Positions 1 to 64,000 of a stretch of 64,000 nt of DNA are shown here, in pieces. Below the pieces are notes generated by a model. It worked only from the letters and a program-made list of their open reading frames with translations. It ran no database searches and was not told where the DNA came from. The stretch's first letter is position 1. The number at the start of each line of letters is the position of its first letter. Both the position numbers and the translations under genes were made by a program. Origin of the DNA: Collinsella sp. AK_207A (GTDB lineage Bacteria > Actinomycetota > Coriobacteriia > Coriobacteriales > Coriobacteriaceae); contig NZ_CABWID010000016.1 of NCBI RefSeq assembly GCF_902501965.1, positions 1 to 64,000 of the forward strand. Reading direction: 5' to 3'.

Positions 1-23
1 GTGGGCGGGGCGCCGCCCACCGG

Positions 24-136
24 TCAGCGGCCACAGCGTGCGGGGCACGCCCGGTCCCATTCCGAACCCGGAAGCTAAGCCGCACCGCGCCGATGGTACT
101 GCGGGGGAAGCCCGTGGGAGAGCAGGGTGCCGCTGA
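24..136 (+). rRNA. rrf: 5S ribosomal RNA
   Basis: About 113 nt with the 5S core CCATTCCGAACCCGGAAG (loop B/C region) and the typical 3' half ending in GCCGCTGA. The 5' TCAGCGGC and 3' GCCGCTGA ends pair as helix I. Pairing continues outward on both sides (17-30 with 130-143), as in a processing stem of the precursor. This is presumably the last gene of an rrn operon whose 16S and 23S genes lie left of the window. The exact mature ends are estimated. Confidence 0.95.
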
Positions 137-172
137 CCGGTGGACGGCACCAGGCCGACGCCGATAGTACCC

Positions 173-200
173 GAGGGGGCCCGCGAGGGCCCCCTCTTTT
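173..200 (+). terminator. Rho-independent terminator of the rRNA operon
   Basis: A GAGGGGGCCC / GGGCCCCCTC hairpin with a short loop is followed directly by TTTT, 37 nt after the 5S rRNA. It is the expected end of the rrn transcript. Confidence 0.85.
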
Positions 201-337
201 GTTCAGAGGGCATCTCTTGCTCTCAACCTTACATTCTTTGATTTAACGTTTCTGTGATGCATGCTTGCCCCATCCCTCTCGGGGCATACTGACACTTGTA
301 TTACACCGTTTCCTTTTGCATTGAGAGGGAGTTATTT

Positions 338-700
338 ATGGCTACGTTTTTCAAGAATACCAAGACGGGCGAGTTCCTTATTTCCGCTGGTCACGTCGAG
401 GCTCCGGAGGGATATGAGGTTGTTGAGCCGAACACGGTTGATGCTGCCGTCGAGAAGCATGTGCCCGTTGTGGAGCTCGAGCGCGATGGTCACATCATTC
501 ATGTGAAGGTCGGCGAGGTTGAGCATCCGATGACTGAGGAGCACCTCATTCAGTGGATCGCGCTCGATGCCGAGGGTCGTCTTGAGATTCATCACCTGAA
601 GGCCGGTCAGACCCCTGCTACGTTCTTCGCTGGCGGCGTTAAGTCCGGTACCGTCTATGCCTACTGCAACCTGCACGGTCTCTGGAGTGCTAAGTTCTAA
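338..700 (+). CDS. Superoxide reductase (desulfoferrodoxin/neelaredoxin family) without the N-terminal rubredoxin-type iron site
   Basis: A 120-aa cytoplasmic protein expected to reduce superoxide to hydrogen peroxide at a mononuclear Fe(His)4Cys site. The family pattern is intact: E39-K40-H41 in EKHVPV, then H63 and H69 in EHPMTEEH, then C110 and H113 in CNLHG. The first 35 residues align in position with the desulfoferrodoxin N-terminal domain (the sequence resumes at NTVDAA.EKHVPV), but none of the four cysteines that bind the second, rubredoxin-like iron remain. That matches the one-iron class with a degenerate N-terminal domain known from Treponema. The ATG at 338 was chosen over an upstream in-frame ATG because GAGAGGGAG lies just before it and the family N-terminus starts there. 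Monocistronic, with its own terminator. Confidence 0.93.
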   Translation: MATFFKNTKTGEFLISAGHVEAPEGYEVVEPNTVDAAVEKHVPVVELERDGHIIHVKVGEVEHPMTEEHLIQWIALDAEGRLEIHHLKAGQTPATFFAGGVKSGTVYAYCNLHGLWSAKF

Positions 701-718
701 CGTGCTCTGCATCCCTTT

Positions 719-744
719 GGGCCGCCTGTTGGGCGGCCTTTTCG
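719..744 (+). terminator. Rho-independent terminator after the superoxide reductase gene
   Basis: GGCCGCC-TGTT-GGGCGGCC hairpin followed by TTTTCG, 18 nt after the stop codon. Confidence 0.85.
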
Positions 745-800
745 TTTCTCGGCTATGATGAATCTGGTTATGCACGTTTGCGTCTGGGAGGGGTGATGAC

Positions 801-2735
801 GTGAAGATCGCGCTCGCGCAGTTCGATATGCCTCTTGGCGATTTCCCTGGCATCTGTAGTCGGCTCCGGTTGTTTGCCCGTCTTGCCGTCAAGCAGGATG
901 TCGATCTTCTTTGCGTTCCAGCTCCTTTGTTTACCGGGGTCGTTCCTGGCCTGCTTGTCGATAATGAGAACTTTCAGCATGATCTCCTTCTAGCCCTTGA
1001 AGACCTTTCTGGGTTTCTCTCTGATGGGCTCGAGATGTTGGTTCCCGCAATCGTCCCGATGGGTGATGCGCATTTCTTCGAGGTGTTTCATCTTGTTCAC
1101 GGTCATGTGGTTCCCCTTCGGTCCGTTCTGGTCAATCGCCGTGAAGGCTCGTCCCTCGCCCTTTGGAATCCTCCGGTAATCAGCGTCAACGGCTCGCGTC
1201 TCGCTATCACGTTCGACGCTGCTCGGGATATGGATTCGATTCCCGCTGGGTGCGATCTTGTCGTCTCTTTTCAGGTTGACGGCTTCGACGTCACGGATCC
1301 TGAAACTGCCGGTATCTCCGGAATTGCCGACGCACGTTATCGTCGGCTTGCGGAAGACCATGGCATCTGGATAGCGCATCTTATGCCCGTGGGCGGTTTT
1401 GATGAGGCATGCTATCCCGGCGGTTCGTTCGTTCTGGATGATTCAGGGCGCGTTGTCGCGGCCGCTCCGCTTTTCGAGGACTCCCTGCTCGTCCAGGAGA
1501 TCGTTCGCGGTATGTCTCTGCCTTCCGTTGCCGATCATGAGCTTCCTGTCTATAACCGTGAGGAACTGCTTTGGGGGTCTCTGCGGCTGCATCTTCGCGA
1601 TGCGGTTGCTGCGCGGGGAGTCTCGCGTGTGCTTGTGAGACTTGAGGATGATTTGCCGAGCGCGCTCCTTGCCCTCTTGGCGGTCGATGCACTTGGTCCA
1701 CGCAACGTATTGGGGCTTCTTATCGAGCGCGATGATGCGGTCACGCCTCAGGAGGCGGCACGTGCGCAAGCTCGGCTCGACGCCATCCGCACCCTCGCAG
1801 CTCGGCTCAATATTCGTTTGATAGAGCGGGCTGTCGAAGCCGATCGTCCGCTTCAGGATGATGCCGGAGCCGCCGGTGCCCCTGCCAGCCGCTTCCGGGA
1901 TCTTTCAAGTTCGCTGTGCGTGGAGGATACGGCGAATGCGCTCTCGGCCGCGGTGATTGCTTCGCTTACGAAGACCGATTACGCCTTCGCCATTGGCCTC
2001 GACCCGGCGCACCCGGGGCTCCTCGCTCCGTTTGGCGACATCTACCTATCTGAGCTTGAGCATCTCGCCAAGTATCGTAACGGGCTCTCAACAGTCTTGC
2101 CCGAGCACCTGCTCGGCCTCTCGTCAGTGGAGCGCGCGCTCGATGTCATCGTGGAGCGGGCTGGGTACAACGCGTATCCGGATGCTCCCTATGCCGAGCG
2201 TATCGTTACGCTTATTCGGCGCCTTGGCGCCCCTATGGTCGATGCCGTGCTCGAGGCCGTGGTTGACCGGAATCTGTCCCTTGAGGATTGTCCGCTGTAT
2301 GACCGCGAACCGGAGGCGATTGCGTTGATCGGGCTTCTCGTGCAAAAGGGGGAGTCGAGGCGTCGTCGGCTTCCGGCCGTACCCGTTGTATCGGCTCGCG
2401 CCTTTGCCGAAGGAGCTTGGCCTGAACAGCTTGCCTGGCTTGATTTGGGCCGGAACGGAGCGGACCTTCTGTCCGTTGAGGCGCTTGCCAAGCAGGAGCT
2501 CGAACGTCTAGAAGTTGAGGGTACCGACCAGCTTGATCGCATGCGGCTCGAGGTCATGGGTTTGCTGGGCAGCATCTTCGGCCTGTCTCCCGAGCAGCTC
2601 AAGGAGCTGTCGAGCGACGGTGTTGCTTCCCAGATTCGATTCACGGCCGATGACGCCGAGGTCCAGATGCGCAACCTGATGGAGGAGGCCTCGGCGCTGT
2701 ACATCGATGGCTCGCCTTTCTTTTCCAAGAACTGA
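801..2735 (+). CDS. Degenerate glutamine-dependent NAD+ synthetase-like protein (probable pseudoenzyme)
   Basis: A 644-aa protein with the two-domain layout of glutamine-dependent NadE: an N-terminal nitrilase-like amidase (about 1-250) and a C-terminal adenine-nucleotide alpha-hydrolase domain (about 265-560). Homology is clear from stretches such as GGSFVLDDSGRVVAA, LLALLAVDALGPRNVLG and a YLSELEHLAKYRN region at the position of the synthetase KTLVY.LA.YRN motif. Both active sites look lost. The amidase Glu is Ala41 in VPAPLFTG, no Cys stands at the nucleophile position (ITFDAARD instead of the usual CED), and the ATP loop SGGxDS is LEDDLPS at 281-287. The reading frame is open throughout, with a ribosome site (GGGAGG) before the ATG, so it does not look like a decaying gene. 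The function may be regulatory or structural; this is inference. A genuine nadE would be expected elsewhere. Confidence 0.82.
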   Translation: MKIALAQFDMPLGDFPGICSRLRLFARLAVKQDVDLLCVPAPLFTGVVPGLLVDNENFQHDLLLALEDLSGFLSDGLEMLVPAIVPMGDAHFFEVFHLVHGHVVPLRSVLVNRREGSSLALWNPPVISVNGSRLAITFDAARDMDSIPAGCDLVVSFQVDGFDVTDPETAGISGIADARYRRLAEDHGIWIAHLMPVGGFDEACYPGGSFVLDDSGRVVAAAPLFEDSLLVQEIVRGMSLPSVADHELPVYNREELLWGSLRLHLRDAVAARGVSRVLVRLEDDLPSALLALLAVDALGPRNVLGLLIERDDAVTPQEAARAQARLDAIRTLAARLNIRLIERAVEADRPLQDDAGAAGAPASRFRDLSSSLCVEDTANALSAAVIASLTKTDYAFAIGLDPAHPGLLAPFGDIYLSELEHLAKYRNGLSTVLPEHLLGLSSVERALDVIVERAGYNAYPDAPYAERIVTLIRRLGAPMVDAVLEAVVDRNLSLEDCPLYDREPEAIALIGLLVQKGESRRRRLPAVPVVSARAFAEGAWPEQLAWLDLGRNGADLLSVEALAKQELERLEVEGTDQLDRMRLEVMGLLGSIFGLSPEQLKELSSDGVASQIRFTADDAEVQMRNLMEEASALYIDGSPFFSKN

Positions 2736-2766
2736 AGCAGACGCGCCACCTATCCCCTCCAATCCC

Positions 2767-2796
2767 TTGAAGAACGTCGGTTTGCTATGCTATAGT
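2767..2796 (+). promoter_or_regulatory. Promoter of ruvCAB
   Basis: TTGAAG (2767-2772), an 18-nt spacer and TATAGT (2791-2796), about 35 nt before ruvC. The predicted start of transcription falls inside the adjacent LexA box. Confidence 0.65.
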
Positions 2797-2810
2797 AGAA
2801 CAACTGTTCG
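2797..2810. promoter_or_regulatory. LexA (SOS) box at the ruvCAB promoter
   Basis: AGAACAACTGTTCG contains the perfect palindrome GAAC-N4-GTTC of the Gram-positive/actinobacterial SOS box (consensus CGAACRNRYGTTCG). It abuts the -10 element, so LexA binding would block initiation. The consensus is established; occupancy here is inferred. Confidence 0.8.
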
Positions 2811-2830
2811 GCAATTTTGAAGGGAGGGAT

Positions 2831-3355
2831 ATGGTCATCCTCGGAATCGACCCTGGTCTTGCCCATACGGGCTGGGGCATCGTTGAGGAGCGTCGGGGCG
2901 AGGTCCGATGCCGTGCCTACGGATGCATCGAGACCTCGGCTGGCAGCGGTCTTTCCGTGCGTCTTCGACATATATATGACGAACTCTCCCAGGTGGTCGG
3001 GCGGTATCATCCGCAGGAAGCCGCCATCGAGAGCATTTACTTCGGCGTGAACGTGCGCTCGGCTATCCCCACCGCTCATGCTCGCGGCGCGGCGTTGGTC
3101 GCGTGCTCGCTTTGCGGAGTTGCGGTGGGCGAGTACACCCCGATGCAGATCAAGCAGGCGGTGGTCGGAACGGGATCGGCGGATAAGGACCAGGTGACGT
3201 ACATGGTGCGAAGTCTGCTCCGCCTGGATCATGACCCCAAGCCCGATCATGCGGCGGACGCCTTGGCATGCGCCATCTGCCATGCCAATCTGCGGCGTAC
3301 GGCGGCGATGACGGACGGTTCGTTTGTGCAGGAGAGAGGGACGGGATACGCATGA
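2831..3355 (+). CDS. ruvC: Crossover junction endodeoxyribonuclease RuvC
   Basis: A 174-aa Holliday-junction resolvase of the RNase H fold. Metal-binding acidic residues are present: D7 in GIDPG, the Glu in IESIYFG, and the Asp pair in the C-terminal KPDHAADALA motif. Its length matches the family. It has a good ribosome site (GAAGGGAGG) and is the first gene of a tightly packed ruvC-ruvA-ruvB unit; its TGA overlaps the ruvA ATG (ATGA). The SOS box immediately upstream fits DNA-damage induction. Confidence 0.97.
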   Translation: MVILGIDPGLAHTGWGIVEERRGEVRCRAYGCIETSAGSGLSVRLRHIYDELSQVVGRYHPQEAAIESIYFGVNVRSAIPTAHARGAALVACSLCGVAVGEYTPMQIKQAVVGTGSADKDQVTYMVRSLLRLDHDPKPDHAADALACAICHANLRRTAAMTDGSFVQERGTGYA

Positions 3356-3975
3356 TTTCCCAGCTGACGGGGGCGCTCGTGGAAGCGACCGCGAGCATGG
3401 CCGTAATCGACGTACATGGCATGGGTTTCGACCTGGGAATATCCGGTGTCACCTCGGCGGCTTTGCCGAAAGCGGGGGAGCAGTGCCGGCTGTATACGCG
3501 CCTGGTGGTGCGCGAGGATGCTTTGACGCTCTTCGGGTTCGCGACGAAGGACGAGCGGCAGATGTTCGACCGCCTTGTCGCGGTGTCGGGCGTGGGTCCT
3601 CGTTTGGCGCTCGCCGTGCTCTCGAAATTCACCGTCTCGCAGCTCTACAGCGTCGTTATGGCCGAGGACGCCAAGGGGATGTCAACGGTGCCCGGCGTGG
3701 GGAAGAAAACCGCCCAGCGCCTCATTCTGGAGCTGAAGAGCGTCTTCTCCAAGGATCACGGCATCTCGGTCTCGGCGACGGAGGCGCTGGCTGCCCAGCT
3801 ACCGCTGGAATCGTCACCGATGACCTCGCCGGTGGACGAGGCTCGTGCAGCGCTGCTTTCCATGGGATTCAGCCCGCAGGAGGCGGACTTGGCGCTTGAG
3901 GGGTACGATGGGTCCGACATGCGCGTAGAGACGCTGCTTGCCGCGGCACTGCGTCGACTGGGAACGGATGCCTGA
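3352..3975 (+). CDS. ruvA: Holliday junction branch-migration protein RuvA
   Basis: A 207-aa DNA-binding subunit that tetramerises on four-way junctions and loads RuvB. It has an N-terminal OB-fold domain ([12 protein letters not shown]...), two helix-hairpin-helix motifs ([14 protein letters not shown] and [16 protein letters not shown]) and a C-terminal domain III that contacts RuvB. The ATG at 3352 overlaps the ruvC stop by 4 nt and matches the family N-terminus; a longer in-frame start at 3268 lies inside ruvC and is not used. Confidence 0.97.
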
Positions 3976-5047
3976 TATGTGGGAAGTAGACGAGAACGAG
4001 GACCTGTGGGGCGACGCAACCGCTCCCACTTCCGCAGGAGGAGTCCACAGCGGAAGCCGCATCATGACCGGTGGCCTGACCTCTGAGGACCTAGAGGTTG
4101 AGCGCTCGCTGCGACCTCAGACCCTCGATGATTATTGCGGCCAGGAACATATCAAGCAGAGCCTGAGAATCCTCATCAAAGCGGCTAAGGACCGTGGGGA
4201 GAGCTTGGACCACGTGATCTTCTCGGGACCTCCAGGCCTGGGCAAGACGACGCTCGCCGCCGTGGTGGCCAACGAGCTCGGTGCTCAAATTCGAACGACG
4301 TCCGGACCGGCGATCGAGCGCACCGGCGACCTCGCCGCCATCCTCACGAATCTGCAGCCGGGCGACGTGCTGTTCATAGACGAGATCCACCGGCTGAACC
4401 GTTCAGTTGAGGAGATCCTCTATCCGGCCATGGAAGATTTTGCGCTCGACATCGTAATCGGCAAGGGGCCTGCTGCCCGCTCGATCCGTCTCGACGTGCC
4501 GCGCTTTACCCTGGTGGGGGCCACCACGCGCTCCGGCATGTTGACCGGGCCGCTCCGCGATCGCTTCGGCATCTCATTCCGTCTGGATTACTACTCGGTG
4601 GAGAACCTTGCCGAGATCGTTCGGCGCTCGGCCGCCATCCTGGGCGTGTCCATCGACCGTCAGAGCGCGCTTGAGGTGGCATCGCGCTCGCGCGGAACGC
4701 CGCGCCTGGCGAACCGGCTCCTTAAGCGCGTGCGCGATTACGCGCAGGTTCGGGGCAACGGCGCCATCGAGTTCGCCATCACGCGGGAAGCCTTGGAGTT
4801 CTTCGAGATCGATGAACTCGGGCTCGATTGGATGGACATACGCATCCTGGAGACCCTGGTCAAGACCTTTCATGGACGCGCGGTGGGTCTGACTACGCTC
4901 GCCTCCGCAGTGGGCGAGGATCCGGGAACCCTTGAGGATGTGTACGAGCCCTATCTGCTGCAGCGCGGCCTGATGATCAGAACGCCTCAGGGACGCGTGG
5001 CGACTCCTGCCGCGTTTGAGCATCTGGGTGTGGAACCGCAGGGCTAG
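3968..5047 (+). CDS. ruvB: Holliday junction branch-migration ATPase RuvB
   Basis: A 359-aa AAA+ motor that drives branch migration with RuvA. Walker [10 protein letters not shown], Walker B FIDEIHRL, sensor/arginine-finger region [18 protein letters not shown] and a C-terminal winged helix are all present. The start overlaps the ruvA stop by 8 nt. A second ATG 9 nt downstream (3977) is equally possible, as the first residues are not conserved. Slightly longer than typical because of an acidic N-terminal leader. Confidence 0.97.
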
Positions 5048-5131
5048 CATGTTGCGAGCTACCGGGGTGGAATCGCCCGCGGTGTCTCATGATATTCTGA
5101 ACGAACTGTCTTTTGCACGAGAGGGGTCGCC

Positions 5132-6799
5132 ATGTTGACCGATATCGAGATCGCCCACGCCGCCGAGACGCTGCCCATAGCCGAGGTCGCGCGTGCCGCC
5201 GGAGTGGATGCCGGCCATCTCATTCCCTATGGCTACGATAAGGCGAAGGTGGACTACACGCTGCTGAACGAGCCTTCCGAGCACAAGGCCAAGCTCGTGC
5301 TGGTAACGGCCATCAACCCTACGCCCGCGGGCGAGGGGAAGACCACCACGACCATCGGTCTCGCCGACGCGCTGCGTCGCCGCGGCATCCGGTCGGCCGT
5401 GGCGCTCCGCGAGCCGTCGCTCGGCCCGGTCTTCGGCATGAAGGGCGGGGCCGCGGGCGGTGGCTACGCGCAGGTTGTTCCCATGGAGGACATCAACCTG
5501 CACTTCACGGGCGACTTCCATGCCATCGGGGCAGCGAACAACCTGCTTGCCGCCATGCTCGACAACCACATCCAGCAGGGTAACGCACTGGGGATCGACG
5601 TGAAGCGAATCACCTGGAAGCGCGTGGTCGACATGAACGACCGTCAGCTGCGTCACGTGGTCGACGGCTTGGGCGGCAAGGCGCAGGGTGTGCCGCGCGA
5701 GGACGGCTTCGATATCACCGTCGCTTCCGAGGTGATGGCCATCCTCTGCCTGGCTACTTCCATCTCCGATCTGAAGCGTCGTCTGGGTGAGATCGTGGTT
5801 GCCTACAGCTATACCGGCGAACCGGTGCGCGCCTGCGACCTGCACGCTCAGGGGGCCATGGCGGCCCTGCTGAAGGATGCGCTCAAGCCCAATCTGGTGC
5901 AGACGCTCGAGCATACTCCGGCATTCGTGCACGGCGGTCCCTTCGCCAACATCGCGCACGGCTGCAACTCCGTGATGGCCACGCGCATGGCCATGCACTT
6001 CGGAGACGTTGCGATTACCGAGGCCGGTTTCGGCGCCGATCTTGGTGCCGAGAAGTTCCTGGATATCAAGTGCCGCATGACCGGGCTTGCGCCCGATGCG
6101 GTGGTGGTCGTGGCCACGGCCCGTGCGCTCAAGTACAACGGCGGCGTTGCCAAGGCCGACCTCAACACCGAGAATCTCGACGCTCTGCGAGCGGGTCTGC
6201 CCAACCTCCTCCGGCACGTTGGGAACATCCAGGATGTCTTCGGGCTGCCGTGCGTGGTGGCAATTAACCGGTTCCCCACGGACACCGAGGTCGAGCTTGA
6301 ACTTATCCGCGAAGAATGCGAGCGCGTGGGTGTGAACGTGCGGCTTTCCGAGGTCTGGGCGCGCGGCGGCGAGGGTGCTCTCGAGCTCGCCGACGAGGTC
6401 ATGCGTCTCGTGGAGGAGCCGAGTACGCTGCGCTTCGCCTACGAGGACGGTGCCGACGTGGCCGATGCCCTGACCGCCATCGCCACCAAGGTCTACCATG
6501 CGGACGGTGTTGACTTCACACCCGCGGCCAAGCGTCAGCTGGCCGAGCTTCGCGCAAACGGCTTTGGCAATCTGCCGGTGTGCGTGGCGAAGACGCAGTA
6601 CAGCTTCTCGGATGACGCCAAGAAGCTCGGTGCGCCCGAGGGCTTCCGCATCACGGTACGCGAACTCAAGGTCTCTGCTGGTGCCGGCTTTGTGGTGGCG
6701 CTGACGGGCAACGTGCTGACGATGCCGGGCCTGCCCAAGGTGCCGGCCGCGGAGGCGATCGACGTGGACGACAACGGCGTGATCACGGGTCTCTTCTAA
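5132..6799 (+). CDS. fhs: Formate-tetrahydrofolate ligase
   Basis: A 555-aa cytoplasmic enzyme making 10-formyl-THF from formate, ATP and THF. The family P-loop [18 protein letters not shown] sits near residue 65, and the protein is collinear with the Fhs family over its full length, including [12 protein letters not shown] and NIAHGCNS. It has a good ribosome site (GAGAGGGG). It is followed after about 50 nt by folD, so the pair gives the formate to methylene-THF arm of one-carbon metabolism. No other Wood-Ljungdahl gene is in view, so a purine/formate role is more likely than acetogenesis (inference). Confidence 0.97.
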
Positions 6800-6849
6800 G
6801 CGCCCATGTGGCCGCCGCACGATATGAACGGTTTGAAAGGGAAATCGAT

Positions 6850-7701
6850 ATGGCAGTGATCATCGACGGAAAGGCGCTTGCCGCCAAGGTGCGAGATCAA
6901 GCGCGTCACGATGTGGACGAGCTGAAAGAGCGGGGCATCGAGCCGGGGCTCGCCGTGGTGCTCGTGGGAGACAACCAAGCTTCCGCCACGTATGTCCGGG
7001 CGAAGCTTCGCGACTGCGAGCAGTGCGGGATTCCGAGTCATGACTTCAAACTGCCCGCCGATACCTCCCAGGTGGAGCTCCTTGAGCTGATCGGTCGCCT
7101 GAACGAGGACGCTGCCATTGCAGGCATCTTGGTTCAGATGCCGTTACCGCGCCACCTCGATGAAGAGGCGGTGGTCTCGGCGATTCGACCGGATAAGGAC
7201 GTGGATGGCTTCCATCCCGAGAACCTGGGCCGCCTGGTACGCGGGCTTCCGGGCCTGCGGCCCTGCACGCCGGCGGGCATCATGTGCATGCTCGATGAGC
7301 ACGGAATCGACCCGGCGGGGAAGAGCGCGGTGATCGTGGGTCGTTCGAGCATCGTCGGCAAGCCCATGGCGCTCATGCTCCTCGCGCGCGACGCGACGAT
7401 CACGGTCTCCCATTCGCGTACCGCCGACGTTGCGGCCGTGTGCCAAACGGCGGATATCGTGGTTGCCGCGTGCGGCATTGCGCGCATGATTAAGGGCGAT
7501 TGGCTGAAGCCCGGCGCTACGGTGATCGACGTGGGCATGGATCGCGACGAGGCAGGCAAGCTCTGTGGTGATGTGGACTTCGAGAGCGCGGAGCCGGTCG
7601 CGGGCGCCATCACGCCCGTGCCCGGTGGCGTGGGACCGATGACGCGCGCCATGCTCATGAGCAACGTGGTGCTCGCCGCGCGCATGCAGCACGGGCTGTA
7701 G
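6850..7701 (+). CDS. folD: Bifunctional methylenetetrahydrofolate dehydrogenase / methenyltetrahydrofolate cyclohydrolase
   Basis: A 283-aa enzyme interconverting 5,10-methylene-, methenyl- and 10-formyl-THF with NADP(H). Catalytic YVRAK (Tyr/Lys pair), the Rossmann nucleotide site IVGRSSIVGKP and the family signature PVPGGVGPMT are visible. The ATG at 6850, preceded by GAAAGGG, gives the standard N-terminus MAVIIDGKALAAK. Cotranscribed with fhs. Confidence 0.97.
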   Translation: MAVIIDGKALAAKVRDQARHDVDELKERGIEPGLAVVLVGDNQASATYVRAKLRDCEQCGIPSHDFKLPADTSQVELLELIGRLNEDAAIAGILVQMPLPRHLDEEAVVSAIRPDKDVDGFHPENLGRLVRGLPGLRPCTPAGIMCMLDEHGIDPAGKSAVIVGRSSIVGKPMALMLLARDATITVSHSRTADVAAVCQTADIVVAACGIARMIKGDWLKPGATVIDVGMDRDEAGKLCGDVDFESAEPVAGAITPVPGGVGPMTRAMLMSNVVLAARMQHGL

Positions 7702-7711
7702 GCGTCATCAG

Positions 7712-7836
7712 GCCGCTGTTCCCCTCCCCGCGCATGCCCGCAGCGACACTCCGCAGCGAGCCGAGATAACGGCAAAGCCGTTTCCCAGCTTCGTGAGGAC
7801 TAAGCGCAGGGCACGCGCGGGGAGGGGAACAGCGGC
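7712..7836. repeat. Hairpin repeat, copy 1 (shares a core with 61228-61449)
   Basis: Two 28-nt inverted arms, 7712-7739 and 7809-7836, match at 27 of 28 positions, the exception being a G-U-compatible change. The enclosed 69 nt carry a small hairpin (7768-7773 with 7777-7782) and two boxes, TCCGCAGCGA at 7750-7759 and CCAGCTTCGTGAGGAC at 7785-7800. Both boxes recur in the element at 61.2 kb although the arms are unrelated. Sits between folD and the convergent cold-shock gene. It could be a REP/MITE-like repeat or a structured RNA. Confidence 0.8.
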
Positions 7837-7878
7837 TGGGCCGGCTATCAGGCCCGTGCTGCGAGGGCGCGGCTCGCC

Positions 7879-7915
7879 AAAAAAAGAGGCGGAGGAACGT
7901 GGTTCCTCCGCCTCT
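7879..7915 (-). terminator. Terminator of the cold-shock gene (possibly bidirectional)
   Basis: A 14-bp perfect stem (AGAGGCGGAGGAAC, loop GTG, and its complement) flanked by an A-run on the left, which reads as a U-run on the minus strand. It ends transcription of the cold-shock gene and could also stop read-through from folD. Confidence 0.85.
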
Positions 7916-7937
7916 GGTTTGTTGCGGTGTTGATGCG

Positions 7938-8165
7938 TTAGGAAATCTTCACCACGTTGACGGCCTGGGTCTCACCGGGCTTCTTGCCGGGACCGACCTC
8001 GAACTCCACGCGGTCGCCCTCGTCGAGGGTCTTGAAACCGTCCATCTGGATGGCGCTGAAGTGGACGAAGACATCTCCGTTGGAGCCCTCGATGGGCTCG
8101 TCGGGGGTGATGAAGCCATAGCCCTTCTCGCGGAAGAACGACTTCTTGAGCGTACCGGTTGCCAT
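7938..8165 (-). CDS. Cold-shock domain protein
   Basis: A 75-aa single OB-fold RNA/ssDNA chaperone. RNP1 is KGYGFITP and RNP2 is VFVHFSAI, both intact. The start at 8163-8165 gives the canonical short N-terminus [11 protein letters not shown], preceded on the minus strand by GAAAGG. The roughly 270 nt between this gene and the dipeptidase on the opposite strand leave room for a long 5' leader, as in other csp genes, but no specific motif was identified. Confidence 0.95.
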
Positions 8166-8438
8166 ACTGTGCCTTTCCTTCTGCCACAATGCGATGCGGC
8201 TTGATCCGAACATCGCGGATGCGGTGCCCGTTAAGGTATGTTACCCCTTTGCCCTGTTTGCCTATCTGAGAAATGGGCATCGTTACAATCCGATTATTCG
8301 TGCGGGTACAAGGCAAAATACCGATATTCGACCGTCCGGGAGCCACGCATGCACGCGTCCCCGGCGCGCGGTAAACTGGACGAACGCGCCCGGTTACTCC
8401 GCGCGCGATGAACAAGCAAGACGACCTTGGGAGGATCG
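8166..8438. other. Divergent intergenic region, csp / dipeptidase
   Basis: It holds both promoters, none of which could be assigned firmly. Just before the dipeptidase, GCGCGCGGTAA (around 8369) can pair with TTACTCCGCGCGC (around 8395-8408) as an imperfect stem; its role is unknown. Confidence 0.4.
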
Positions 8439-10004
8439 ATGGCCTGTACGACGATCTTGGTGGGAAAGGCTGCGAGCTACGATGGCTCGACCATCATCGC
8501 CCGAAACGAGGACAGCCCCAACGGACAGTTTCGGCCGAAGCGGATGGAGGTCGTGCAACCCACTGATCAACCTCGAACCTATACCTCCGTACTCGGCCAC
8601 CTGACCATCGAGCTCCCCGATAGTCCCCTGCGCTACACGTCCGTGCCCGACGCCATCACGGACCAGGGCATCTGGGCCGCAGCCGGTTTCAACAGCGAGA
8701 ACGTTGCCATGACGGCAACCGAGACCATCACCTCCAACGAGCGCGTGCTGGGCGCGGACCCGCTGGTGAGCTTTGTCCCCGCCAAGGGCGCTGAGGGCGA
8801 CCCCGGCTATGCTCCCGGGCGGGCGGGCGGACTGGGTGAGGAGGACCTCGTCACCGTGGTGCTGCCCTATATCCACTCTGCGCGCGAGGGCGTGGCGCGC
8901 CTGGGCTCCCTGCTTGAGGAGTACGGCACCTACGAGATGAACGGCATCGCCTTCTCGGACGTCGACGAGATCTGGTGGCTCGAGACCGTCGGCGGGCACC
9001 ATTGGATTGCCAAGCGCGTTCCGGACGACGCCTACGTGACCATGCCCAACCAGCTGGGCATCGACAGTTTCGACCTTGCGGATGCAGAGGGCGAGCAGCG
9101 CAACCACATGGCAAGTCCCGATTTGCGGCAATGGATGGCGGATAACCATCTCGACCTGACCTTCGGCGCGGTCGGTCCCGTCGGCTTCGCGGGCAAGGAG
9201 GGGGCGGCAGCGGGCAACCTCGGCGTCGCCGACGTCTTCAACCCGCGTGAGGCCTTTGGCAGCCACAGCGATTCCGATCATGTCTACAACACGCCGCGCG
9301 CCTGGTACATGCAGCGCTGCCTGAATCCCTCCGCCGCGTGGGACGGTCCGGCGGCAAAGCTCCGTCCCGAGAGCGATGCGATTCCCTGGAGCCGGACACC
9401 GGAGCGCAAGCTCACCATCGAGGATGTGAAGTACGTGCTCTCCGCCCATTACCAGGGCACGCCCTTCGACCCCTACGGCTGGCAGGGCACGCCCGACACG
9501 CGCGGCGCCTATCGTCCCATCGGCATCAACCGCAACGGGCAGCTTGCGGTGCTGCAGATCCGCCCCTACGTGCCGGCAGCCTTCCGGTCCGTGCAGTGGA
9601 TGGCCTTTGGATCGAACCCCTTCAACGCGCTCGTGCCGCTCTACGGCAATGTAGACGAGCTGCCCGAATATCTCTGCAACACGTCCGAGCGCGTGACGAG
9701 CGAGAGCTTCTACTGGGCAAACCGTCTGATCGGCGCGCTGGCCGACGCGCGCTTCCACGATAACGCGGCCGCCGTCGAGGGCTACCAGGAGCGTATGGGA
9801 GCACTGGGGCACCAGATGCTGCGCGAGACGGATGCCGCCGTGGCGGAGGCTGTCGCCGATGAGGTGCCTGCGGCGCTCGCGCATGCGAACGGGGAGCTGG
9901 CGGCTACGCTCAAGCGCGAGACGGAGAAGCTGTTGGGACGGGTGCTCTACACCACGAGCTGCGCCATGCGGAACGGTTTCTCGATGAGCGACAACGAGCG
10001 ATAG
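8439..10004 (+). CDS. C69-family dipeptidase (Ntn hydrolase)
   Basis: A 521-aa PepD/dipeptidase A-like hydrolase. In this family an N-terminal Cys is the nucleophile and is exposed by removal of the leader. Here the N-terminus is MACTTILVGKAASYDGS followed by IIARNEDS, matching the family start. The start at 8439 is set by GGGAGG 5 nt upstream, giving Cys3; an ATG 12 nt earlier lacks spacing. No membrane segment or lipobox was seen, so it is likely cytoplasmic peptide catabolism. Stands alone. Confidence 0.93.
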   Translation: MACTTILVGKAASYDGSTIIARNEDSPNGQFRPKRMEVVQPTDQPRTYTSVLGHLTIELPDSPLRYTSVPDAITDQGIWAAAGFNSENVAMTATETITSNERVLGADPLVSFVPAKGAEGDPGYAPGRAGGLGEEDLVTVVLPYIHSAREGVARLGSLLEEYGTYEMNGIAFSDVDEIWWLETVGGHHWIAKRVPDDAYVTMPNQLGIDSFDLADAEGEQRNHMASPDLRQWMADNHLDLTFGAVGPVGFAGKEGAAAGNLGVADVFNPREAFGSHSDSDHVYNTPRAWYMQRCLNPSAAWDGPAAKLRPESDAIPWSRTPERKLTIEDVKYVLSAHYQGTPFDPYGWQGTPDTRGAYRPIGINRNGQLAVLQIRPYVPAAFRSVQWMAFGSNPFNALVPLYGNVDELPEYLCNTSERVTSESFYWANRLIGALADARFHDNAAAVEGYQERMGALGHQMLRETDAAVAEAVADEVPAALAHANGELAATLKRETEKLLGRVLYTTSCAMRNGFSMSDNER

Positions 10005-10055
10005 CGCCCGATTGGGTACAAGAGAAAGAATGTGGCTCCAGATAAGGGAGGAACT

Positions 10056-10484
10056 ATGGCTTCGATGTTCGAGAACTTGGTCAATGGCATGGTGAACGTG
10101 AGCTTCGGCGCGGCCGCGATGGCCGCCGAGAAGGGCAAGGGCTTCCTCGACGACCTCGCGACTAAGGGCGCCGAGGTGCGCAGCGATCCCGAGATGCCGG
10201 ATTTCGCGCGCTCCCTCTCGGATGCCTTCAAGGCTGCGGGCGGTACGGTCTCCGATGTCACGGAGCGCTTGAGCACGCAGGGCGAGTCCATGGCCGATAA
10301 GGTGCTCGACGAGCTTATCCTGCTGCGCGCGCGTCAGATGGATGCCGGCGAGCGTCCCGATTTCCTGAAGCACGTCCAGGATCTGGTGGATAACGCGGAT
10401 GCCGAGCCCGTCAAGGTGAAGGTCGAGTCCGTGGAGGTCGAGGGCGAACCCGTGGACGCCGATGAGGGCGAGAAGGCGGAGTAG
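10056..10484 (+). CDS. Phasin-like small helical protein upstream of an ABC1 kinase
   Basis: A 142-aa, predominantly helical and acidic protein (FENLVNGMVNVSFGAAAMAAEKGKG... then DDLATKGAE.. and a DE/VK-rich tail). The N-terminal half resembles the phasin/PhaF-type coiled-coil family by pattern (amphipathic AAA/GKG helix), but there is no diagnostic motif. The ATG at 10056 has GGGAGG 5-6 nt upstream. It ends 9 nt before the ABC1 kinase, so the two are almost certainly cotranscribed and may act together. Function unassigned. Confidence 0.7.
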   Translation: MASMFENLVNGMVNVSFGAAAMAAEKGKGFLDDLATKGAEVRSDPEMPDFARSLSDAFKAAGGTVSDVTERLSTQGESMADKVLDELILLRARQMDAGERPDFLKHVQDLVDNADAEPVKVKVESVEVEGEPVDADEGEKAE

Positions 10485-10493
10485 CCCTCTTCT

Positions 10494-12248
10494 ATGGATG
10501 CCGGAGCGAGCAAGAACCCGTACAACGACCCGAACGCGCCCGTCGACGACGAGCTTATCGACGATATCTCGGCGAGCGGCAGGCGTCATGCGCGAGCCGT
10601 GGACGCGTTTCCCGAGGAACCGGAGGTCATGGTTCCGGAGGAGAAGTACCAGCTCACGCCGATGGGCCGTCGCGTTCGCATCGGGCAGATCTTCAGCTTG
10701 CTGCGCAAGTACGAGGTCTGGCACAACCTGACCCCGGTTCGTCTGCGCCGCCTGCTCGAAGAGCTGGGGCCCATGTTCGTCAAGATGGGGCAGATCCTTG
10801 CCAACCGCTCGGAGATCCTGCCCCAGCCGTATTGCGACGAGCTGCGCCACCTGCGCACCGAGGTCGATCCGGTTCCCTATAGCGTGATCGTGGACTGCCT
10901 GGAGGCGGAGTACGGCCAGAAGCTCGGTGAGATCTTCGATGCGGTGGACCCCAACCCGCTCGGCTCCGCCTCGCTCGCGCAGGTGCATCGTGCCCGCCTG
11001 GTAACGGGCGAGGACGTGGCGGTGAAGATCCAGCGCCCCGGTGCCCAGCAGATCATGGCGCAGGATATCGACATCATGCGCTCGATCGTGCGACACGCCT
11101 CGCGCTTCATCAAAACCGATCAGTTCGTGGACCTGCGCGCGGTGGTCGAGGAGCTGTGGCGGAGCTTCCGCGAGGAGACCAACTTCCTCATGGAGGCGCG
11201 CAACCTCACGGACTTCCGTGCATTCCACGAGCGGGTGCGCGGCATCTCGTGCCCGCGCTCGTATCCGGAGTTCTGTACCGAGCACATCGTCGTCATGGAC
11301 TACATCGACGGCATCTCCATCGCGGACCCGACCGCGCTCGTGGACGCCGGTTACAACCTGGAGCACCTGGGCGCCAAGATCGTGGAGGACTACTCCACGC
11401 AGGTGCTGGACGACGGATTCTTCCACGCCGACCCGCATGCGGGCAACATCATCGTTAAGGACGGCGTGATCTACTTCATCGACCTTGGCATGGTGGGGCG
11501 CATGTCCAGCCATGACCGCGTCATCGTGAAGGACATCATCTACTCCGTGGCGGAGGGCGACGTGCCCAAGCTGAAGGACTCGCTCATGCGCTTTGCCGTG
11601 ACGCGCGGCAATTCCGCGGAGCTCGACCATACCGCCTTTCTCTCCGACCTCGACTTCATCGTCGCCGACTTCGCCGGTCTGGACCTGCGCGACCTGGATA
11701 TCGGCGAGTTCCTGACCTCGCTCGTGAACCTGGCGCGCAAGAACGACGTGGAGCTCCCCGCCGTGGTGACCATGTTCGCGCGCGGCATGGTGACGCTTGA
11801 GGGCCTGCTTTCGGAGTACATGCCCGAGGTCAACATGGTCTCGATCATCTCGGCGCACATCCAGCACGAGAAGAGCTCCTTCACACGTGCCCGCGAGACC
11901 GCCGAGGCCCTGGGCGCCCAGAGCCTGCGCGCGGTGAAGGGCCAGCTCGAGGCTGCCGAACAGCTGGGATTGGCGAGCCGCATGCTCACGCGCGGCCAGC
12001 TGAAGATCAACGCGCAGGTGCTGGGTTCCGATGCGGTGTTGAGACGCTTGGGGCAGATCATGGACCGCCTCTCGATGTCCATCGTCATCGCCGGCCTGTT
12101 CATCGGGTCTTCGGTGGTGTACTACGCCAAGATCCAGCCCGTGATCTTCGGCATCCCCGTCATCGGCTTTCTGGGGTATCTGAGCGCCCTTGTGCTGGCA
12201 CTGGGGCTGGGGCGGAGCATCTGGCTGAACGGCCACGGCAAGCGATAG
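10494..12248 (+). CDS. ABC1/UbiB-family atypical kinase, membrane-anchored
   Basis: A 584-aa protein with the family marks: KxGQ motif (K97-M-G-Q), the alanine/serine-rich GSASLAQVHRA loop, catalytic DPHAGN beginning at D313, and FIDLGM. Two hydrophobic C-terminal segments (about 525-575: IVIAGLFIGSSVVYY and FLGYLSALVLALGLG) would place it in the membrane. UbiB proteins support isoprenoid quinone/lipid metabolism; the substrate here is unknown. No quinone biosynthesis gene is nearby. Paired with the upstream phasin-like gene. A residue stretch of about 60 disordered amino acids precedes the domain. Confidence 0.93.
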   Translation: MDAGASKNPYNDPNAPVDDELIDDISASGRRHARAVDAFPEEPEVMVPEEKYQLTPMGRRVRIGQIFSLLRKYEVWHNLTPVRLRRLLEELGPMFVKMGQILANRSEILPQPYCDELRHLRTEVDPVPYSVIVDCLEAEYGQKLGEIFDAVDPNPLGSASLAQVHRARLVTGEDVAVKIQRPGAQQIMAQDIDIMRSIVRHASRFIKTDQFVDLRAVVEELWRSFREETNFLMEARNLTDFRAFHERVRGISCPRSYPEFCTEHIVVMDYIDGISIADPTALVDAGYNLEHLGAKIVEDYSTQVLDDGFFHADPHAGNIIVKDGVIYFIDLGMVGRMSSHDRVIVKDIIYSVAEGDVPKLKDSLMRFAVTRGNSAELDHTAFLSDLDFIVADFAGLDLRDLDIGEFLTSLVNLARKNDVELPAVVTMFARGMVTLEGLLSEYMPEVNMVSIISAHIQHEKSSFTRARETAEALGAQSLRAVKGQLEAAEQLGLASRMLTRGQLKINAQVLGSDAVLRRLGQIMDRLSMSIVIAGLFIGSSVVYYAKIQPVIFGIPVIGFLGYLSALVLALGLGRSIWLNGHGKR

Positions 12249-12296
12249 CGGGCACCTGGGACCTTCGCGCGGAACCGCGTCGTCGTTTAGAGCCGT

Positions 12297-13043
12297 CTAG
12301 GCGCGCTGGATGACGCCGTGGCTGATGCCCGTGACGCGTTCGATTTGCCGGATGGGGAAGCCTTCGCGCTTTGCGTGCCGAAGCACGCTGTCGCGGCGGG
12401 CGCGCGGCTCCTTGCCGAGCTCGCGGGCCTCAAGGGAGAATTCCGTTTGCATGTACGCGCGCAACTCGTCGTCGGCGCGACGGTTCCGCCCCCGCTGCTC
12501 CAGCACCTGGGCGGTGCCGTCCGCCTCCGAGGCATCAACGAAGCGGTAGAGCTCGTCGATGCTGGGGAAGAGCTCTTTTACGAGGCTTTTGCTGAGCATG
12601 CCACCTTGCTCGCGATATGCGGCGTAGCTGCTCCAGCGGTAGGAGTTCGTCTTCGCCACCTTTGCCCGCTCGGGATTGCGCAGGATGGAGCGGACCACGG
12701 TGAGCGCGTAACCCTCATCCTCGATGCAGCGGGAGTCGAACCGGCCGCGGAAGAGGTGGCCGGTTCGATGATGGCGGTTGTTGAAATAGGTGGCGTACGC
12801 GCCGTTCAGGCCCGACATGAAGGCTGAGAGTTCGTCGCTGATGTCGCGGAGGAGCAGGTGATAGTGGTCGTCCATGAGGCACCACGCGCCGAGCTCCACG
12901 CCGGTGGCGCCGAGTCGGTTTCGAAGAAGCTCGAGAAACCGCTGGTAGTCAGCTTCGTCCTCGAAGATCGACTGACGCGAATCGCCCCGCGCGTTAACGT
13001 GGTAGAGGCCGCTCTCGCACGTCGCTCTCGCCTCTCGCGGCAT
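12297..13043 (-). CDS. REP-associated tyrosine transposase (RAYT / TnpA-REP, Y1 family)
   Basis: A 248-aa Y1 HUH-type protein. LMDDHYHLLLRD supplies the HUH pair (H60, H62) and the helix GAYATYFNNRHHRTGHLFRGRF carries the candidate catalytic Tyr. The C-terminus adds a basic helix-turn-helix-like extension (about 200-248). RAYTs are single-copy domesticated transposases that handle REP hairpins. The start at 13041-13043 (MPREARATCESG) matches the family; a longer in-frame extension is not supported. The palindrome at 13062-13094 lies just upstream, as expected for a cognate REP. The gene sits alone between the ABC1 kinase and the MetRS-like gene, convergent with the former. Confidence 0.92.
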   Translation of the reverse strand: MPREARATCESGLYHVNARGDSRQSIFEDEADYQRFLELLRNRLGATGVELGAWCLMDDHYHLLLRDISDELSAFMSGLNGAYATYFNNRHHRTGHLFRGRFDSRCIEDEGYALTVVRSILRNPERAKVAKTNSYRWSSYAAYREQGGMLSKSLVKELFPSIDELYRFVDASEADGTAQVLEQRGRNRRADDELRAYMQTEFSLEARELGKEPRARRDSVLRHAKREGFPIRQIERVTGISHGVIQRA

Positions 13044-13061
13044 GGCTTCCTCCCCGGGCGA

Positions 13062-13094
13062 AGTGGTACATTGGGACTGTCCCACTGTACCACT
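13062..13094. repeat. REP-like palindrome upstream of the RAYT gene
   Basis: Nested inverted repeat: outer arms AGTGGTACA (13062-13070) and TGTACCACT (13086-13094), inner GGGAC-T-GTCCC. It lies between the RAYT start and the divergent MetRS-like gene. Palindromes with a GGGACTGTCCC centre next to RAYT genes are the usual substrate type, so it may be the cognate REP or an operator. Confidence 0.7.
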
Positions 13095-13174
13095 CTGCTT
13101 GATGGGCCGCTGTGCGATAATGGACGCTTGTACGTCGTTTCTACCTGCGCATCCATGCGGAAAGGATCCTCCCC

Positions 13175-15340
13175 ATGGCAAAGCATCTCACCACTGCCGA
13201 CCGTCCCTCCTGGCCGCGTCGCGCCATCGTGACCGCGGGCATGCCCTACGGCAACAAGGGCTTGCACTTCGGGCACGTGGGCGGCGTCTTCGTACCGGCT
13301 GACTTCTACGCCCGCTTCCTCCGCGACCGCCTGGGCCGCGAGAACGTGATGTTCGTCTCGGGCACGGATTGCTATGGCTCGCCCATCATGGAGGGCTATC
13401 GCAAGAAGGTCGATGCCGGCGAGTTCGAGGGCTCGATTCGCGATTATGTCCAGGGCAATCACGATCGCCAGGCCAAGACGCTGCGCGACTTCGAGATCTC
13501 CTGCGACCTGTACGGCGGATCCGGCTTGGAGCCGGCGCTTCGCGTGCACGAGCGCATGACGGCCGAGGTGGTCAACCGCCTGCACGAGCAGGGCAAGCTG
13601 GAAAAGCTCTCCACCAAGCAGTTCTACGACCCCCGGGCCGGTCAGTTCCTGAACGGTCGCCAGGTGATCGGGCGCTGCCCCATCCAGGGCTGCAAGTCCG
13701 AGAAGGCCTACGCCGATGAATGCGATCTGGGTCATCAGTTCGAGCCTGAGGAGCTCATCGCCCCCAAGAGCGCGCTCACGGGCGAAGTGCCCGAGCTGCG
13801 CCCGGTGGACAACCTCTACTTCGACCTGCCGAGCTACCTCGATGCCATCAAGCGCCACACCAAGGAGCTCGAGGCGGACGAGACCGTGCGCCCCGTGGTC
13901 TCCAAGACCATGGAGGAGTGGCTGCTTCCCGCCCAGCTCTACATTCAGGTGAAGTTCCGCGAGGCCTTCGAGGCCGTCCGCGGCGAGCTGCCCGAGCACA
14001 CCGTGACCGAGTCCCCGGACGGCAAGGGGTCCTTCGTGGTGACCTTCCCCAGCTGGAAGGAGCGCGACGCCGCGCATGAGCCGCTGGGGCGCGGGGGCGT
14101 GCGCTTCCGCTCCGGTAAGGCGCTCGTGCCGTTCCGCATCACGGGCAATATCACGTGGGGCGTGCCGGTGCCCGATATCGATGGCTGCCATGACCTGACC
14201 TGCTGGTGCTGGCCCGAGAGCCTCTGGGCGCCCATCAGCTTCTCGCGCACGGTCCTCGCGCGTAACGAGGCCGCCGGCGCCATGGATGCACCGGGTGCCG
14301 AGGTGGCCGCCCACGACGCCGCCATCGCCGAAACCGACGCTCCCGACGTGATCGCGCGCCCGGCCTATGCCCACGCCTCGCTCGACTGGCACGATTGGTG
14401 GTGCTCGGACGATGCCAAGGTCTACCAGTTCATCGGCCAGGACAACATCTACTTCTACTGCGTGGCGCAGACCGCGCTGTGGGAGGCGCTTGGCTGGAAC
14501 CTGCGCCAGACCACGGTGGCCGCCAACTACCACATCCTCTACATGGGCAAGAAGGCGAGCTCAAGCTCTCAGACCCCGCCGCCACTCGCCGAGGAGCTGC
14601 TCGACCACTATACCGCCGAGCAGCTGCGCGCGCACTGGATCTCTCTGGGACTCGGCGAGAAGCCGGTGAGCTTCTCCCCGAAGGCCTTCGATACGCGCGA
14701 GACCGGCAAGAACCCGGATGGTTCGCCGCTGCTCGCCCGCGATGACAAGCGGGTGATCGACCCCGCCCTCAAGGAGGGTGCGATGCTCACGGGCGTCTTC
14801 AACCGCCTGGCCCGTTCGTGCTTCTACGCGGTGGCCGAGAAGGAAGGCGACGGGAGCGCGGTGCGGACCGGCTGCATTCCCGCCGGTGAGCCGAGCGCGG
14901 CGGTGCTCGAGGCCTGCGAGCAGGCGGTACTCGCCTTCGAGCGCGACATGTACCGCTTTGAGCTGCACCACGCGCTCGGCGTGTGCGACACGTTCCTGCG
15001 CGCGGCCAACAAGCGCTGGAGCGATGCCAGCAAGGCAGCCAAGAACGTGGCGGCCGAGGGGGATGCCGAGCGCGGGGATGAGCTCATGCGCGCTGCGCTC
15101 GTGGACGCCTTCCAGGAGCTGCGCGTGGCGGCGATTCTGATGCACGGTATTGTGCCGGCGGGCACGGAGCTCATCTGCGAGCACTTCAACGTGGCGCCGG
15201 AGACGTTCTTTAGCTGGGAGCACGTGCTGCAGGCGACGGACGAGTTCGTGCGCGGCCTCGGCGAGGAGCCGGGTGAGCACCGTGTGCGCCCCCTGCCGCC
15301 GCGCTTCGACTTCTTCTCCAAGCACGAGAGCCAGTACTAG
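13175..15340 (+). CDS. metG: Methionyl-tRNA synthetase-like class I tRNA ligase with an altered KMSKS loop
   Basis: A 721-aa protein with the class I HIGH signature as HFGH (in GLHFGHVGG), a Cys/His zinc-knuckle region (CPIQGCKSEKAYADECDLGH), the WGVPVPD motif and a C-terminal helical anticodon-binding-like region. The catalytic KMSKS is replaced by K459-K-A-S-S-S-S followed by TPPP, in an otherwise MetRS-like context (LLDHYTAEQLRAHW). The HIGH region and connective-peptide zinc site favour MetRS. The altered loop and insertions mean it may be either the only MetRS of this lineage or a paralogue with another job. Ribosome site GGAAAGGA. Directly followed (0 nt) by the GNAT gene. Confidence 0.8.
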   Translation: MAKHLTTADRPSWPRRAIVTAGMPYGNKGLHFGHVGGVFVPADFYARFLRDRLGRENVMFVSGTDCYGSPIMEGYRKKVDAGEFEGSIRDYVQGNHDRQAKTLRDFEISCDLYGGSGLEPALRVHERMTAEVVNRLHEQGKLEKLSTKQFYDPRAGQFLNGRQVIGRCPIQGCKSEKAYADECDLGHQFEPEELIAPKSALTGEVPELRPVDNLYFDLPSYLDAIKRHTKELEADETVRPVVSKTMEEWLLPAQLYIQVKFREAFEAVRGELPEHTVTESPDGKGSFVVTFPSWKERDAAHEPLGRGGVRFRSGKALVPFRITGNITWGVPVPDIDGCHDLTCWCWPESLWAPISFSRTVLARNEAAGAMDAPGAEVAAHDAAIAETDAPDVIARPAYAHASLDWHDWWCSDDAKVYQFIGQDNIYFYCVAQTALWEALGWNLRQTTVAANYHILYMGKKASSSSQTPPPLAEELLDHYTAEQLRAHWISLGLGEKPVSFSPKAFDTRETGKNPDGSPLLARDDKRVIDPALKEGAMLTGVFNRLARSCFYAVAEKEGDGSAVRTGCIPAGEPSAAVLEACEQAVLAFERDMYRFELHHALGVCDTFLRAANKRWSDASKAAKNVAAEGDAERGDELMRAALVDAFQELRVAAILMHGIVPAGTELICEHFNVAPETFFSWEHVLQATDEFVRGLGEEPGEHRVRPLPPRFDFFSKHESQY

Positions 15341-15910
15341 ATGACACCCGGGTTCACGATCCGGCGTGCCTGTGCGGACGAGGCTGCCGCCGTGCTCGAC
15401 GTCATCGAGGACGGGCGCCGTGCGATCGCCGAGCTGGGTATCGCGCAGTGGCAGAACGGGTACCCCGACCTGACGGCCGTGGAGCGGGACATCGCGGCGG
15501 GAGCCTGCTGGGTTGCCGCTGCCGGCGCAGAGGCCGAGTGCGCGCTACTCGGCACCTGCGCGGTCTGCCTTGAGCGCGATGTCGACTACGCTGCCGCCGG
15601 GGCCGCGGGGGTGCGCTGGCTCACCCGCGATGACACCGGTCGGGTCGAGCCGCCGTATGTGGCCGTGCACCGGTGCGCCGTGGCTGCCGGGGATGGGCGT
15701 CGGGGTGTGATGAGCGCCCTGCTCCTGGCCGCCGTGCGCCTCGCGCGTACCGAGGGCCGTCGCTCCGTGCGCATGGACACGCATCCTGGCAATGTCCGCA
15801 TGCGCGGGTTCCTCGAGCGCCACGGCTTTGCCGAGCTTGCCGCTTTCCATATGGTCGGGCATCCCGTGCCCGACGACGATGTGCGCATCGCCTACGAGAA
15901 GCTGCTGTAG
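15341..15910 (+). CDS. GNAT-family N-acetyltransferase
   Basis: A 189-aa protein of the acetyltransferase fold: N-terminal TIRRACADEAAAVLDVIEDG, central beta strand and the acetyl-CoA loop region around AAGDGRRGVMSALLLAAVRLA (a variant of the RGxG/A motif), and C-terminal FLERHGFAELA. The substrate is unknown. The ATG follows the MetRS-like stop with no gap, so the two are translationally coupled. It ends 8 nt before the DUF3267 gene. Confidence 0.88.
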   Translation: MTPGFTIRRACADEAAAVLDVIEDGRRAIAELGIAQWQNGYPDLTAVERDIAAGACWVAAAGAEAECALLGTCAVCLERDVDYAAAGAAGVRWLTRDDTGRVEPPYVAVHRCAVAAGDGRRGVMSALLLAAVRLARTEGRRSVRMDTHPGNVRMRGFLERHGFAELAAFHMVGHPVPDDDVRIAYEKLL

Positions 15911-15918
15911 GGTTCGCT

Positions 15919-16530
15919 ATGGACCGCACCGGAGGCATCCGCATCTTCGAGGATGGGGAGTTCCAGAGCGGGATGGCCCTTGCCTCCGGCGTCGTGCTTG
16001 CATTCGGCCTTGTGCTCGGTGTTGCCGGCATGCTGGTCGGCGGTCGCTTTCCTTTTGGCGGCGCGGCGCCGGAATCCGCGCTGATTGAGCTTTTCCTTGG
16101 CGCTGCGCTGCTCCTGGCGTCGTTCGCCGTCCACGAACTCGTTCACGGCCTCTTCTTCAAGCTGTTTGCCCCTGCGGGTTCGCGTGTGACCTTCGGGGCG
16201 AACTGGAGGGCCGGCATGCTCTATGCTTGCGCGGAGGGCATCGTCTACGCCAGACGGCAGTACCAGGTAATCATCCTCGCGCCGACGATCGCGGTGACCA
16301 TCCTGCTCGTCTTGGGAGGGATGGTCACCGGGCACGGCGCCGTGGCGTACGTCGTCGCCGTGCTGCATCTGTCCGGCTGCACGGGCGATTGGGGCTACCT
16401 GCTGGAACTTGCCCGTCGGCCCGATGTAGAGCGTTGCATGGACACGGATTGGGGCGTGGCGTTCCTGCACGCCGGTGAAGAGGCGGGATGCGAGGGCCCT
16501 ACTCGATCAGCATCGCGTCGCCAAAGCTGA
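15919..16530 (+). CDS. DUF3267 family membrane protein with HExxH motif
   Basis: A 203-aa integral membrane protein with about four hydrophobic segments. HELVHG in the second segment is the HExxH-type metal-binding signature of the DUF3267 putative metalloprotease family. The GCTGDWGYL segment near the C-terminus is also typical of that family. Third gene of the MetRS-GNAT-DUF3267 run. Its 3' end overlaps the convergent queA by 32 nt (16499-16530), so the last residues may not be conserved. Confidence 0.85.
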   Translation: MDRTGGIRIFEDGEFQSGMALASGVVLAFGLVLGVAGMLVGGRFPFGGAAPESALIELFLGAALLLASFAVHELVHGLFFKLFAPAGSRVTFGANWRAGMLYACAEGIVYARRQYQVIILAPTIAVTILLVLGGMVTGHGAVAYVVAVLHLSGCTGDWGYLLELARRPDVERCMDTDWGVAFLHAGEEAGCEGPTRSASRRQS

Positions 16531-17713
16531 AGAAGCGATAGCGTTCGCGCACGGCCTCCTTGTAGGCATCGAGGATCTGCTCGCGCGTGGCGAGCGCCGA
16601 GACGAGCATCATGAGCGTGGAGCGCGGCACGTGGAAGTTGGTGATGAGCGCGTCCACCACGTGGTAGGTGCTGCCGGGCATGAGGTAGAGCTGCGTGGTG
16701 GCGTTCTCGCGCGCCACGATATCGCCGCGGCCGAGGGTGTCGGCGCTGTCCGCGCGCCCCTCGAAGCCGAGTGCGGTCACGGGCGGTTGGCTTGCCGGTG
16801 CGTCCGCGTCGAAGGCGCTCTCGAGGGAGCGGACCGCCGTGGTGCCCACGGCGACCACCCGGTGCCCGGCCGCCTTGGTGGCGTGGACGGCGTCGACCAC
16901 TTCCTGGGGCACGTGGTAGCGCTCGGTGTGCATGACGTGCTGCGTGGGGTCGTCCTCCTCCACCAGGCGGAAGGTGTCGATACCCACCTCGAGCTCCACG
17001 CACGCCCAGCCGATGCCGCGGGCCTTGAGGCGCTCGATGAGCCCCGGCGTAAAGTGCAGGCCTGCCGTGGGGGCAGCGGCGGAGTGCTCCTCGTGCATGG
17101 CGTAGACGGTCTGGTACTTCTCGGGATCGCCCTCGTAGCTCGTGATGTAGGGCGGTAGCGGCACGTGGCCGGCGGCATGGATCGCCTGGTCGAGCGTGCG
17201 CGGCTTGCCGGTGACGGCATCCTCGCCCTGCGGCTCGAAACGCACCAGGCGCCCGCCCCGGCTGTCGTCCACAAAGCCCTCGATCGTTCCGGTCAGCACC
17301 ACGGGCGAGCTTTCGGGCGCGTGGATGCCGCCCGCGCGGTACTCCACCACGTTGCCGGGCTTGAGTCGCTTGCCAGGGTTCACCAGGCATTCCCATACGT
17401 GGCCGAGCGGGTCGATGTCCTCGCGCCGGCGCAGCAGCAGCGTCTCGGATACGCCGCCCGTCTGCGCCTTGCGCCCTACCAGGCGCGCGGGCATCACGCG
17501 GGTCTTATTGGCCACGAGCAGATCACCTGGCTCGAGGTAGTCGATGATATCGCGGAAGATGCGGTGCTCCACGGAGCCACCGTGGGCGAGCGGGGTCCCG
17601 GCCTCGCCGTCGCTCCGGTGCAGCACGAGCAGACGGCAGCTGTCGCGGGGGTCGGCGGGGGCCTGGGCGATCAGCTCGTCGGGCAGCTCGTAGTCAAAGT
17701 CATCGGTGCGCAT
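16499..17713 (-). CDS. queA: S-adenosylmethionine:tRNA ribosyltransferase-isomerase QueA
   Basis: A 404-aa enzyme that transfers and isomerises the ribosyl group of SAM onto 7-aminomethyl-7-deazaguanine in tRNA, forming epoxyqueuosine. Family motifs are present: FDYELPDELIAQ at the start, LVANKTRVMPARL, AAPTAGLHFT and NFHVPRSTLMMLVSA near the C-terminus. Somewhat longer than the common 340-360 aa because of internal loops. The start was set at MRTDDFDYELP; upstream in-frame codons run into queH sequence. queH, the next step, lies just upstream on the same strand. Confidence 0.96.
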   Translation of the reverse strand: MRTDDFDYELPDELIAQAPADPRDSCRLLVLHRSDGEAGTPLAHGGSVEHRIFRDIIDYLEPGDLLVANKTRVMPARLVGRKAQTGGVSETLLLRRREDIDPLGHVWECLVNPGKRLKPGNVVEYRAGGIHAPESSPVVLTGTIEGFVDDSRGGRLVRFEPQGEDAVTGKPRTLDQAIHAAGHVPLPPYITSYEGDPEKYQTVYAMHEEHSAAAPTAGLHFTPGLIERLKARGIGWACVELEVGIDTFRLVEEDDPTQHVMHTERYHVPQEVVDAVHATKAAGHRVVAVGTTAVRSLESAFDADAPASQPPVTALGFEGRADSADTLGRGDIVARENATTQLYLMPGSTYHVVDALITNFHVPRSTLMMLVSALATREQILDAYKEAVRERYRFFSFGDAMLIE

Positions 17714-17769
17714 TGGGGACTCCTCATGGTCGATTTCCAGCCGACCATGATAGCGCAAGGACGGGGAGC

Positions 17770-18351
17770 TTACGAATGGTGGGCGGCTTTGCGCTCGTCG
17801 CGCAGTCGGGCACGGTCGAGCGCTGCCTCGGCGGCGGAGAACCGGCACCCGCAGTAGTTTTGCCGGTACATGCCGAGTTCGCGCGAGCGGCGCGTGGCTT
17901 CCGGATACCACGGGCGCCAGTCGCGTATGACCGGCGTGAGCCCGTGTGCGCCGGCGAGCTTCTCGAGCACGGCGTTGCAGGTCTCGAACCATTGGTAGGG
18001 CGAGACGGCGAGCGTGGTGGCGATGCGCTCGAAGCCCTCCCGCTCGGCCACCCGGCACGCCTCGGCCAGGCGGAGCGCGTAGCAGGCGCGGCAGCGCTGC
18101 TCGCGGCGACGCGCCCCGATGGGCGCCACGCAGCGCTCCCAGGCGGCGTAGTCCTCCGCGGCCTCGATGAGCTCGATACCCGTTTCGCGACACCAACGGC
18201 GCAGCTCGGCGAGGCGGCGCTGGTGCTCGTCGGTCGGCTGGATATTCGGGTTCGTCCAGCAGATGGTAGGTTCAAAGCCCTCTTCCCGCAGGTGGCGCAC
18301 CGGCTCGAGCGAGCAGGGCGCGCAGCAGGCATGGAGTAGCAGGGGCGTCAT
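17770..18351 (-). CDS. queH: Epoxyqueuosine reductase QueH
   Basis: A 193-aa iron-sulfur enzyme of the DUF208 type that reduces epoxyqueuosine to queuosine. Conserved Cys sets are HACCAPCSL at the N-terminus, QRCRACYALRL in the middle and RQNYCGCRFS at the C-terminus, together with the TNPNIQP motif. Adjacent to queA, so the last two queuosine steps are linked here. No 7-deazaguanine synthesis gene is in view, suggesting salvage or a distant locus (inference). Confidence 0.96.
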   Translation of the reverse strand: MTPLLLHACCAPCSLEPVRHLREEGFEPTICWTNPNIQPTDEHQRRLAELRRWCRETGIELIEAAEDYAAWERCVAPIGARRREQRCRACYALRLAEACRVAEREGFERIATTLAVSPYQWFETCNAVLEKLAGAHGLTPVIRDWRPWYPEATRRSRELGMYRQNYCGCRFSAAEAALDRARLRDERKAAHHS

Positions 18352-18369
18352 GGCACGGGTTCCTTTCGA

Positions 18370-18414
18370 GCTGCCCTGCCGGGTCGGATGCGTCGGCGCA
18401 CAGGGCAGGGCAGC
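18370..18414. repeat. Hairpin between the coiled-coil gene and queH
   Basis: GCTGCCCTGCC (18370-18380) pairs with GGCAGGGCAGC (18404-18414). It lacks a U-tract, so it may be a read-through hairpin or attenuator between the two minus-strand genes. Confidence 0.55.
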
Positions 18415-18422
18415 CCTCGTTT

Positions 18423-19916
18423 CTACTTGGGGGAGAGCGCCACCCAGGCGATCGCGATGACGACGACGAGCGCGATCGCGCCGGCAACGGCGGCGATGAA
18501 CTGGTAGCGGCTGCCGCGGGTGCGCTCGCGGATATCCTGCTCGGTGGCAGCGAGATGCTCTACCTGCCCGAGCTTCTCATCGCGGCGGCGGTGAAGCTCT
18601 TCGAGATGCGCGTTCAGGCCCTCCGTCACCTCGGGATGCTCGTGGATATCGGTCGCCTCGTCGAGCGCTGCGCGCGCGTCGTCCGCTTCCGCCTGGGCTT
18701 CCTCGGCGCGCTTCTCCTGCTCGCGCGCGGCCTTCTCCTGATCGGCGATCTGGTCGCGCAGCTCGCGCTGGCGGGCGCTGGCCTCGCGGCGGACGCGGTC
18801 GAGCTCGTCGCGCGCCTTGTCCGCCTCGGCGGTGACGGCGCGGAAGGCCTTCTTGGCATCGTCGATGGGCTTCTGGGCCTCCGCGACCATGGCGCGTGCG
18901 GAGGTGAGGTTGCGCTCTACCTCGGCTTGGATGCGCGGCAGCTCGGCTTTGGCGCGACGGAGCTCGTCGGTGGCGTCGGCGATCTCGTTCTGCAGCTCGG
19001 TGGTGCGAACCGAATATGCCGCGCTGTTGGCGGAGGGATTGCGCTGCACCTCGACGAACTCGTCGCGCAGCGTGTCCAGGCGCGCGTTCGCGCTCTCCAC
19101 CGCTTGCTGCGCCGTCTGGATGCCGCTCGTCTTCTCGTTTTCCGCTTGGGTCAGGTTCTTCTTGGCATCGTCCAGGCGCCGCTGCAGGCGAGAGCCGGAC
19201 TCGCGTGAGCTCGACTCCTTCGCCTCGGCGGCATCCACCGCCGCCCGGTAGCGCTTCTCGGTTTGCGCGTCCTCTTCCTTGGCCTGCTGGAGACGCTCTT
19301 TGAGCTGGGTGATCTGGGCGCGCACGGCATCTTGCCGGGTGCGGGCCTCGGACGCGGCGGCGAGGGCGGCATCCTGGCGCGCGGTCTCGTCCTCCACGAT
19401 CTGCTGGTATCGGTTGGCGATGTCGCGCCTATGGTCGAGCTCCTCTTCGTGCGCGGCGATGCTTCGGTCCAGCTCCTCCAGCTCGCCGCGTGCGGTATCG
19501 TGGGCACGTTTGGCGGCGCTCACCTGGCGGACGGCATCCGCGCCGGCGGAGAGGAAGGCGCCGACAGCCTGGGCGGCGGACTGCTCGGCCGGTGCGGGCT
19601 CCCCTGGCTGCTCGGCCTGCGGGTCGGCGGCGGAGGTGCCTTCGTCCCCGGCGTGCGGGGCGCTCGCCGCCGCCTGCGCGCGCTCGGGGTTCACGGACGG
19701 CATGGCACCCGTGCCGTCGATGACCTCGAAGCCGCGGGGGAGCGGGTCAGGGTCATCGCCTACCTGCTCGTACTCCTCGCGGGTGAGGAATCCGGGAAGC
19801 GGGCTCGAATCGGCTTCGCGGCCTTCGGTCGATACATCGGGTGCGGCGGCTACGGTATCGTCTTGGCTGGGGACGGCGTTCGTCTGATCGTCGGGAGTCT
19901 TCGTCGTTTCATCCAT
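18423..19916 (-). CDS. Tail-anchored coiled-coil protein
   Basis: A 497-aa protein of unknown function. Residues 1-130 are low-complexity and acidic. Residues about 140-460 form long charged heptad-rich helices (for example RRLDDAKKNLTQAENEKTSG) typical of a parallel coiled coil. A single C-terminal membrane segment (FIAAVAGAIALVVVIAIAWVA) ends 4 residues before the stop, so the coil would project from the membrane into the cytoplasm. No enzymatic motif was seen. The start at 19914-19916 (MDETTKTPDD) is preceded by a short purine run. It could organise the cell envelope or act in division; not assigned. Confidence 0.8.
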   Translation of the reverse strand: MDETTKTPDDQTNAVPSQDDTVAAAPDVSTEGREADSSPLPGFLTREEYEQVGDDPDPLPRGFEVIDGTGAMPSVNPERAQAAASAPHAGDEGTSAADPQAEQPGEPAPAEQSAAQAVGAFLSAGADAVRQVSAAKRAHDTARGELEELDRSIAAHEEELDHRRDIANRYQQIVEDETARQDAALAAASEARTRQDAVRAQITQLKERLQQAKEEDAQTEKRYRAAVDAAEAKESSSRESGSRLQRRLDDAKKNLTQAENEKTSGIQTAQQAVESANARLDTLRDEFVEVQRNPSANSAAYSVRTTELQNEIADATDELRRAKAELPRIQAEVERNLTSARAMVAEAQKPIDDAKKAFRAVTAEADKARDELDRVRREASARQRELRDQIADQEKAAREQEKRAEEAQAEADDARAALDEATDIHEHPEVTEGLNAHLEELHRRRDEKLGQVEHLAATEQDIRERTRGSRYQFIAAVAGAIALVVVIAIAWVALSPK

Positions 19917-20095
19917 AGGTGCTCCAATGATCGCGTTTCCGTCCCTATGATACGTCAGCTCGCCGGACACATCCCGGCTCGCGAGCGGCGCATGTGCGCG
20001 CGGTAAAAGAATCGGGGGCCGATTGCTCGACTCCCGGGATGCGATGCGCACGGTGTGCGCGGTATGTCTGGCGCAATCTGCCCTGCGGCCCGTTT

Positions 20096-20560
20096 CTACG
20101 AGCGCGTCTCCATGCGCGTGCGGCACTTGGGGCAGGTGACGATGAGCTTGCCCTTGCCCTTGGGGACGGCGAGCATGGTGCCGCAGGTGGGGCACTTGAG
20201 GAACGACTTGGTCTTGCGGTCCTTCCACATCTTCTTGGTGGTGCGGACCTGGCGCTTGAGGTCGTCCGCGGTGGGGCGAGAACCGGCGGCACCGGCGGAA
20301 CCGGCGCCCTTGCCGGAGAGCAGGCTGCCAGCGCCCGGGATCGACGCCGCGAGCTCGAGCCACCGTTCGTTCTCGCGCTTGCGTGCGTCGAGATTCTTGG
20401 AGAGCGCGCGCACGAGCGCCAAGACGACGAGGATGAGACCCACGTAGGTGAGCCATTGCCACTGCGCGATGGTTCCGATGAGCACGAGCACCATGCCCGC
20501 GATTCCCATGATGGTGGTGAGCTCGTCGACGCCGTAGCGGTCTTTCATGAAGTCATTCAT
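20096..20560 (-). CDS. Small membrane protein with a C-terminal zinc ribbon
   Basis: A 154-aa protein. Two hydrophobic segments near residues 15-60 (MGIAGMVLVLIG... and LTYVGLILVVLALVRAL) are followed by a linker and a CPTCGTML...VTCPKCRTRM zinc ribbon (CxxC-x-CxxC). Such proteins are common in Actinobacteria but their role is unknown. The start at 20558-20560 (MNDFMKDRYG) follows a GGAGTAT stretch. Confidence 0.85.
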   Translation of the reverse strand: MNDFMKDRYGVDELTTIMGIAGMVLVLIGTIAQWQWLTYVGLILVVLALVRALSKNLDARKRENERWLELAASIPGAGSLLSGKGAGSAGAAGSRPTADDLKRQVRTTKKMWKDRKTKSFLKCPTCGTMLAVPKGKGKLIVTCPKCRTRMETRS

Positions 20561-20725
20561 CGGATACTCCTGCTCCTTAGGTGCAATGTATCTGGTTATA
20601 CCCAAAAGACGGGGGCTTTTCCAGTGCAGGGCCGAGCTCGTCGTCTTGTGGCGCAACGCGCCGTCGTGGGTATATCCTAGGAGCGCACTCGCAAACGCAT
20701 CGCAAACGAACAACGGAGCTGCACC

Positions 20726-21646
20726 ATGATCATCGAGAACCATGCCCTTTGGGGCGAAGAGCCCACGCCCGAAAAGCCGGCCACGTATACCGCCTATCTG
20801 GCCGATGCGGTGGGGAAGGGTTCGCGTGACGCTCGGCCTGCTGTCATCGTCTGCGGCGGCGGAAGCTTCAAGACCATCGCCGCGCATGAGAAGGAGCCGG
20901 TGGCGCTTGAGTTTCTGAACCGTGGATACCAGGCGTTCGTGCTGGATTACGTGACCACCGAGACGGGCGACATCGCGTTCCCGGCACCGGAGGCCGACCT
21001 CGCCTGCATGGTCGCCACCGTGCGCGCGAACGCCGCTGCCTGGCACGTGGATCCGGAGCGCGTGGTCGTGGTCGGGTTCTCGGCAGGCGGCTTTATCTGC
21101 GCGTCGCTTGCCGCCACGTGGCGCGAGGGCGGGCTCGCGAGCACGGTGGGCGTGCGATCTGAGCTCATCCGGCCTGACGCCGTGGTGCTCGGGTATCCGC
21201 TCCTCGATTTGGTTGCCTGGCGTGCCTGGAAGACCCGCGACCCGCGCATCGACCTTCGTGTGCCCAAGACGGGCGGCAAGACCGGCCGCGACCTTCTGAA
21301 CGACTTCTTCGGCCAACTCGCGGGTGGCGACTTCTCTGATGAGCGCCTCGAAGAGATCGGCCCTGCCTCGCACGTGGATCGCTACATGCCGCCGACCTTT
21401 ATCTGGTGCGCCGCAGACGACCAGGCGGTTCCCGTGACGCAGACTTACCCCTTCGCGGCCAAGCTGGCAGAAGCGGGCGTTCCCCATGAGCTGCACGTCT
21501 TCGACCAGGGCGGACACGGCCCGTCCGTGGCGAATGAGAACACTTGGCCGGCGGAGGCAGAGGATGATTTCCTCCCGAGGCAGCGTGTTGTCAGGCCCTG
21601 GGTCGACCTCGCGTTCCACTTTCTCGACCGCCATCTCAATCGATAA
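20726..21646 (+). CDS. Alpha/beta hydrolase (esterase/BD-FAE-like)
   Basis: A 306-aa cytoplasmic hydrolase. The nucleophile elbow GFSAGG, an oxyanion-type GGGSF near residue 47, Asp in CAADDQAVP and His in FDQGGHGPS make a complete catalytic triad. The pattern resembles the acetyl-xylan/carbohydrate esterase-like subgroup. Substrate unknown. Monocistronic, closed by the hairpin at 21647-21690. Confidence 0.9.
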   Translation: MIIENHALWGEEPTPEKPATYTAYLADAVGKGSRDARPAVIVCGGGSFKTIAAHEKEPVALEFLNRGYQAFVLDYVTTETGDIAFPAPEADLACMVATVRANAAAWHVDPERVVVVGFSAGGFICASLAATWREGGLASTVGVRSELIRPDAVVLGYPLLDLVAWRAWKTRDPRIDLRVPKTGGKTGRDLLNDFFGQLAGGDFSDERLEEIGPASHVDRYMPPTFIWCAADDQAVPVTQTYPFAAKLAEAGVPHELHVFDQGGHGPSVANENTWPAEAEDDFLPRQRVVRPWVDLAFHFLDRHLNR

Positions 21647-21690
21647 GAAAAGCGCGGCGCATCGGAGGGGTACCGATACGCCGCGCTTTC
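21647..21690. terminator. Bidirectional terminator between the hydrolase and csoR
   Basis: AAAGCGCGGCG (from 21649) pairs with CGCCGCGCTTT (to 21689) around a loop containing the inverted ATCGG/CCGAT. A-run on the left and TTTC on the right fit termination in both directions. Confidence 0.8.
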
Positions 21691-21707
21691 GTTGGCGAGT
21701 ATTTTCG

Positions 21708-21980
21708 TTAGCGGGCGAGCTTGTCGATGACGCGCTCGATCTCGGCGAGCTTCTCGGCCTTTTCCGACTCGCAGCCGCAGTCGCAGGCGCTGCGCACGCA
21801 ACCTTCGATATGCGCCTTGAGCACGTCGGCGTTGACGCGTGCGATAAGCGACTCCGTGGCCATGAGCTGGGTGGAAACGTCGATACAGTAGCGGTCCTCA
21901 TCCACCATCTTCAGGATGCCGTCGATCTGGCCGCGCGCGGTCTTGAGCAGGCGCTTTACTTTCTCATGGTCGGCCATCAT
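21708..21980 (-). CDS. csoR: Copper-sensing transcriptional repressor CsoR
   Basis: A 90-aa all-helical repressor of the CsoR/RcnR family. The copper ligands C32, H57 and C61 are in place (RYCIDVSTQL; KAHIEGCV). The C-terminal end adds three more cysteines (ACDCGCE), not part of the canonical site. Last gene of the copA-copZ-csoR set; copper binding would release the operator upstream of copA. ATG codons at 21980 and 21977 are both possible. Confidence 0.92.
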   Translation of the reverse strand: MMADHEKVKRLLKTARGQIDGILKMVDEDRYCIDVSTQLMATESLIARVNADVLKAHIEGCVRSACDCGCESEKAEKLAEIERVIDKLAR

Positions 21981-22070
21981 GGGCGGATCCTCGCAGTTCT
22001 ATCGGCGTTGTGCAGGGGCGGACAAGGGAACGCGGCGGAGCCGAGTACCCCGCCGCGTCTGGTAAGCATA

Positions 22071-22292
22071 TTACGCCGTCTGGACGGTGAGCGCGTAGAA
22101 GTTGTCGCCAGCGGCATGGACGGCGTCCTTGAGGGCGTCCTCGGTGACCGGCGCGCTCGCCTCGACCTCGACGGTGTTGGTGTCGTGGTCGGCATCGGCA
22201 TCCGTCACGCCGGGGACCTTCAGGAGCGACGCCTCGACGGACGCCTCGCAGTGGCCGCACATCATGCCCTTGGTTTTGATCGTGTACTTCAT
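22071..22292 (-). CDS. copZ: Copper chaperone, heavy-metal-associated domain (CopZ)
   Basis: A 73-aa single HMA domain with GMMCGHCE (CxxC copper site), ending in YALTVQTA. It delivers Cu(I) to CopA in the cytoplasm. Lies between copA and csoR on the same strand. Confidence 0.93.
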   Translation of the reverse strand: MKYTIKTKGMMCGHCEASVEASLLKVPGVTDADADHDTNTVEVEASAPVTEDALKDAVHAAGDNFYALTVQTA

Positions 22293-22316
22293 GTCGTCCT
22301 CTCTTTCCCTGCGGCC

Positions 22317-22406
22317 TTCCCAGGTACCCGACCCTGGCGTTCAATCGTCGCTTACGTGCTAAGCGCGCCGCGCTCCTCGCTCGCGCCAATCTCGGGCACC
22401 TGGAAA
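22317..22406. repeat. Inverted repeat in the copA-copZ intergenic region
   Basis: 15-nt arms 22317-22331 and 22392-22406 match at 13 of 15 positions (TTCCCAGGTACCCGA and its near-complement). The 60-nt interior contains CGCTTA-CGTGC-TAAGCG. The 210-nt gap between copA and copZ is otherwise without a gene. May be a processing or attenuation structure of the copper operon. Confidence 0.65.
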
Positions 22407-22502
22407 GCCTGTTCTCTGTGCTTGAGGCTTCTCTCAAGCAATCCATACCTTTATTCCCAGCGGGCGGGGGTTCGTTCCGCTTCGCTTGAAACCGATAGAG
22501 CC

Positions 22503-24833
22503 TTACTGCGCCACCTTGGGCTTGAAGGCGCGCAGGCGCAGCGCGTTGCTCACCACGCACAGGCTCGAGAGGCTCATGGCGGCGGCGCCGAACATAGGCG
22601 AGAGCTGCCAGCCCGTGAGCGGGTAGAAGACGCCCGCGGCGAGCGGGATACCGCAGCCGTTGTAGATGAGCGCCCAGAACAGATCCTGCTTGATGTTGCG
22701 GATCACCGCACGGGAGAGCTCCACGGCGCGTGCCACGTCCATGAGGTCGCTCCGCATGAGTACCACGTCTGCGCCCTCCTTGGCGATGTCGGCGCCGGTG
22801 CCGATGGCGAGGCCCACATCGGCGCGGGCGAGTGCCGGGGAGTCGTTGATGCCATCGCCCACCATGGCGACCTTCTGGCCCGCGGCTTGGAGCTCGCGCA
22901 CCTGGCGTTCCTTGTCGGCGGGCATGACGTCGGCTATGACGTCGCCTGCGGCAAGGCCCACCTGGCGCGCGATGGCCTCGGCGGTACGGCGGTTGTCGCC
23001 GGTGAGCATCTTGACCGAGACGCCCAGCTCGCGCAGCGCCGCGATGGCCGCCTTGCTCGTGGGCTTGACCTCGTCGGCCACGGCGATGATGCCCATGAGC
23101 TCGCCGTTCTTGGCAAAGAGCAGCGGGGTCTTGCCGGCCTGGGCCAGCTCGTCCAGCCGGTGCTCGTCCACGGCCACCCCCAGCTCTCCCATGAGGGCGG
23201 CGTTGCCGGCGGCAATGCGGTTCTGGCCCTCGCGTGCCGTCACGCCGCGTCCGGGCACGGCCTGGAAGTCCTCGACCACGCGGGCGACGATGCCCATCTC
23301 GCCCGCCCGCGCCATGACGGCTTCGGCCAGTGGGTGCTCGCTGCCGCGCTCGAGCGCCGCGGCGAGTTTCATCAGCTGCTTCTCGCTGCAGGCGGGCGTG
23401 CCGTCCGCGCGGGTGGCGGGGAGCACGTCGGTCACGGCGGGTTTGCCTTGCGTCACGGTGCCCGTCTTGTCGAGGACCACGCTGCCCACGCCGCGCAGCG
23501 TCTCCAGAGCCTCGGCGCTCTTGAAGAGGATGCCCATCTCGGCGCCCTTACCGGTGCCCACCATAATGGCCACGGGGGTGGCGAGGCCGAGCGCGCAGGG
23601 GCAGCTGATGACGAGCACGGCCACGGCGGCGGTGAGGGCCTCGTTGGCGTTGCCGGTGACGATTATCCAGGCGATGAAGGTCACGAGCGCGATGGCGATT
23701 ACGACGGGGACGAACACCGCGGCAACTTGGTCGGCCAGGCGGCTGATAGGTGCCTTGGTGGCGTTGGCGTCCTCTACCAGCTGAATGATCTTGGCGAGGT
23801 TGGTGTCGGCGCCCACGCGGGTGGCGCGGAAGGTGAAGCTGCCGGTGCGGTTGATGGTGGCCGCCGAGACGGTATCGCCGGGGTTCTTCTCCGCCGGCAT
23901 GCTCTCGCCCGTGAGCGCGGACTCATCCACCGCCGAGCTGCCCTCGAGGACCACGCCGTCCACCGGGATGCTCTCGCCGGGGCGCACGCGCACGGTCTGG
24001 CCCAGCTGGATTGCTTCCACGGCGACCTCGTGCTCGGTTCCGTCGTCCAGAACCACCGTCGCGCGCTTGGGGGCGAGGTCGATGAGTTTCTCGATGGCCC
24101 CACCGGTCTTGGACTTGCTGCGGGTCTCCAGGTACTTGCCCACGGTGACGAGGGTGAGGATGGTGCCGGCGGCTTCGAAGTAGAGGTTGTCCATGCCCAT
24201 CTCCATGGCGCCCATGGGATCCTTCATGGCGAGCATGTCTGCCATGGCGTACATGGCGTAGACGGACCAGCCGAGGCTCGCCGCGGCGCCGATCGCCACG
24301 AGCGCGTCCATGGTGGGGGCGCCGCGCAGGGTGGACTTCCAGCCGTTCACGAAGTAGGCGCGGTTGGCGAAGACGATGGGCACGGTGAGCAGCAGCAGGG
24401 TGAGCGCGAGCGTCATGGAGTGCATGTGGTCGGTGAACACGGCGGGTAGCGGCCAGTGGAACATGTGGCCCATGCCCAGATAGAAGAGCGGTGCCCAGAA
24501 GACGAGCGAGACGATAAGGCGTGTCTTCATGGCCTCAGCCGTGGCCTCGAGCTTTTTGGTGGGGGACTCCAAACGCGCGGCGGGGGCGGATTGCTGTCCG
24601 GACCCGGCAGCGGGCGCGGCATCCGCCGGGGTGGCGCCGTAGCCGGCGCGGTCCACGGCGGTGCAGATGTCCTCGGCGCTGAGCTGGGTTTCGTCGTAGT
24701 CGACCGCCATGGAGCCGGAGAGCAGGTTGACGGCGACGGTCGAGACGCCGGGCAGCCTGCTGACGGCACGGTTCACGTGCGCCTGGCACGCACCGCAGGT
24801 CATGCCCGCTACATTGAACTTCTCGTGAGCCAT
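22503..24833 (-). CDS. copA: Copper-exporting P1B-type ATPase
   Basis: A 776-aa heavy-metal pump. N-terminal HMA domain GMTCGACQ, transmembrane segments, the ion-binding [11 protein letters not shown] (CPC), phosphorylation site DKTGTVT, the HP signature GSEHPLAEA and [10 protein letters not shown] are all intact. The start at 24831-24833 gives [16 protein letters not shown]; the longer frame to 24998 is not supported. The operator at 24864-24886 lies about 30 nt upstream. CPC and neighbours predict Cu(I) efflux. Confidence 0.96.
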
Positions 24834-24863
24834 GCGACTCCTTCCTTTGAATTCGCCTGCATG

Positions 24864-24886
24864 ATACCCCCTCCCCCTGGGGGTGT
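24864..24886. promoter_or_regulatory. CsoR-type operator upstream of copA
   Basis: ATACCCCC (24864-24871), 7-nt spacer, GGGGGTGT (24879-24886). This G/C-tract palindrome is the form of CsoR operators in Actinobacteria and Firmicutes. Position just upstream of the copA start fits repression. Confidence 0.75.
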
Positions 24887-25001
24887 CTAGCAGACACAGA
24901 GACAACACAAGACGCGGCGGTGCGAGGGCCGTCTTCCTCATGAACCGTGGAATCAGCGGGGTATGTGGCGCGCGGGGCAGGCTGTTTCCTTGCGCCACGC
25001 A

Positions 25002-26141
25002 TTAGCGGAAGGCGGCGAGCGCGGTACCGCCGCCGAGCACGCGGTCCCCGTCGTAGACCACCACGGCTTGGCCGGGTGCGATCGCGCGCTGGGGCTGGGA
25101 GAACGTCACTCTGAGCACCGTTGAGCTGCCATTATGCAAGCTGCTTGCATCTCCCCAGCTCAGACGTGCCGTCTGCGACGGTTGATGGTAGCGGATCTTC
25201 GCCGAGACGGGAACGCCGGCGGAGCCGGCGGCATCGAGCGCGGCGCGCATCTCGGCCTCCGGTGCGCTCCAGATCCAGTCGTCCGCCACAAGGGCGCTTG
25301 CCATGAGGTCCGCGTTCTCGCCGAGTGTCACGGTGTTGGCGCGCGCGTCCACGGCGGTCACGTAGACGGGGTGGAGCATGGCGACGCCCAGCCCCTTGCG
25401 CTGCCCCACGGTGTAGCGGATCGCGCCCTGGTGATGGCCGAGCACGACGCCCGTTGCGTCCACGATGTCGCCCTCGGGCAGGAGCTCGCCGCGTCGGCGC
25501 TCGATATAGCCCGCGAAGTCCCCATCCGGAACGAAGCAGATGCCCTGGCTGTCGGGCTTCTCGGCGTTGACAAACCCCTGTTCCTCGGCGATGCGCCGCA
25601 CGTCGCGGCTCTTCACCAGGCCGCCGAGCGGCAGGAGCGTGCGCGCCAGGCGTTCCTGGGTGAGCGAGTAGAGCACGTAGCTCTGATCCTTGGCGGGGTC
25701 CACGCCGCAGCTCAGGGTCCAGGTGCCGCTTGGGTCCTGGGCTATCCGCGCGTAGTGGCCGGTGGCGATGGCGTCGAACCCGTGCTCGAGCGCGTAGTCG
25801 AGGAGGGAGCCGAACTTGAGGTAGCGGTTGCAGTCGATGCACGGGTTGGGCGTCCGTCCGTCCTCGTAGGTCTCCACGAACTTATCGACCACGTGGCGCT
25901 CGAAGAGCTCGCGCATGTCGAGTACGTGATGGGGGATGCCCAGACGCTCGCAGACGGCCTGGGCATCGGCGATGTCGGCGAGTGAGCAGCAGCTTCGCGG
26001 GCCCACGTCGTCGAAGGAGCGCGAGCAGGTCAGCCGCATCGTGGCGCCCTCGCAGGCATAGCCCTGCTGCTTGAGCAGGTACGCGGTAACGCTTGAGTCC
26101 ACGCCGCCGCTCATGGCGACGAGCACGCGCTTGGCGGGCAT
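25002..26141 (-). CDS. mnmA: tRNA-specific 2-thiouridylase MnmA
   Basis: A 379-aa enzyme for s2U34 of Lys, Glu and Gln tRNAs. PP-loop MSGGVDSSV, the NPCIDCNR motif with the first catalytic Cys, and the second catalytic Cys in DSQGICFVPDGDF are present. The C-terminus ends in the family AVVVYDGDRVLGGG. It needs sulfur from a cysteine desulfurase, which is not adjacent. Located 70 nt downstream of the Rrf2-type regulator on the same strand. Confidence 0.96.
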   Translation of the reverse strand: MPAKRVLVAMSGGVDSSVTAYLLKQQGYACEGATMRLTCSRSFDDVGPRSCCSLADIADAQAVCERLGIPHHVLDMRELFERHVVDKFVETYEDGRTPNPCIDCNRYLKFGSLLDYALEHGFDAIATGHYARIAQDPSGTWTLSCGVDPAKDQSYVLYSLTQERLARTLLPLGGLVKSRDVRRIAEEQGFVNAEKPDSQGICFVPDGDFAGYIERRRGELLPEGDIVDATGVVLGHHQGAIRYTVGQRKGLGVAMLHPVYVTAVDARANTVTLGENADLMASALVADDWIWSAPEAEMRAALDAAGSAGVPVSAKIRYHQPSQTARLSWGDASSLHNGSSTVLRVTFSQPQRAIAPGQAVVVYDGDRVLGGGTALAAFR

Positions 26142-26211
26142 GCGCCCTCCTTCCCCAGCTTGTTCGTGCGGGAACGTGCCCGCTTTTCCGGGTGGTCTTC
26201 CGGCCCGAAGC

Positions 26212-26640
26212 CTAGATGACGAAGTCGTACTCCATGGGCTTGGCGACCAGATCGGCCACGGTGATGCCGTCGAGGTAGTTGCTGATCATCTCATCGAGCT
26301 CGCGCCACATGCCGATGGTACGGCACTCGCCGGCGCGCTCGCAGCCGTTGTTGCCGCCCTCCAGGCACGAAACCGGAGCCAGGCTCCCCTCGGTTAGGCG
26401 TAGGATCTCACCCGCGGTGTACTTGTCGGGATCGCGCGTGAGGCGGTAGCCGCCGCCCTTGCCGCGCATGCCCGAGAGCAGGCCGGCGCGCACCAGCGTG
26501 GCGAGAATGTTCTCGAGGTACTTTTCCGATACGCCCTGGCGGTCGGCGATCTCTTTGAGGGGGATGCGACCAGCCGCCTGATGCTCGGCAAGATCGACCA
26601 TGACGCGGAGGGCGTAGCGCCCTTTGGTTGAAATCAGCAT
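26212..26640 (-). CDS. Rrf2-family transcriptional regulator, IscR-like
   Basis: A 142-aa winged-helix regulator. N-terminal MLISTKGRYALRVMVDLA and the recognition helix SEKYLENIL are family hallmarks. C92, C100 and C106 are spaced like the three Fe-S ligands of IscR (C92, C98, C104), so it probably carries a cluster and senses Fe-S status. In Clostridia and Bacillus, such genes precede a desulfurase and mnmA; here mnmA follows without a desulfurase. Likely also controls the divergent cysK. Confidence 0.9.
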   Translation of the reverse strand: MLISTKGRYALRVMVDLAEHQAAGRIPLKEIADRQGVSEKYLENILATLVRAGLLSGMRGKGGGYRLTRDPDKYTAGEILRLTEGSLAPVSCLEGGNNGCERAGECRTIGMWRELDEMISNYLDGITVADLVAKPMEYDFVI

Positions 26641-26763
26641 GGCGAACTCCTTCCAATCTGTTTCCCATTATCCTACCAGAATGACGGGTTTATATACAAA
26701 GGGGTGGGGGAATCGTCCCGCGATTTTTTTGAGCGGGATCAGACCGCCCACCGATTATCTCAT

Positions 26764-26842
26764 AATCCTATTGACAAACTAGGATTCAAGGACTTTACTA
26801 TGAGCAACAAGATTCCTAATTACCCTACATGGATATAGGAAT
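26764..26842. promoter_or_regulatory. cysK promoter with two palindromic candidate operators
   Basis: AATCCTA (26764-26770) and TAGGATT (26780-26786) form a palindrome with a 9-nt spacer that contains TTGACA (26771-26776), a perfect -35. TTTACT follows it after 17 nt. A second palindrome, ATTCCTA (26812-26818) and TAGGAAT (26836-26842), lies downstream. They resemble one another and occupy the promoter of cysK, so the neighbouring Rrf2 protein is a plausible binder; this is inference. Confidence 0.6.
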
Positions 26843-26872
26843 AAATGATAACGACGCTACAGGAGGCATATG

Positions 26873-27811
26873 ATGGCGAACATCTACACGTCCATCGACC
26901 AGCTGATCGGTCACACCCCGCTCCTCGAGCTCAGCCACATCGAGAAGGAGGAGGGGCTCAAGGCCCGCGTTCTCGTCAAGCTCGAGTACTTCAACCCGGC
27001 AGGGTCGGTGAAGGACCGTATCGCCAAGGCCATGCTCGACGATGCCGAGGCCGCCGGTAAGATCCGTCCGCACGACGGCTACACGCTCATCGAGCCCACG
27101 AGCGGTAACACCGGCGTCGGCCTGGCGAGCGTCGCCGCCGCGCGCGGTTACCAGCTCATCATCACCATGCCCGAGACCATGAGCGTCGAGCGTCGCCAGC
27201 TCATGCAGGCGTACGGCGCCAAGCTGGTGCTCACCCCGGGCTCCGAGGGTATGAAGGGCGCCATCGCCAAGGCCAAGGAGCTCGCCGAGACCACGCCCAA
27301 GAGCTTCATTCCCGGCCAGTTCACCAACCCGTCCAACCCGGCGGCCCACGAGAAGACCACCGGTCCCGAGATCTGGGAGGATGCGGACGGCAAGGTCGAC
27401 GTCTTCGTGGCCGGCGTGGGTACCGGCGGCACGGTGACCGGCGTGGGCCACTACCTCAAGCAGCAGAACCCCGATGTGCGCGTGGTCGCCGTTGAGCCCA
27501 AGAGCTCGCCGGTGCTCTCCGAGGGCCATGCAGGCACCCACAAGATCCAGGGAATCGGCGCCGGCTTCGTGCCCGACGTGCTGGACACCAAGGTGTACGA
27601 CGAGGTCGTCACCGTCTCCAACGAGGATGCCTTCGCGACCGGTCGCGCGGTGGGCCACAAGGAGGGCGTGCTCGTGGGCATCTCCTCCGGCGCCGCCGTC
27701 TGGGCTGCCGTCCAGCTCGCCAAGCGTCCCGAGAACGAGGGAAAGACCATTGTGGCCCTGCTCGCCGACACCGGTGAGCGCTACCTCTCCACGCCGCTCT
27801 TCGCCGAGTAG
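26873..27811 (+). CDS. cysK: Cysteine synthase A (O-acetylserine sulfhydrylase)
   Basis: A 312-aa PLP enzyme. The PLP lysine is in [11 protein letters not shown], the O-acetylserine loop in PTSGNTGVG, and the PLP-phosphate loop in [10 protein letters not shown]. Length and order fit CysK. AGGAGG lies 6 nt before this ATG; the overlapping ATG 3 nt earlier has a shorter spacing. Divergent from the Rrf2 gene. Converts O-acetylserine and sulfide to cysteine. Confidence 0.96.
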
Positions 27812-27837
27812 CGCGCGGATACCAGCTCTCCTCTCTG

Positions 27838-27888
27838 GGAAGCGGCCTTGCATGGCATCGAGGATGTCGTGCAAGGCCGCTTCCTTTT
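27838..27888 (+). terminator. Terminator after cysK
   Basis: GGAAGCGGCCTTGCA (from 27838) pairs with TGCAAGGCCGCTTCC across an about 20-nt loop, followed by TTTTC. Long stem, likely terminator of cysK. Confidence 0.85.
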
Positions 27889-27996
27889 CTATGCCGGAGC
27901 GCCCGAAGCGCAGGAAATGCCCCGGCGGGCGGTCGATGTCGTCGACGCGCCCGCCGGGGCGGAAAAACGGGGTAGGGGATTTGCCGGGGCTGCGGC

Positions 27997-29628
27997 TTAT
28001 TCCTCGGTCATGTAGGGATACGTGATCGCGGGACTCGGCGCATACGCTTCCTTCACGGCGCAGGGGCTCATCCAGCGATGCAGGTTGAGGGCGGTTCCCG
28101 CCTTGTCGTTGGTGCCGGAGTGGCGCGCGCCGCCGAAGGGCTGCTGGCCCACGGCGGAGCCGGAGGGCTTGTCGTTCAGGTAGAGATTGCCGGCGGCGTT
28201 GCGCAGCACCCATTCCAGGCGGGCGAGCTCCTCGCGGCCCTCGCAGTAGATGGAGCCCGTGAGGCCGTACTCGGAGGCATCGCACAGCGCGAGCGTCTCG
28301 TCGAGCTTGTCGTCATCGTAGGGATACACCGTCAGCACCGGGCCGAAGAGCTCGCGTTCCATGGTGTCGTAGTGAGGGTTCCCCGTCTCGATGACGGCGG
28401 GGTAGATGAACCAGCCGCGGTCGTCGTCGTGTCCGCCGCAGAGCAGCGTGGCATCCTCGGCGTCGCGGGCGGCGTCGATCGCGTCGGCGCAGCGACGGTA
28501 GGCGCGCTCGTCGATGACGGCGCCCAGCATGTTGCGGAAGTCGCAGGGGTCTCCCACCTTGAGCGTGGCAACGGCTGCGAGCAGCTTCTCGCGGACCTTG
28601 GGCCAGATGCTCTTGGGCACGTACGCGCGGCTCGCGGCAGAGCACTTCTGCCCCTGGTACTCGAAGGGGGAGAGGGCCAGGCAGGCGACCAGGGCGTCGA
28701 TATCCGCCGAGGGGTGGGCGAAGACGAAGTCCTTGCCACCGGTCTCGCCCACCAGGCGCGGGTAGGTCTTGTAGGCGTCGATGTGCTCGCCCACGAACCG
28801 CCACACGTCGGAGAACACCTGCGTGGAACCGGTGAAGTGAAAGCCGGCGAAGTCAGGGCTGGCAAGCACGCAGTTCTGCAGCGCATCGCCGCGGCAGGGG
28901 ATGAAGTTGATGACGCCGGCGGGAAGGCCCGCTTCCATGAGGACCTGCATGAAGCGCCAGCTGGCGAGCGCCGCCGTGGTCGAGGGCTTCCAGAGCACCA
29001 CGTTGCCGCAGAGCGCGGGCGCGCAGGCCAGGTTGCACGAGATGGACGTGAAGTTGAACGGCGCCACGGCCACGACGAATCCCTCGAGCGGGCGGTAGAC
29101 GACGCGGTTCATCTCGGTAAAGCCGGGTCGCATGGGCTGGTCGGCGTAGATCCGGCGTGCGTCGGCCACGCCGAAGCGCAGGAAGTCGGCGAGGGCGCAG
29201 GCAGATTCACCCTCGGCCTGGCGGACGACCTTGCTCTGCCCGAGCATGTTGGAGGCGACGATGCGGTTGCGCCAGGGACCCGCCACGAGCGCGGCAGCCT
29301 TTTCGAAGATGGCCAGGCGGTGCTCGGTGGAAAGCGCCTCCCAGGCTTCCTTGGCGTCCATGGCGGCCTTGATCGCAGCGGCGAGTTCCTCGGGTCCGGC
29401 GATGGAGAGCTCGGCGATAACATGGTGGTGGTCGTGCGGGAGCACGACGGGCACGGTCTTCTCGGTGTAGACCGGCTTGCCGCCGATGATGAGCGGGATG
29501 CGCTCCACGCCGGCTTGCTGGCGGGCGAGCTCGTCCTTGAGCGCCGTCTTCTCGGGTGAACCGGGCATGAAGCCGCGACCGGGCTCATTCGTCGGCCGCT
29601 CGAACTGATAGATGCTGTTGTTAGCCAT
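27997..29628 (-). CDS. pruA: L-glutamate gamma-semialdehyde (1-pyrroline-5-carboxylate) dehydrogenase
   Basis: A 543-aa ALDH4-type aldehyde dehydrogenase. It oxidises glutamate semialdehyde to glutamate with NAD+. Catalytic Cys in GQKCSAASRA, the Glu-containing LVGETGGKDFV, the FHFTGS motif and APFNFTSI fit the group. No proline dehydrogenase is adjacent, so substrate could come from ornithine or arginine catabolism (inference). Monocistronic. Confidence 0.93.
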   Translation of the reverse strand: MANNSIYQFERPTNEPGRGFMPGSPEKTALKDELARQQAGVERIPLIIGGKPVYTEKTVPVVLPHDHHHVIAELSIAGPEELAAAIKAAMDAKEAWEALSTEHRLAIFEKAAALVAGPWRNRIVASNMLGQSKVVRQAEGESACALADFLRFGVADARRIYADQPMRPGFTEMNRVVYRPLEGFVVAVAPFNFTSISCNLACAPALCGNVVLWKPSTTAALASWRFMQVLMEAGLPAGVINFIPCRGDALQNCVLASPDFAGFHFTGSTQVFSDVWRFVGEHIDAYKTYPRLVGETGGKDFVFAHPSADIDALVACLALSPFEYQGQKCSAASRAYVPKSIWPKVREKLLAAVATLKVGDPCDFRNMLGAVIDERAYRRCADAIDAARDAEDATLLCGGHDDDRGWFIYPAVIETGNPHYDTMERELFGPVLTVYPYDDDKLDETLALCDASEYGLTGSIYCEGREELARLEWVLRNAAGNLYLNDKPSGSAVGQQPFGGARHSGTNDKAGTALNLHRWMSPCAVKEAYAPSPAITYPYMTEE

Positions 29629-29797
29629 GACGACCCCTCTCCCGGCGTCTCAGTTCCTGGCGCCGATATGCAATCCTAGGCCGATTCTATGCATGGCATG
29701 TTTCAGGCTGATAACGCGCGCAAACGGGCACGCTTTTGTAACCGGCTGGTTTCACGCACCACTCCGAATTGTCCTGAGCGGCGAGCACCGGTCGGCG

Positions 29798-30385
29798 CTA
29801 CCGCAGGCGAGACGCCGCGCGCGGCGGGGAGAGTTCCGGCTGCCAGCGCTCGATGAGGCGCTCGAGCGTCCATGCGGCGTTCGCGGGGCTGGTGGAGGGC
29901 AGGACGATGGCGGGAAAGCCAGCTGCCTCCTCGAGGTAGCGATGGTAGAGGCGGCCGGCGGTCCCACCGTTGCAGACGATGCGCTCGATCTTCGCCGCAT
30001 CGAGAACGCGTGCGAGGTCGGCGGGCGTCACGTTCCTGATGCTCGCGTCCGAGGAGCCCTTGATATCGCAGCTGTGGATCACGTCCCAGAGCGCGATGCC
30101 ATGGCGCAGCAGGAGCGCCCGCTTGGCGGCTATGGATTGCTCGAGGGTGGCGGCAGCGGGTTCGGCGTCGTTCAGAGACCCCGCAGCCAGCGGGTCTCCC
30201 TCGTTTGGCGGGACGGGTTCGTTCAGACTGGCGGCGAGCACCCGCCAGAACCTGTTACGCGGATTGCCGTAATAGAAGGCGTTCGCGCGCGAGAGCGCGG
30301 ACGGGAGCGAGCCCAGCACGAGTATGCGCGACCGGTTGTTGAACACCGGCTCGAGTCCATGGACAATATGCTGGTAATCGGCCAT
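29798..30385 (-). CDS. DNA-deoxyinosine glycosylase (UDG superfamily)
   Basis: A 195-aa protein of the uracil-DNA glycosylase superfamily in the hypoxanthine-removing branch. Motif 1 is ILVLGSLPSALS followed by AFYYGNPRNRFWRVL, and motif 2 is LPSTSPANA. These replace the canonical UDG residues and match the deoxyinosine glycosylase group. The start at 30383-30385 (MADYQHIVHGLEPV) is preceded by GAGAACGAGG; a longer in-frame reading to 30457 is unsupported. Convergent with nothing; divergent from uvrA, making a small repair locus. Confidence 0.88.
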   Translation of the reverse strand: MADYQHIVHGLEPVFNNRSRILVLGSLPSALSRANAFYYGNPRNRFWRVLAASLNEPVPPNEGDPLAAGSLNDAEPAAATLEQSIAAKRALLLRHGIALWDVIHSCDIKGSSDASIRNVTPADLARVLDAAKIERIVCNGGTAGRLYHRYLEEAAGFPAIVLPSTSPANAAWTLERLIERWQPELSPPRAASRLR

Positions 30386-30485
30386 GCCGCCTCGTTCTCC
30401 GCATCGCTTCCGGACCAGCTCATCATAAAATGCGCCCAACCGCGCGGCAACGAGCATGCGCGGTTTGTGACGGCGCCACCTATCA

Positions 30486-30499
30486 CGAACACGTGTCCG
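30486..30499. promoter_or_regulatory. LexA (SOS) box upstream of uvrA
   Basis: CGAACACGTGTCCG matches CGAACRNRYGTTCG at 13 of 14 positions (one C for T in the right half). It lies 63 nt before the uvrA ATG; a possible -10 (TATAGA, 30515-30520) follows. Consistent with the classical damage-induced regulation of uvrA. Confidence 0.7.
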
Positions 30500-30561
30500 T
30501 ATCGTGCGCTAGACTATAGACCTGCCAAAACGAGTGTTCTCATCCATGCGAGAGGTTCGCC

Positions 30562-33453
<2,892 letters not shown>

Positions 33454-33467
33454 CGGCATCCTGCCGG

Positions 33468-34493
33468 CTAGAGGAGGCTGATGAGCTCGTCCACGTCCTC
33501 CTTGCGCGTGGCCCAGCTCGTGCAGAAGCGGATGACCTCGCGCCCGTTGGGAAGCGCCTCCATGAAGCCGAACTCCACGCGCTTTGCGAGCTCGGCAGCC
33601 TGCTCGGGCGTTACGCTCACCATCACCTGGTTGGTGGTCGAGGGCTTGAAGAGCTCGTATCCGCGCTCCGCGAGCGCGGCGCGGATACGGTCGGCGCAGG
33701 TGTCGCCATGCGCGCCCAGGCGCTCGTAGAGGTTGTCGGTAAAAAGCGTGTCGAACTGGATGCCCAGTAGCCGACCCTTGGCGAGCATGCCGCCGTGGAT
33801 CTTCGTGATGGTGTAGAAGTGGGGGATGAGCCCCGACTTGGGGAACACGACGGCTTCGCCGAAGAGGCAGCCGACCTTGGTACCGCCGATGTAGAAGACG
33901 TCCGCCAGGCGCGCGAGGTCGGGAAGGGAGACGTCGTTGCCCGCGGCTGCGAGCGCATATCCCAAGCGCGCGCCGTCGATGTAGAGCTTGAGGTTCGCAT
34001 CATCGCAAGCCCGCCGGATGTCCTCGAGCTCGGCGAGGGTGTAGAGCGTGCCGTACTCCGTGGGTTGCGACACGTAGACGGCGCCAGGCGCCACCTCGTG
34101 CTCCCAGTTGGCGTCGGCGTAGAACACGTTGACGAAGCTGCGGACGGCGTCTCCCGAGAGCTTGCCGTCCACGCCGGGGACGGTGAGCACCTTGTGCCCG
34201 CCGTGCTCGATCGCCCCCGCCTCATGCACGGCGACGTGTCCGCTTTCGGCTGCGAGGACGCCCTGCCAGGGCTGGAGCAGCGATGAGATGACGGTCTCGT
34301 TGGTCTGGGTGCCGCCGACGAGAAAATGAACCTCGGCCTCTGGCGCGTTGCAGGCGCGGCGAATCCTCTCTCGCGCGCTCTCGCAATACGGGTCGCGACC
34401 GTAGCCGGCGGTCTTCTCCATATTGGTGCGGGTGAGCGCGTCGAGGATCTCGGGCGCCGCCCCCTCCATGTAGTCGCTGACGAATTGCTGCAT
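33468..34493 (-). CDS. Low-specificity L-threonine aldolase
   Basis: A 341-aa PLP-dependent aldolase (beta-eliminating lyase group). PLP lysine is in YIGGTKVG, the aspartate pair in KLYIDGARLGYAL, with HVAVHEAGAIEHGGHK in the substrate loop. Cleaves threonine or allo-threonine to glycine and acetaldehyde. Convergent with uvrA; the 14-nt gap holds no terminator of its own. Confidence 0.92.
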   Translation of the reverse strand: MQQFVSDYMEGAAPEILDALTRTNMEKTAGYGRDPYCESARERIRRACNAPEAEVHFLVGGTQTNETVISSLLQPWQGVLAAESGHVAVHEAGAIEHGGHKVLTVPGVDGKLSGDAVRSFVNVFYADANWEHEVAPGAVYVSQPTEYGTLYTLAELEDIRRACDDANLKLYIDGARLGYALAAAGNDVSLPDLARLADVFYIGGTKVGCLFGEAVVFPKSGLIPHFYTITKIHGGMLAKGRLLGIQFDTLFTDNLYERLGAHGDTCADRIRAALAERGYELFKPSTTNQVMVSVTPEQAAELAKRVEFGFMEALPNGREVIRFCTSWATRKEDVDELISLL

Positions 34494-34553
34494 CGCAACC
34501 TCTTTTCCGTTGCAGGCCTGATTCTTACGATCGTGTTTGGGAGCAGCCTCGCA

Positions 34554-36011
34554 TCAGCTCGCCTCGAGCGTGGCGAGGAGTGCCTGGTGATCGGTGCCGG
34601 CGATCTCCACCGTCTGGAGCGAGCTCACGGTGATGCCGGAGTTCTTACTGTAGACGATATGGTCGATCTCGATGATCGAGGGAATCGCGCTGTTGGCGGG
34701 ATAGGTCATATGGAACCCCTCGCCCGCCTGCTCGGAGGCGTCCACGAAGGTGCTGCCCAGGAGCTCGCGGAAGCGCGCGTGGTCCCAGGTTGAGTTGAAG
34801 TCTCCCATCACCAGGTAGGCATGGTCGTAGTTGGAGAGGGTGCCGATCACGGAGAGGCCCTCGTTCCAGAGGTCCTGCGCACCGCGCGTGGGGGAATTGG
34901 GGTGCACACTCACCACGCGCACGGTGGTGCCGCCGATCTGGATATCCACGGCGGGCATGGAGCTCGTCTCGATGGGCAGCAGGTTGTAGGACACGTTGCT
35001 CATGGAGGCTGCGGTGAAGATGCCGTTCCGCCCGCCGTTGCTGATCGCGCTCGCTTCGTCGGAGACGATGTAGTGGGGGAGCACGTCGGTGATGCCGGCG
35101 GCGAGGAGGTCGTTCACCATGGTGGTGGTGAGCTCCTGCAGGCAGAGGACCTCCACGTGCTGGGCGCGGCAGGTGTCCACGATCTCCTGGGCGCTCGCGC
35201 TGCCGTTGAGCGTGTTCACCGTCATGATGCGCGCGTAGGCGTCGTCGGTGGTCGAGCTGCTTGCAACAGCGGTCTCCGCGGCCCGGGAGACGCGGGCGGT
35301 GGGAATCAGATAGCCTGCATGCCACCAGCCGTTGACGCCGAGCGCGAGCGCGCAGACCACGAACAGGATGCGGCGGCGCCAAAGCGCGGCGAGGACCAGG
35401 CAGAAGATGGAGGGGACCAAGGCGAGCGGCATGAACGAGACGAGCTCGGGCACCATGCGGCCCGTGGAGTGGTCGAGCGGGATGAGCCTGAGCCCCATGA
35501 AGGCTATGGTCGCGAGTACGATGAGCCAGAGCAGGGCGGCGGCGCAGCCGTGGCGCGCAGGCTTCGGCGGGCGCGGTTCGCGTGCGGGACGATGCGGATC
35601 GTTGCCGGGAAGGGTCGCTCCGTCCCGGCCGCCGAGTACGCTTTCGCGAAGCGGTCGGGGCGATTCGACCGGGACCTGAGCTGCGCGTGGCATACGCTGC
35701 GGCGCGGTGTCCGAGGGCGAGACCGGAACGTGTGCGAGGGGGCGCAGCGATGCGGGGGCGATGCGCGTGCGGTCGGGGAGACCCTCCGCTGCCTGTGCGC
35801 CGGCGCCATGTGCATAGGCGGACGGGCGGTATGCGGGGGCACCGTTGGCTGTGGAGGCGTTGCTCGGAGCGGTGGCGTTCGAGTCGGGCGCGGACACGGT
35901 ATCCGGTACGGGCGGCGTGCCGGGAGAGGCAGCAGATGCTTCTGCCCAGGCCTCATCGGACATGGGCGCCCACTGGGCATCGGATGGATTGGTTCGGCGC
36001 GGATCGTCCAT
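34554..36011 (-). CDS. Membrane-anchored endonuclease/exonuclease/phosphatase-family protein
   Basis: A 485-aa protein. About 165 N-terminal residues are Pro/Ala/Ser-rich and probably disordered. Three hydrophobic segments follow (AALLWLIVLATIAFMGL, MPLALVPSIFCLVLAAL, ILFVVCALALGVNGWW), then an extracytoplasmic EEP domain. Catalytic pieces are LCLQELTTT, VMGDFNSTWD, and the C-terminal IDHIVYS and GTDHQALLA. The active-site His and Asp/Asn are present, so it is likely active; substrate unknown. Stands alone between the aldolase and the YaiI-like gene. Confidence 0.85.
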   Translation of the reverse strand: MDDPRRTNPSDAQWAPMSDEAWAEASAASPGTPPVPDTVSAPDSNATAPSNASTANGAPAYRPSAYAHGAGAQAAEGLPDRTRIAPASLRPLAHVPVSPSDTAPQRMPRAAQVPVESPRPLRESVLGGRDGATLPGNDPHRPAREPRPPKPARHGCAAALLWLIVLATIAFMGLRLIPLDHSTGRMVPELVSFMPLALVPSIFCLVLAALWRRRILFVVCALALGVNGWWHAGYLIPTARVSRAAETAVASSSTTDDAYARIMTVNTLNGSASAQEIVDTCRAQHVEVLCLQELTTTMVNDLLAAGITDVLPHYIVSDEASAISNGGRNGIFTAASMSNVSYNLLPIETSSMPAVDIQIGGTTVRVVSVHPNSPTRGAQDLWNEGLSVIGTLSNYDHAYLVMGDFNSTWDHARFRELLGSTFVDASEQAGEGFHMTYPANSAIPSIIEIDHIVYSKNSGITVSSLQTVEIAGTDHQALLATLEAS

Positions 36012-36120
36012 GTGGCCCCCTCTCAAACGACGGGGCTTCATGCTAGCGGAACGCGCACGCGCCCCGGCTCCGTCTGGCCGGTTTCCACGATGGCGACAAA
36101 GCGGGGCCGGCGCGCGCTTT

Positions 36121-36603
36121 TTAACCCAGGAGGCGCGTGAGGTTCTCGCGGAAGCGCCGCCGGTCCTCGGAAGAAAACGCCGCGGGCCCCCGGGTGCGGC
36201 CTCCGGCACGGCGCACCTTCTTCTCCTCGTGGCGCACGAAGAGCTCCATATCGATGGTTTCCTTGCGAAATACGTGCCCCCGCACGCTGATCGCCGCGGC
36301 CCCGCGTCCGAGGACCATGCTCGCCAGCCCGATGTCCTGCGTGACCACCACGTCACCGGCGCTCAGACGCCCAACAATCGCGAAATCGGCGGAATCCGCG
36401 CCCACGGAGACGTCCAAAACGCCTACCCAGAAGCCCCGGCGCGCATGCTCCGGGTCGCGTGGGTCGTCGCGCCGAATGCGGCGCTCCAGGTTCTGCGTGC
36501 TGTTGCCGGCGATGACGACCGGCCAGCCCGCCCGTCGGGCGGTATCCAGAGCCTCCCGCGTGACGGGGCAGGCATCGGCATCGATGAACAGGGTTCGTGA
36601 CAT
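36121..36603 (-). CDS. YaiI/YqxD family protein (DUF188)
   Basis: A 160-aa protein of the DUF188 PIN-like group. It starts FIDADACPVTREAL, contains VTQDIGLAS and ends with RRRFRENLTRLL, all family marks. Biological role unknown. The start at 36601-36603 fits the family N-terminus; upstream sequence is intergenic. Confidence 0.9.
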   Translation of the reverse strand: MSRTLFIDADACPVTREALDTARRAGWPVVIAGNSTQNLERRIRRDDPRDPEHARRGFWVGVLDVSVGADSADFAIVGRLSAGDVVVTQDIGLASMVLGRGAAAISVRGHVFRKETIDMELFVRHEEKKVRRAGGRTRGPAAFSSEDRRRFRENLTRLLG

Positions 36604-36693
36604 GGGCGTCCTTCCGAGCGCGTTTCCACCTATTGTACCGGTCGCCACTGCGGTGCGCTCCCGGCCCACGCACCCATGCCGGCGCCTCCCAGT

Positions 36694-36733
36694 CCATCTG
36701 TAACCCGACAGAAACCATATCGTAAACAGATGG
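36694..36733. repeat. Inverted repeat upstream of the ABC transporter operon
   Basis: CCATCTGT (36694-36701) and ACAGATGG (36726-36733) separated by 24 nt, in the intergenic region between the YaiI-like gene and the substrate-binding protein. Possible regulatory site; no regulator assigned. Confidence 0.4.
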
Positions 36734-36783
36734 CCCCATTTATGCATAATCGATACTCAATAGAAACAAACGGGCAGGAACGT

Positions 36784-36812
36784 TTGAACATCGTTGCATA
36801 AAACGCCATACT
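36784..36812 (+). promoter_or_regulatory. Promoter of the amino-acid ABC transporter operon
   Basis: TTGAAC (36784-36789), a 17-nt spacer and CATACT (36807-36812), about 70 nt before the binding-protein start. Just downstream, GCGCCAG (36827-36833) and CTGGCGC (36844-36850) form a palindrome that could be an operator. Confidence 0.65.
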
Positions 36813-36880
36813 AGGTCACACCTTATGCGCCAGGCGATATGATCTGGCGCGGGGGAATGGATAAGGAAGGGGTACTCCTC

Positions 36881-37741
36881 ATGCTCAACCAGTCAGTCTC
36901 GCGCCGTCAGTTCCTCGGCCTCGCCTCGGGCTTCGCCGCCATCGCCGGCCTCGGCCTCGTCGGGTGCGGCGGCAGCTCCACGTCCGGAACCTCGTCTGCC
37001 GGCAGCTCCGCCGGATCTGCCGCTTCGAGCTCCAAGGACGGCTACACGCTCGTGAAGGACGGCACGCTCACCGTCGGCACCGCCGCCGAATACGAGCCGT
37101 TCGAGTACATGGAAGACGGTCAGTACAAGGGCTTCGACCTGGACCTCATCCAGGACATCGCCAAGAAGCTGGGCCTCACCGTCGAGTTCGCCAACGTGGA
37201 CTTCGACACGATCGTCCCGGGCGTCTCCTCCGGCGCCAAGTACGATGTGGGCATCGGCGCCATCACCGTCACTCCGGAGCGCAAGAAGGAGGTCGACTTC
37301 ACCGACTCCTACTACATGGATGACCAGGCCATCGTCACCATGAAGGACAACGCGGACATCACGGGCGACAACTACAAGGAGAAGCTCGACTCCGCCGACG
37401 CCAAGATCGCCGTGCAGTCCGGTTCCACGGCCGAGGCCTTCGCTAAGGAGAACTTCCCCAATGCCGAGCTCGTGCCGTTCAAGAACGCGACCGACTGCTT
37501 CTCGGCGCTTCAGGCCGGCCAGTCCGTGGCGCTCGTGACAAACCGTTCCGTCGCAGCCCAGCTCGTGGCCACTTCGTTCGATAACGAGCAGGTCGTCAAG
37601 CTGATCTCCACGGGCGAGGAGTACGCCATCGCCGTCAACAAGGACAACAGCGGCTTGAAGGACGCCATCAACAAGGCGCTCAAGGAGCTGACGGATGACG
37701 GCACCGTGGATAGCCTGATGGGCCAGTACAACATCAAGTAA
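36881..37741 (+). CDS. Polar amino-acid ABC transporter substrate-binding lipoprotein, probable Tat substrate
   Basis: A 286-aa family-3 extracellular binding protein. The signal contains the twin-arginine motif SRRQFLG and ends in the lipobox LVGC, so it is a Tat-exported lipoprotein. Mature parts VGTAAEYEPFEYMEDGQYKGFD and the GVSSGAKYDVGIGAITVTPERKKEVDF region are family 3 signatures (amino-acid specific). The ATG at 36881 was chosen because GGAAGGGG lies 8 nt upstream and the n-region is short. First gene of a three-gene transport unit. Confidence 0.92.
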   Translation: MLNQSVSRRQFLGLASGFAAIAGLGLVGCGGSSTSGTSSAGSSAGSAASSSKDGYTLVKDGTLTVGTAAEYEPFEYMEDGQYKGFDLDLIQDIAKKLGLTVEFANVDFDTIVPGVSSGAKYDVGIGAITVTPERKKEVDFTDSYYMDDQAIVTMKDNADITGDNYKEKLDSADAKIAVQSGSTAEAFAKENFPNAELVPFKNATDCFSALQAGQSVALVTNRSVAAQLVATSFDNEQVVKLISTGEEYAIAVNKDNSGLKDAINKALKELTDDGTVDSLMGQYNIK

Positions 37742-37782
37742 GCAGAGGAGCTGGTCGCGCGGACGGCGACCGCTCACGAACG

Positions 37783-37822
37783 TGCAGCGGCCCTTCCCGT
37801 ATAAAAGGGGAGGGCCGCTGCA
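37783..37822 (+). terminator. Intercistronic hairpin (attenuator or RNA stabiliser) after the binding-protein gene
   Basis: TGCAGCGGCCCT.TCCC pairs with GGGG.AGGGCCGCTGCA (37783-37822), a long stem in the 159-nt gap between the binding protein and the permease. It could protect the upstream mRNA and give excess binding protein, as in other ABC operons. Confidence 0.7.
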
Positions 37823-37900
37823 TAAAACGGGTATTTTGCCTTTCATGTATCGCATTTGTATGCAAACATGTTCGTTCGTTGGAAGTTGTTAGGAGACAAC

Positions 37901-39271
37901 GTGTCTGGATCAGATGAGAGGGCTCGATCGATGCGCGCCGCGCGTTCGATTCGATCGCTCGCGCTCACCATCCTTACGGCGCTCGTGCTCGCGGCGGGCG
38001 CTTTCTCGGCGCCCGCGCCCGCGTGCGCCATGCAAGTGGAGAAACTGTCCGCGCAGCCCAACGCCGACACCGGAAGCGATGTGATCGGCGGCGTGGACAC
38101 GCGCATCACCTGGGAGCTCCAAGCTGATGCCGACGAGGAGGTCTCCCAGCTCACCCTTACGTTTCCCGAGGGGACGACCTTCACCACCGAGGACGCGCGC
38201 GTGACGCTGCTCTCCGGTGAGGATCTGATGGAGCGCGAGTTCCCCAAGGCCACCTACGAAGCGGACGGCCAGACCCTCACGGTGAAGTTCTCGGAGCCCA
38301 CCGCTGCGGGGCGCTACCTGCGCCTCGAGGTCTACGGGGTGCAGTTCCCCACGGCCGGCGGCGATATGACGCTCACGGGCACCTATGAGCTCGCCGACGG
38401 CAAGAGCCACGACGCCCAGGACATGCCGCAGGTCAAGGTCCGCAAGACGTCGGTGGTCGATCAGATCGAGCAGGCGCTCGAGAGCAATCCCGGCGTGCAG
38501 GCGTGGAACTCCAACCGCTTCCTGCGCCTCTTCCTGAACCCCGTGTTGATCTTCACGAGCCTGCCCATCGTGTTCCAGGGCTTCCTCATGGCGCTCGCCG
38601 TGGTGTTCGTGGCGTTCCCGCTGGCGATTCCCTTCGGCTTCTGCCTCTCGCTCATGCGCATTTCCAAGTCGCGCGTGCTCCGCGCCATCGCGAGCATCTA
38701 CGTGAACATCATTCGCGGTACACCTGAGTTCCTGCAGATCTACATCGCGTTCTTCGGTCTGCCGCTCGCGGGCGTGAACATCGGCAACTATCCGCTGGGC
38801 GTCATCGTCATGGCCATGAACGCGGCCGCCTACCTCTGCGAGGTCTTCCGCGCCGGTATTCAGGCCATCCCCAAGGGGCAGAACGAGGCTGCGCGCAGCC
38901 TGGGCATGAACGCCTTCCAGACCATGGTCTCCATCATCATCCCGCAGACGTTCCGCAACGTGATCCCCACCCTGACGAGCGAGTTCATCCTGCTTTACAA
39001 GGACACCTCGCTGCTCGCCGCCGTGGGCGTCATGGAGATCGTCATGTACGCGAAGACGATCGTGGCAACGACGGGCTCCATTACCCCCTATGTTGTCGCG
39101 GCTCTCTTCTATCTGGTTATCACGCTGCCGCTGACCAGCCTGGTCAGTAAGCTCGAGGAGCGCCTCTCCGGTGCGGATGCCGGTACGGTCACGCGCAAGA
39201 GCAAGCGCATGAAGATCAACAACACCGGCTCTGGCGCGGCCCTGCCTGTCGTCAACCGTCCGGACCTCTAG
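37901..39271 (+). CDS. Amino-acid ABC transporter permease with an N-terminal secreted domain
   Basis: A 456-aa protein. A GTG start at 37901 (AGGAG 5 nt upstream) gives a signal-like hydrophobic segment (about 17-42, [17 protein letters not shown]) followed by an about 140-residue extracytoplasmic segment rich in beta-type sequence ([20 protein letters not shown]). The HisMQ-type permease begins near residue 195: [37 protein letters not shown], and the EAA loop around [19 protein letters not shown]. The usual permease of this family is only about 220-250 aa, so the N-terminal half is an addition; role unknown. Confidence 0.88.
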
Positions 39272-39281
39272 GGAGGAAGAG

Positions 39282-40067
39282 ATGACCAAGACAAGCGAGA
39301 CGGTCCAGACCGCTACCGGTAAGGGCGTTTCTTCCCCGGAAGTCGTGGTGAGCATCAAGAACCTGCAGAAGAGCTTCGGCGATAACGTCGTTCTGCGCGA
39401 CGTGAACCTTGACGTGCACCGCGGCGAGGTGGTCGTGGTGCTCGGGCCCTCCGGCTCCGGCAAATCCACGATGCTCCGTTGCGTGAACCTGCTCGAGACC
39501 CCCACGGGCGGTCAGGTCTTCTTCGAGGGACAGGAGATCACCGCCAAGGGCGTGGACGTGAACCGCGTCCGCACGCACTTAGGCATGGTGTTCCAGCAGT
39601 TCAACCTGTTCCCGCACCTCTCCGTCAAGAAGAACGTGATGATCGCGCAGCAGAAGGTGCTCAAACGGAGCAAGGAGGAGGCTGCGAAGATCGCCGTGGA
39701 GGAGCTGACGAAGGTCGGGCTCGCCGAGCGCATCGACTTCATGCCCAGCCAGCTTTCCGGTGGCCAGCAACAGCGTGTGGCCATCGCCCGTGCCCTCGCC
39801 ATGAACCCGCACGTGATGCTCTTCGATGAGGCGACTTCCGCCCTCGACCCCGAGCTCGTGCGCGACGTCCTCGGCGTCATGCGCGACCTGGCGCGCGGCG
39901 GCATGACGATGATCGTGGTGACCCACGAGATGGGCTTTGCCCGCGAGGTCGCCGACCGCGTGGTCTTCATGGACGGCGGCGTGATCGTGGAGGAGGGTAC
40001 GCCGACCGAGGTGTTCGACCATCCCAAGCACGAGCGCACCAAGGACTTCCTGGGGCACATCGCGTAA
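39282..40067 (+). CDS. Amino-acid ABC transporter ATP-binding protein
   Basis: A 261-aa GlnQ-type ATPase. Walker [11 protein letters not shown]-loop [12 protein letters not shown], signature [15 protein letters not shown], Walker [13 protein letters not shown] and H-loop VVTHEMGF are intact. 10 nt after the permease. Completes the transporter. Confidence 0.96.
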
Positions 40068-40090
40068 TCGCTTTCCCGCATTCATGCACC

Positions 40091-40129
40091 GAGCCGGCCA
40101 TGCGGGCTTCCATGTGGCCGGCTTTTCGT
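40091..40129 (+). terminator. Terminator of the amino-acid ABC operon
   Basis: AGCCGGCC..GGCCGGCT hairpin followed by TTTTCGTT, 25 nt after the ATPase stop. Confidence 0.8.
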
Positions 40130-40287
40130 TCTGAACGGCGGCGGCGTTCCCGGCGGACCAGGCTCCCCCTGCCGCCTGGAACAGCTCTGCGCGACTATTC
40201 TCAAACGAGGACAATACGCGCTGTCGCGGCAATGAGGTCTTTGTCGTACCATATGCGCGTCACATCGAGGTCGGGGAGGTCGTACGT

Positions 40288-41280
40288 ATGAGTACATTCG
40301 AGCGCGTCGGGGCATTGCTGGTCAACACCGGCTCGCCTGCAGCACCCGAGCCCGCAGCCGTCAAATCCTATCTGGCGGAGTTCCTCATGGACGAGAACGT
40401 CCGACCCATGGCCGCCGTGCCCTGGTGGCTCATCCTGCACTGCTTCATCCTGCCCAAGCGAAAGGTCCGCTCGGCGGCCAAGTATGCCGAGATCTGGGGC
40501 GCGGAGGGCTCGCCGCTCATCGTGGGCGCCCGGCACCTGGCGTCGCGTACCGAGGCCGAGCTGCGTCGGCGCTACGACGGGTCCGCCCCGCTCGTGCGCG
40601 CCGCCATGAGCTATGGGGAGCCCAACGTGCGCACGGCTCTGGCGGAGCTGCGCGATGCGGGCTGTTCGCGCATCATCGTGCTGCCGCTTTACCCGCAGAG
40701 CGCCAAGTCCACGACGGGGACCGTCGTCGCGCGCGTACGCGCGGCGCTCGCTTCCCTCTCGTGGTCGCCGGTGCTCGATGTGGTGGATTCCTATGGCAAC
40801 GAGGCTGGGTACCTGGATGCCATCGCGGGCAAGCTGCGCGGTGTCGGTCTTGACCCCGCGCGCGACCGGGTGATCTTCAGCTTCCATTCCGTGCCGCAGC
40901 CCGACGTGGAGGCGGGGGATACCTATCCCGCTCAGGTGGATGCGAGCTGCACCGCTATCGCCGACCGCCTGGGCCTCGCGCGCGATCGGTTGTCCGTTTC
41001 CTTTCAGTCTCCCTTCGAGGACAGCCGTACGTGGCACGGGCCCTTTACGGTGAATCGGCTGGCGGACGTCGCCGCCGCTACGGAGGGGCGCCTGTTCCTC
41101 ATCTGCCCCGGCTTCTCCATCGATTGCCTGGAGACGCTCTACGACGTGGAGCACGAGTTCCGCTCCCGTGCGGAGGCGGCGTTTGCGGGCGAGGGCCACG
41201 AGTTCGTCTACGTGCCCTGCCTGAACGCTGACGATGCCGCCGTGCGTCTCATGGCCGGGCTCATCGACGCGCGCCTGTAG
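40288..41280 (+). CDS. hemH: Ferrochelatase
   Basis: A 330-aa class I chelatase of the HemH family. Starts VGALLVNTGSP (family LLVNLGTP), catalytic His200 is in FSFHSVPQ (family FSFHGLP) and Glu282 in CPGFSIDCLETLYD. Inserts iron into protoporphyrin or coproporphyrin III. No other heme gene is nearby; an anaerobe with few heme proteins may use it for salvage or respond to host-derived porphyrin (inference). The next gene begins about 105 nt downstream. Confidence 0.92.
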   Translation: MSTFERVGALLVNTGSPAAPEPAAVKSYLAEFLMDENVRPMAAVPWWLILHCFILPKRKVRSAAKYAEIWGAEGSPLIVGARHLASRTEAELRRRYDGSAPLVRAAMSYGEPNVRTALAELRDAGCSRIIVLPLYPQSAKSTTGTVVARVRAALASLSWSPVLDVVDSYGNEAGYLDAIAGKLRGVGLDPARDRVIFSFHSVPQPDVEAGDTYPAQVDASCTAIADRLGLARDRLSVSFQSPFEDSRTWHGPFTVNRLADVAAATEGRLFLICPGFSIDCLETLYDVEHEFRSRAEAAFAGEGHEFVYVPCLNADDAAVRLMAGLIDARL

Positions 41281-41385
41281 GCCGCTCGCCCCGCGCGCCC
41301 GGCGCCATGCGCCGTCCGCTCTCCCATCCGGCTGGACCGTGCTACCATCAGGGGCAATGAATTCCTGCTAGAGGGAGGTCTGACC

Positions 41386-42354
41386 ATGGAGCGAGAGCGA
41401 AACAGCCGGCGCGATCAGCGGGTGCGCGAGGCAACGCGGCATATCGCCGACATGGAGGCGCGCTTTGGGAAGGAAATCGCCGCCTCGGTTGCCGGCATCA
41501 AGGTGTACGACGGCTTTCCGAAGGTCGAGCGCGCGGAGAAGGTCGCGGCTGAGCAGACTGCGGACGAACCTGACATCGCCGAGGAGGCTGCCGCGTCCGA
41601 GCCCGCGGTGCCATCCGTGACCGTGACCGACCAGGACAGCGTCGCCGCCATCCTGGAGCTCGGCCGCGGTCGCGCGCAGTTCACCGATCTTGCCGTCCTC
41701 GACTTCGCCTCCTTCATGTACGCGGGCGGTGGATACGACCGCGGCGCCTGGGCGCAGGAGGAGGCGCTCTGCGCCGAGTCCACCCTCTACAACGTGCTCG
41801 CCACGCAGAAGGCCTGGTATGCCGAGAACCGCCGGCGAAACGTCAACTGCCATCTCTACCGTGACCGTGCCCTGGTGGCGCCCGCCATCCGATTCACGCG
41901 CGGCAAGGTGCACGCCTACGCCGACGTGATCGTGGCGGCCGCGCCCAACGCGCGCCGCGCCCGCGAGGAGTACCGCGTGAAGGACGACCAGCTCGTCTCG
42001 GCCATGCGCTCCCGTATCCGCCTCGCGCTCGCCATCGCCGATAGTCTCGGCCATGAGAAGCTCGTCCTGGGCGCCTTTGGGTGCGGCGTGTTCGGCTGGA
42101 ATGCCGAGCAGGTGGCGGAGATGTTCCGTGCCGAGCTTGCCGGTGGGAACCACGTGGCGAAGCAGGTGGTCTTTGCCGTTCCGCGCACGCGCTTCGACGA
42201 GAACCTGCCCGTGTTCGAGCATGTTTTCTCGCACTTCCCCGAGAAGAACCCCGAGCCCTACGCGGTGGCCGCCCGCCGTGCCGCCGATGCCCGCGCCGCC
42301 GCGGCTGCGAGCGAGGCCGATGACGAGGACGACGACTGGCGGAAGTACCTCTAG
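41386..42354 (+). CDS. TIGR02452 family protein (macrodomain-like)
   Basis: A 322-aa protein of the TIGR02452/DUF2263 family, related to microbial poly(ADP-ribose) glycohydrolase. The signature block is visible as FMYAGGGYDRGAWAQEEAL followed by CAESTLY; AFGCGVFGW later is the second family motif. The N-terminal 90 residues are charged and divergent. Ribosome site GGGAGG. Could act on ADP-ribosylated substrates; not demonstrated. Confidence 0.85.
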   Translation: MERERNSRRDQRVREATRHIADMEARFGKEIAASVAGIKVYDGFPKVERAEKVAAEQTADEPDIAEEAAASEPAVPSVTVTDQDSVAAILELGRGRAQFTDLAVLDFASFMYAGGGYDRGAWAQEEALCAESTLYNVLATQKAWYAENRRRNVNCHLYRDRALVAPAIRFTRGKVHAYADVIVAAAPNARRAREEYRVKDDQLVSAMRSRIRLALAIADSLGHEKLVLGAFGCGVFGWNAEQVAEMFRAELAGGNHVAKQVVFAVPRTRFDENLPVFEHVFSHFPEKNPEPYAVAARRAADARAAAAASEADDEDDDWRKYL

Positions 42355-42435
42355 CACGTCCGCGCCGGGGCGAGGGCCGTGCGGCCTTTGCACCGGCTCT
42401 TCGACTCGAGGGCGAGCGATTCGCAAGGAGACACC

Positions 42436-43356
42436 ATGCCCGAGTTCAACAACGCGTCGATGGCCGGGGGTAAGGACCGCGTACCCGACATCGTCATCAT
42501 CACCGGCATGTCCGGATCAGGCCGCACCCAGGCGATGCACGTGTTCGAGGACATGGGCTACTTCTGCATCGACAACCTGCCCCCGCGCCTGATCCTGCAG
42601 CTGGCCGAGCTCGTGGGCATCAACACGGGCGTGGGCCGCCATCTGGCCGTTACCTGCGATTTGCGCAGCCAGGGGCTCTTCGACGAGCTGCTCGACTGCA
42701 TCGCCGAGCTCGAGCGTCGTGAGATGAGCTGCGAGGTGCTCTTCCTGGAGGCCTCCGACGAGGTGCTCATTCGCCGGTACAGTGAGAACCGCCGTCGCCA
42801 TCCGCTCGCCAAGCGCGGTGACACCACGGCCGATGCCATCCAGCGCGAGCGCACCCAGCTGAAGGAGATCCGCGAGAAGGCGGACATGATCATCGACACG
42901 AGCCGGCTCCGCACCAACGCGCTGCGCAACAAGCTGCGCCGGGCGTTCTCCGAGCTCGCGGACCAACAGCTCATGGAGGTGCATGTCTTCTCGTTCGGCT
43001 TCAAGCACGGCATGCCCGTGGAGGCGGACATCATGATCGACGTGCGCTTCCTGCCGAACCCCTTCTACGATCCCCAGATGCGCACCATGACGGGCCTGGA
43101 CCAGCAGGTTGCCGACTTCGTGCTCGAGAACCCCAAGACCAAGGACTTCCTGAAGGCGTGGTTCCAGCTGCTCGACGCCGTCATGCCTGGTTACATCGCC
43201 GAGGGCAAGCCGCAGCTCTCCATTGCGATCGGCTGCACGGGCGGTCAGCACCGTTCCGTGACGATCGCCGAGGCCACCGCTCGCCATCTCGAGCGTCAGC
43301 AGTACCGCGTGAGCATCTCGCACCGCGACCTGCCGCGTGCGAACACGTCTTCCTAA
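42436..43356 (+). CDS. rapZ: RNase adapter / nucleotide-binding protein RapZ
   Basis: A 306-aa YvcJ/RapZ protein. P-loop GMSGSGRTQA, Walker B-like VTCDLR, CEVLFLEASDEVLIRRYSE and the C-terminal GCTGGQHRSV are family signatures. The ATG at 42436 follows AAGGAG. It binds GTP/ATP and, in E. coli, the GlmY/GlmZ small RNAs; the function in Actinobacteria is less clear. YvcK, usually between rapZ and whiA, is missing here. Confidence 0.96.
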   Translation: MPEFNNASMAGGKDRVPDIVIITGMSGSGRTQAMHVFEDMGYFCIDNLPPRLILQLAELVGINTGVGRHLAVTCDLRSQGLFDELLDCIAELERREMSCEVLFLEASDEVLIRRYSENRRRHPLAKRGDTTADAIQRERTQLKEIREKADMIIDTSRLRTNALRNKLRRAFSELADQQLMEVHVFSFGFKHGMPVEADIMIDVRFLPNPFYDPQMRTMTGLDQQVADFVLENPKTKDFLKAWFQLLDAVMPGYIAEGKPQLSIAIGCTGGQHRSVTIAEATARHLERQQYRVSISHRDLPRANTSS

Positions 43357-43452
43357 CGCCATGGCGTGGTTTGTATTTGAGCATGCGGCCTTGCCGGTCC
43401 TGCGCGGGGACGCCCCGTTCTCGTCCACGGAAGCCTCGGGGGTGATGGCCGG

Positions 43453-44385
43453 ATGTCCTTCAGCGCTGAGGTAAGGGACGAACTCGCTCGCTGCGAGCCG
43501 ACGTGCGAGTACTGCAACCTCGCGGTGCTCGCCGCCGTGACGCGCGTGTGCGGAACGCTCTCCTTCACGGGACCGGGGCATTACCGCCTGACCGTTGCCA
43601 CCGAGACGGGCGCCGTGGCGCGCACGATGATCCAGCTCACGCATGAGATCCTCAAGCTCAAAACCGAGTTCACGGTGCGGCGCTCGGTGCTCCACAAGGT
43701 GCGAAACTACCTCATCGCCCTGCCCGATCAGCCCGACCTGGGCAAGGCACTCGTGCTCCTGGGCATCCTCGACCGCCAGGGAGGCTTCGTGCCGGGGACG
43801 CCGGCGCATATCGTCCAGCGACCGTGCTGCCGCCTCGCCTACGTGCGCGGCGCGCTCATCGCCGGCGGGTTCGTGGCGGATCCCCGGGGAGACTTCCACC
43901 TCGAGATCGCCGTGCAGGGCGAGGAGTACGCCCGGGCGCTCGCGGACCTGATCGGCGAGCTCGGCGTGCGCGCCCGGGTGAATCCGCGGCGGGGGAGCTT
44001 CGCCGTGTACGTGAAGAGCGCCGAGGACATCGAGCACCTGCTCGAGCAGGTGGGGGCCACGCGCTCCGTGGCTGAGATTCGCGACGCCCGTGCGGTGAAG
44101 TCGGTGAAGAACGACGTCAACCGTCGCGTGAACGCCGAGCTAGCGAACCAGGGTCGCTCCGCCGGCGCCGCCCAGCAGCAGCTGGAGCTCATCTGGCGCC
44201 TGGAGCGCGCGGGACTCCGCGAGGGGCTGCCCGAGGCGCTGGAGGAGTTCTGCCGCCTGCGCGAGGCGGGCCCCGATCTCTCGCTGCGCGATCTGGGTCA
44301 GATGGCGGACCCGCCGCTCTCCAAGAGCGCGCTCTACCATCGGGTGCTTCGGCTCGAGCGAATCGCCTCCGAAGCCGGGGTGTAA
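43453..44385 (+). CDS. whiA: DNA-binding protein WhiA
   Basis: A 310-aa regulator with a homing-endonuclease-like (LAGLIDADG-derived) N-terminal domain and a C-terminal helix-turn-helix. MSFSAEVRDELARCEP, CCRLAYVRGALIAGGFVADP and PPLSKSALYHRVLRLERIA are the diagnostic parts. In Actinobacteria and Firmicutes WhiA acts on division and sporulation genes. Placed between rapZ and the glycolytic operon as in other Actinobacteria. Confidence 0.96.
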   Translation: MSFSAEVRDELARCEPTCEYCNLAVLAAVTRVCGTLSFTGPGHYRLTVATETGAVARTMIQLTHEILKLKTEFTVRRSVLHKVRNYLIALPDQPDLGKALVLLGILDRQGGFVPGTPAHIVQRPCCRLAYVRGALIAGGFVADPRGDFHLEIAVQGEEYARALADLIGELGVRARVNPRRGSFAVYVKSAEDIEHLLEQVGATRSVAEIRDARAVKSVKNDVNRRVNAELANQGRSAGAAQQQLELIWRLERAGLREGLPEALEEFCRLREAGPDLSLRDLGQMADPPLSKSALYHRVLRLERIASEAGV

Positions 44386-44618
44386 AGATTGCGTCCGGAA
44401 TGGCGTCCAAGCTTTGCGAAGGGTTTACATGAATCGCTTCAAGAGGTGTTCGACCTGCGAAATTGTAAACGCTTCAATGGGCATTAATTCATCAGAAGTT
44501 TCCAATGACGTGATTGAGTGGCTGAAAAAAAGGTATATTTGGCAAGTGGTTAGTTTGTGGGCCTGAGCGGCGGGCAAGGGTGCTCGGCGCATGTGGGGCC
44601 TAACGAAAGGAGACACAC
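44386..44618 (+). promoter_or_regulatory. Promoter region of gap with repeated sites
   Basis: A 233-nt AT-rich region. GTTTACA (44423-44429) and TGTAAAC (44464-44470) form an inverted repeat with a 34-nt interior, and CGCTTCAA occurs twice, at about 44434 and 44470, in direct repeat. Near 44532 TATATT is a possible -10. They may bind a regulator of glycolysis; none is adjacent. Confidence 0.5.
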
Positions 44619-45644
44619 ATGGCAGTCAAGGTTGCGATTAACGGCTTCGGCCGCATCGGTCGTCTGGCGTTCCGTCAGATGTTCGGCCACGAGGGTTCCG
44701 AGATCGTCGCCATCAACGACCTCACCTCTCCGGACATGCTGGCGTACCTGCTGAAGTACGACTCCACCCAGGGCAACTACTCCCGTGACCACCAGGTCGA
44801 GGCCCTCGAGGACGCCATCGTCGTCGACGGCAAGAAGATCACCATCTACAAGGAGGCCGACGCCAACAACCTGCCGTGGGGCGAGCTCGGCGTGGACGTC
44901 GTGCTCGAGTGCACCGGCTTCTACACCTCCAAGGCCAAGGCCCAGGCGCACATCAACGCCGGTGCCAAGAAGGTCGTCATCTCCGCTCCCGCCGGCAACG
45001 ACCTGCCCACCATCGTCTACAACGTCAACCATGAGCAGCTGACGGCCGAGGATAACATCATCTCCGCCGCTTCCTGCACCACCAACTGCCTCGCCCCGAT
45101 GGCCAAGGGTCTGAACGACTTCGCCCCCATCGTGTCCGGCATCATGACCACCATCCACGCCTTCACCGGCGACCAGATGCCGCTCGACGGCCCGCAGCGC
45201 AAGGGCAACAAGCGTCGTAGCCGCGCCTGCTCCGAGAACATCGTGCCCAACAGCACCGGTGCCGCCAAGGCCATCGGCCTGGTCCTGCCCGAGCTGAACG
45301 GCAAGCTCATCGGTGCCGCCCAGCGCGTCCCGACGCCGACCGGCTCTCTCACCAACCTCTACGCCGTGGTTGACAAGACCGTCACCGTGGACGAGGTCAA
45401 CGCCGCTATGAAGGCGTACGCCGAGACCATTCCCGAGACCTTCGGCTACAACGAGGACGACATCGTGTCCCGCGACATCGTCGGCGAGACCCACGGTTCC
45501 ATCTTCGACGCCACCCAGACCATGGTCCAGGACCTCGGCAACGGCCAGAGCCTCGTTCAGGTCACCTCTTGGTACGACAACGAGAACTCCTACACCTCCC
45601 AGATGGTCCGCACCATCAAGTACTTCGAGAAGTTCGTCGCCTAA
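44619..45644 (+). CDS. gap: Glyceraldehyde-3-phosphate dehydrogenase
   Basis: A 341-aa NAD-dependent glycolytic enzyme. N-terminal [13 protein letters not shown] binds the dinucleotide. Catalytic Cys153 is in [12 protein letters not shown], with the paired His in the TIHAFTGDQ region. The tail KYFEKFVA is typical. AAAGGAG is 7-8 nt upstream of the ATG. Codon use is strongly biased, fitting high expression. Confidence 0.98.
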
Positions 45645-45670
45645 GTTGACGACTCCCGTCGAGTAGAGAG

Positions 45671-45709
45671 GGCGCGGTTCGCAGCAATTAGCCGCGGCCG
45701 CGCCTTTTT
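45671..45709 (+). terminator. Terminator or attenuator between gap and pgk
   Basis: GGCGCGG (45671-45677) pairs with CCGCGCC in the 3' arm, followed by TTTTT. It lies in the 132-nt gap between gap and pgk and could reduce read-through from gap. Confidence 0.75.
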
Positions 45710-45776
45710 CTATGGCGGGCGGCCCACAAGGGCCTGTCCCGCCGCAGTTCGCAGGAACAAACAGAAAGGAACAGGC

Positions 45777-46970
45777 ATGGCTTTCACCAAGAAGACCGTT
45801 CGCGACATCGACGTCGACGGCAAGCGCGTCCTCTGCCGCGTTGACTTCAACGTGCCCATCAAGGACGGCGTCGTAGGCGACACCACCCGCATCTCCGCCG
45901 CGCTGCCCACCATCAAGTACCTGGTGGAGCACAACGCCCGCGTCATTCTCATGAGCCACCTCGGCCGCCCCAAGGGCGACGGTCCCGAGCCCGAGCTCTC
46001 GCTCAAGCCGGTTGCCGAGAAGCTCGCCGAGATGAGCGGCCTGCCCGTGCAGTTCGTTGCCGACACCTACGGTGACGAGGCCAAGGCTGCCGTGGATGCG
46101 CTGGAGTCCGGCCACGTGCTCGTGCTCGAGAACGTCCGCTTCGACAAGCGCGAGAAGAAGAACGACCCCGAGATCGCCAAGATTCTCGCTTCCTACGGCG
46201 ACGTCTTCGTGCTCGACGCCTTCGGTACCGCGCACCGTGCCCAGGGTTCCGTGGTGGGCCCGGCCGCGTACATCCCCGCGGTTGCCGGCTTCCTGCTCGA
46301 GAAGGAGGTCGACACCCTGACCGGCATCTTCGCCGATCCCGAGCGTCCGTTCGTGGCCATCGTGGGCGGCTCTAAGGTGTCCTCCAAGATCGGTGTGCTC
46401 GATCACCTCATCGACTCCGCTGACACGCTGATCATCGGCGGCGGCATGGCCTACACGTTCTTCCTGGCCAAGGGCTACACCGTGGGCACCTCCCTCAAGG
46501 AGGAGGACTGGGTCGAGCGCGCCGGCGAGATGCTCAAGAAGGCCGAGGACAAGGGCGTCAAGATCCTGCTTCCCGTGGACAACGTCGTCACCGACCACTT
46601 CGGCGAGGATGCCGTGGGCGAGGTCGTCGACTCCGACAAGATCCCCGATGACCGCATGGGCATGGACATCGGTCCCAAGACCGAGGCCCTCTATGCCGAG
46701 GCCATCAAGGGCGCCAAGACCGTGTTCTGGAACGGCCCCATGGGCGTCTTCGAGATGGACCAGTTCGCGCACGGCACCGAGGCCGTCGCCCGCGCCGTGG
46801 CCGACTCCGACTGCACGTCCATCATCGGCGGCGGCGACTCCGTTGCCGCTATCAACAAGTTCGGCCTGGCCGACAAGATGAGCTGGATCTCCACCGGTGG
46901 CGGTGCGTCCATGGAGCTCGTCGAGGGCAAGGCTCTTCCCGGAGTGGAGGCTCTGAACGATGCCGAGTAA
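45777..46970 (+). CDS. pgk: Phosphoglycerate kinase
   Basis: A 397-aa enzyme making ATP from 1,3-bisphosphoglycerate. VLCRVDFNVPIKDG, LMSHLGRPKG, the ADP site around GGGMAYTF, and the C-terminal STGGGASMELVEGKALPGVEAL are present. Overlaps tpiA by 11 nt. Confidence 0.98.
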   Translation: MAFTKKTVRDIDVDGKRVLCRVDFNVPIKDGVVGDTTRISAALPTIKYLVEHNARVILMSHLGRPKGDGPEPELSLKPVAEKLAEMSGLPVQFVADTYGDEAKAAVDALESGHVLVLENVRFDKREKKNDPEIAKILASYGDVFVLDAFGTAHRAQGSVVGPAAYIPAVAGFLLEKEVDTLTGIFADPERPFVAIVGGSKVSSKIGVLDHLIDSADTLIIGGGMAYTFFLAKGYTVGTSLKEEDWVERAGEMLKKAEDKGVKILLPVDNVVTDHFGEDAVGEVVDSDKIPDDRMGMDIGPKTEALYAEAIKGAKTVFWNGPMGVFEMDQFAHGTEAVARAVADSDCTSIIGGGDSVAAINKFGLADKMSWISTGGGASMELVEGKALPGVEALNDAE

Positions 46971-47730
46971 CCGTACCCTGCTGATCGCAGGCAACTGGAA
47001 GATGAACAACGACGTGGCCGAGGCCGCCAAGCTCGCCGACGAGCTGGCCGAGGCCCTGTCCGAGGTCCCCGCCGGCGTCGAGGTGCTCGTGTGCCCGCCG
47101 ACCATCGACCTCACCACCGTGCACCAGCGCATGAGCGCCGCTGCGGTCGCGCTCGGCGCGCAGAACGTGTACTGGGAGCCCAAGGGCGCCTACACCGGTG
47201 AGTCCAGCTGCGCCATGCTGAAGTCCGCTGGCTGCACCTACTGCATCATCGGCCACTCCGAGCGCCGCGACTACTTCCACGAGACCGACGAGGACGAGAA
47301 CAAGAAGGCCGCCGCGCTGATCGCCGCCGGCATCGTGCCCGTGTTCTGCTGCGGCGAGCCCGAGGAGGTCCGCGAGGCCGGAACGTACGTGAAGCACGTC
47401 ACCGACCAGATTCGCGCCGGCCTGGCCGGTCTCCCCATCGAATCCGCCGACCAGATCGTGATCGCCTACGAGCCCATCTGGGCCATCGGCACCGGCAAGA
47501 CCGCCACGGCCGATGACGCCCAGGAGGTCTGCGGCGCCATCCGCGAGACCCTCGCCGACATGTTCGGCGCCGAGCTCGCCGAGGGCATCCGCGTCCTCTA
47601 CGGCGGCTCCGCCAAGCCCGGCAACATCGCCGAGCTCGTCGCCAAGCCCGACGTCGACGGCGCCCTCGTGGGCGGTGCGTCGCTCAAGGCCGCGGACTTC
47701 GCGTCCATGGTCGTGAAGGCGGGGGAGTAG
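46960..47730 (+). CDS. tpiA: Triosephosphate isomerase
   Basis: A 256-aa TIM barrel. AGNWKMN at the start, catalytic His in IIGHSERR, catalytic Glu in VIAYEPIWAIGTGKTAT and the phosphate loop LYGGSAKPGN are present. Starts inside the end of pgk; ends 4 nt before gpmI. Confidence 0.98.
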   Translation: MPSNRTLLIAGNWKMNNDVAEAAKLADELAEALSEVPAGVEVLVCPPTIDLTTVHQRMSAAAVALGAQNVYWEPKGAYTGESSCAMLKSAGCTYCIIGHSERRDYFHETDEDENKKAAALIAAGIVPVFCCGEPEEVREAGTYVKHVTDQIRAGLAGLPIESADQIVIAYEPIWAIGTGKTATADDAQEVCGAIRETLADMFGAELAEGIRVLYGGSAKPGNIAELVAKPDVDGALVGGASLKAADFASMVVKAGE

Positions 47731-47734
47731 CCTC

Positions 47735-49291
47735 ATGGGGGAGGGAAAGCGTCCCGCGCTTCTGATCATCATGGACGGTTGCGGCCTGGCCCCTGAGGGT
47801 CCGGACAACGCCGTTGCCGCCGCGAACACGCCATATCTGGACAGCCTGTACCAGAACTACCCGCACACCACGCTGGGCGCCTCCGGCGAGGATGTGGGCC
47901 TGCCCGACGGTCAGATGGGCAACTCCGAGGTGGGCCACCTGAACATCGGTGCCGGTCGCATCGTGTTCCAGGAGCTCAGCCGCATCAACAACGCCTGCCG
48001 CGACGGCTCCCTCGAGGAGAACCCGGTGATCACGGCGGCCATGGACGACGTGAAGGCTGCGGGCAAGACCCTGCACCTCATGGGTCTCATGAGCCCGGGC
48101 GGCGTCCACTCCTCCATGGAGCATGCCGAGGCGCTGGTCAAGATGGCCGCCAAACGCGGCGTCAAGACCATCCGCGTGCACGCCTTCATGGACGGTCGCG
48201 ACGTCGACCCGCACTCGGGCGCCGGCTACGTGGCGGAGTTCGTGGACTACCTGGCGAAGGTGAACGCCGAGTACGGTTGCGACGCCCGCGTCGCCTCTGT
48301 CTCCGGCCGCTACTACGCCATGGACCGCGATAACCGCTGGGAGCGCATCCAGCGCGCCTACGACGCCCTGACGCAGCCCGCCACCGCCGAGGTGGATCCG
48401 GTTGCGGGCATCAAGGCCTACTACGAGCAGGACGAGCGCGGCGACGAGTTCGTCGAGCCCTTCACCTGCACGGGCGAGGGCATCTCCGACGGCGACGTCG
48501 TGATCTTCTTCAACTTCCGTCCCGACCGCGCGCGCCAGATGACCCGCGCGTTCACCCAGGACGGCTTCGACGGGTTCGAGAAGGCCGTGGCGCCCAAGCT
48601 CAACCACTTCGTCACCCTGACGGAGTACGACGACAGCTTCAAGAACGTCGAGGTGGCGTTCCCCAAGACGTTCCCCGAGAACGTGCTGGCCGACGTCATC
48701 GCCGCCAACGGGCTCAAGCAGCTGCACACCGCCGAGACCGAGAAGTACGCGCACGTGACGTTCTTCATGAACGGCGGCATCGAGGAGCCCAAGGAGGGCG
48801 AGGAGCGCGTGCTCGTGGCCTCTCCCAAGGTGGCGACCTACGACCTCAAGCCCGAGATGAGCGAGCCCGAGGTCACGGAGAAGCTCGAGGCGGCCATCAA
48901 CGAGGACCGCGCCGACTTCTACATCGTCAACTACGCCAACTGCGACATGGTCGGTCACACCGGCGTGTTCGACGCGGCCGTGAAGGCCGTGGAGGCTGTT
49001 GACGACGGCCTCTCCAAGGTGGTGCCGGCGATTCTCGCCAAGGGCGGCTTCGCGCTCATCACCGCCGACCACGGCAACGCGGACCACATGTTCGACGTCG
49101 CCCAGGACGGTTCCAAGCATCCGTTCACCGCGCACACCACGAACCGCGTGCCGTTCATCATCGTCGACCCGGATGCCAAGCTGACGGGTATCGAGGACGG
49201 TCGTCTGTCCGACATCGCGCCCACCATGCTCACCATGGCCGGGCTCGAGCCGAGCGCCGAGATGACGGGCCGCGTGCTCGCCGAGCATTAG
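47735..49291 (+). CDS. gpmI: 2,3-bisphosphoglycerate-independent phosphoglycerate mutase
   Basis: A 518-aa Mn-dependent mutase of the alkaline phosphatase superfamily. Catalytic Ser in QMGNSEVGHLNIGAGR, LIIMDGCGLAP with metal ligands at the start, DGRDVDPHSG and TADHGNADHM at the C-terminus are intact. Last of the coupled glycolytic set; 4 nt after tpiA. Confidence 0.97.
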   Translation: MGEGKRPALLIIMDGCGLAPEGPDNAVAAANTPYLDSLYQNYPHTTLGASGEDVGLPDGQMGNSEVGHLNIGAGRIVFQELSRINNACRDGSLEENPVITAAMDDVKAAGKTLHLMGLMSPGGVHSSMEHAEALVKMAAKRGVKTIRVHAFMDGRDVDPHSGAGYVAEFVDYLAKVNAEYGCDARVASVSGRYYAMDRDNRWERIQRAYDALTQPATAEVDPVAGIKAYYEQDERGDEFVEPFTCTGEGISDGDVVIFFNFRPDRARQMTRAFTQDGFDGFEKAVAPKLNHFVTLTEYDDSFKNVEVAFPKTFPENVLADVIAANGLKQLHTAETEKYAHVTFFMNGGIEEPKEGEERVLVASPKVATYDLKPEMSEPEVTEKLEAAINEDRADFYIVNYANCDMVGHTGVFDAAVKAVEAVDDGLSKVVPAILAKGGFALITADHGNADHMFDVAQDGSKHPFTAHTTNRVPFIIVDPDAKLTGIEDGRLSDIAPTMLTMAGLEPSAEMTGRVLAEH

Positions 49292-49317
49292 CGCGTCATC
49301 TGCCGTTCACCGTTCCG

Positions 49318-49351
49318 AGAAGGGCCGCTTTCCTGCAAAGCGGCCCTTCTT
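49318..49351 (+). terminator. Terminator of the glycolytic operon
   Basis: GAAGGGCCGCTTT - CCTGC - AAAGCGGCCCTTC stem followed by TTTCGTTTT, 26 nt after gpmI. Confidence 0.9.
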
Positions 49352-49459
49352 TCGTTTTAATTTGCAATGCGGCAATGGTCCCGCGCAACGCTCGCAGCCT
49401 GGCTGCGTGATGGCTCCCTGGACCTGCCCGCCTATCATCTTTTCTGCCGGAACGGCGAA

Positions 49460-49687
49460 ATCAGGCTACATCGCAGCCATGCAGGCTGCCCGCGAGGGGC
49501 GCTTCGACGTTACACGCCCTGGGGCTGCATCGACCTCGTGTCGGCGGGATCGGGTCAGATGGAGAAGCGCTACGGGTCCATCTGCGTGGGCAAGGACGAT
49601 CAGGGTGTGGGGGATCTGCGCTGCGAGACCGGGGACAGCTTCGAGTGGTACCAGCGCGTCATCGCGTCGAACGGCGAGGCCCTCTGA
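49460..49687 (+). pseudogene. C-terminal relic of a family 1 glycosidase (6-phospho-beta-glucosidase type), frameshifted
   Basis: The stretch YTPWGCIDLVSAGSGQMEKR, then YGSICVGKDDQGVGDLRCETGDSFEWYQRVIASNGEAL split over the stop, is the invariant C-terminal block of GH1 enzymes (family YTPWGCIDLVSASTGEM, and FxWYKKVIATNGEDL). The preceding GYIAAMQAAREGRFD, equal to the family HIKAMKEAIEDG region, is in another frame, so a frameshift separates the two near 49500-49515. Both catalytic glutamates lie further upstream in GH1 proteins and are absent. The gene is dead. Its position next to a mannose-type PTS suggests it once hydrolysed a PTS-imported beta-glucoside. Confidence 0.85.
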
Positions 49688-49958
49688 TCTGTTCGCGGCG
49701 GCTGCTCTATCGGTGAGCGCCTCTCTGACGGGGCCCGCCGATTCACGTGCCACGGTCGCCATAGCGGACATGGCACATCTCAACGGTATCGATCTCGACA
49801 ATCACGCTTATGGTGCAAATTGTTACCTTAAAGGGAAGTTATGTGCTCAAACCTTGTGTGTCCTGTCGAGATGATGTGTAGAATTGGCGTATACTAACGC
49901 ACTGTAGGTGCTCTTTCGGGGCGGAACCCGAAAGACAGACAGGAGAAGGAGGTAGAAA
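49688..49958 (+). promoter_or_regulatory. Intergenic region and leader of the PTS operon
   Basis: About 270 nt with no convincing gene. TATACT (49890-49895) is a candidate -10 without a clear -35. Downstream, CTTTCGGG (49913-49920), a 6-nt loop and CCCGAAAG (49927-49934) form a perfect hairpin in the leader of the PTS operon. Its spacing and position suggest a regulatory stem or stabiliser. Confidence 0.55.
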
Positions 49959-50951
49959 TTGGTAGGTATCGTTATCGCGACGCATGGTGAGTTCGCTCCC
50001 GGCATCAAGCAGTCGATCGGCATGGTGTTCGGCGACCAGCCCAACATGGCGGCGTGCTCGCTCATGCCCAGCATGGGTCCCGACGACATCCGCGCCAAGA
50101 TCGAGGAGGCCATCGCTTCGTTCGATGACCCCGACCAGGTACTCATCCTGGCCGACCTGTGGGGAGGCACGCCCTTCAACCAGTCCAGCGCGGTGCTGGA
50201 CGGGCATGAGGACACCTGGGCCGTCGTGACCGGTCTCAACCTGCCCATGCTTGTGGAGGCGTGCACGATGCGCTTCGACCCGAGCAAGACCGCGCACGAT
50301 ATCGCGAGCGGTATCGTCAAAGCCGCCCGCGAGGGCGTCCGCGTGAAGCCCGAGAGCCTGGAGCCGGCCGAGGAGAAGGCCGCGGCGCCTGCAGCCGCTG
50401 CTCCCGCCGGCGCGATTCCCGAGGGCACGGTCATCGGCGACGGCCACATCAAGTTCGCCGGCGTCCGCATCGATTCGCGCTTGCTGCACGGTCAGGTGGC
50501 CACCGCCTGGACCAAGCAACTGCAACCCAACCGCATCATCGTCGTCTCCGACGGTGTTGCGCACGATACCTTGCGCAAGACCATGATCGAGCAGGCGGCC
50601 CCTCCGGGAGTGCCCGCCAACGTGGTTCCCATCTCCAAGATGTGCGAGGTCGTCAAGGACCCGCGCTTCGGCGGTACCAAGGCGTTCATCATCTTCGAGA
50701 ACCCGCAGGACCTGCTCGCCTGCATCGAGGGTGGCGTCGACATCAAGGACGTGAACATCGGCTCCATGGCCCACTCCGTGGGCAAGGTCGTCGTAACGAA
50801 CGCCATCGCCATGGGCGAAGACGACGTGAAGACGCTGCAGGAGCTTGTCGACAAGGGCGTCAAGTTCACGAACCGCAAGGTTCCGTCCGATTCGACCGAC
50901 ACGATCGAGAACCTGCTCAGCAAGGCCAAGGCTGAGCTCGCTAAGGCATAA
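49959..50951 (+). CDS. Mannose-family PTS EIIAB component
   Basis: A 330-aa fusion. IIA: the phosphorylated His9 in IVIATHGEFA; a Pro/Ala-rich linker follows near residue 140-150. IIB: GVRIDSRLLHGQVATAW with the phosphorylated His177. Starts with TTG at 49959, with AGGAGAAGGAGG 6 nt upstream. Phosphate passes HPr to IIA to IIB to the sugar. Mannose/glucose-type specificity is the usual default; N-acetylhexosamines, sorbose or others cannot be excluded. Confidence 0.93.
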   Translation: MVGIVIATHGEFAPGIKQSIGMVFGDQPNMAACSLMPSMGPDDIRAKIEEAIASFDDPDQVLILADLWGGTPFNQSSAVLDGHEDTWAVVTGLNLPMLVEACTMRFDPSKTAHDIASGIVKAAREGVRVKPESLEPAEEKAAAPAAAAPAGAIPEGTVIGDGHIKFAGVRIDSRLLHGQVATAWTKQLQPNRIIVVSDGVAHDTLRKTMIEQAAPPGVPANVVPISKMCEVVKDPRFGGTKAFIIFENPQDLLACIEGGVDIKDVNIGSMAHSVGKVVVTNAIAMGEDDVKTLQELVDKGVKFTNRKVPSDSTDTIENLLSKAKAELAKA

Positions 50952-50965
50952 GGAGGAGTGACTAC

Positions 50966-51781
50966 ATGTCGCCTATTTCCATTCTGCTCGTTGCCATCGT
51001 CGCCTTGCTGGCTGGCATGGAGGGCATTCTCGACGAGTTCGAGTTCCACCAGCCGCTGGTGGCCTGCACCTTGATCGGCCTCGTGACCGGGCACCTCACC
51101 GAGGGCATCATCCTCGGCGGCTCCCTGCAGATGATGGCCCTTGGCTGGGCCAACATCGGCGCTGCCGTCGCCCCCGACGCGGCCCTAGCCTCCGTGGCGT
51201 CCGCCATTATCATGGTGCTCGCCCTGAACGGCGGTGCCACGGATACCAAGACCGCCATCTCGACGTCCATCGCCGTCGCGGTGCCGCTGTCCGTCGCCGG
51301 CCTGTTCCTCACCATGGTGTGCCGCACCATCGCCATCCCCATCGTCCACATCATGGACGCTGCGGCTGAACGCGCCGACTTCGCGGCCATCGACCGCTGG
51401 CAGATCATCGCCATTCTCATGCAGGGCGTTCGCATCATGATTCCCGCTGTCGCGCTGTGCTTCATCCCCGCCGAGGTCGTGACCGCGGCCCTGAACGCCA
51501 TGCCTGCCTGGCTGTCCGGCGGCATGAGCGTCGGCGGCGGCATGGTCGCGGCCGTGGGCTACGCCATGGTCATCAACATGATGGAGAGCAAAGAGGTCTG
51601 GCCGTTCTTCATCATCGGCTTCGTTGTCGCTGCCATCTCCCAGCTCACGCTGATCGCCCTCGGTCTGCTCGGCATCGCTTTCGCCCTCATCTACCTTGGC
51701 CTCAAGGACCTGGCAAAGCAGGGTGGCGGCAACGGCGGCGGCTCGGGCGATCCACTTGGCGATATCCTGAACAACTACTAA
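50966..51781 (+). CDS. Mannose-family PTS EIIC component
   Basis: A 271-aa membrane protein with several hydrophobic segments. The start ISILLVAIVALLAGMEGILDE and LGGSLQMMALGWANIGAAVAPDAAL are conserved in ManY. Forms the sugar channel with IID. 14 nt after EIIAB, with AAGGAGGAG upstream. Confidence 0.95.
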   Translation: MSPISILLVAIVALLAGMEGILDEFEFHQPLVACTLIGLVTGHLTEGIILGGSLQMMALGWANIGAAVAPDAALASVASAIIMVLALNGGATDTKTAISTSIAVAVPLSVAGLFLTMVCRTIAIPIVHIMDAAAERADFAAIDRWQIIAILMQGVRIMIPAVALCFIPAEVVTAALNAMPAWLSGGMSVGGGMVAAVGYAMVINMMESKEVWPFFIIGFVVAAISQLTLIALGLLGIAFALIYLGLKDLAKQGGGNGGGSGDPLGDILNNY

Positions 51782-51803
51782 GTCGGTAAAGGAGGAGAAA
51801 TCA

Positions 51804-52721
51804 ATGGCAGAGAAGATCACGCTTAGCAAAAAGGACCGCCTGGACGTCTGCTTCCGCAACCAGTACACCCAGGGTTCCTGGAACTACGAGCGCATGCAGA
51901 ACGGTGGTTTCTGCTTCGCCATGATCCCCGCGATCAAGAAGCTCTACACCACGAAAGAGGATCAGTCGGCGGCCCTCAAGCGCCACCTCGAGTTCTATAA
52001 CACCCACCCCTACCTGACCGCGCCCGTTCTGGGCGTCGTGCTGGCCCTCGAGGAGGATCGCGCCAACGGTGCCAAGATCGACGACACCGCCATCCAGGGC
52101 GTGAAGGTCGGCATGATGGGCCCGCTCGCCGGTGTCGGCGACCCGGCCTTCTGGTTCACCGTTCGCCCGATTCTGGGCGCGCTCGGAGCGTCGCTCGCCA
52201 TGGGTGGCTCCATCATGGGCCCGATCCTGTTCTTCGTGGCCTGGAACGTCATCCGTTGGGCCTTCCTGTGGTACACGCAGGAGTTCGGCTACAAGGTCGG
52301 TAGCAACATCGCCAAGGACATCTCCGGCGGCTTGCTCGGCAAGGTGACCGAGGGCGCCTCCATCCTCGGTATGTTCATCATCGGCGCCCTGGTGGAGCGC
52401 TGGGTGTCCATCAGCTTCACCCCGGTCGTCTCGCGCATCACGCAGGCCGCGGGTGCCTACATCGACTGGGCTAAGCTGCCCGCCGGCTCAGACGGCATCA
52501 AGGAGGCGCTGACGCAGTACAACTCGATCGGCGCCACCGCGCTCGACCAGGTGAAGGTCACCACGCTGCAGCAGAATCTCGACCAGCTGATCCCCGGTCT
52601 CGCCGCTATGGGCCTCACGCTGCTGTGCTGCAAGCTCCTGAAGAAGAAGGTCAGCCCGATCGCCATCATCCTGGGCCTGTTCGCCTTCGGTATCATCGGT
52701 CGCCTCCTCAACTTCATGTAG
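51804..52721 (+). CDS. Mannose-family PTS EIID component
   Basis: A 305-aa membrane protein matching ManZ: GSWNYERMQNGGFCFAMIPA, FYNTHPYLTAPVLGV and GPLAGVGDPAFWFTVRPILG are diagnostic. AAAGGAGGAG upstream. Pairs with IIC to move the sugar. Confidence 0.95.
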   Translation: MAEKITLSKKDRLDVCFRNQYTQGSWNYERMQNGGFCFAMIPAIKKLYTTKEDQSAALKRHLEFYNTHPYLTAPVLGVVLALEEDRANGAKIDDTAIQGVKVGMMGPLAGVGDPAFWFTVRPILGALGASLAMGGSIMGPILFFVAWNVIRWAFLWYTQEFGYKVGSNIAKDISGGLLGKVTEGASILGMFIIGALVERWVSISFTPVVSRITQAAGAYIDWAKLPAGSDGIKEALTQYNSIGATALDQVKVTTLQQNLDQLIPGLAAMGLTLLCCKLLKKKVSPIAIILGLFAFGIIGRLLNFM

Positions 52722-52755
52722 GTACGGAACCGAAATCGGGACAGTTCTTCGGGAG

Positions 52756-52792
52756 GGCGGGCCGTATCCTTATGGGTGCGGCCCGTCTTCTC
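52756..52792 (+). terminator. Weak terminator between the PTS and the DUF956 gene
   Basis: GGCGGGCCG (52756-52764) pairs with CGGCCCGTC (52779-52787), followed by TTCTCTT. 9-bp stem with one G-U pair and a U-rich tail. Confidence 0.55.
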
Positions 52793-52857
52793 TTGCGGGA
52801 TACGGTGGATGCGGGGTACGGTGGTGCCCTGATCCGGTACGACGAGAGGGAGAGCCC

Positions 52858-53253
52858 ATGGCGCAGTCTCAAAACAGTACGGTGGAGCTTACCGTTAAGG
52901 CAACGAACCTCATGGGGCTCACGAGCAGGGGCAGCGTGATGATCGGCAACAAGGCGTTCGAGTTCTACAACGAGCGCAATCCCGAGGATTACGTACAGAT
53001 CCCCTGGGACGAGATCGACCACGTCTCGGCGGAGGTCATCGCCGGCAAGCATATTCCGCGCTTTGCGATCTTCGTCAAAGGCGGCGCCCATTTCACGTTC
53101 TCCACCCGCGATAACAAGATGGTGCTACGCGTGGTGCGCGAGCACGTGGGTGAGGAGAAGCTGCGGCGCTCACCCGACTTCAAGGACGTGATCGTGGCGG
53201 GCGTGAAGAGCGTTCCGCGCGCGGTGTCCGGGCTTTTCGGGCATCGCGGCTAG
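52858..53253 (+). CDS. DUF956 (ManO-like) protein of the mannose PTS operon
   Basis: A 131-aa protein of the DUF956 family, normally last in mannose PTS operons and reported to modulate PTS expression in Firmicutes. GLTSRGSVMIGNKAFEFYN, and then FSTRDNKMVLRVVREHVG are family-specific. The C-terminal 25 residues are variable. Position after IID supports the assignment. Confidence 0.85.
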   Translation: MAQSQNSTVELTVKATNLMGLTSRGSVMIGNKAFEFYNERNPEDYVQIPWDEIDHVSAEVIAGKHIPRFAIFVKGGAHFTFSTRDNKMVLRVVREHVGEEKLRRSPDFKDVIVAGVKSVPRAVSGLFGHRG

Positions 53254-53391
53254 CGGGATCGATGGCGTGGCAAAAGCCCCGCTGTTCGGGCGGGGACGCG
53301 CCGTCCCTCTGTCATCTCGATGAAGCGGGCTTTCGACGTGGCGGTTTGTGCTACAGTCAGTAAGTTCGATTCCATGTAAGAAGGAGTTTCC

Positions 53392-53646
53392 GTGGGTCCC
53401 TTTCAGTACCTCATCCTGATCGTGTGGGCGCTTTCCACGCTCGCGCTCATCGCGCTCGTGCTCATGCATTCCGGTAAGGGCACCGGCGTGTCCGATATGA
53501 TCGCCAGCTCGCTCTACAACTCCAGCGCCGCCACCGGCGTCATGGAGCAGAACCTGGACAAGCTCACGGTCATCGTCGCCGTGGTCTTTGCCGTGTGCGT
53601 GGTGCTCTGCATGTTCTTCTTCCCGCAGGGTATCGTCGGCATCTAA
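53392..53646 (+). CDS. secG: Preprotein translocase subunit SecG
   Basis: An 84-aa protein with two hydrophobic segments, YLILIVWALSTLALIALVLM and IVAVVFAVCVVLCMFFF, joined by the SecG loop HSGKGTGVSDMI. GTG start with AAGGAG upstream. In Actinobacteria secG follows tpiA; here it is separated by the PTS genes, gpmI and a relic. Confidence 0.93.
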   Translation: MGPFQYLILIVWALSTLALIALVLMHSGKGTGVSDMIASSLYNSSAATGVMEQNLDKLTVIVAVVFAVCVVLCMFFFPQGIVGI

Positions 53647-53754
53647 GCGATTTCGTCTTTGGACGTCGACCATAGGTTATAGCTTTGGGGCGCGCTCTGG
53701 CATGGCCGGGGTGCGCCTTTCGTCACTCGGTGCCCGCGGCGCCGTTGCTCTGAG

Positions 53755-55443
53755 ATGGGGAAGATGATGGATCGTATGCACGCGCGCGCAATCAGCCGCC
53801 GTACCCTTCTGGCGCTTGGCTCCGTTGCCGTGCCCGCCGCGCTCACGGCCTGCACGCTGCCGGGTCGGGGTAACTCCTCCACCGCGGCGAACGGGGGGGA
53901 TACGCTGAGGATCTCCGTGGGCCAGCTCGACTCCATCGATCCCTGCCGTGCACGCACGGGCGCTGCCCTCCAGGTGGTCTCGCAGGTCTTCGATCCCCTG
54001 ATGGCGTTCGATATGGAGACGTTCCGCCCCGCGCCCAAGGCCGCCCTGATTCAGCAGACCTCGGACGACGCGCGCACGTTCACGTTCCGGCTTCGCCACG
54101 CGTCGTTCCACGATGGCACCACGGTGACCTCCGCGGACTTCAAGCGCGCGTGGGGGCGGTTGGTTGCCGCCGGGGTGGATGGCTCAGGCGAACAGGACGG
54201 TGCGGTCGCGACCGATGTGGCGCCGTCCTACCTGCTCTCGCTGGTGGAGGGGTATGACGACGTGCGCTCGGGTGCCGCCAAGGAGCTCTCGGGCATCTCC
54301 TGCCCCGATGACATCACGTTTATCGTGCGACTCTCCCAGCCGTACGCGGACTTTCCCGCCATCTGCGCGCATCCGGCGCTCGCGCCTATTCCCCAGCTTG
54401 CGACCGATGATGAGAAGACCTTTGTACAAAAGCCCGTGGGGAATGGCCCCTACCAGCTGGCGCGTGCCTGGAAATCAGACGGCGACGTGGTGCTCGATAG
54501 CTTTGAGGACTATTACGGCGTGCCCGGGTCAGTCGAGCACGTGCGCCTCCGTCCCCGTGTGAGCACGACCGACGCGTTTCGCGACCTGACGGCGCGCAGC
54601 CTGGATGTGGCCCAGGTGCCCGTGGGGCAGGTGCCCGCCACGCGTCGCGACATCGGTGCGCCGGACGACGGTTACACGGCCGTGGACGGCGGTCGGTTCC
54701 TGGACGGCACCACGCTCTATTCCTACTTCCTCGTGGTGAATACGGGGCGCGATCCCCTCTCCTCGCTCTCCTTCCGGCGCGCGCTCTCACGCGCCATCGA
54801 CCGCGAGGGCCTGTGCAGCACGGTCTTCAACGGCCTGCGCGAGCCCGCCTATAACATCTTGCCGCCCGCACTCTGCGAGGGGGAGCCCGAGGCGTGGCTC
54901 GCTACCGACCTCGATGTGGATGCAGCGTCCGAGGTGCTGGGTGAGTTCGCGCCCGCAAGCGGGGACGGCATCTCGCTCGGTATCCTCTGCAGCGAGGACG
55001 GCGCCCACCAGAAGGTCGCCGCCTACCTGCAGACGGCGCTCAAAGCGGTGGGGGTGACCGTTGAAATCGATACGGTCCCGGCTGGCAAATACCAGGACAA
55101 GCTTGAAGCGGGGGCGTTCGATCTTGCCCTTATGGGCTGGACACCGGATTATCCCGCGCGCGACGCGGTGCTCTACCCGCTCTTCGCAAGCGGGTCTCCC
55201 CACAACTATGCGGGGTACGCGGATGAGGATATCGATGCGGCGCTTACCGCCGCGCGCCAGACCGTCGACGACGACGAGCGCGCCCGGGCCTTCGATGATA
55301 TCTGCCGCCGGGTAGGGGAGGCCCTGCCCGTCATCCCGCTCGGCTACGGCGTTCTGGGTCTCGCCGTGTCCTCGAGCATCGAGTACATTTCCGCCGACCC
55401 GCGCGGCGTGGTGAGCGCCGCCTCGGCTGAGTTCTCCAAGTAG
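53755..55443 (+). CDS. Oligopeptide-type ABC transporter substrate-binding lipoprotein
   Basis: A 562-aa family-5 binding protein. The signal has SRRTLLALG (Tat-like twin arginine) and a lipobox around LTAC. TFTFRLRHASFHDGTTVTSADFKRAW is the diagnostic SBP-5 stretch, and GGYADEDIDAAL-like GYADEDIDAALTAARQ near the C-terminus is typical. Permease and ATPase genes are not adjacent, so it is an orphan component in this window. The exact start (53755 or about 10 nt later) is uncertain. Confidence 0.88.
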   Translation: MGKMMDRMHARAISRRTLLALGSVAVPAALTACTLPGRGNSSTAANGGDTLRISVGQLDSIDPCRARTGAALQVVSQVFDPLMAFDMETFRPAPKAALIQQTSDDARTFTFRLRHASFHDGTTVTSADFKRAWGRLVAAGVDGSGEQDGAVATDVAPSYLLSLVEGYDDVRSGAAKELSGISCPDDITFIVRLSQPYADFPAICAHPALAPIPQLATDDEKTFVQKPVGNGPYQLARAWKSDGDVVLDSFEDYYGVPGSVEHVRLRPRVSTTDAFRDLTARSLDVAQVPVGQVPATRRDIGAPDDGYTAVDGGRFLDGTTLYSYFLVVNTGRDPLSSLSFRRALSRAIDREGLCSTVFNGLREPAYNILPPALCEGEPEAWLATDLDVDAASEVLGEFAPASGDGISLGILCSEDGAHQKVAAYLQTALKAVGVTVEIDTVPAGKYQDKLEAGAFDLALMGWTPDYPARDAVLYPLFASGSPHNYAGYADEDIDAALTAARQTVDDDERARAFDDICRRVGEALPVIPLGYGVLGLAVSSSIEYISADPRGVVSAASAEFSK

Positions 55444-55477
55444 CGCCGAGGCTGCTTCTCGTTCCGTAGGCGGCGGG

Positions 55478-56911
55478 CTAGGATTCCATGCCGCGGTGTC
55501 CCAGGCGCGCGAACTTGTGCATGTCGGAATCAGCCATGCCCTGGGTCGGATCGGTGTGGCGCTTGGCGTAGAGCGGGTCGCGCTCATCTTCCCAAAGCTT
55601 CTCCGCCACGGGCCTCCATGCCGCGGCGGCCGGGGCGGTCTTCTCGCGCAACTGTTCGGGGCTCTCCGGCTCCACGAGGTCGGTGTTGTGCGCGCCGGAC
55701 GCTTCGACCATCCGTCCCAGGTCGTCGGGATTCTCGAGCATCGGGCAGGGCATGAGGTGGTTGCCGTTGAAGGGCTGCCCCTCGTGGTACTTCATGAAGA
55801 TGGGGGAGCGGAGCGCGTCGAGCAGACTCGCGTCGTGGATGTTGGCGTTGCTGTAGTGGATGAACACGCAGGGCTCCACGTCGCCGGCGGCGTTGATGTG
55901 CAGGTAACGGCGACCGCCCGCGATACAGCCGCCCACGAACTCGCCATCGTTCTGGAAGTCGAGCGTGAAGAGCGGCTTGACCGAGCGCATCGCGCGAATG
56001 AAGCGGTACATGTGCTCGCGCTGCGCAGGCGTGGGGATGAGGTCGGCCGAGGCGGCGCGCCCCACGGGCATGAAGTGGAAGTACCAGCAGAAGAGCGCTC
56101 CCTTGCCGATCATCCAGTCCATGTTCTCCTCGGTCGCCACCGTGTCGGCATTCGCGCGCGTCCAGCAACACGAGATGCCGAAGGGCAGCCGATGCTCGCG
56201 GAGCAGGTCCATGGCGCGCTCGATCTTGGCGTAGGTACCCTTGCCGCGGCGGGCGTCGGTGGTGTGCTCGTTGCCCTCGGCCGAGATAGCGGGGACGAAG
56301 TTGCCCACGCGGATCATGTCCTGGCAGAACGCCTCGTCGATGAGCGTGGCGTTGGTGAAGCACAGGAAGATGCAGTCCGGGTGCATCTCGCAGATCTTGA
56401 TGAGGTCGTGCTTGCGCACGAGCGGCTCGCCGCCCGTGTAGATGTAGACGTGGCAGCCGAGCTTCGTGCCCTGGTTGATGATGGAGTCGATGTCCTCCAG
56501 CGAGAGGTTCAGGGCATGGCCGTATTCTGCCGCCCAGCAACCGGTGCAGTGCAGGTTGCAGGCGCTCGTGGGGTCAAGGAGGATCGCCCAGGGAATGTTG
56601 CAGCCGTACTTCTCGCGCGCCTTCTCCTGCACCGGCCATGCCATGATGTTGCCGTCCACGATGAGCGCTTTCAGTAGCTTGGAGCGCATCTGGGGATTCA
56701 GCTGGAACACGCGCATGATAAGCTGGTACCAGTTCGACCTGCCCTTGATGGCGTCGGTGAAGGCCGCGCGCTGCACGGGAAAGACGTTGTCGGGAACCAG
56801 CTTGTTGATGAGTTCCATGATCTGGTCGAGGTGCTTCTCGGGATCGTCGTTCAGATAGTCGACGAGCTTGTTCAGCGCCGCGCGTTCCGCCGTCTGGGTC
56901 AATGTCGCCAT
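55478..56911 (-). CDS. Radical SAM protein with a C-terminal SPASM-like region
   Basis: A 477-aa radical SAM protein. The cluster motif CNLHCTGC is near residue 122 and the following YTGGEPL is the SAM-binding loop. The C-terminal GGCIAGGRRYLHINAAGDVEP with PCVFIHYSN is the start of a SPASM-like cluster region. A 100-residue N-terminal extension precedes the barrel. Substrate unknown; an anaerobe would support such chemistry. The start at 56909-56911 (MATLTQTAER) is favoured. Divergent from the TetR gene. Confidence 0.85.
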   Translation of the reverse strand: MATLTQTAERAALNKLVDYLNDDPEKHLDQIMELINKLVPDNVFPVQRAAFTDAIKGRSNWYQLIMRVFQLNPQMRSKLLKALIVDGNIMAWPVQEKAREKYGCNIPWAILLDPTSACNLHCTGCWAAEYGHALNLSLEDIDSIINQGTKLGCHVYIYTGGEPLVRKHDLIKICEMHPDCIFLCFTNATLIDEAFCQDMIRVGNFVPAISAEGNEHTTDARRGKGTYAKIERAMDLLREHRLPFGISCCWTRANADTVATEENMDWMIGKGALFCWYFHFMPVGRAASADLIPTPAQREHMYRFIRAMRSVKPLFTLDFQNDGEFVGGCIAGGRRYLHINAAGDVEPCVFIHYSNANIHDASLLDALRSPIFMKYHEGQPFNGNHLMPCPMLENPDDLGRMVEASGAHNTDLVEPESPEQLREKTAPAAAAWRPVAEKLWEDERDPLYAKRHTDPTQGMADSDMHKFARLGHRGMES

Positions 56912-57012
56912 GGCCGTCCTGCCTCCCACTTATGGATGAACCATCTTGATCTGAGAAGATGCTACCCATGCGTTGACTACTCTACAACTGATGATTATTA
57001 TATGTGTCAATT

Positions 57013-57030
57013 CAACGAAACCGTTCGTTG
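57013..57030. promoter_or_regulatory. Candidate TetR operator
   Basis: CAACGAA-ACCG-TTCGTTG, a perfect 7-bp inverted repeat with a 4-nt spacer, in the 157-nt region between the divergent radical SAM and TetR genes, close to the TetR start. Placement fits autoregulation and control of the radical SAM gene. Outer GTGTC/GACAC arms are also seen. Confidence 0.6.
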
Positions 57031-57068
57031 TGTTCTCTATTCGACACGTGGTAAGGGGGCTGGGGATT

Positions 57069-57674
57069 ATGTCACAGCAAGAGAAGCGCACCGATCGGCG
57101 CATCGTTCGCAGCAGGCGTGCCATCATCGAGGCATTCGGTCGCCTTTTGGAGGAGCGGGACATAGACAAGATCACCGTCTCCGCCATCGCGCGCGAGGCC
57201 AATATCGACCGTAAGACCTTCTACGTGCACTTCGGCACCATCGACGGGCTCCTGGATGCCTTGGCCGAGGACCTTGTGCAGACCATCGTGGACGAGGTGG
57301 AGGAGGCGCTCGACGGCAAGGCACCGGTGGAGGAGCCGGAACGCGCGGTCCACACGTTCTTCACCACGATTAACGAGGTGGTCTGCCGCAACATGACGCT
57401 CAACCGCCGGCTCATCGAGAGCAGTCCCATGGACACGCTGCTCGAACGCGTCCGCAAGCCCTTTGAGCGCCTGATTCGCGAACAGCGGGTCGTGCTGGGC
57501 GAGGTTTCCCCCGAGCTGCTGGAGTACTACACCTCCTATGTGTTGGGCGGCATCATCTCGGTGTACCGGCACTGGATGCTCGCGGGGAGCGACGTCTCCA
57601 TCGACCGCGTGGCGGACGTGGCCGACGCCCTGACGATGAACGGCCTGGCCTCGCTCGAGGGGCAGCTGCGCTAG
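57069..57674 (+). CDS. TetR-family transcriptional regulator
   Basis: A 201-aa regulator with an N-terminal TetR helix-turn-helix: RRAIIEAFGRLLEERDIDKI, then TVSAIAREANIDRKTFYVHFG. The C-terminal helical ligand domain is without recognised signature. The ATG at 57069 is preceded by a G-rich stretch and gives a family-typical N-terminus; a longer frame begins at 56973 but lacks a ribosome site. Probably controls the divergent radical SAM gene. Confidence 0.9.
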   Translation: MSQQEKRTDRRIVRSRRAIIEAFGRLLEERDIDKITVSAIAREANIDRKTFYVHFGTIDGLLDALAEDLVQTIVDEVEEALDGKAPVEEPERAVHTFFTTINEVVCRNMTLNRRLIESSPMDTLLERVRKPFERLIREQRVVLGEVSPELLEYYTSYVLGGIISVYRHWMLAGSDVSIDRVADVADALTMNGLASLEGQLR

Positions 57675-57794
57675 GGCGGCGAAAAAACTCCGTTCGAGCG
57701 GTCGCTGGCACCGGGTCCCGCGGGGAGCATCTATACTCTCCCTGGCGGGATGCTCGCTCCCGCGCTCATGTGAACGCACCGGGAAGGAGCGATC
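57675..57794 (+). promoter_or_regulatory. Intergenic region upstream of the serine dehydratase
   Basis: TATACT near 57733 is a possible -10. CGGGGAGCATC and GATGCTCGCTCCCG can form an imperfect hairpin across it. No gene. Confidence 0.4.
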
Positions 57795-59396
57795 GTGACC
57801 CGTTCTCCGTCGCTTGCGACAACCTCCGCCTTCGAGATCCTGGGGCCCGTGATGGTGGGCCCCTCCTCTTCTCATACCGCCGGTGCGCTCCGGCTTGCCC
57901 GGGTCGCGGCGGGTTTGCTCGAGAGACCGGTCGTCCGTGCCGTCTTCACGCTTTGGAACTCCTTTGCGCATACGTATCGGGGACACGGGACCGATCGCGC
58001 GCTCGTGGCGGGCGCGCTGGGCCTTGAGACGGATGACGAGCGCATACGGGATTCCTTCGCCCTCGCGCGGGAGCGAGGGCTGGCCTTCTGCTTCGAGGTG
58101 GCCGGCGACGACGACGCGCTGCACCCCAACACCGTGGACATCGAATTCGAGGACCAGGGCGGTACGCGGGTGGTCGTGCGCGGCGAGAGCCTGGGCGGCG
58201 GCCGCGTGCGCATCTGCCGCATCAACGGCGTGGCGGTGGACGTGACGGGGGCCTACACCACGCTCTTCGTCTCCCACCGCGACGCGCCCGGCGCGCTCGC
58301 TGCCTGCGCGGACGCGGTGGCGACGGCGCGCCTGAACATCGCGTTCTGTCGCACGTACCGGATGGAGCAGGGTGGGAGCGCCTACACGGTGTTCGAGATG
58401 GATGGCGCCCCGGACACGTCCGTGCTGCCGCGTCTGCGCTCGCTTCCGCTGGTCGAGACGGCCACGTTCATCCGCGTGCCGGGCTCCGCCACGGCGCTCG
58501 CCCCGGGCGTGACGGTGCCCGAGCTCATCGAGGACGCCCGGGGGCTCGAGGCGACGTGCCGGGAACGGGGTTTGACCATCGGGGGCGTCATGCGCGTGCG
58601 CGAGGAGCGCCTGCAGGGTGCGGACTTGGCGGAGGAGCAGATGGCCCAGGTGCTTCGCGTCATGCGCGAGGAGGTGCGCGCGTCCATCGAGCGGCCCCGC
58701 CCCTCGCTCGGTGGGTTCATCGGCGGGGAGGCACGAGCGGTTGCCGACGCGGCGCCGAGCGTGGGGGATGCGCTCCTGGGCGCCGTGCAGTCCCGCGCCA
58801 CGGCCTACGCGCTCGCTGTGCTCGAGCGGAGCGCGGCCATGGGCGTGATCGTGGCGGCCCCCACGGCGGGTTCCGCCGGCGTGGTCCCCGGTTGCGTGCT
58901 GGCGCTCGCCGAGTATCTGGGGTCGGAGGACCGCATGGTGGAAGACGCGCTCTGGTGCGCCGCTGCGGTGGGGCTTCTGCTTTCCACCGAGGCCTGCGTG
59001 GCGGGCGCGGAGGGCGGGTGCCAGGCCGAGGTCGGCTCCGCTGCCGCCATGGCCGCCGCAGCACTCGTGCAGCTCATGGACGGCACGCCCGCCCAGTCAC
59101 TCGATGCCGCGTCCCTCGCGCTGGGGAACCTGCTCGGGCTCGTGTGCGACCCTGTGGGCGGGCTCGTGGAGGTGCCCTGTCAGAACCGCAACGCGATCGG
59201 CGTCGCCGCGGCGTTCTCCTCGGCTCAGCTCGCGCTCTCGGGCGTGGGAAGCCTGGTTCCTTTCGACGAGATGACGAAGGTGATGCTCGCGGTTGGTCGA
59301 GCGATGCCGCCCTCGCTTCGCGAGACGGCGCGCGGGGGTATCGCGCAGGCGCCATCCGCTTTGGCGGCGTGCGGGGCATGCGGTGGTTGCGCGTAA
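57795..59396 (+). CDS. sdaA: L-serine ammonia-lyase, iron-sulfur type, fused beta-alpha chain
   Basis: A 533-aa one-chain enzyme. The N-terminal beta half has LGPVMVGPSSSHTAGALR and an ACT-type segment (near residues 150-220). The alpha half has cluster and active-site marks: EGGCQAEVGSAAAM and LVCDPVGGLVEVPCQNRNAI. The tail CGACGGCA is Cys-rich. It deaminates L-serine to pyruvate and ammonia via a [4Fe-4S] cluster. GTG start with GGAAGGAG upstream. Split subunits occur in Firmicutes; the fused form is common elsewhere. Confidence 0.93.
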   Translation: MTRSPSLATTSAFEILGPVMVGPSSSHTAGALRLARVAAGLLERPVVRAVFTLWNSFAHTYRGHGTDRALVAGALGLETDDERIRDSFALARERGLAFCFEVAGDDDALHPNTVDIEFEDQGGTRVVVRGESLGGGRVRICRINGVAVDVTGAYTTLFVSHRDAPGALAACADAVATARLNIAFCRTYRMEQGGSAYTVFEMDGAPDTSVLPRLRSLPLVETATFIRVPGSATALAPGVTVPELIEDARGLEATCRERGLTIGGVMRVREERLQGADLAEEQMAQVLRVMREEVRASIERPRPSLGGFIGGEARAVADAAPSVGDALLGAVQSRATAYALAVLERSAAMGVIVAAPTAGSAGVVPGCVLALAEYLGSEDRMVEDALWCAAAVGLLLSTEACVAGAEGGCQAEVGSAAAMAAAALVQLMDGTPAQSLDAASLALGNLLGLVCDPVGGLVEVPCQNRNAIGVAAAFSSAQLALSGVGSLVPFDEMTKVMLAVGRAMPPSLRETARGGIAQAPSALAACGACGGCA

Positions 59397-59412
59397 CGTG
59401 CGTGTGGAGCAC

Positions 59413-59434
59413 TGACATGCTGAGAAGCATGTCA
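59413..59434. repeat. Hairpin after the serine dehydratase gene
   Basis: TGACATGCT-GAGA-AGCATGTCA, a perfect 9-bp stem with a tetraloop-sized interior, 16 nt after the stop. No U-tract, so its role (termination, stability or protein binding) is open. Confidence 0.6.
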
Positions 59435-59515
59435 GATGGTCTGTTCGGGGTCATGAGAGATGCGCCCTGTCCGCCCAAACGGGTATAATGCGGCGTCAAG
59501 CGAATAGATCTGTCC

Positions 59516-61225
59516 ATGAGTGAACACGAAGCGAGCACCATGACCGAAACGAACTACAACCGCACGACCCGTCCGCCGCTCAGCGCCGTTCCGGGTATGA
59601 CCGCGCCCGCCGCGACGGGTCGGACCGCGCAGCGCTCCCACGCCGCGGCGACAACCGCCTACCAATCCGCAGCTGCGCACCGCAAGGGCGCTCAGGGTGC
59701 CGGTCAGGGCAGCCACGGCGGCAAGCCCCGTCGCGTGCATCCCGCTCTGGTGACGCTCATCGCCGTCGCCGTGATCGCGCTCGTCGCCTACGCGGGCGGC
59801 GTGGTCGCCTTCTCGAACGTCTTCTATCCCAACACCGAGATCGCCGGCGTGGACGTCTCGCTCATGACGGCCAAGACCGCTGCCGCGCGCGTGGAGTCCT
59901 CCGCGGTGAACTACAAGCTCACGATCAAGGGCAACGACTTCACGTGGGAGTACAAGCCCGAGGACTCCTCCTCGCTCGTGGATGCCTCCGCCCGCGCGGA
60001 CGAGATCCTCCAGGAGAACGCGCCCTTCTCATGGCCGTTCCGCTTGGCTCGCGCGCTCTCCGATACGAAGAGCGTCGTATCGACGGGCACCGTTGCGAGC
60101 GGTTCCGAGGCGGACCAGGCCGTGGAGGCCGCGAAGAGCATCGAGCTGCCGAGCAGCTTCAACTTCGACGACTTCACCCAGCGCCTGGCCGCGGCGTGCG
60201 AGGAGTACAACCAGGGTCGCAGCGGCACCTTCGACGCCGCGAGCGCCTTCGATGCCGACCAGGGCAAGTTCACCCTGGAGAAGGCCAAGGCCAACGTGAA
60301 AATCGATACCGAGAAGGTGACCGCCGCCGCCAAGGTCGCGCTTGCCGACTTGGACACGTCCATCAAACTCGATGCCAGCTTCTTCGACTCGCTGGCGGCC
60401 CACGCCACCGACGAGCAGCTGACCCGGGCGATCGACGCCGCCAACAAGCTCGTGGCGCATACCATCACGCTGACCATGGCGGGTTCCGCGGTGGCCACGC
60501 TCGACCCCGCCACGCTCGAGCAGTGGGTGACCTTCGGCGATGATCTGAGCGCGACCTTCGATATGGACGCGATGACGGCCTGGCTGCGCCAGCTCACGAT
60601 CGACTCGCTCGACACCGTGGGCACCGAGCGCACCTACACGCGCCCGAACGGCAAGGTGGTCACCGTGAACGGCGGCACCTACGGCTGGGAGGTCAGCTCC
60701 GCGGAGCTGGCAAAGCAGGTCCAAAGCGCGGTGCAGACGGATGGCGACCAGACCATCGAGGTCGCTACCACCTCCAAGGCCGACATCTTCACCAAGCGCG
60801 GCGAGCGCGACTGGGGCGCCTTCATCGACGTCGACCTGACCGAGCAGCATGCCTACCTCTACGACGCGAGCGGCAACCTCCTGTGGGAGAGCGGCATCAT
60901 CTCCGGCAACCCCAACAAGGGCGATGACACCGCCACGCCCACGGGCGTCTACCGCATGCTCCAGCCTTCTCGCGACACCACGCTCATGGGCAAGAAGGAC
61001 GAGTCCGGTAAGCCGAGCTATCAGACGAAGGTCTCGTACTGGATGCCCTTCGTGGGCAGCGCCATCGGCCTGCATGACGCGAGCTGGCAGGCGTCCGCGA
61101 GTTTCTCCAACCCCTCTGCGTACCTGAGCGTGGGCAGCCACGGATGCGTGAACCTGCCGCCCGCCAAGGCGGCCGAGCTGTACGACAAGGTCGCTTCCGG
61201 CCTGTGCGTGGTGGTGCACTGGTAA
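59516..61225 (+). CDS. L,D-transpeptidase (YkuD) with an N-terminal peptidoglycan-binding-type region
   Basis: A 569-aa cell-envelope protein. About 80 basic, disordered cytoplasmic residues are followed by one membrane segment (ALVTLIAVAVIALVAYAGGVV). Two repeats of a YkuD-associated domain (about 110-370) are followed by the catalytic YkuD domain with GLHDASW and the signature YLSVGSHGCVNLPP (Cys544). It forms 3-3 crosslinks or attaches proteins to peptidoglycan. TATAAT (59484-59489) lies upstream. Convergent with gltX across the hairpin repeat. Confidence 0.92.
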   Translation: MSEHEASTMTETNYNRTTRPPLSAVPGMTAPAATGRTAQRSHAAATTAYQSAAAHRKGAQGAGQGSHGGKPRRVHPALVTLIAVAVIALVAYAGGVVAFSNVFYPNTEIAGVDVSLMTAKTAAARVESSAVNYKLTIKGNDFTWEYKPEDSSSLVDASARADEILQENAPFSWPFRLARALSDTKSVVSTGTVASGSEADQAVEAAKSIELPSSFNFDDFTQRLAAACEEYNQGRSGTFDAASAFDADQGKFTLEKAKANVKIDTEKVTAAAKVALADLDTSIKLDASFFDSLAAHATDEQLTRAIDAANKLVAHTITLTMAGSAVATLDPATLEQWVTFGDDLSATFDMDAMTAWLRQLTIDSLDTVGTERTYTRPNGKVVTVNGGTYGWEVSSAELAKQVQSAVQTDGDQTIEVATTSKADIFTKRGERDWGAFIDVDLTEQHAYLYDASGNLLWESGIISGNPNKGDDTATPTGVYRMLQPSRDTTLMGKKDESGKPSYQTKVSYWMPFVGSAIGLHDASWQASASFSNPSAYLSVGSHGCVNLPPAKAAELYDKVASGLCVVVHW

Positions 61226-61227
61226 GT

Positions 61228-61449
61228 CGCCCCGCCCCGCGAGCGGTGCCGACGGGGCGCCCGTGCGCGCTCCGCAGCGAACTGAGGAAACCCTACGGGA
61301 AAAGCGCTGGAACCGACAGCGGCTACGTCTTGGATTCAAATCCCGATGACATTGTCGTTCTGTCGGTTCCAGCGCTTTTCCCGTAGGGTTTTCCAGTCTC
61401 GCGAGGACCCGCACGGGCGCCCCGCCGGCACCGCTCGCGGGGCGGGGCG
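61228..61449. repeat. Large nested hairpin repeat, copy 2 (shares a core with 7712-7836)
   Basis: Outer arms 61228-61267 and 61410-61449 are 40 nt each and match at 39 positions. Inner arms 61288-61319 and 61360-61391 are 32 nt and match perfectly, leaving a 40-nt terminal loop. Between them are TCCGCAGCGA (61271-61280) and CCAGTCTCGCGAGGAC (61393-61408), the same boxes as in copy 1. The element occupies almost all of the convergent ldt-gltX gap and could terminate both. 222 nt overall, much too long for a simple terminator. Confidence 0.85.
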
Positions 61450-61477
61450 TCGACCGGGACGTCTGTTCGGTATCTGG

Positions 61478-62968
61478 TTACAGCGCCATCGTGCGCGCGC
61501 GGGCGATGCGGGCCATGCAGTCGTCCTTGCCGATGAGCGCCATCGTCTCACCGAGCGGCGGGCTCACCAGGTTGCCGCAGGCGGCGGCGCGGACGGCCTG
61601 GAACACGACGCGCTTCTTGGCGTCGAGCTGCTCGGGCAGCGGCTCCAGGGCAGCGTCCACGGCCTCTGCCGTCCAGCTTGCGGCGGGGATGGCGTCGAGC
61701 GCCTTCGCGGCGGCGTCGAGCACGGCTCCCATGCCCTCCTTGGCGAGGCCCTTGGAGACGGCCTTCTCGTCGTAGACGAGCGTGTCGGCGGTGGCGAAGA
61801 TGGGGGCGGCGACCGTGGCGGCGTCGGCGGGCATCTTCGTGCGCGGCTTCACGATGGCGGCGAGCTGCTCCATCCAGGCGGCGGTGCGCTCGGCACCCTC
61901 GTCCAGCAGGCCCGCGCGAGTGAGCTCGGGCACGAGGATCTTACGCGCGAACTCGGCGTCGGTCATCGCGTTGATGTACTCGGCGTTCATCCAGTCGAGC
62001 TTCTTGGGGTCGAAGGTGGCCGGGTTCTTGGAGATGCGGTCCAGCGAGAAGCGGCTCGCGAGCACGTCGCGCGGGATGACCGTGGTTTCGCCGTCGAGCG
62101 ACCAGCCGAGGAGCGCCAGGTAGTTCACGAAGGCGTCGGACAGGTAGCCGGCGTCGCGATACTCCTCAACCGACGTGGCGCCGTGGCGCTTGGAGAGCTT
62201 TTTGCCGTCGGCGCCGAGGATCATGGAGATGTGGGCGAACTCGGGCACGGGCGCACCCAGGGCCTCGTAGACCATGACCTGACGCGGGGTGTTGGAGAGG
62301 TGGTCGTCGCCGCGGATGACGTGCGTGATGCCCATGGCGGCGTCGTCCACCACGGTGGTGAAGTTGTAGGTGGGCGTGCCGTCCGAGCGGATGATCACGA
62401 AGTCGTCGAGCTCCTTGGCGTCAAACACCACGTCTCCGTGCACGGCGTCGTGGATGTGGACGTCGCCGCGGTCCTCGGGCACCTTGATGCGCAGCACGTA
62501 GGACTCGCCGGCGTCCATGCGCGCACGGGCCTCGGCGGGGTCGATGTGACGGCAACGGCGCTGGTAGCCCTGGAAGGGGTCCTTGCGGGCACGGGCCGCC
62601 TCGCGGTCGGCCTCGAGCTGCTCGGGCGTGCAGAAGCAGGGGTAGGCGCGGCCCTCGGCGAGCAGGCGCTCGGCGGCGGCATGATAGATGTCCAGGCGCT
62701 CCATCTGCTTGTAGGGGCCAAACGGGCCGCCGATGTCGGGGCCCTCGTCCCAGTCGAGCCCGAGCCACTTCATGGCGCGAAGGATCACCTGGGTGTTCTC
62801 CTCGGTGGAGCGGGCCGGGTCGGTGTCGTCGATTCGCAGGATGAAGGTGCCATGGTTCGCGCGGGCGAAGGCCCAGTTGTAGATCGCGGTGCGCGCACCG
62901 CCGATGTGCAGCTTGCCCGTGGGCGAGGGCGCGAAGCGGACGCGGACGGGACGGTCTGGTGAGGTCAT
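61478..62968 (-). CDS. gltX: Glutamyl-tRNA synthetase
   Basis: A 496-aa class I synthetase. APSPTGKLHIGGARTA (HIGH) at the start and KKLSKRHGATS (KMSKS) are intact, and NHGTFILRIDDTDPARS is the family catalytic stretch. The start at 62966-62968 (MTSPDRPVRVRFAPSP) is standard; the longer frame to 63358 is not supported. Charges tRNA-Glu; a non-discriminating role (also tRNA-Gln) cannot be judged here. Confidence 0.97.
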   Translation of the reverse strand: MTSPDRPVRVRFAPSPTGKLHIGGARTAIYNWAFARANHGTFILRIDDTDPARSTEENTQVILRAMKWLGLDWDEGPDIGGPFGPYKQMERLDIYHAAAERLLAEGRAYPCFCTPEQLEADREAARARKDPFQGYQRRCRHIDPAEARARMDAGESYVLRIKVPEDRGDVHIHDAVHGDVVFDAKELDDFVIIRSDGTPTYNFTTVVDDAAMGITHVIRGDDHLSNTPRQVMVYEALGAPVPEFAHISMILGADGKKLSKRHGATSVEEYRDAGYLSDAFVNYLALLGWSLDGETTVIPRDVLASRFSLDRISKNPATFDPKKLDWMNAEYINAMTDAEFARKILVPELTRAGLLDEGAERTAAWMEQLAAIVKPRTKMPADAATVAAPIFATADTLVYDEKAVSKGLAKEGMGAVLDAAAKALDAIPAASWTAEAVDAALEPLPEQLDAKKRVVFQAVRAAACGNLVSPPLGETMALIGKDDCMARIARARTMAL

Positions 62969-63100
62969 GTGAGCTCCTTGCTCGAAGTTCTCGCTGGTGA
63001 TTCTGGGTAATAATAGTGCAATTGGCAACGGGTGTGAAATCGCCCGAGCGGGTGTCGGGGTGCGGCGCGATGCAGGTTCGCCGCGCCGAGGGAGGCCGGA

Positions 63101-63853
63101 GTGGCTGAAGCGGATATCTTGGTGGCGGCGCGCGATGCCGGGTACCGGCGCGGGAGCGCCCCCTCGTTCGAGTACGTGAACTTTCAGGCGCGTGCGGACG
63201 CGTGCCTCGCCCTGATCGGGTCGGAGGTTGCCGCGGTGCGCGACGTGCTGCTGGCAGTGGCGGGCGTTATCACCCCGACCACGGGGTCGCTCGTGGTGCG
63301 CGGCACGGAGCTGTCGGCGTCCCATCCGGCGGGCGATGGAGCGGCTGGCCGCTTGCACGCCCTGCTCGCACGGGGTCGCGGCGCGCGGATGCCGCGCGGG
63401 AGCGTGGGGCTGGGCGTCGTTTCCGGCGCCTTCGAGGTGGAAGGCGCGTTCACGGTGGAAGAGGCGGTGCGCCGCGAACGCTTGCTTCGCCGCGTGCGGA
63501 ATGCCGGCGACACCCTGGAATATCTCTCCTGCTTCGGGCTCGCCACCTATGCGGACCGAACGGTCGCCAGCCTGCCTCCCGAGGGCCGCGCCCGGCTCTC
63601 GGCGGCGCTCGCGTGCGCGGGTGGGGTTCGCGTGGCCTGCGTCGACCTGGCCGATCCGTTCTGCGCGGGCATGATGCGGGCATCCGCGGCGCGCGTCGTG
63701 GGCGACCTGGCGCGTATCGCGCGGGAGCAGTCATGCGCGCTCGTGGTGGGGACCGTCGAACCGACGGTGGCGGTCGCCGCGGACGAGGCATGTGCGCTCG
63801 ATCTGGACGCGGCGGACGCGCTTGCCGCCTGCAAGGGAGCTGATGCCCGATGA
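63101..63853 (+). CDS. Degenerate ABC-type ATPase-like protein
   Basis: A 250-aa protein that follows the layout of an ABC nucleotide-binding domain but without its catalytic motifs. The Walker A position reads ALIGSEVAAVRDVLLA, followed by GVITPTTGSLVVRG as in real ABC proteins (usually GLxxPTxGxVxxxG). The signature region reads VASLPPEGRARLSAALACA in place of LSGGQRQR. Walker B reads ACVDLADPF and the H-loop region GTVEPT lacks His. GTG start after GAGGGAGG. Its stop overlaps the next gene's ATG (ATGA), so the two are coupled. Likely a non-hydrolysing partner of that membrane protein; inference. Confidence 0.75.
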   Translation: MAEADILVAARDAGYRRGSAPSFEYVNFQARADACLALIGSEVAAVRDVLLAVAGVITPTTGSLVVRGTELSASHPAGDGAAGRLHALLARGRGARMPRGSVGLGVVSGAFEVEGAFTVEEAVRRERLLRRVRNAGDTLEYLSCFGLATYADRTVASLPPEGRARLSAALACAGGVRVACVDLADPFCAGMMRASAARVVGDLARIAREQSCALVVGTVEPTVAVAADEACALDLDAADALAACKGADAR

Positions 63854-64000
63854 CCTGGTTCAAACTGCGCTGGAAATCGCTCACGGGTGCATGGCGGGGA
63901 CGAGTTGCCCTCGTAGCGGCACTCATGGTTCCCGCTCTGGCCGTGCTCGTCCTCGCGCTCGGCGTGGCCCCGGCGCTCGACCGGACGGACCGCATTCCCG
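63850..64000 (+). CDS. Membrane protein (YhgE/Pip-like), 5' end only
   Basis: Runs off the window after 50 codons. MTWFKLRWKSLTGAWRGR then a hydrophobic segment (VALVAALMVPALAVLVLALG) fits the N-terminus of a multi-pass protein of the YhgE/Pip or ABC-2 type. The ATG overlaps the stop of the degenerate ABC protein by 4 nt. Identity cannot be settled from 50 residues. Confidence 0.6.
   Translation, partial: MTWFKLRWKSLTGAWRGRVALVAALMVPALAVLVLALGVAPALDRTDRIP

Follow-up and report, generated by a model that had tools for sequence, protein, structure and literature searches.

Two long hairpins stand just past genes in the window, by which is meant the whole 64,000-nt stretch of Collinsella sp. 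AK_207A analysed here, and a sequence check finds both of them where an earlier note on this DNA had put them (Table 1). The arm of the first (copy 1) begins 11 nt past the stop codon of a folD-like gene. The note had further proposed that boxes shared by the two copies can pair as UCC/GGA and GCGA/UCGY around a GCA/GA internal loop, and folding bears this out, with GCGA/UCGC, for copy 2 and for most of the other copies described below; in copy 1 the pairing is possible, but the fold of lowest energy retains UCC/GGA alone and pairs the next helix differently. The long apical hairpin of copy 2 gives it the same total length (138 nt) as a copy on contig C6, and the two sequences differ. The window also carries a RAYT-like gene, whose score against the NCBIfam model for REP-associated tyrosine transposases lies below the cut-off of 80 set for that model.

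Table 1. Hairpins and genes of the window, in order of position.
Feature	Position	Strand	Basis and remarks
folD-like gene (THF dehydrogenase/cyclohydrolase)	6808-7701	+	Pfam, ORF
Copy 1, 5' outer arm	7713-7739	+	pairs with 7809-7835; sequence and fold
Copy 1, conserved core CTCCGCAGCGA...TCGTGAGGA (double internal loop and apical hairpin)	7749-7799	+	
Copy 1, 3' outer arm	7809-7835	+	sequence and fold
RAYT-like gene	12297-13181	-	Pfam Y1_Tnp 40.9 bits; NCBIfam REP-associated tyrosine transposase 46.7 bits
L,D-transpeptidase (YkuD) gene	59516-61225	+	Pfam, ORF; stop immediately 5' of the copy 2 arm
Copy 2, 5' outer arm	about 61228-61269	+	40 paired columns, one mismatch
Copy 2, core with long copy-specific apical hairpin, 138 nt	61270-61407	+	
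Copy 2, 3' outer arm	about 61408-61450	+	
Class I tRNA synthetase (E/Q type) gene, converging on copy 2	61478-63358	-	Pfam, ORF

Copies and covariation in one genome

Within the window the 11-mer CTCCGCAGCGA is not significant when taken alone (three matches with at most one mismatch, 4.87 expected), and neither are two longer one-sided motifs. Across the 2.12-Mb genome the two-box pattern has 11 exact matches and its reversed control none, and a covariance model built from nine copies and searched over the same genome returned 37 rows, consisting of 21 full-length places, the long copy on contig C6, 12 rows that read the same hairpins on the opposite strand and three weak rows that were left out of the copy count. 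The model missed copy 2 of the window, which other searches recovered, so that the model places, the C6 copy and copy 2 together make a family of about 23 copies. The earlier note had accepted that a complete lack of further copies would refute it, and about 21 exist in this genome beyond the window pair.

Some of these places deserve a description of their own. On contig C14 (L004), the minus-strand reading holds a truncated left half, AGCGACACTCCGCAGCGAACT, 87 nt before a complete copy, and looks as if an older copy had been left without its right half. On contig C15, two elements in opposite orientation (L029 and L037; C15:60136-60256 and 60367-60487) lie about 110 nt apart between convergent genes, one for a VanS-like histidine kinase and the other weakly methyltransferase-like. 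On contig C10, a divergent subfamily without the GCA loop, with boxes TTTCTGAGCGAACTG...CAGTCTCGC, occurs at two places 2.7 kb apart (L042 and L045; C10:393661 and 396346).

Each element consists of a core of about 75 nt and of arms, mostly 20-40 bp, that differ between copies. In the sense of the adjoining gene the core reads GCUCRRACA-GUCCUCGC-X-GCUGCGGAA-CU, that is, GCUCRRACA-GUCC[UC]GC-X-GC[UGC]GGAA-CU, and its form in the genome of the window is GUCCUCGC-X-GCUGCGGAG. Covariation was counted on a gapless alignment of the 14 of 23 own-genome copies that have equal length, leaving out those of other lengths or with other apical hairpins; the structure itself was derived from nine copies, eight of which are also in this alignment. 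Mean pairwise identity among the 14 falls from 0.93 in the core through 0.83 in the outer loop region and 0.79 in the apical helix to 0.67 in the arm beside the core and 0.44 in the distal arm (0.35 when shuffled), so the arms, which the earlier note had called unrelated, are not wholly so, and the boxes, far from changing at random, are the most conserved part of the element and turn up again throughout the order. Despite this divergence of the arms, 93.3% of cells in the outer helix are paired, and 17 of 18 arm pairs have changed on both sides. Over the whole structure both sides have changed in 22 of 43 pairs and 93.9% of cells are paired, against 79.6 +/- 1.0% in shuffled alignments; none of 500 shuffles reaches the observed value on any of five measures, and sliding by one to three columns drops pairing from 94% to 28-39%. 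Compensatory changes thus exceed the shuffled controls, as is asked of a structured RNA under selection, and a chance origin of the family is rejected both by these shuffles and by the two-box count against its reversed control. An alignment of 14 genus members (A3) gave almost no consensus structure (six pairs, none changed on both sides) because the arms misalign, and covariation was therefore counted only within the one genome.

Spread across the order and turnover at gene ends

The pattern exactly as written has no match in 42 other genomes of the genus and five in contig records titled as other groups, and the covariance model from the home genome (R1) finds only three shorter relatives in other genus genomes. 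Restriction to one species is nonetheless rejected, since it is the apical part that is species-specific, while the core read on the sense strand is genus- and order-wide. In relatives, 34 regions at the 3' ends of three genes were compared: several species have the same gene-sense core behind fba, G036 has it behind leuA, and the hairpins behind ilvC lack the two-box core in all eight relatives examined, several of these hairpins being followed by T-runs. A generalised sense pattern matches in 39 of 43 genus genomes, coding matches included. Across the class it matches in 146 of 296 genomes, a count that takes in lone matches at the level of the control; the other 150 have none, and the genome of the window itself scores zero because its right box ends in GGAG. 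Single genomes give, for example, 46, 44, 36, 30 and 21 matches, against 0, 0, 1, 0 and 0 for the reversed pattern, which yields 0-5 per genome. The core recurs across one order, in at least three of its families and with different paired arms; compared with the reversed pattern it is strongly enriched in many genomes of that order and little beyond it.

Most of the loci fetched from two further families and from other genera fold alike. Among 13 elements of one length from those two families, nine further columns (GCTC, ACA and CT), none of them part of the boxes that the pattern itself prescribes, are invariant and the arms differ. A strong arm accompanies 82 of 122 pattern matches in the fetched loci, against 1 of 300 shifted positions; the 40 matches without one belong to a set that includes L130-L159, mostly from outside the order. 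A second, different hairpin core, CTCACCTGGCTTNGCCAGAAGTCGCGC, is found at the fba 3' ends of 22 of the 43 genus genomes (for example L088-L099), at one place per genome except for two in G007 and in G032, and is rejected as a family member, being a separate and nearly single-copy motif. A viral origin is likewise rejected, since two scans of viral contigs with exact patterns returned no matches.

The earlier note had read the element on the strand as written, and gene context corrects this, since the sense strand is mostly the reverse complement. By a simple GC3-based ORF caller, 15 of the 23 own-genome copies have that orientation, with the stop codon at most 41 nt from the modelled element; four, including copy 1 of the window, have the opposite one, with the stop up to 59 nt away; two, copy 2 among them, lie between convergent stops, and two are undetermined. 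For 86 matches in other genomes (L100-L129 and L160-L209, with L130-L159 left out of this count), 44 are sense with the core within 80 nt past a stop, four are antisense, 20 fit neither class and 18 fall inside crude ORF calls, some of them plainly coding. The bias in orientation is not absolute. Those neighbours that could be named, among 20 proteins scanned, are mostly housekeeping genes of varied function, such as rpoD, rho, groEL, htpG, grpE, fba, leuA, ilvC, serC and prs, too varied for the family to mark a regulon, which is rejected.

Elements at the same gene end are not stable between close species. Six loci of genome G041 (A-F) were each set against their orthologs in five or six close relatives; the comparison was anchored on the left flank alone and leaves out one ortholog of 139 bases (L252). 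Locus A has the core in G036, G040 and G029 and none in G020 and G039; locus B has it in G020, with altered cores in similar hairpins in G035, G040 and G029 and none in G036 and G039; locus E has it in G040 and G035 and none in G036, G020 and G039. At locus C the same hairpin recurs in G035, G040 and G029, the core is altered in G020, G036 has a coreless palindrome and G039 nothing. At locus D the G041 hairpin is common to G035, while a different hairpin lies between similar flanks in G020 and G029, the core has other arms in G039 and G036, and the palindrome of G040, of about 36 bp, has no core. At locus F the hairpins of G041, G020 and G029 have nearly perfect long arms of largely different sequence, and G035, G039 and G040 have no hairpin. 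Closely related species thus differ through gain, loss or replacement of these hairpins, and the family also behaves as a dispersed, REP-like one. Coreless near-perfect palindromes with arms of about 36-42 bp stand at gene 3' ends at L247 (G040) and at L241 and L062 (G036), in places that are occupied in relatives by the element or by a different hairpin.

Other possible readings: mobile DNA, terminators and DNA sites

Such turnover is also what might be seen if the family were non-autonomous mobile DNA, its mismatched core read by a Y1 (RAYT/IS200-like) transposase that cuts and joins the single-stranded hairpin without any role for the host. The family satisfies what is asked of REP/RAYT systems in being a high-copy extragenic palindrome with a conserved stem mismatch, and in E. 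coli such a mid-stem mismatch is conserved in REPs and needed for TnpAREP (PMC8266576). Y1_Tnp matches occur in 17 of 24 genomes searched, and the only one in the home genome is the REP-associated-like gene inside the window. Most of them are weak (35-60 bits, in ORFs of about 250-360 aa), with ordinary IS200-looking matches (136-139 bits) in G102, in G220 and at two places in G177. However, the core is absent within about 1.2-1.5 kb of all 24 Y1_Tnp loci examined, of 36, which leaves a RAYT-driven REPtron unsupported, and four genomes with 19-44 core copies have no Y1_Tnp match at all. The GTAG/CGTC tag is absent from the own-genome consensus, where the outermost columns are not conserved (the arm feet are not aligned), and where CGTC does occur, in some genus members, it lies within the hairpin. 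Thus, although the family resembles REPs and BIMEs in its dispersed extragenic palindromes, its mid-stem mismatch and the Y1_Tnp genes of many of the same genomes, it differs from them in greater length, in arms that vary from copy to copy, in lacking the tag and in having no copy beside the Y1_Tnp genes examined. With the strong bias to stop codons in a single orientation also against it, I regard mobile DNA as unlikely to be the explanation. The main text of a 2013 survey of REPs (PMC3733652) mentions no Collinsella, Coriobacteri, Actinobacteria, Olsenella or Eggerthella.

If the hairpins were instead ordinary intrinsic terminators, with cores that are alike only through shared ancestry, their GC-rich stems directly past stop codons would be expected, and that much of the definition of an intrinsic (Rho-independent) terminator is met; the coreless ilvC hairpins with their T-runs and a few T-rich single copies, such as the own rpoD copy, which is followed by TTTTT, fit as well. 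The other part, a U-tract after the stem, is lacking in most copies by tail counts that are rough both at home and elsewhere: 21 own copies have a mean of 1.5 T in 8 nt (about a third of these tails are cut off by the fold window), and 101 elements in other genomes have a mean of 1.7, only three with at least 5 T (with loosely placed arm ends). Termination does not need invariant internal loops either, and the family, with its conserved double loop repeated across many genes, departs from known terminators sufficiently for this to seem rather improbable. In a human-microbiome screen by Fremin and Bhatt (2021; PMC8040213), 230 of 250 palindromic candidates were predicted terminator stem-loops, and REPs or another class were suggested for the rest. 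Those candidates are palindromic like the present elements; the core is not described in the part of the paper available, and overlap with its supplementary candidates is not excluded.

A palindrome or cruciform site in the DNA at gene ends, bound by gyrase, HU or another chromosome protein and renewed by template switching, would suit the long near-perfect inverted repeats, the few G-U pairs and the palindromes of locus D in G040 and locus C in G036, which lack the core and stand at orthologous gene ends with arms of about 36 bp, but it gives no obvious reason for an orientation bias relative to transcription and is quite improbable.

No Rfam family accounts for the element in the stretches searched. 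With Rfam 15 the window yields only 5S rRNA at the gathering threshold, and in 12 related loci, with E allowed up to 0.1, the matches are a TPP riboswitch in another part of L183 and two miRNA families below threshold. In the openly licensed literature (supplements were outside the search) no description was found, and among the matches listed the core letters appear only as a short 10-base string in unrelated papers.

A possible role at mRNA 3' ends

What has been found is a real, order-wide repeat family of 3'-end hairpins with a conserved internal-loop core, and the family is apparently undescribed. The earlier note had offered either selection on RNA structure or a repeat recognised through its core; the further copies, the covarying arms and the near-invariant boxes support the idea, with the correction that these are not alternatives, since features of both are present. 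A stem that varies and still pairs around a motif that is nearly fixed means that something seems to read the motif, and the orientation bias points to transcription. The reading that I prefer, inferred without any experiment from the observed structure, position, strand bias and turnover, is that of a strand-specific or strand-biased 3'-UTR element that defines or protects mRNA 3' ends, with a protein-binding core and REP-like genomic behaviour, and I would put its probability at roughly one half.

The transcript would then run beyond the stop codon into the hairpin, which the anatomy allows us to suppose in the absence of transcript data. The outer helix, mostly of about 20-40 bp and tolerant of almost any sequence as judged from the copies compared, may stop 3' exonucleases and so fix where the 3' end of the mRNA lies once transcription has terminated in the absence of a U-tract, for instance by Rho-dependent termination followed by trimming, a mechanism invoked here from general knowledge. 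The two asymmetric internal loops, which in the folds lie fixed inside the outer helix, could be the binding site for a protein acting on that end; no such protein has been identified.

The arms themselves set a limit on how far RNA can explain them. With G-U scored as neutral and mismatches penalised, the arms of 21 own copies hold 9 G-U among 462 pairs, with 16 mismatches, and those of 82 elements elsewhere 72 among 2142, with 82 mismatches. Helices kept by RNA selection alone are expected to hold more G-U pairs than this. Their rarity is what one expects of young DNA palindromes rather than of old RNA helices and weakens a purely RNA-based reading, and taken together with the replacement of hairpins between species it means that palindrome formation at the DNA level cannot be excluded. 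Both lines of evidence could be accommodated by a palindrome that is renewed as DNA and put to use as RNA. More speculatively, and I consider this unlikely, the core and apical hairpin may spread or be homogenised while the arms are remade at each site by copying one flank into its inverted repeat, through template switching or snap-back synthesis at the hairpin. The contrast in identity between distal arms and apical helix would fit (0.44 against 0.79, in the 14 equal-length copies only), as would the few G-U pairs and the situation at locus F, where three species have different near-perfect arms and three lack the element. If arm renewal were true, it would reveal a new kind of self-renewing palindrome, one that turns gene 3' ends into long hairpins displaying a recognition core common to the order.

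On the preferred reading, a 3'-UTR element found throughout the order, and in some genomes in tens of copies, would mean that these bacteria have an as yet unrecognised machinery for the formation, protection or processing of mRNA ends. Because the arms are free and the core is fixed, the copies already amount to a natural experiment on what a binding protein reads, and the family offers a system for asking how long near-perfect palindromes arise and renew themselves in bacteria.
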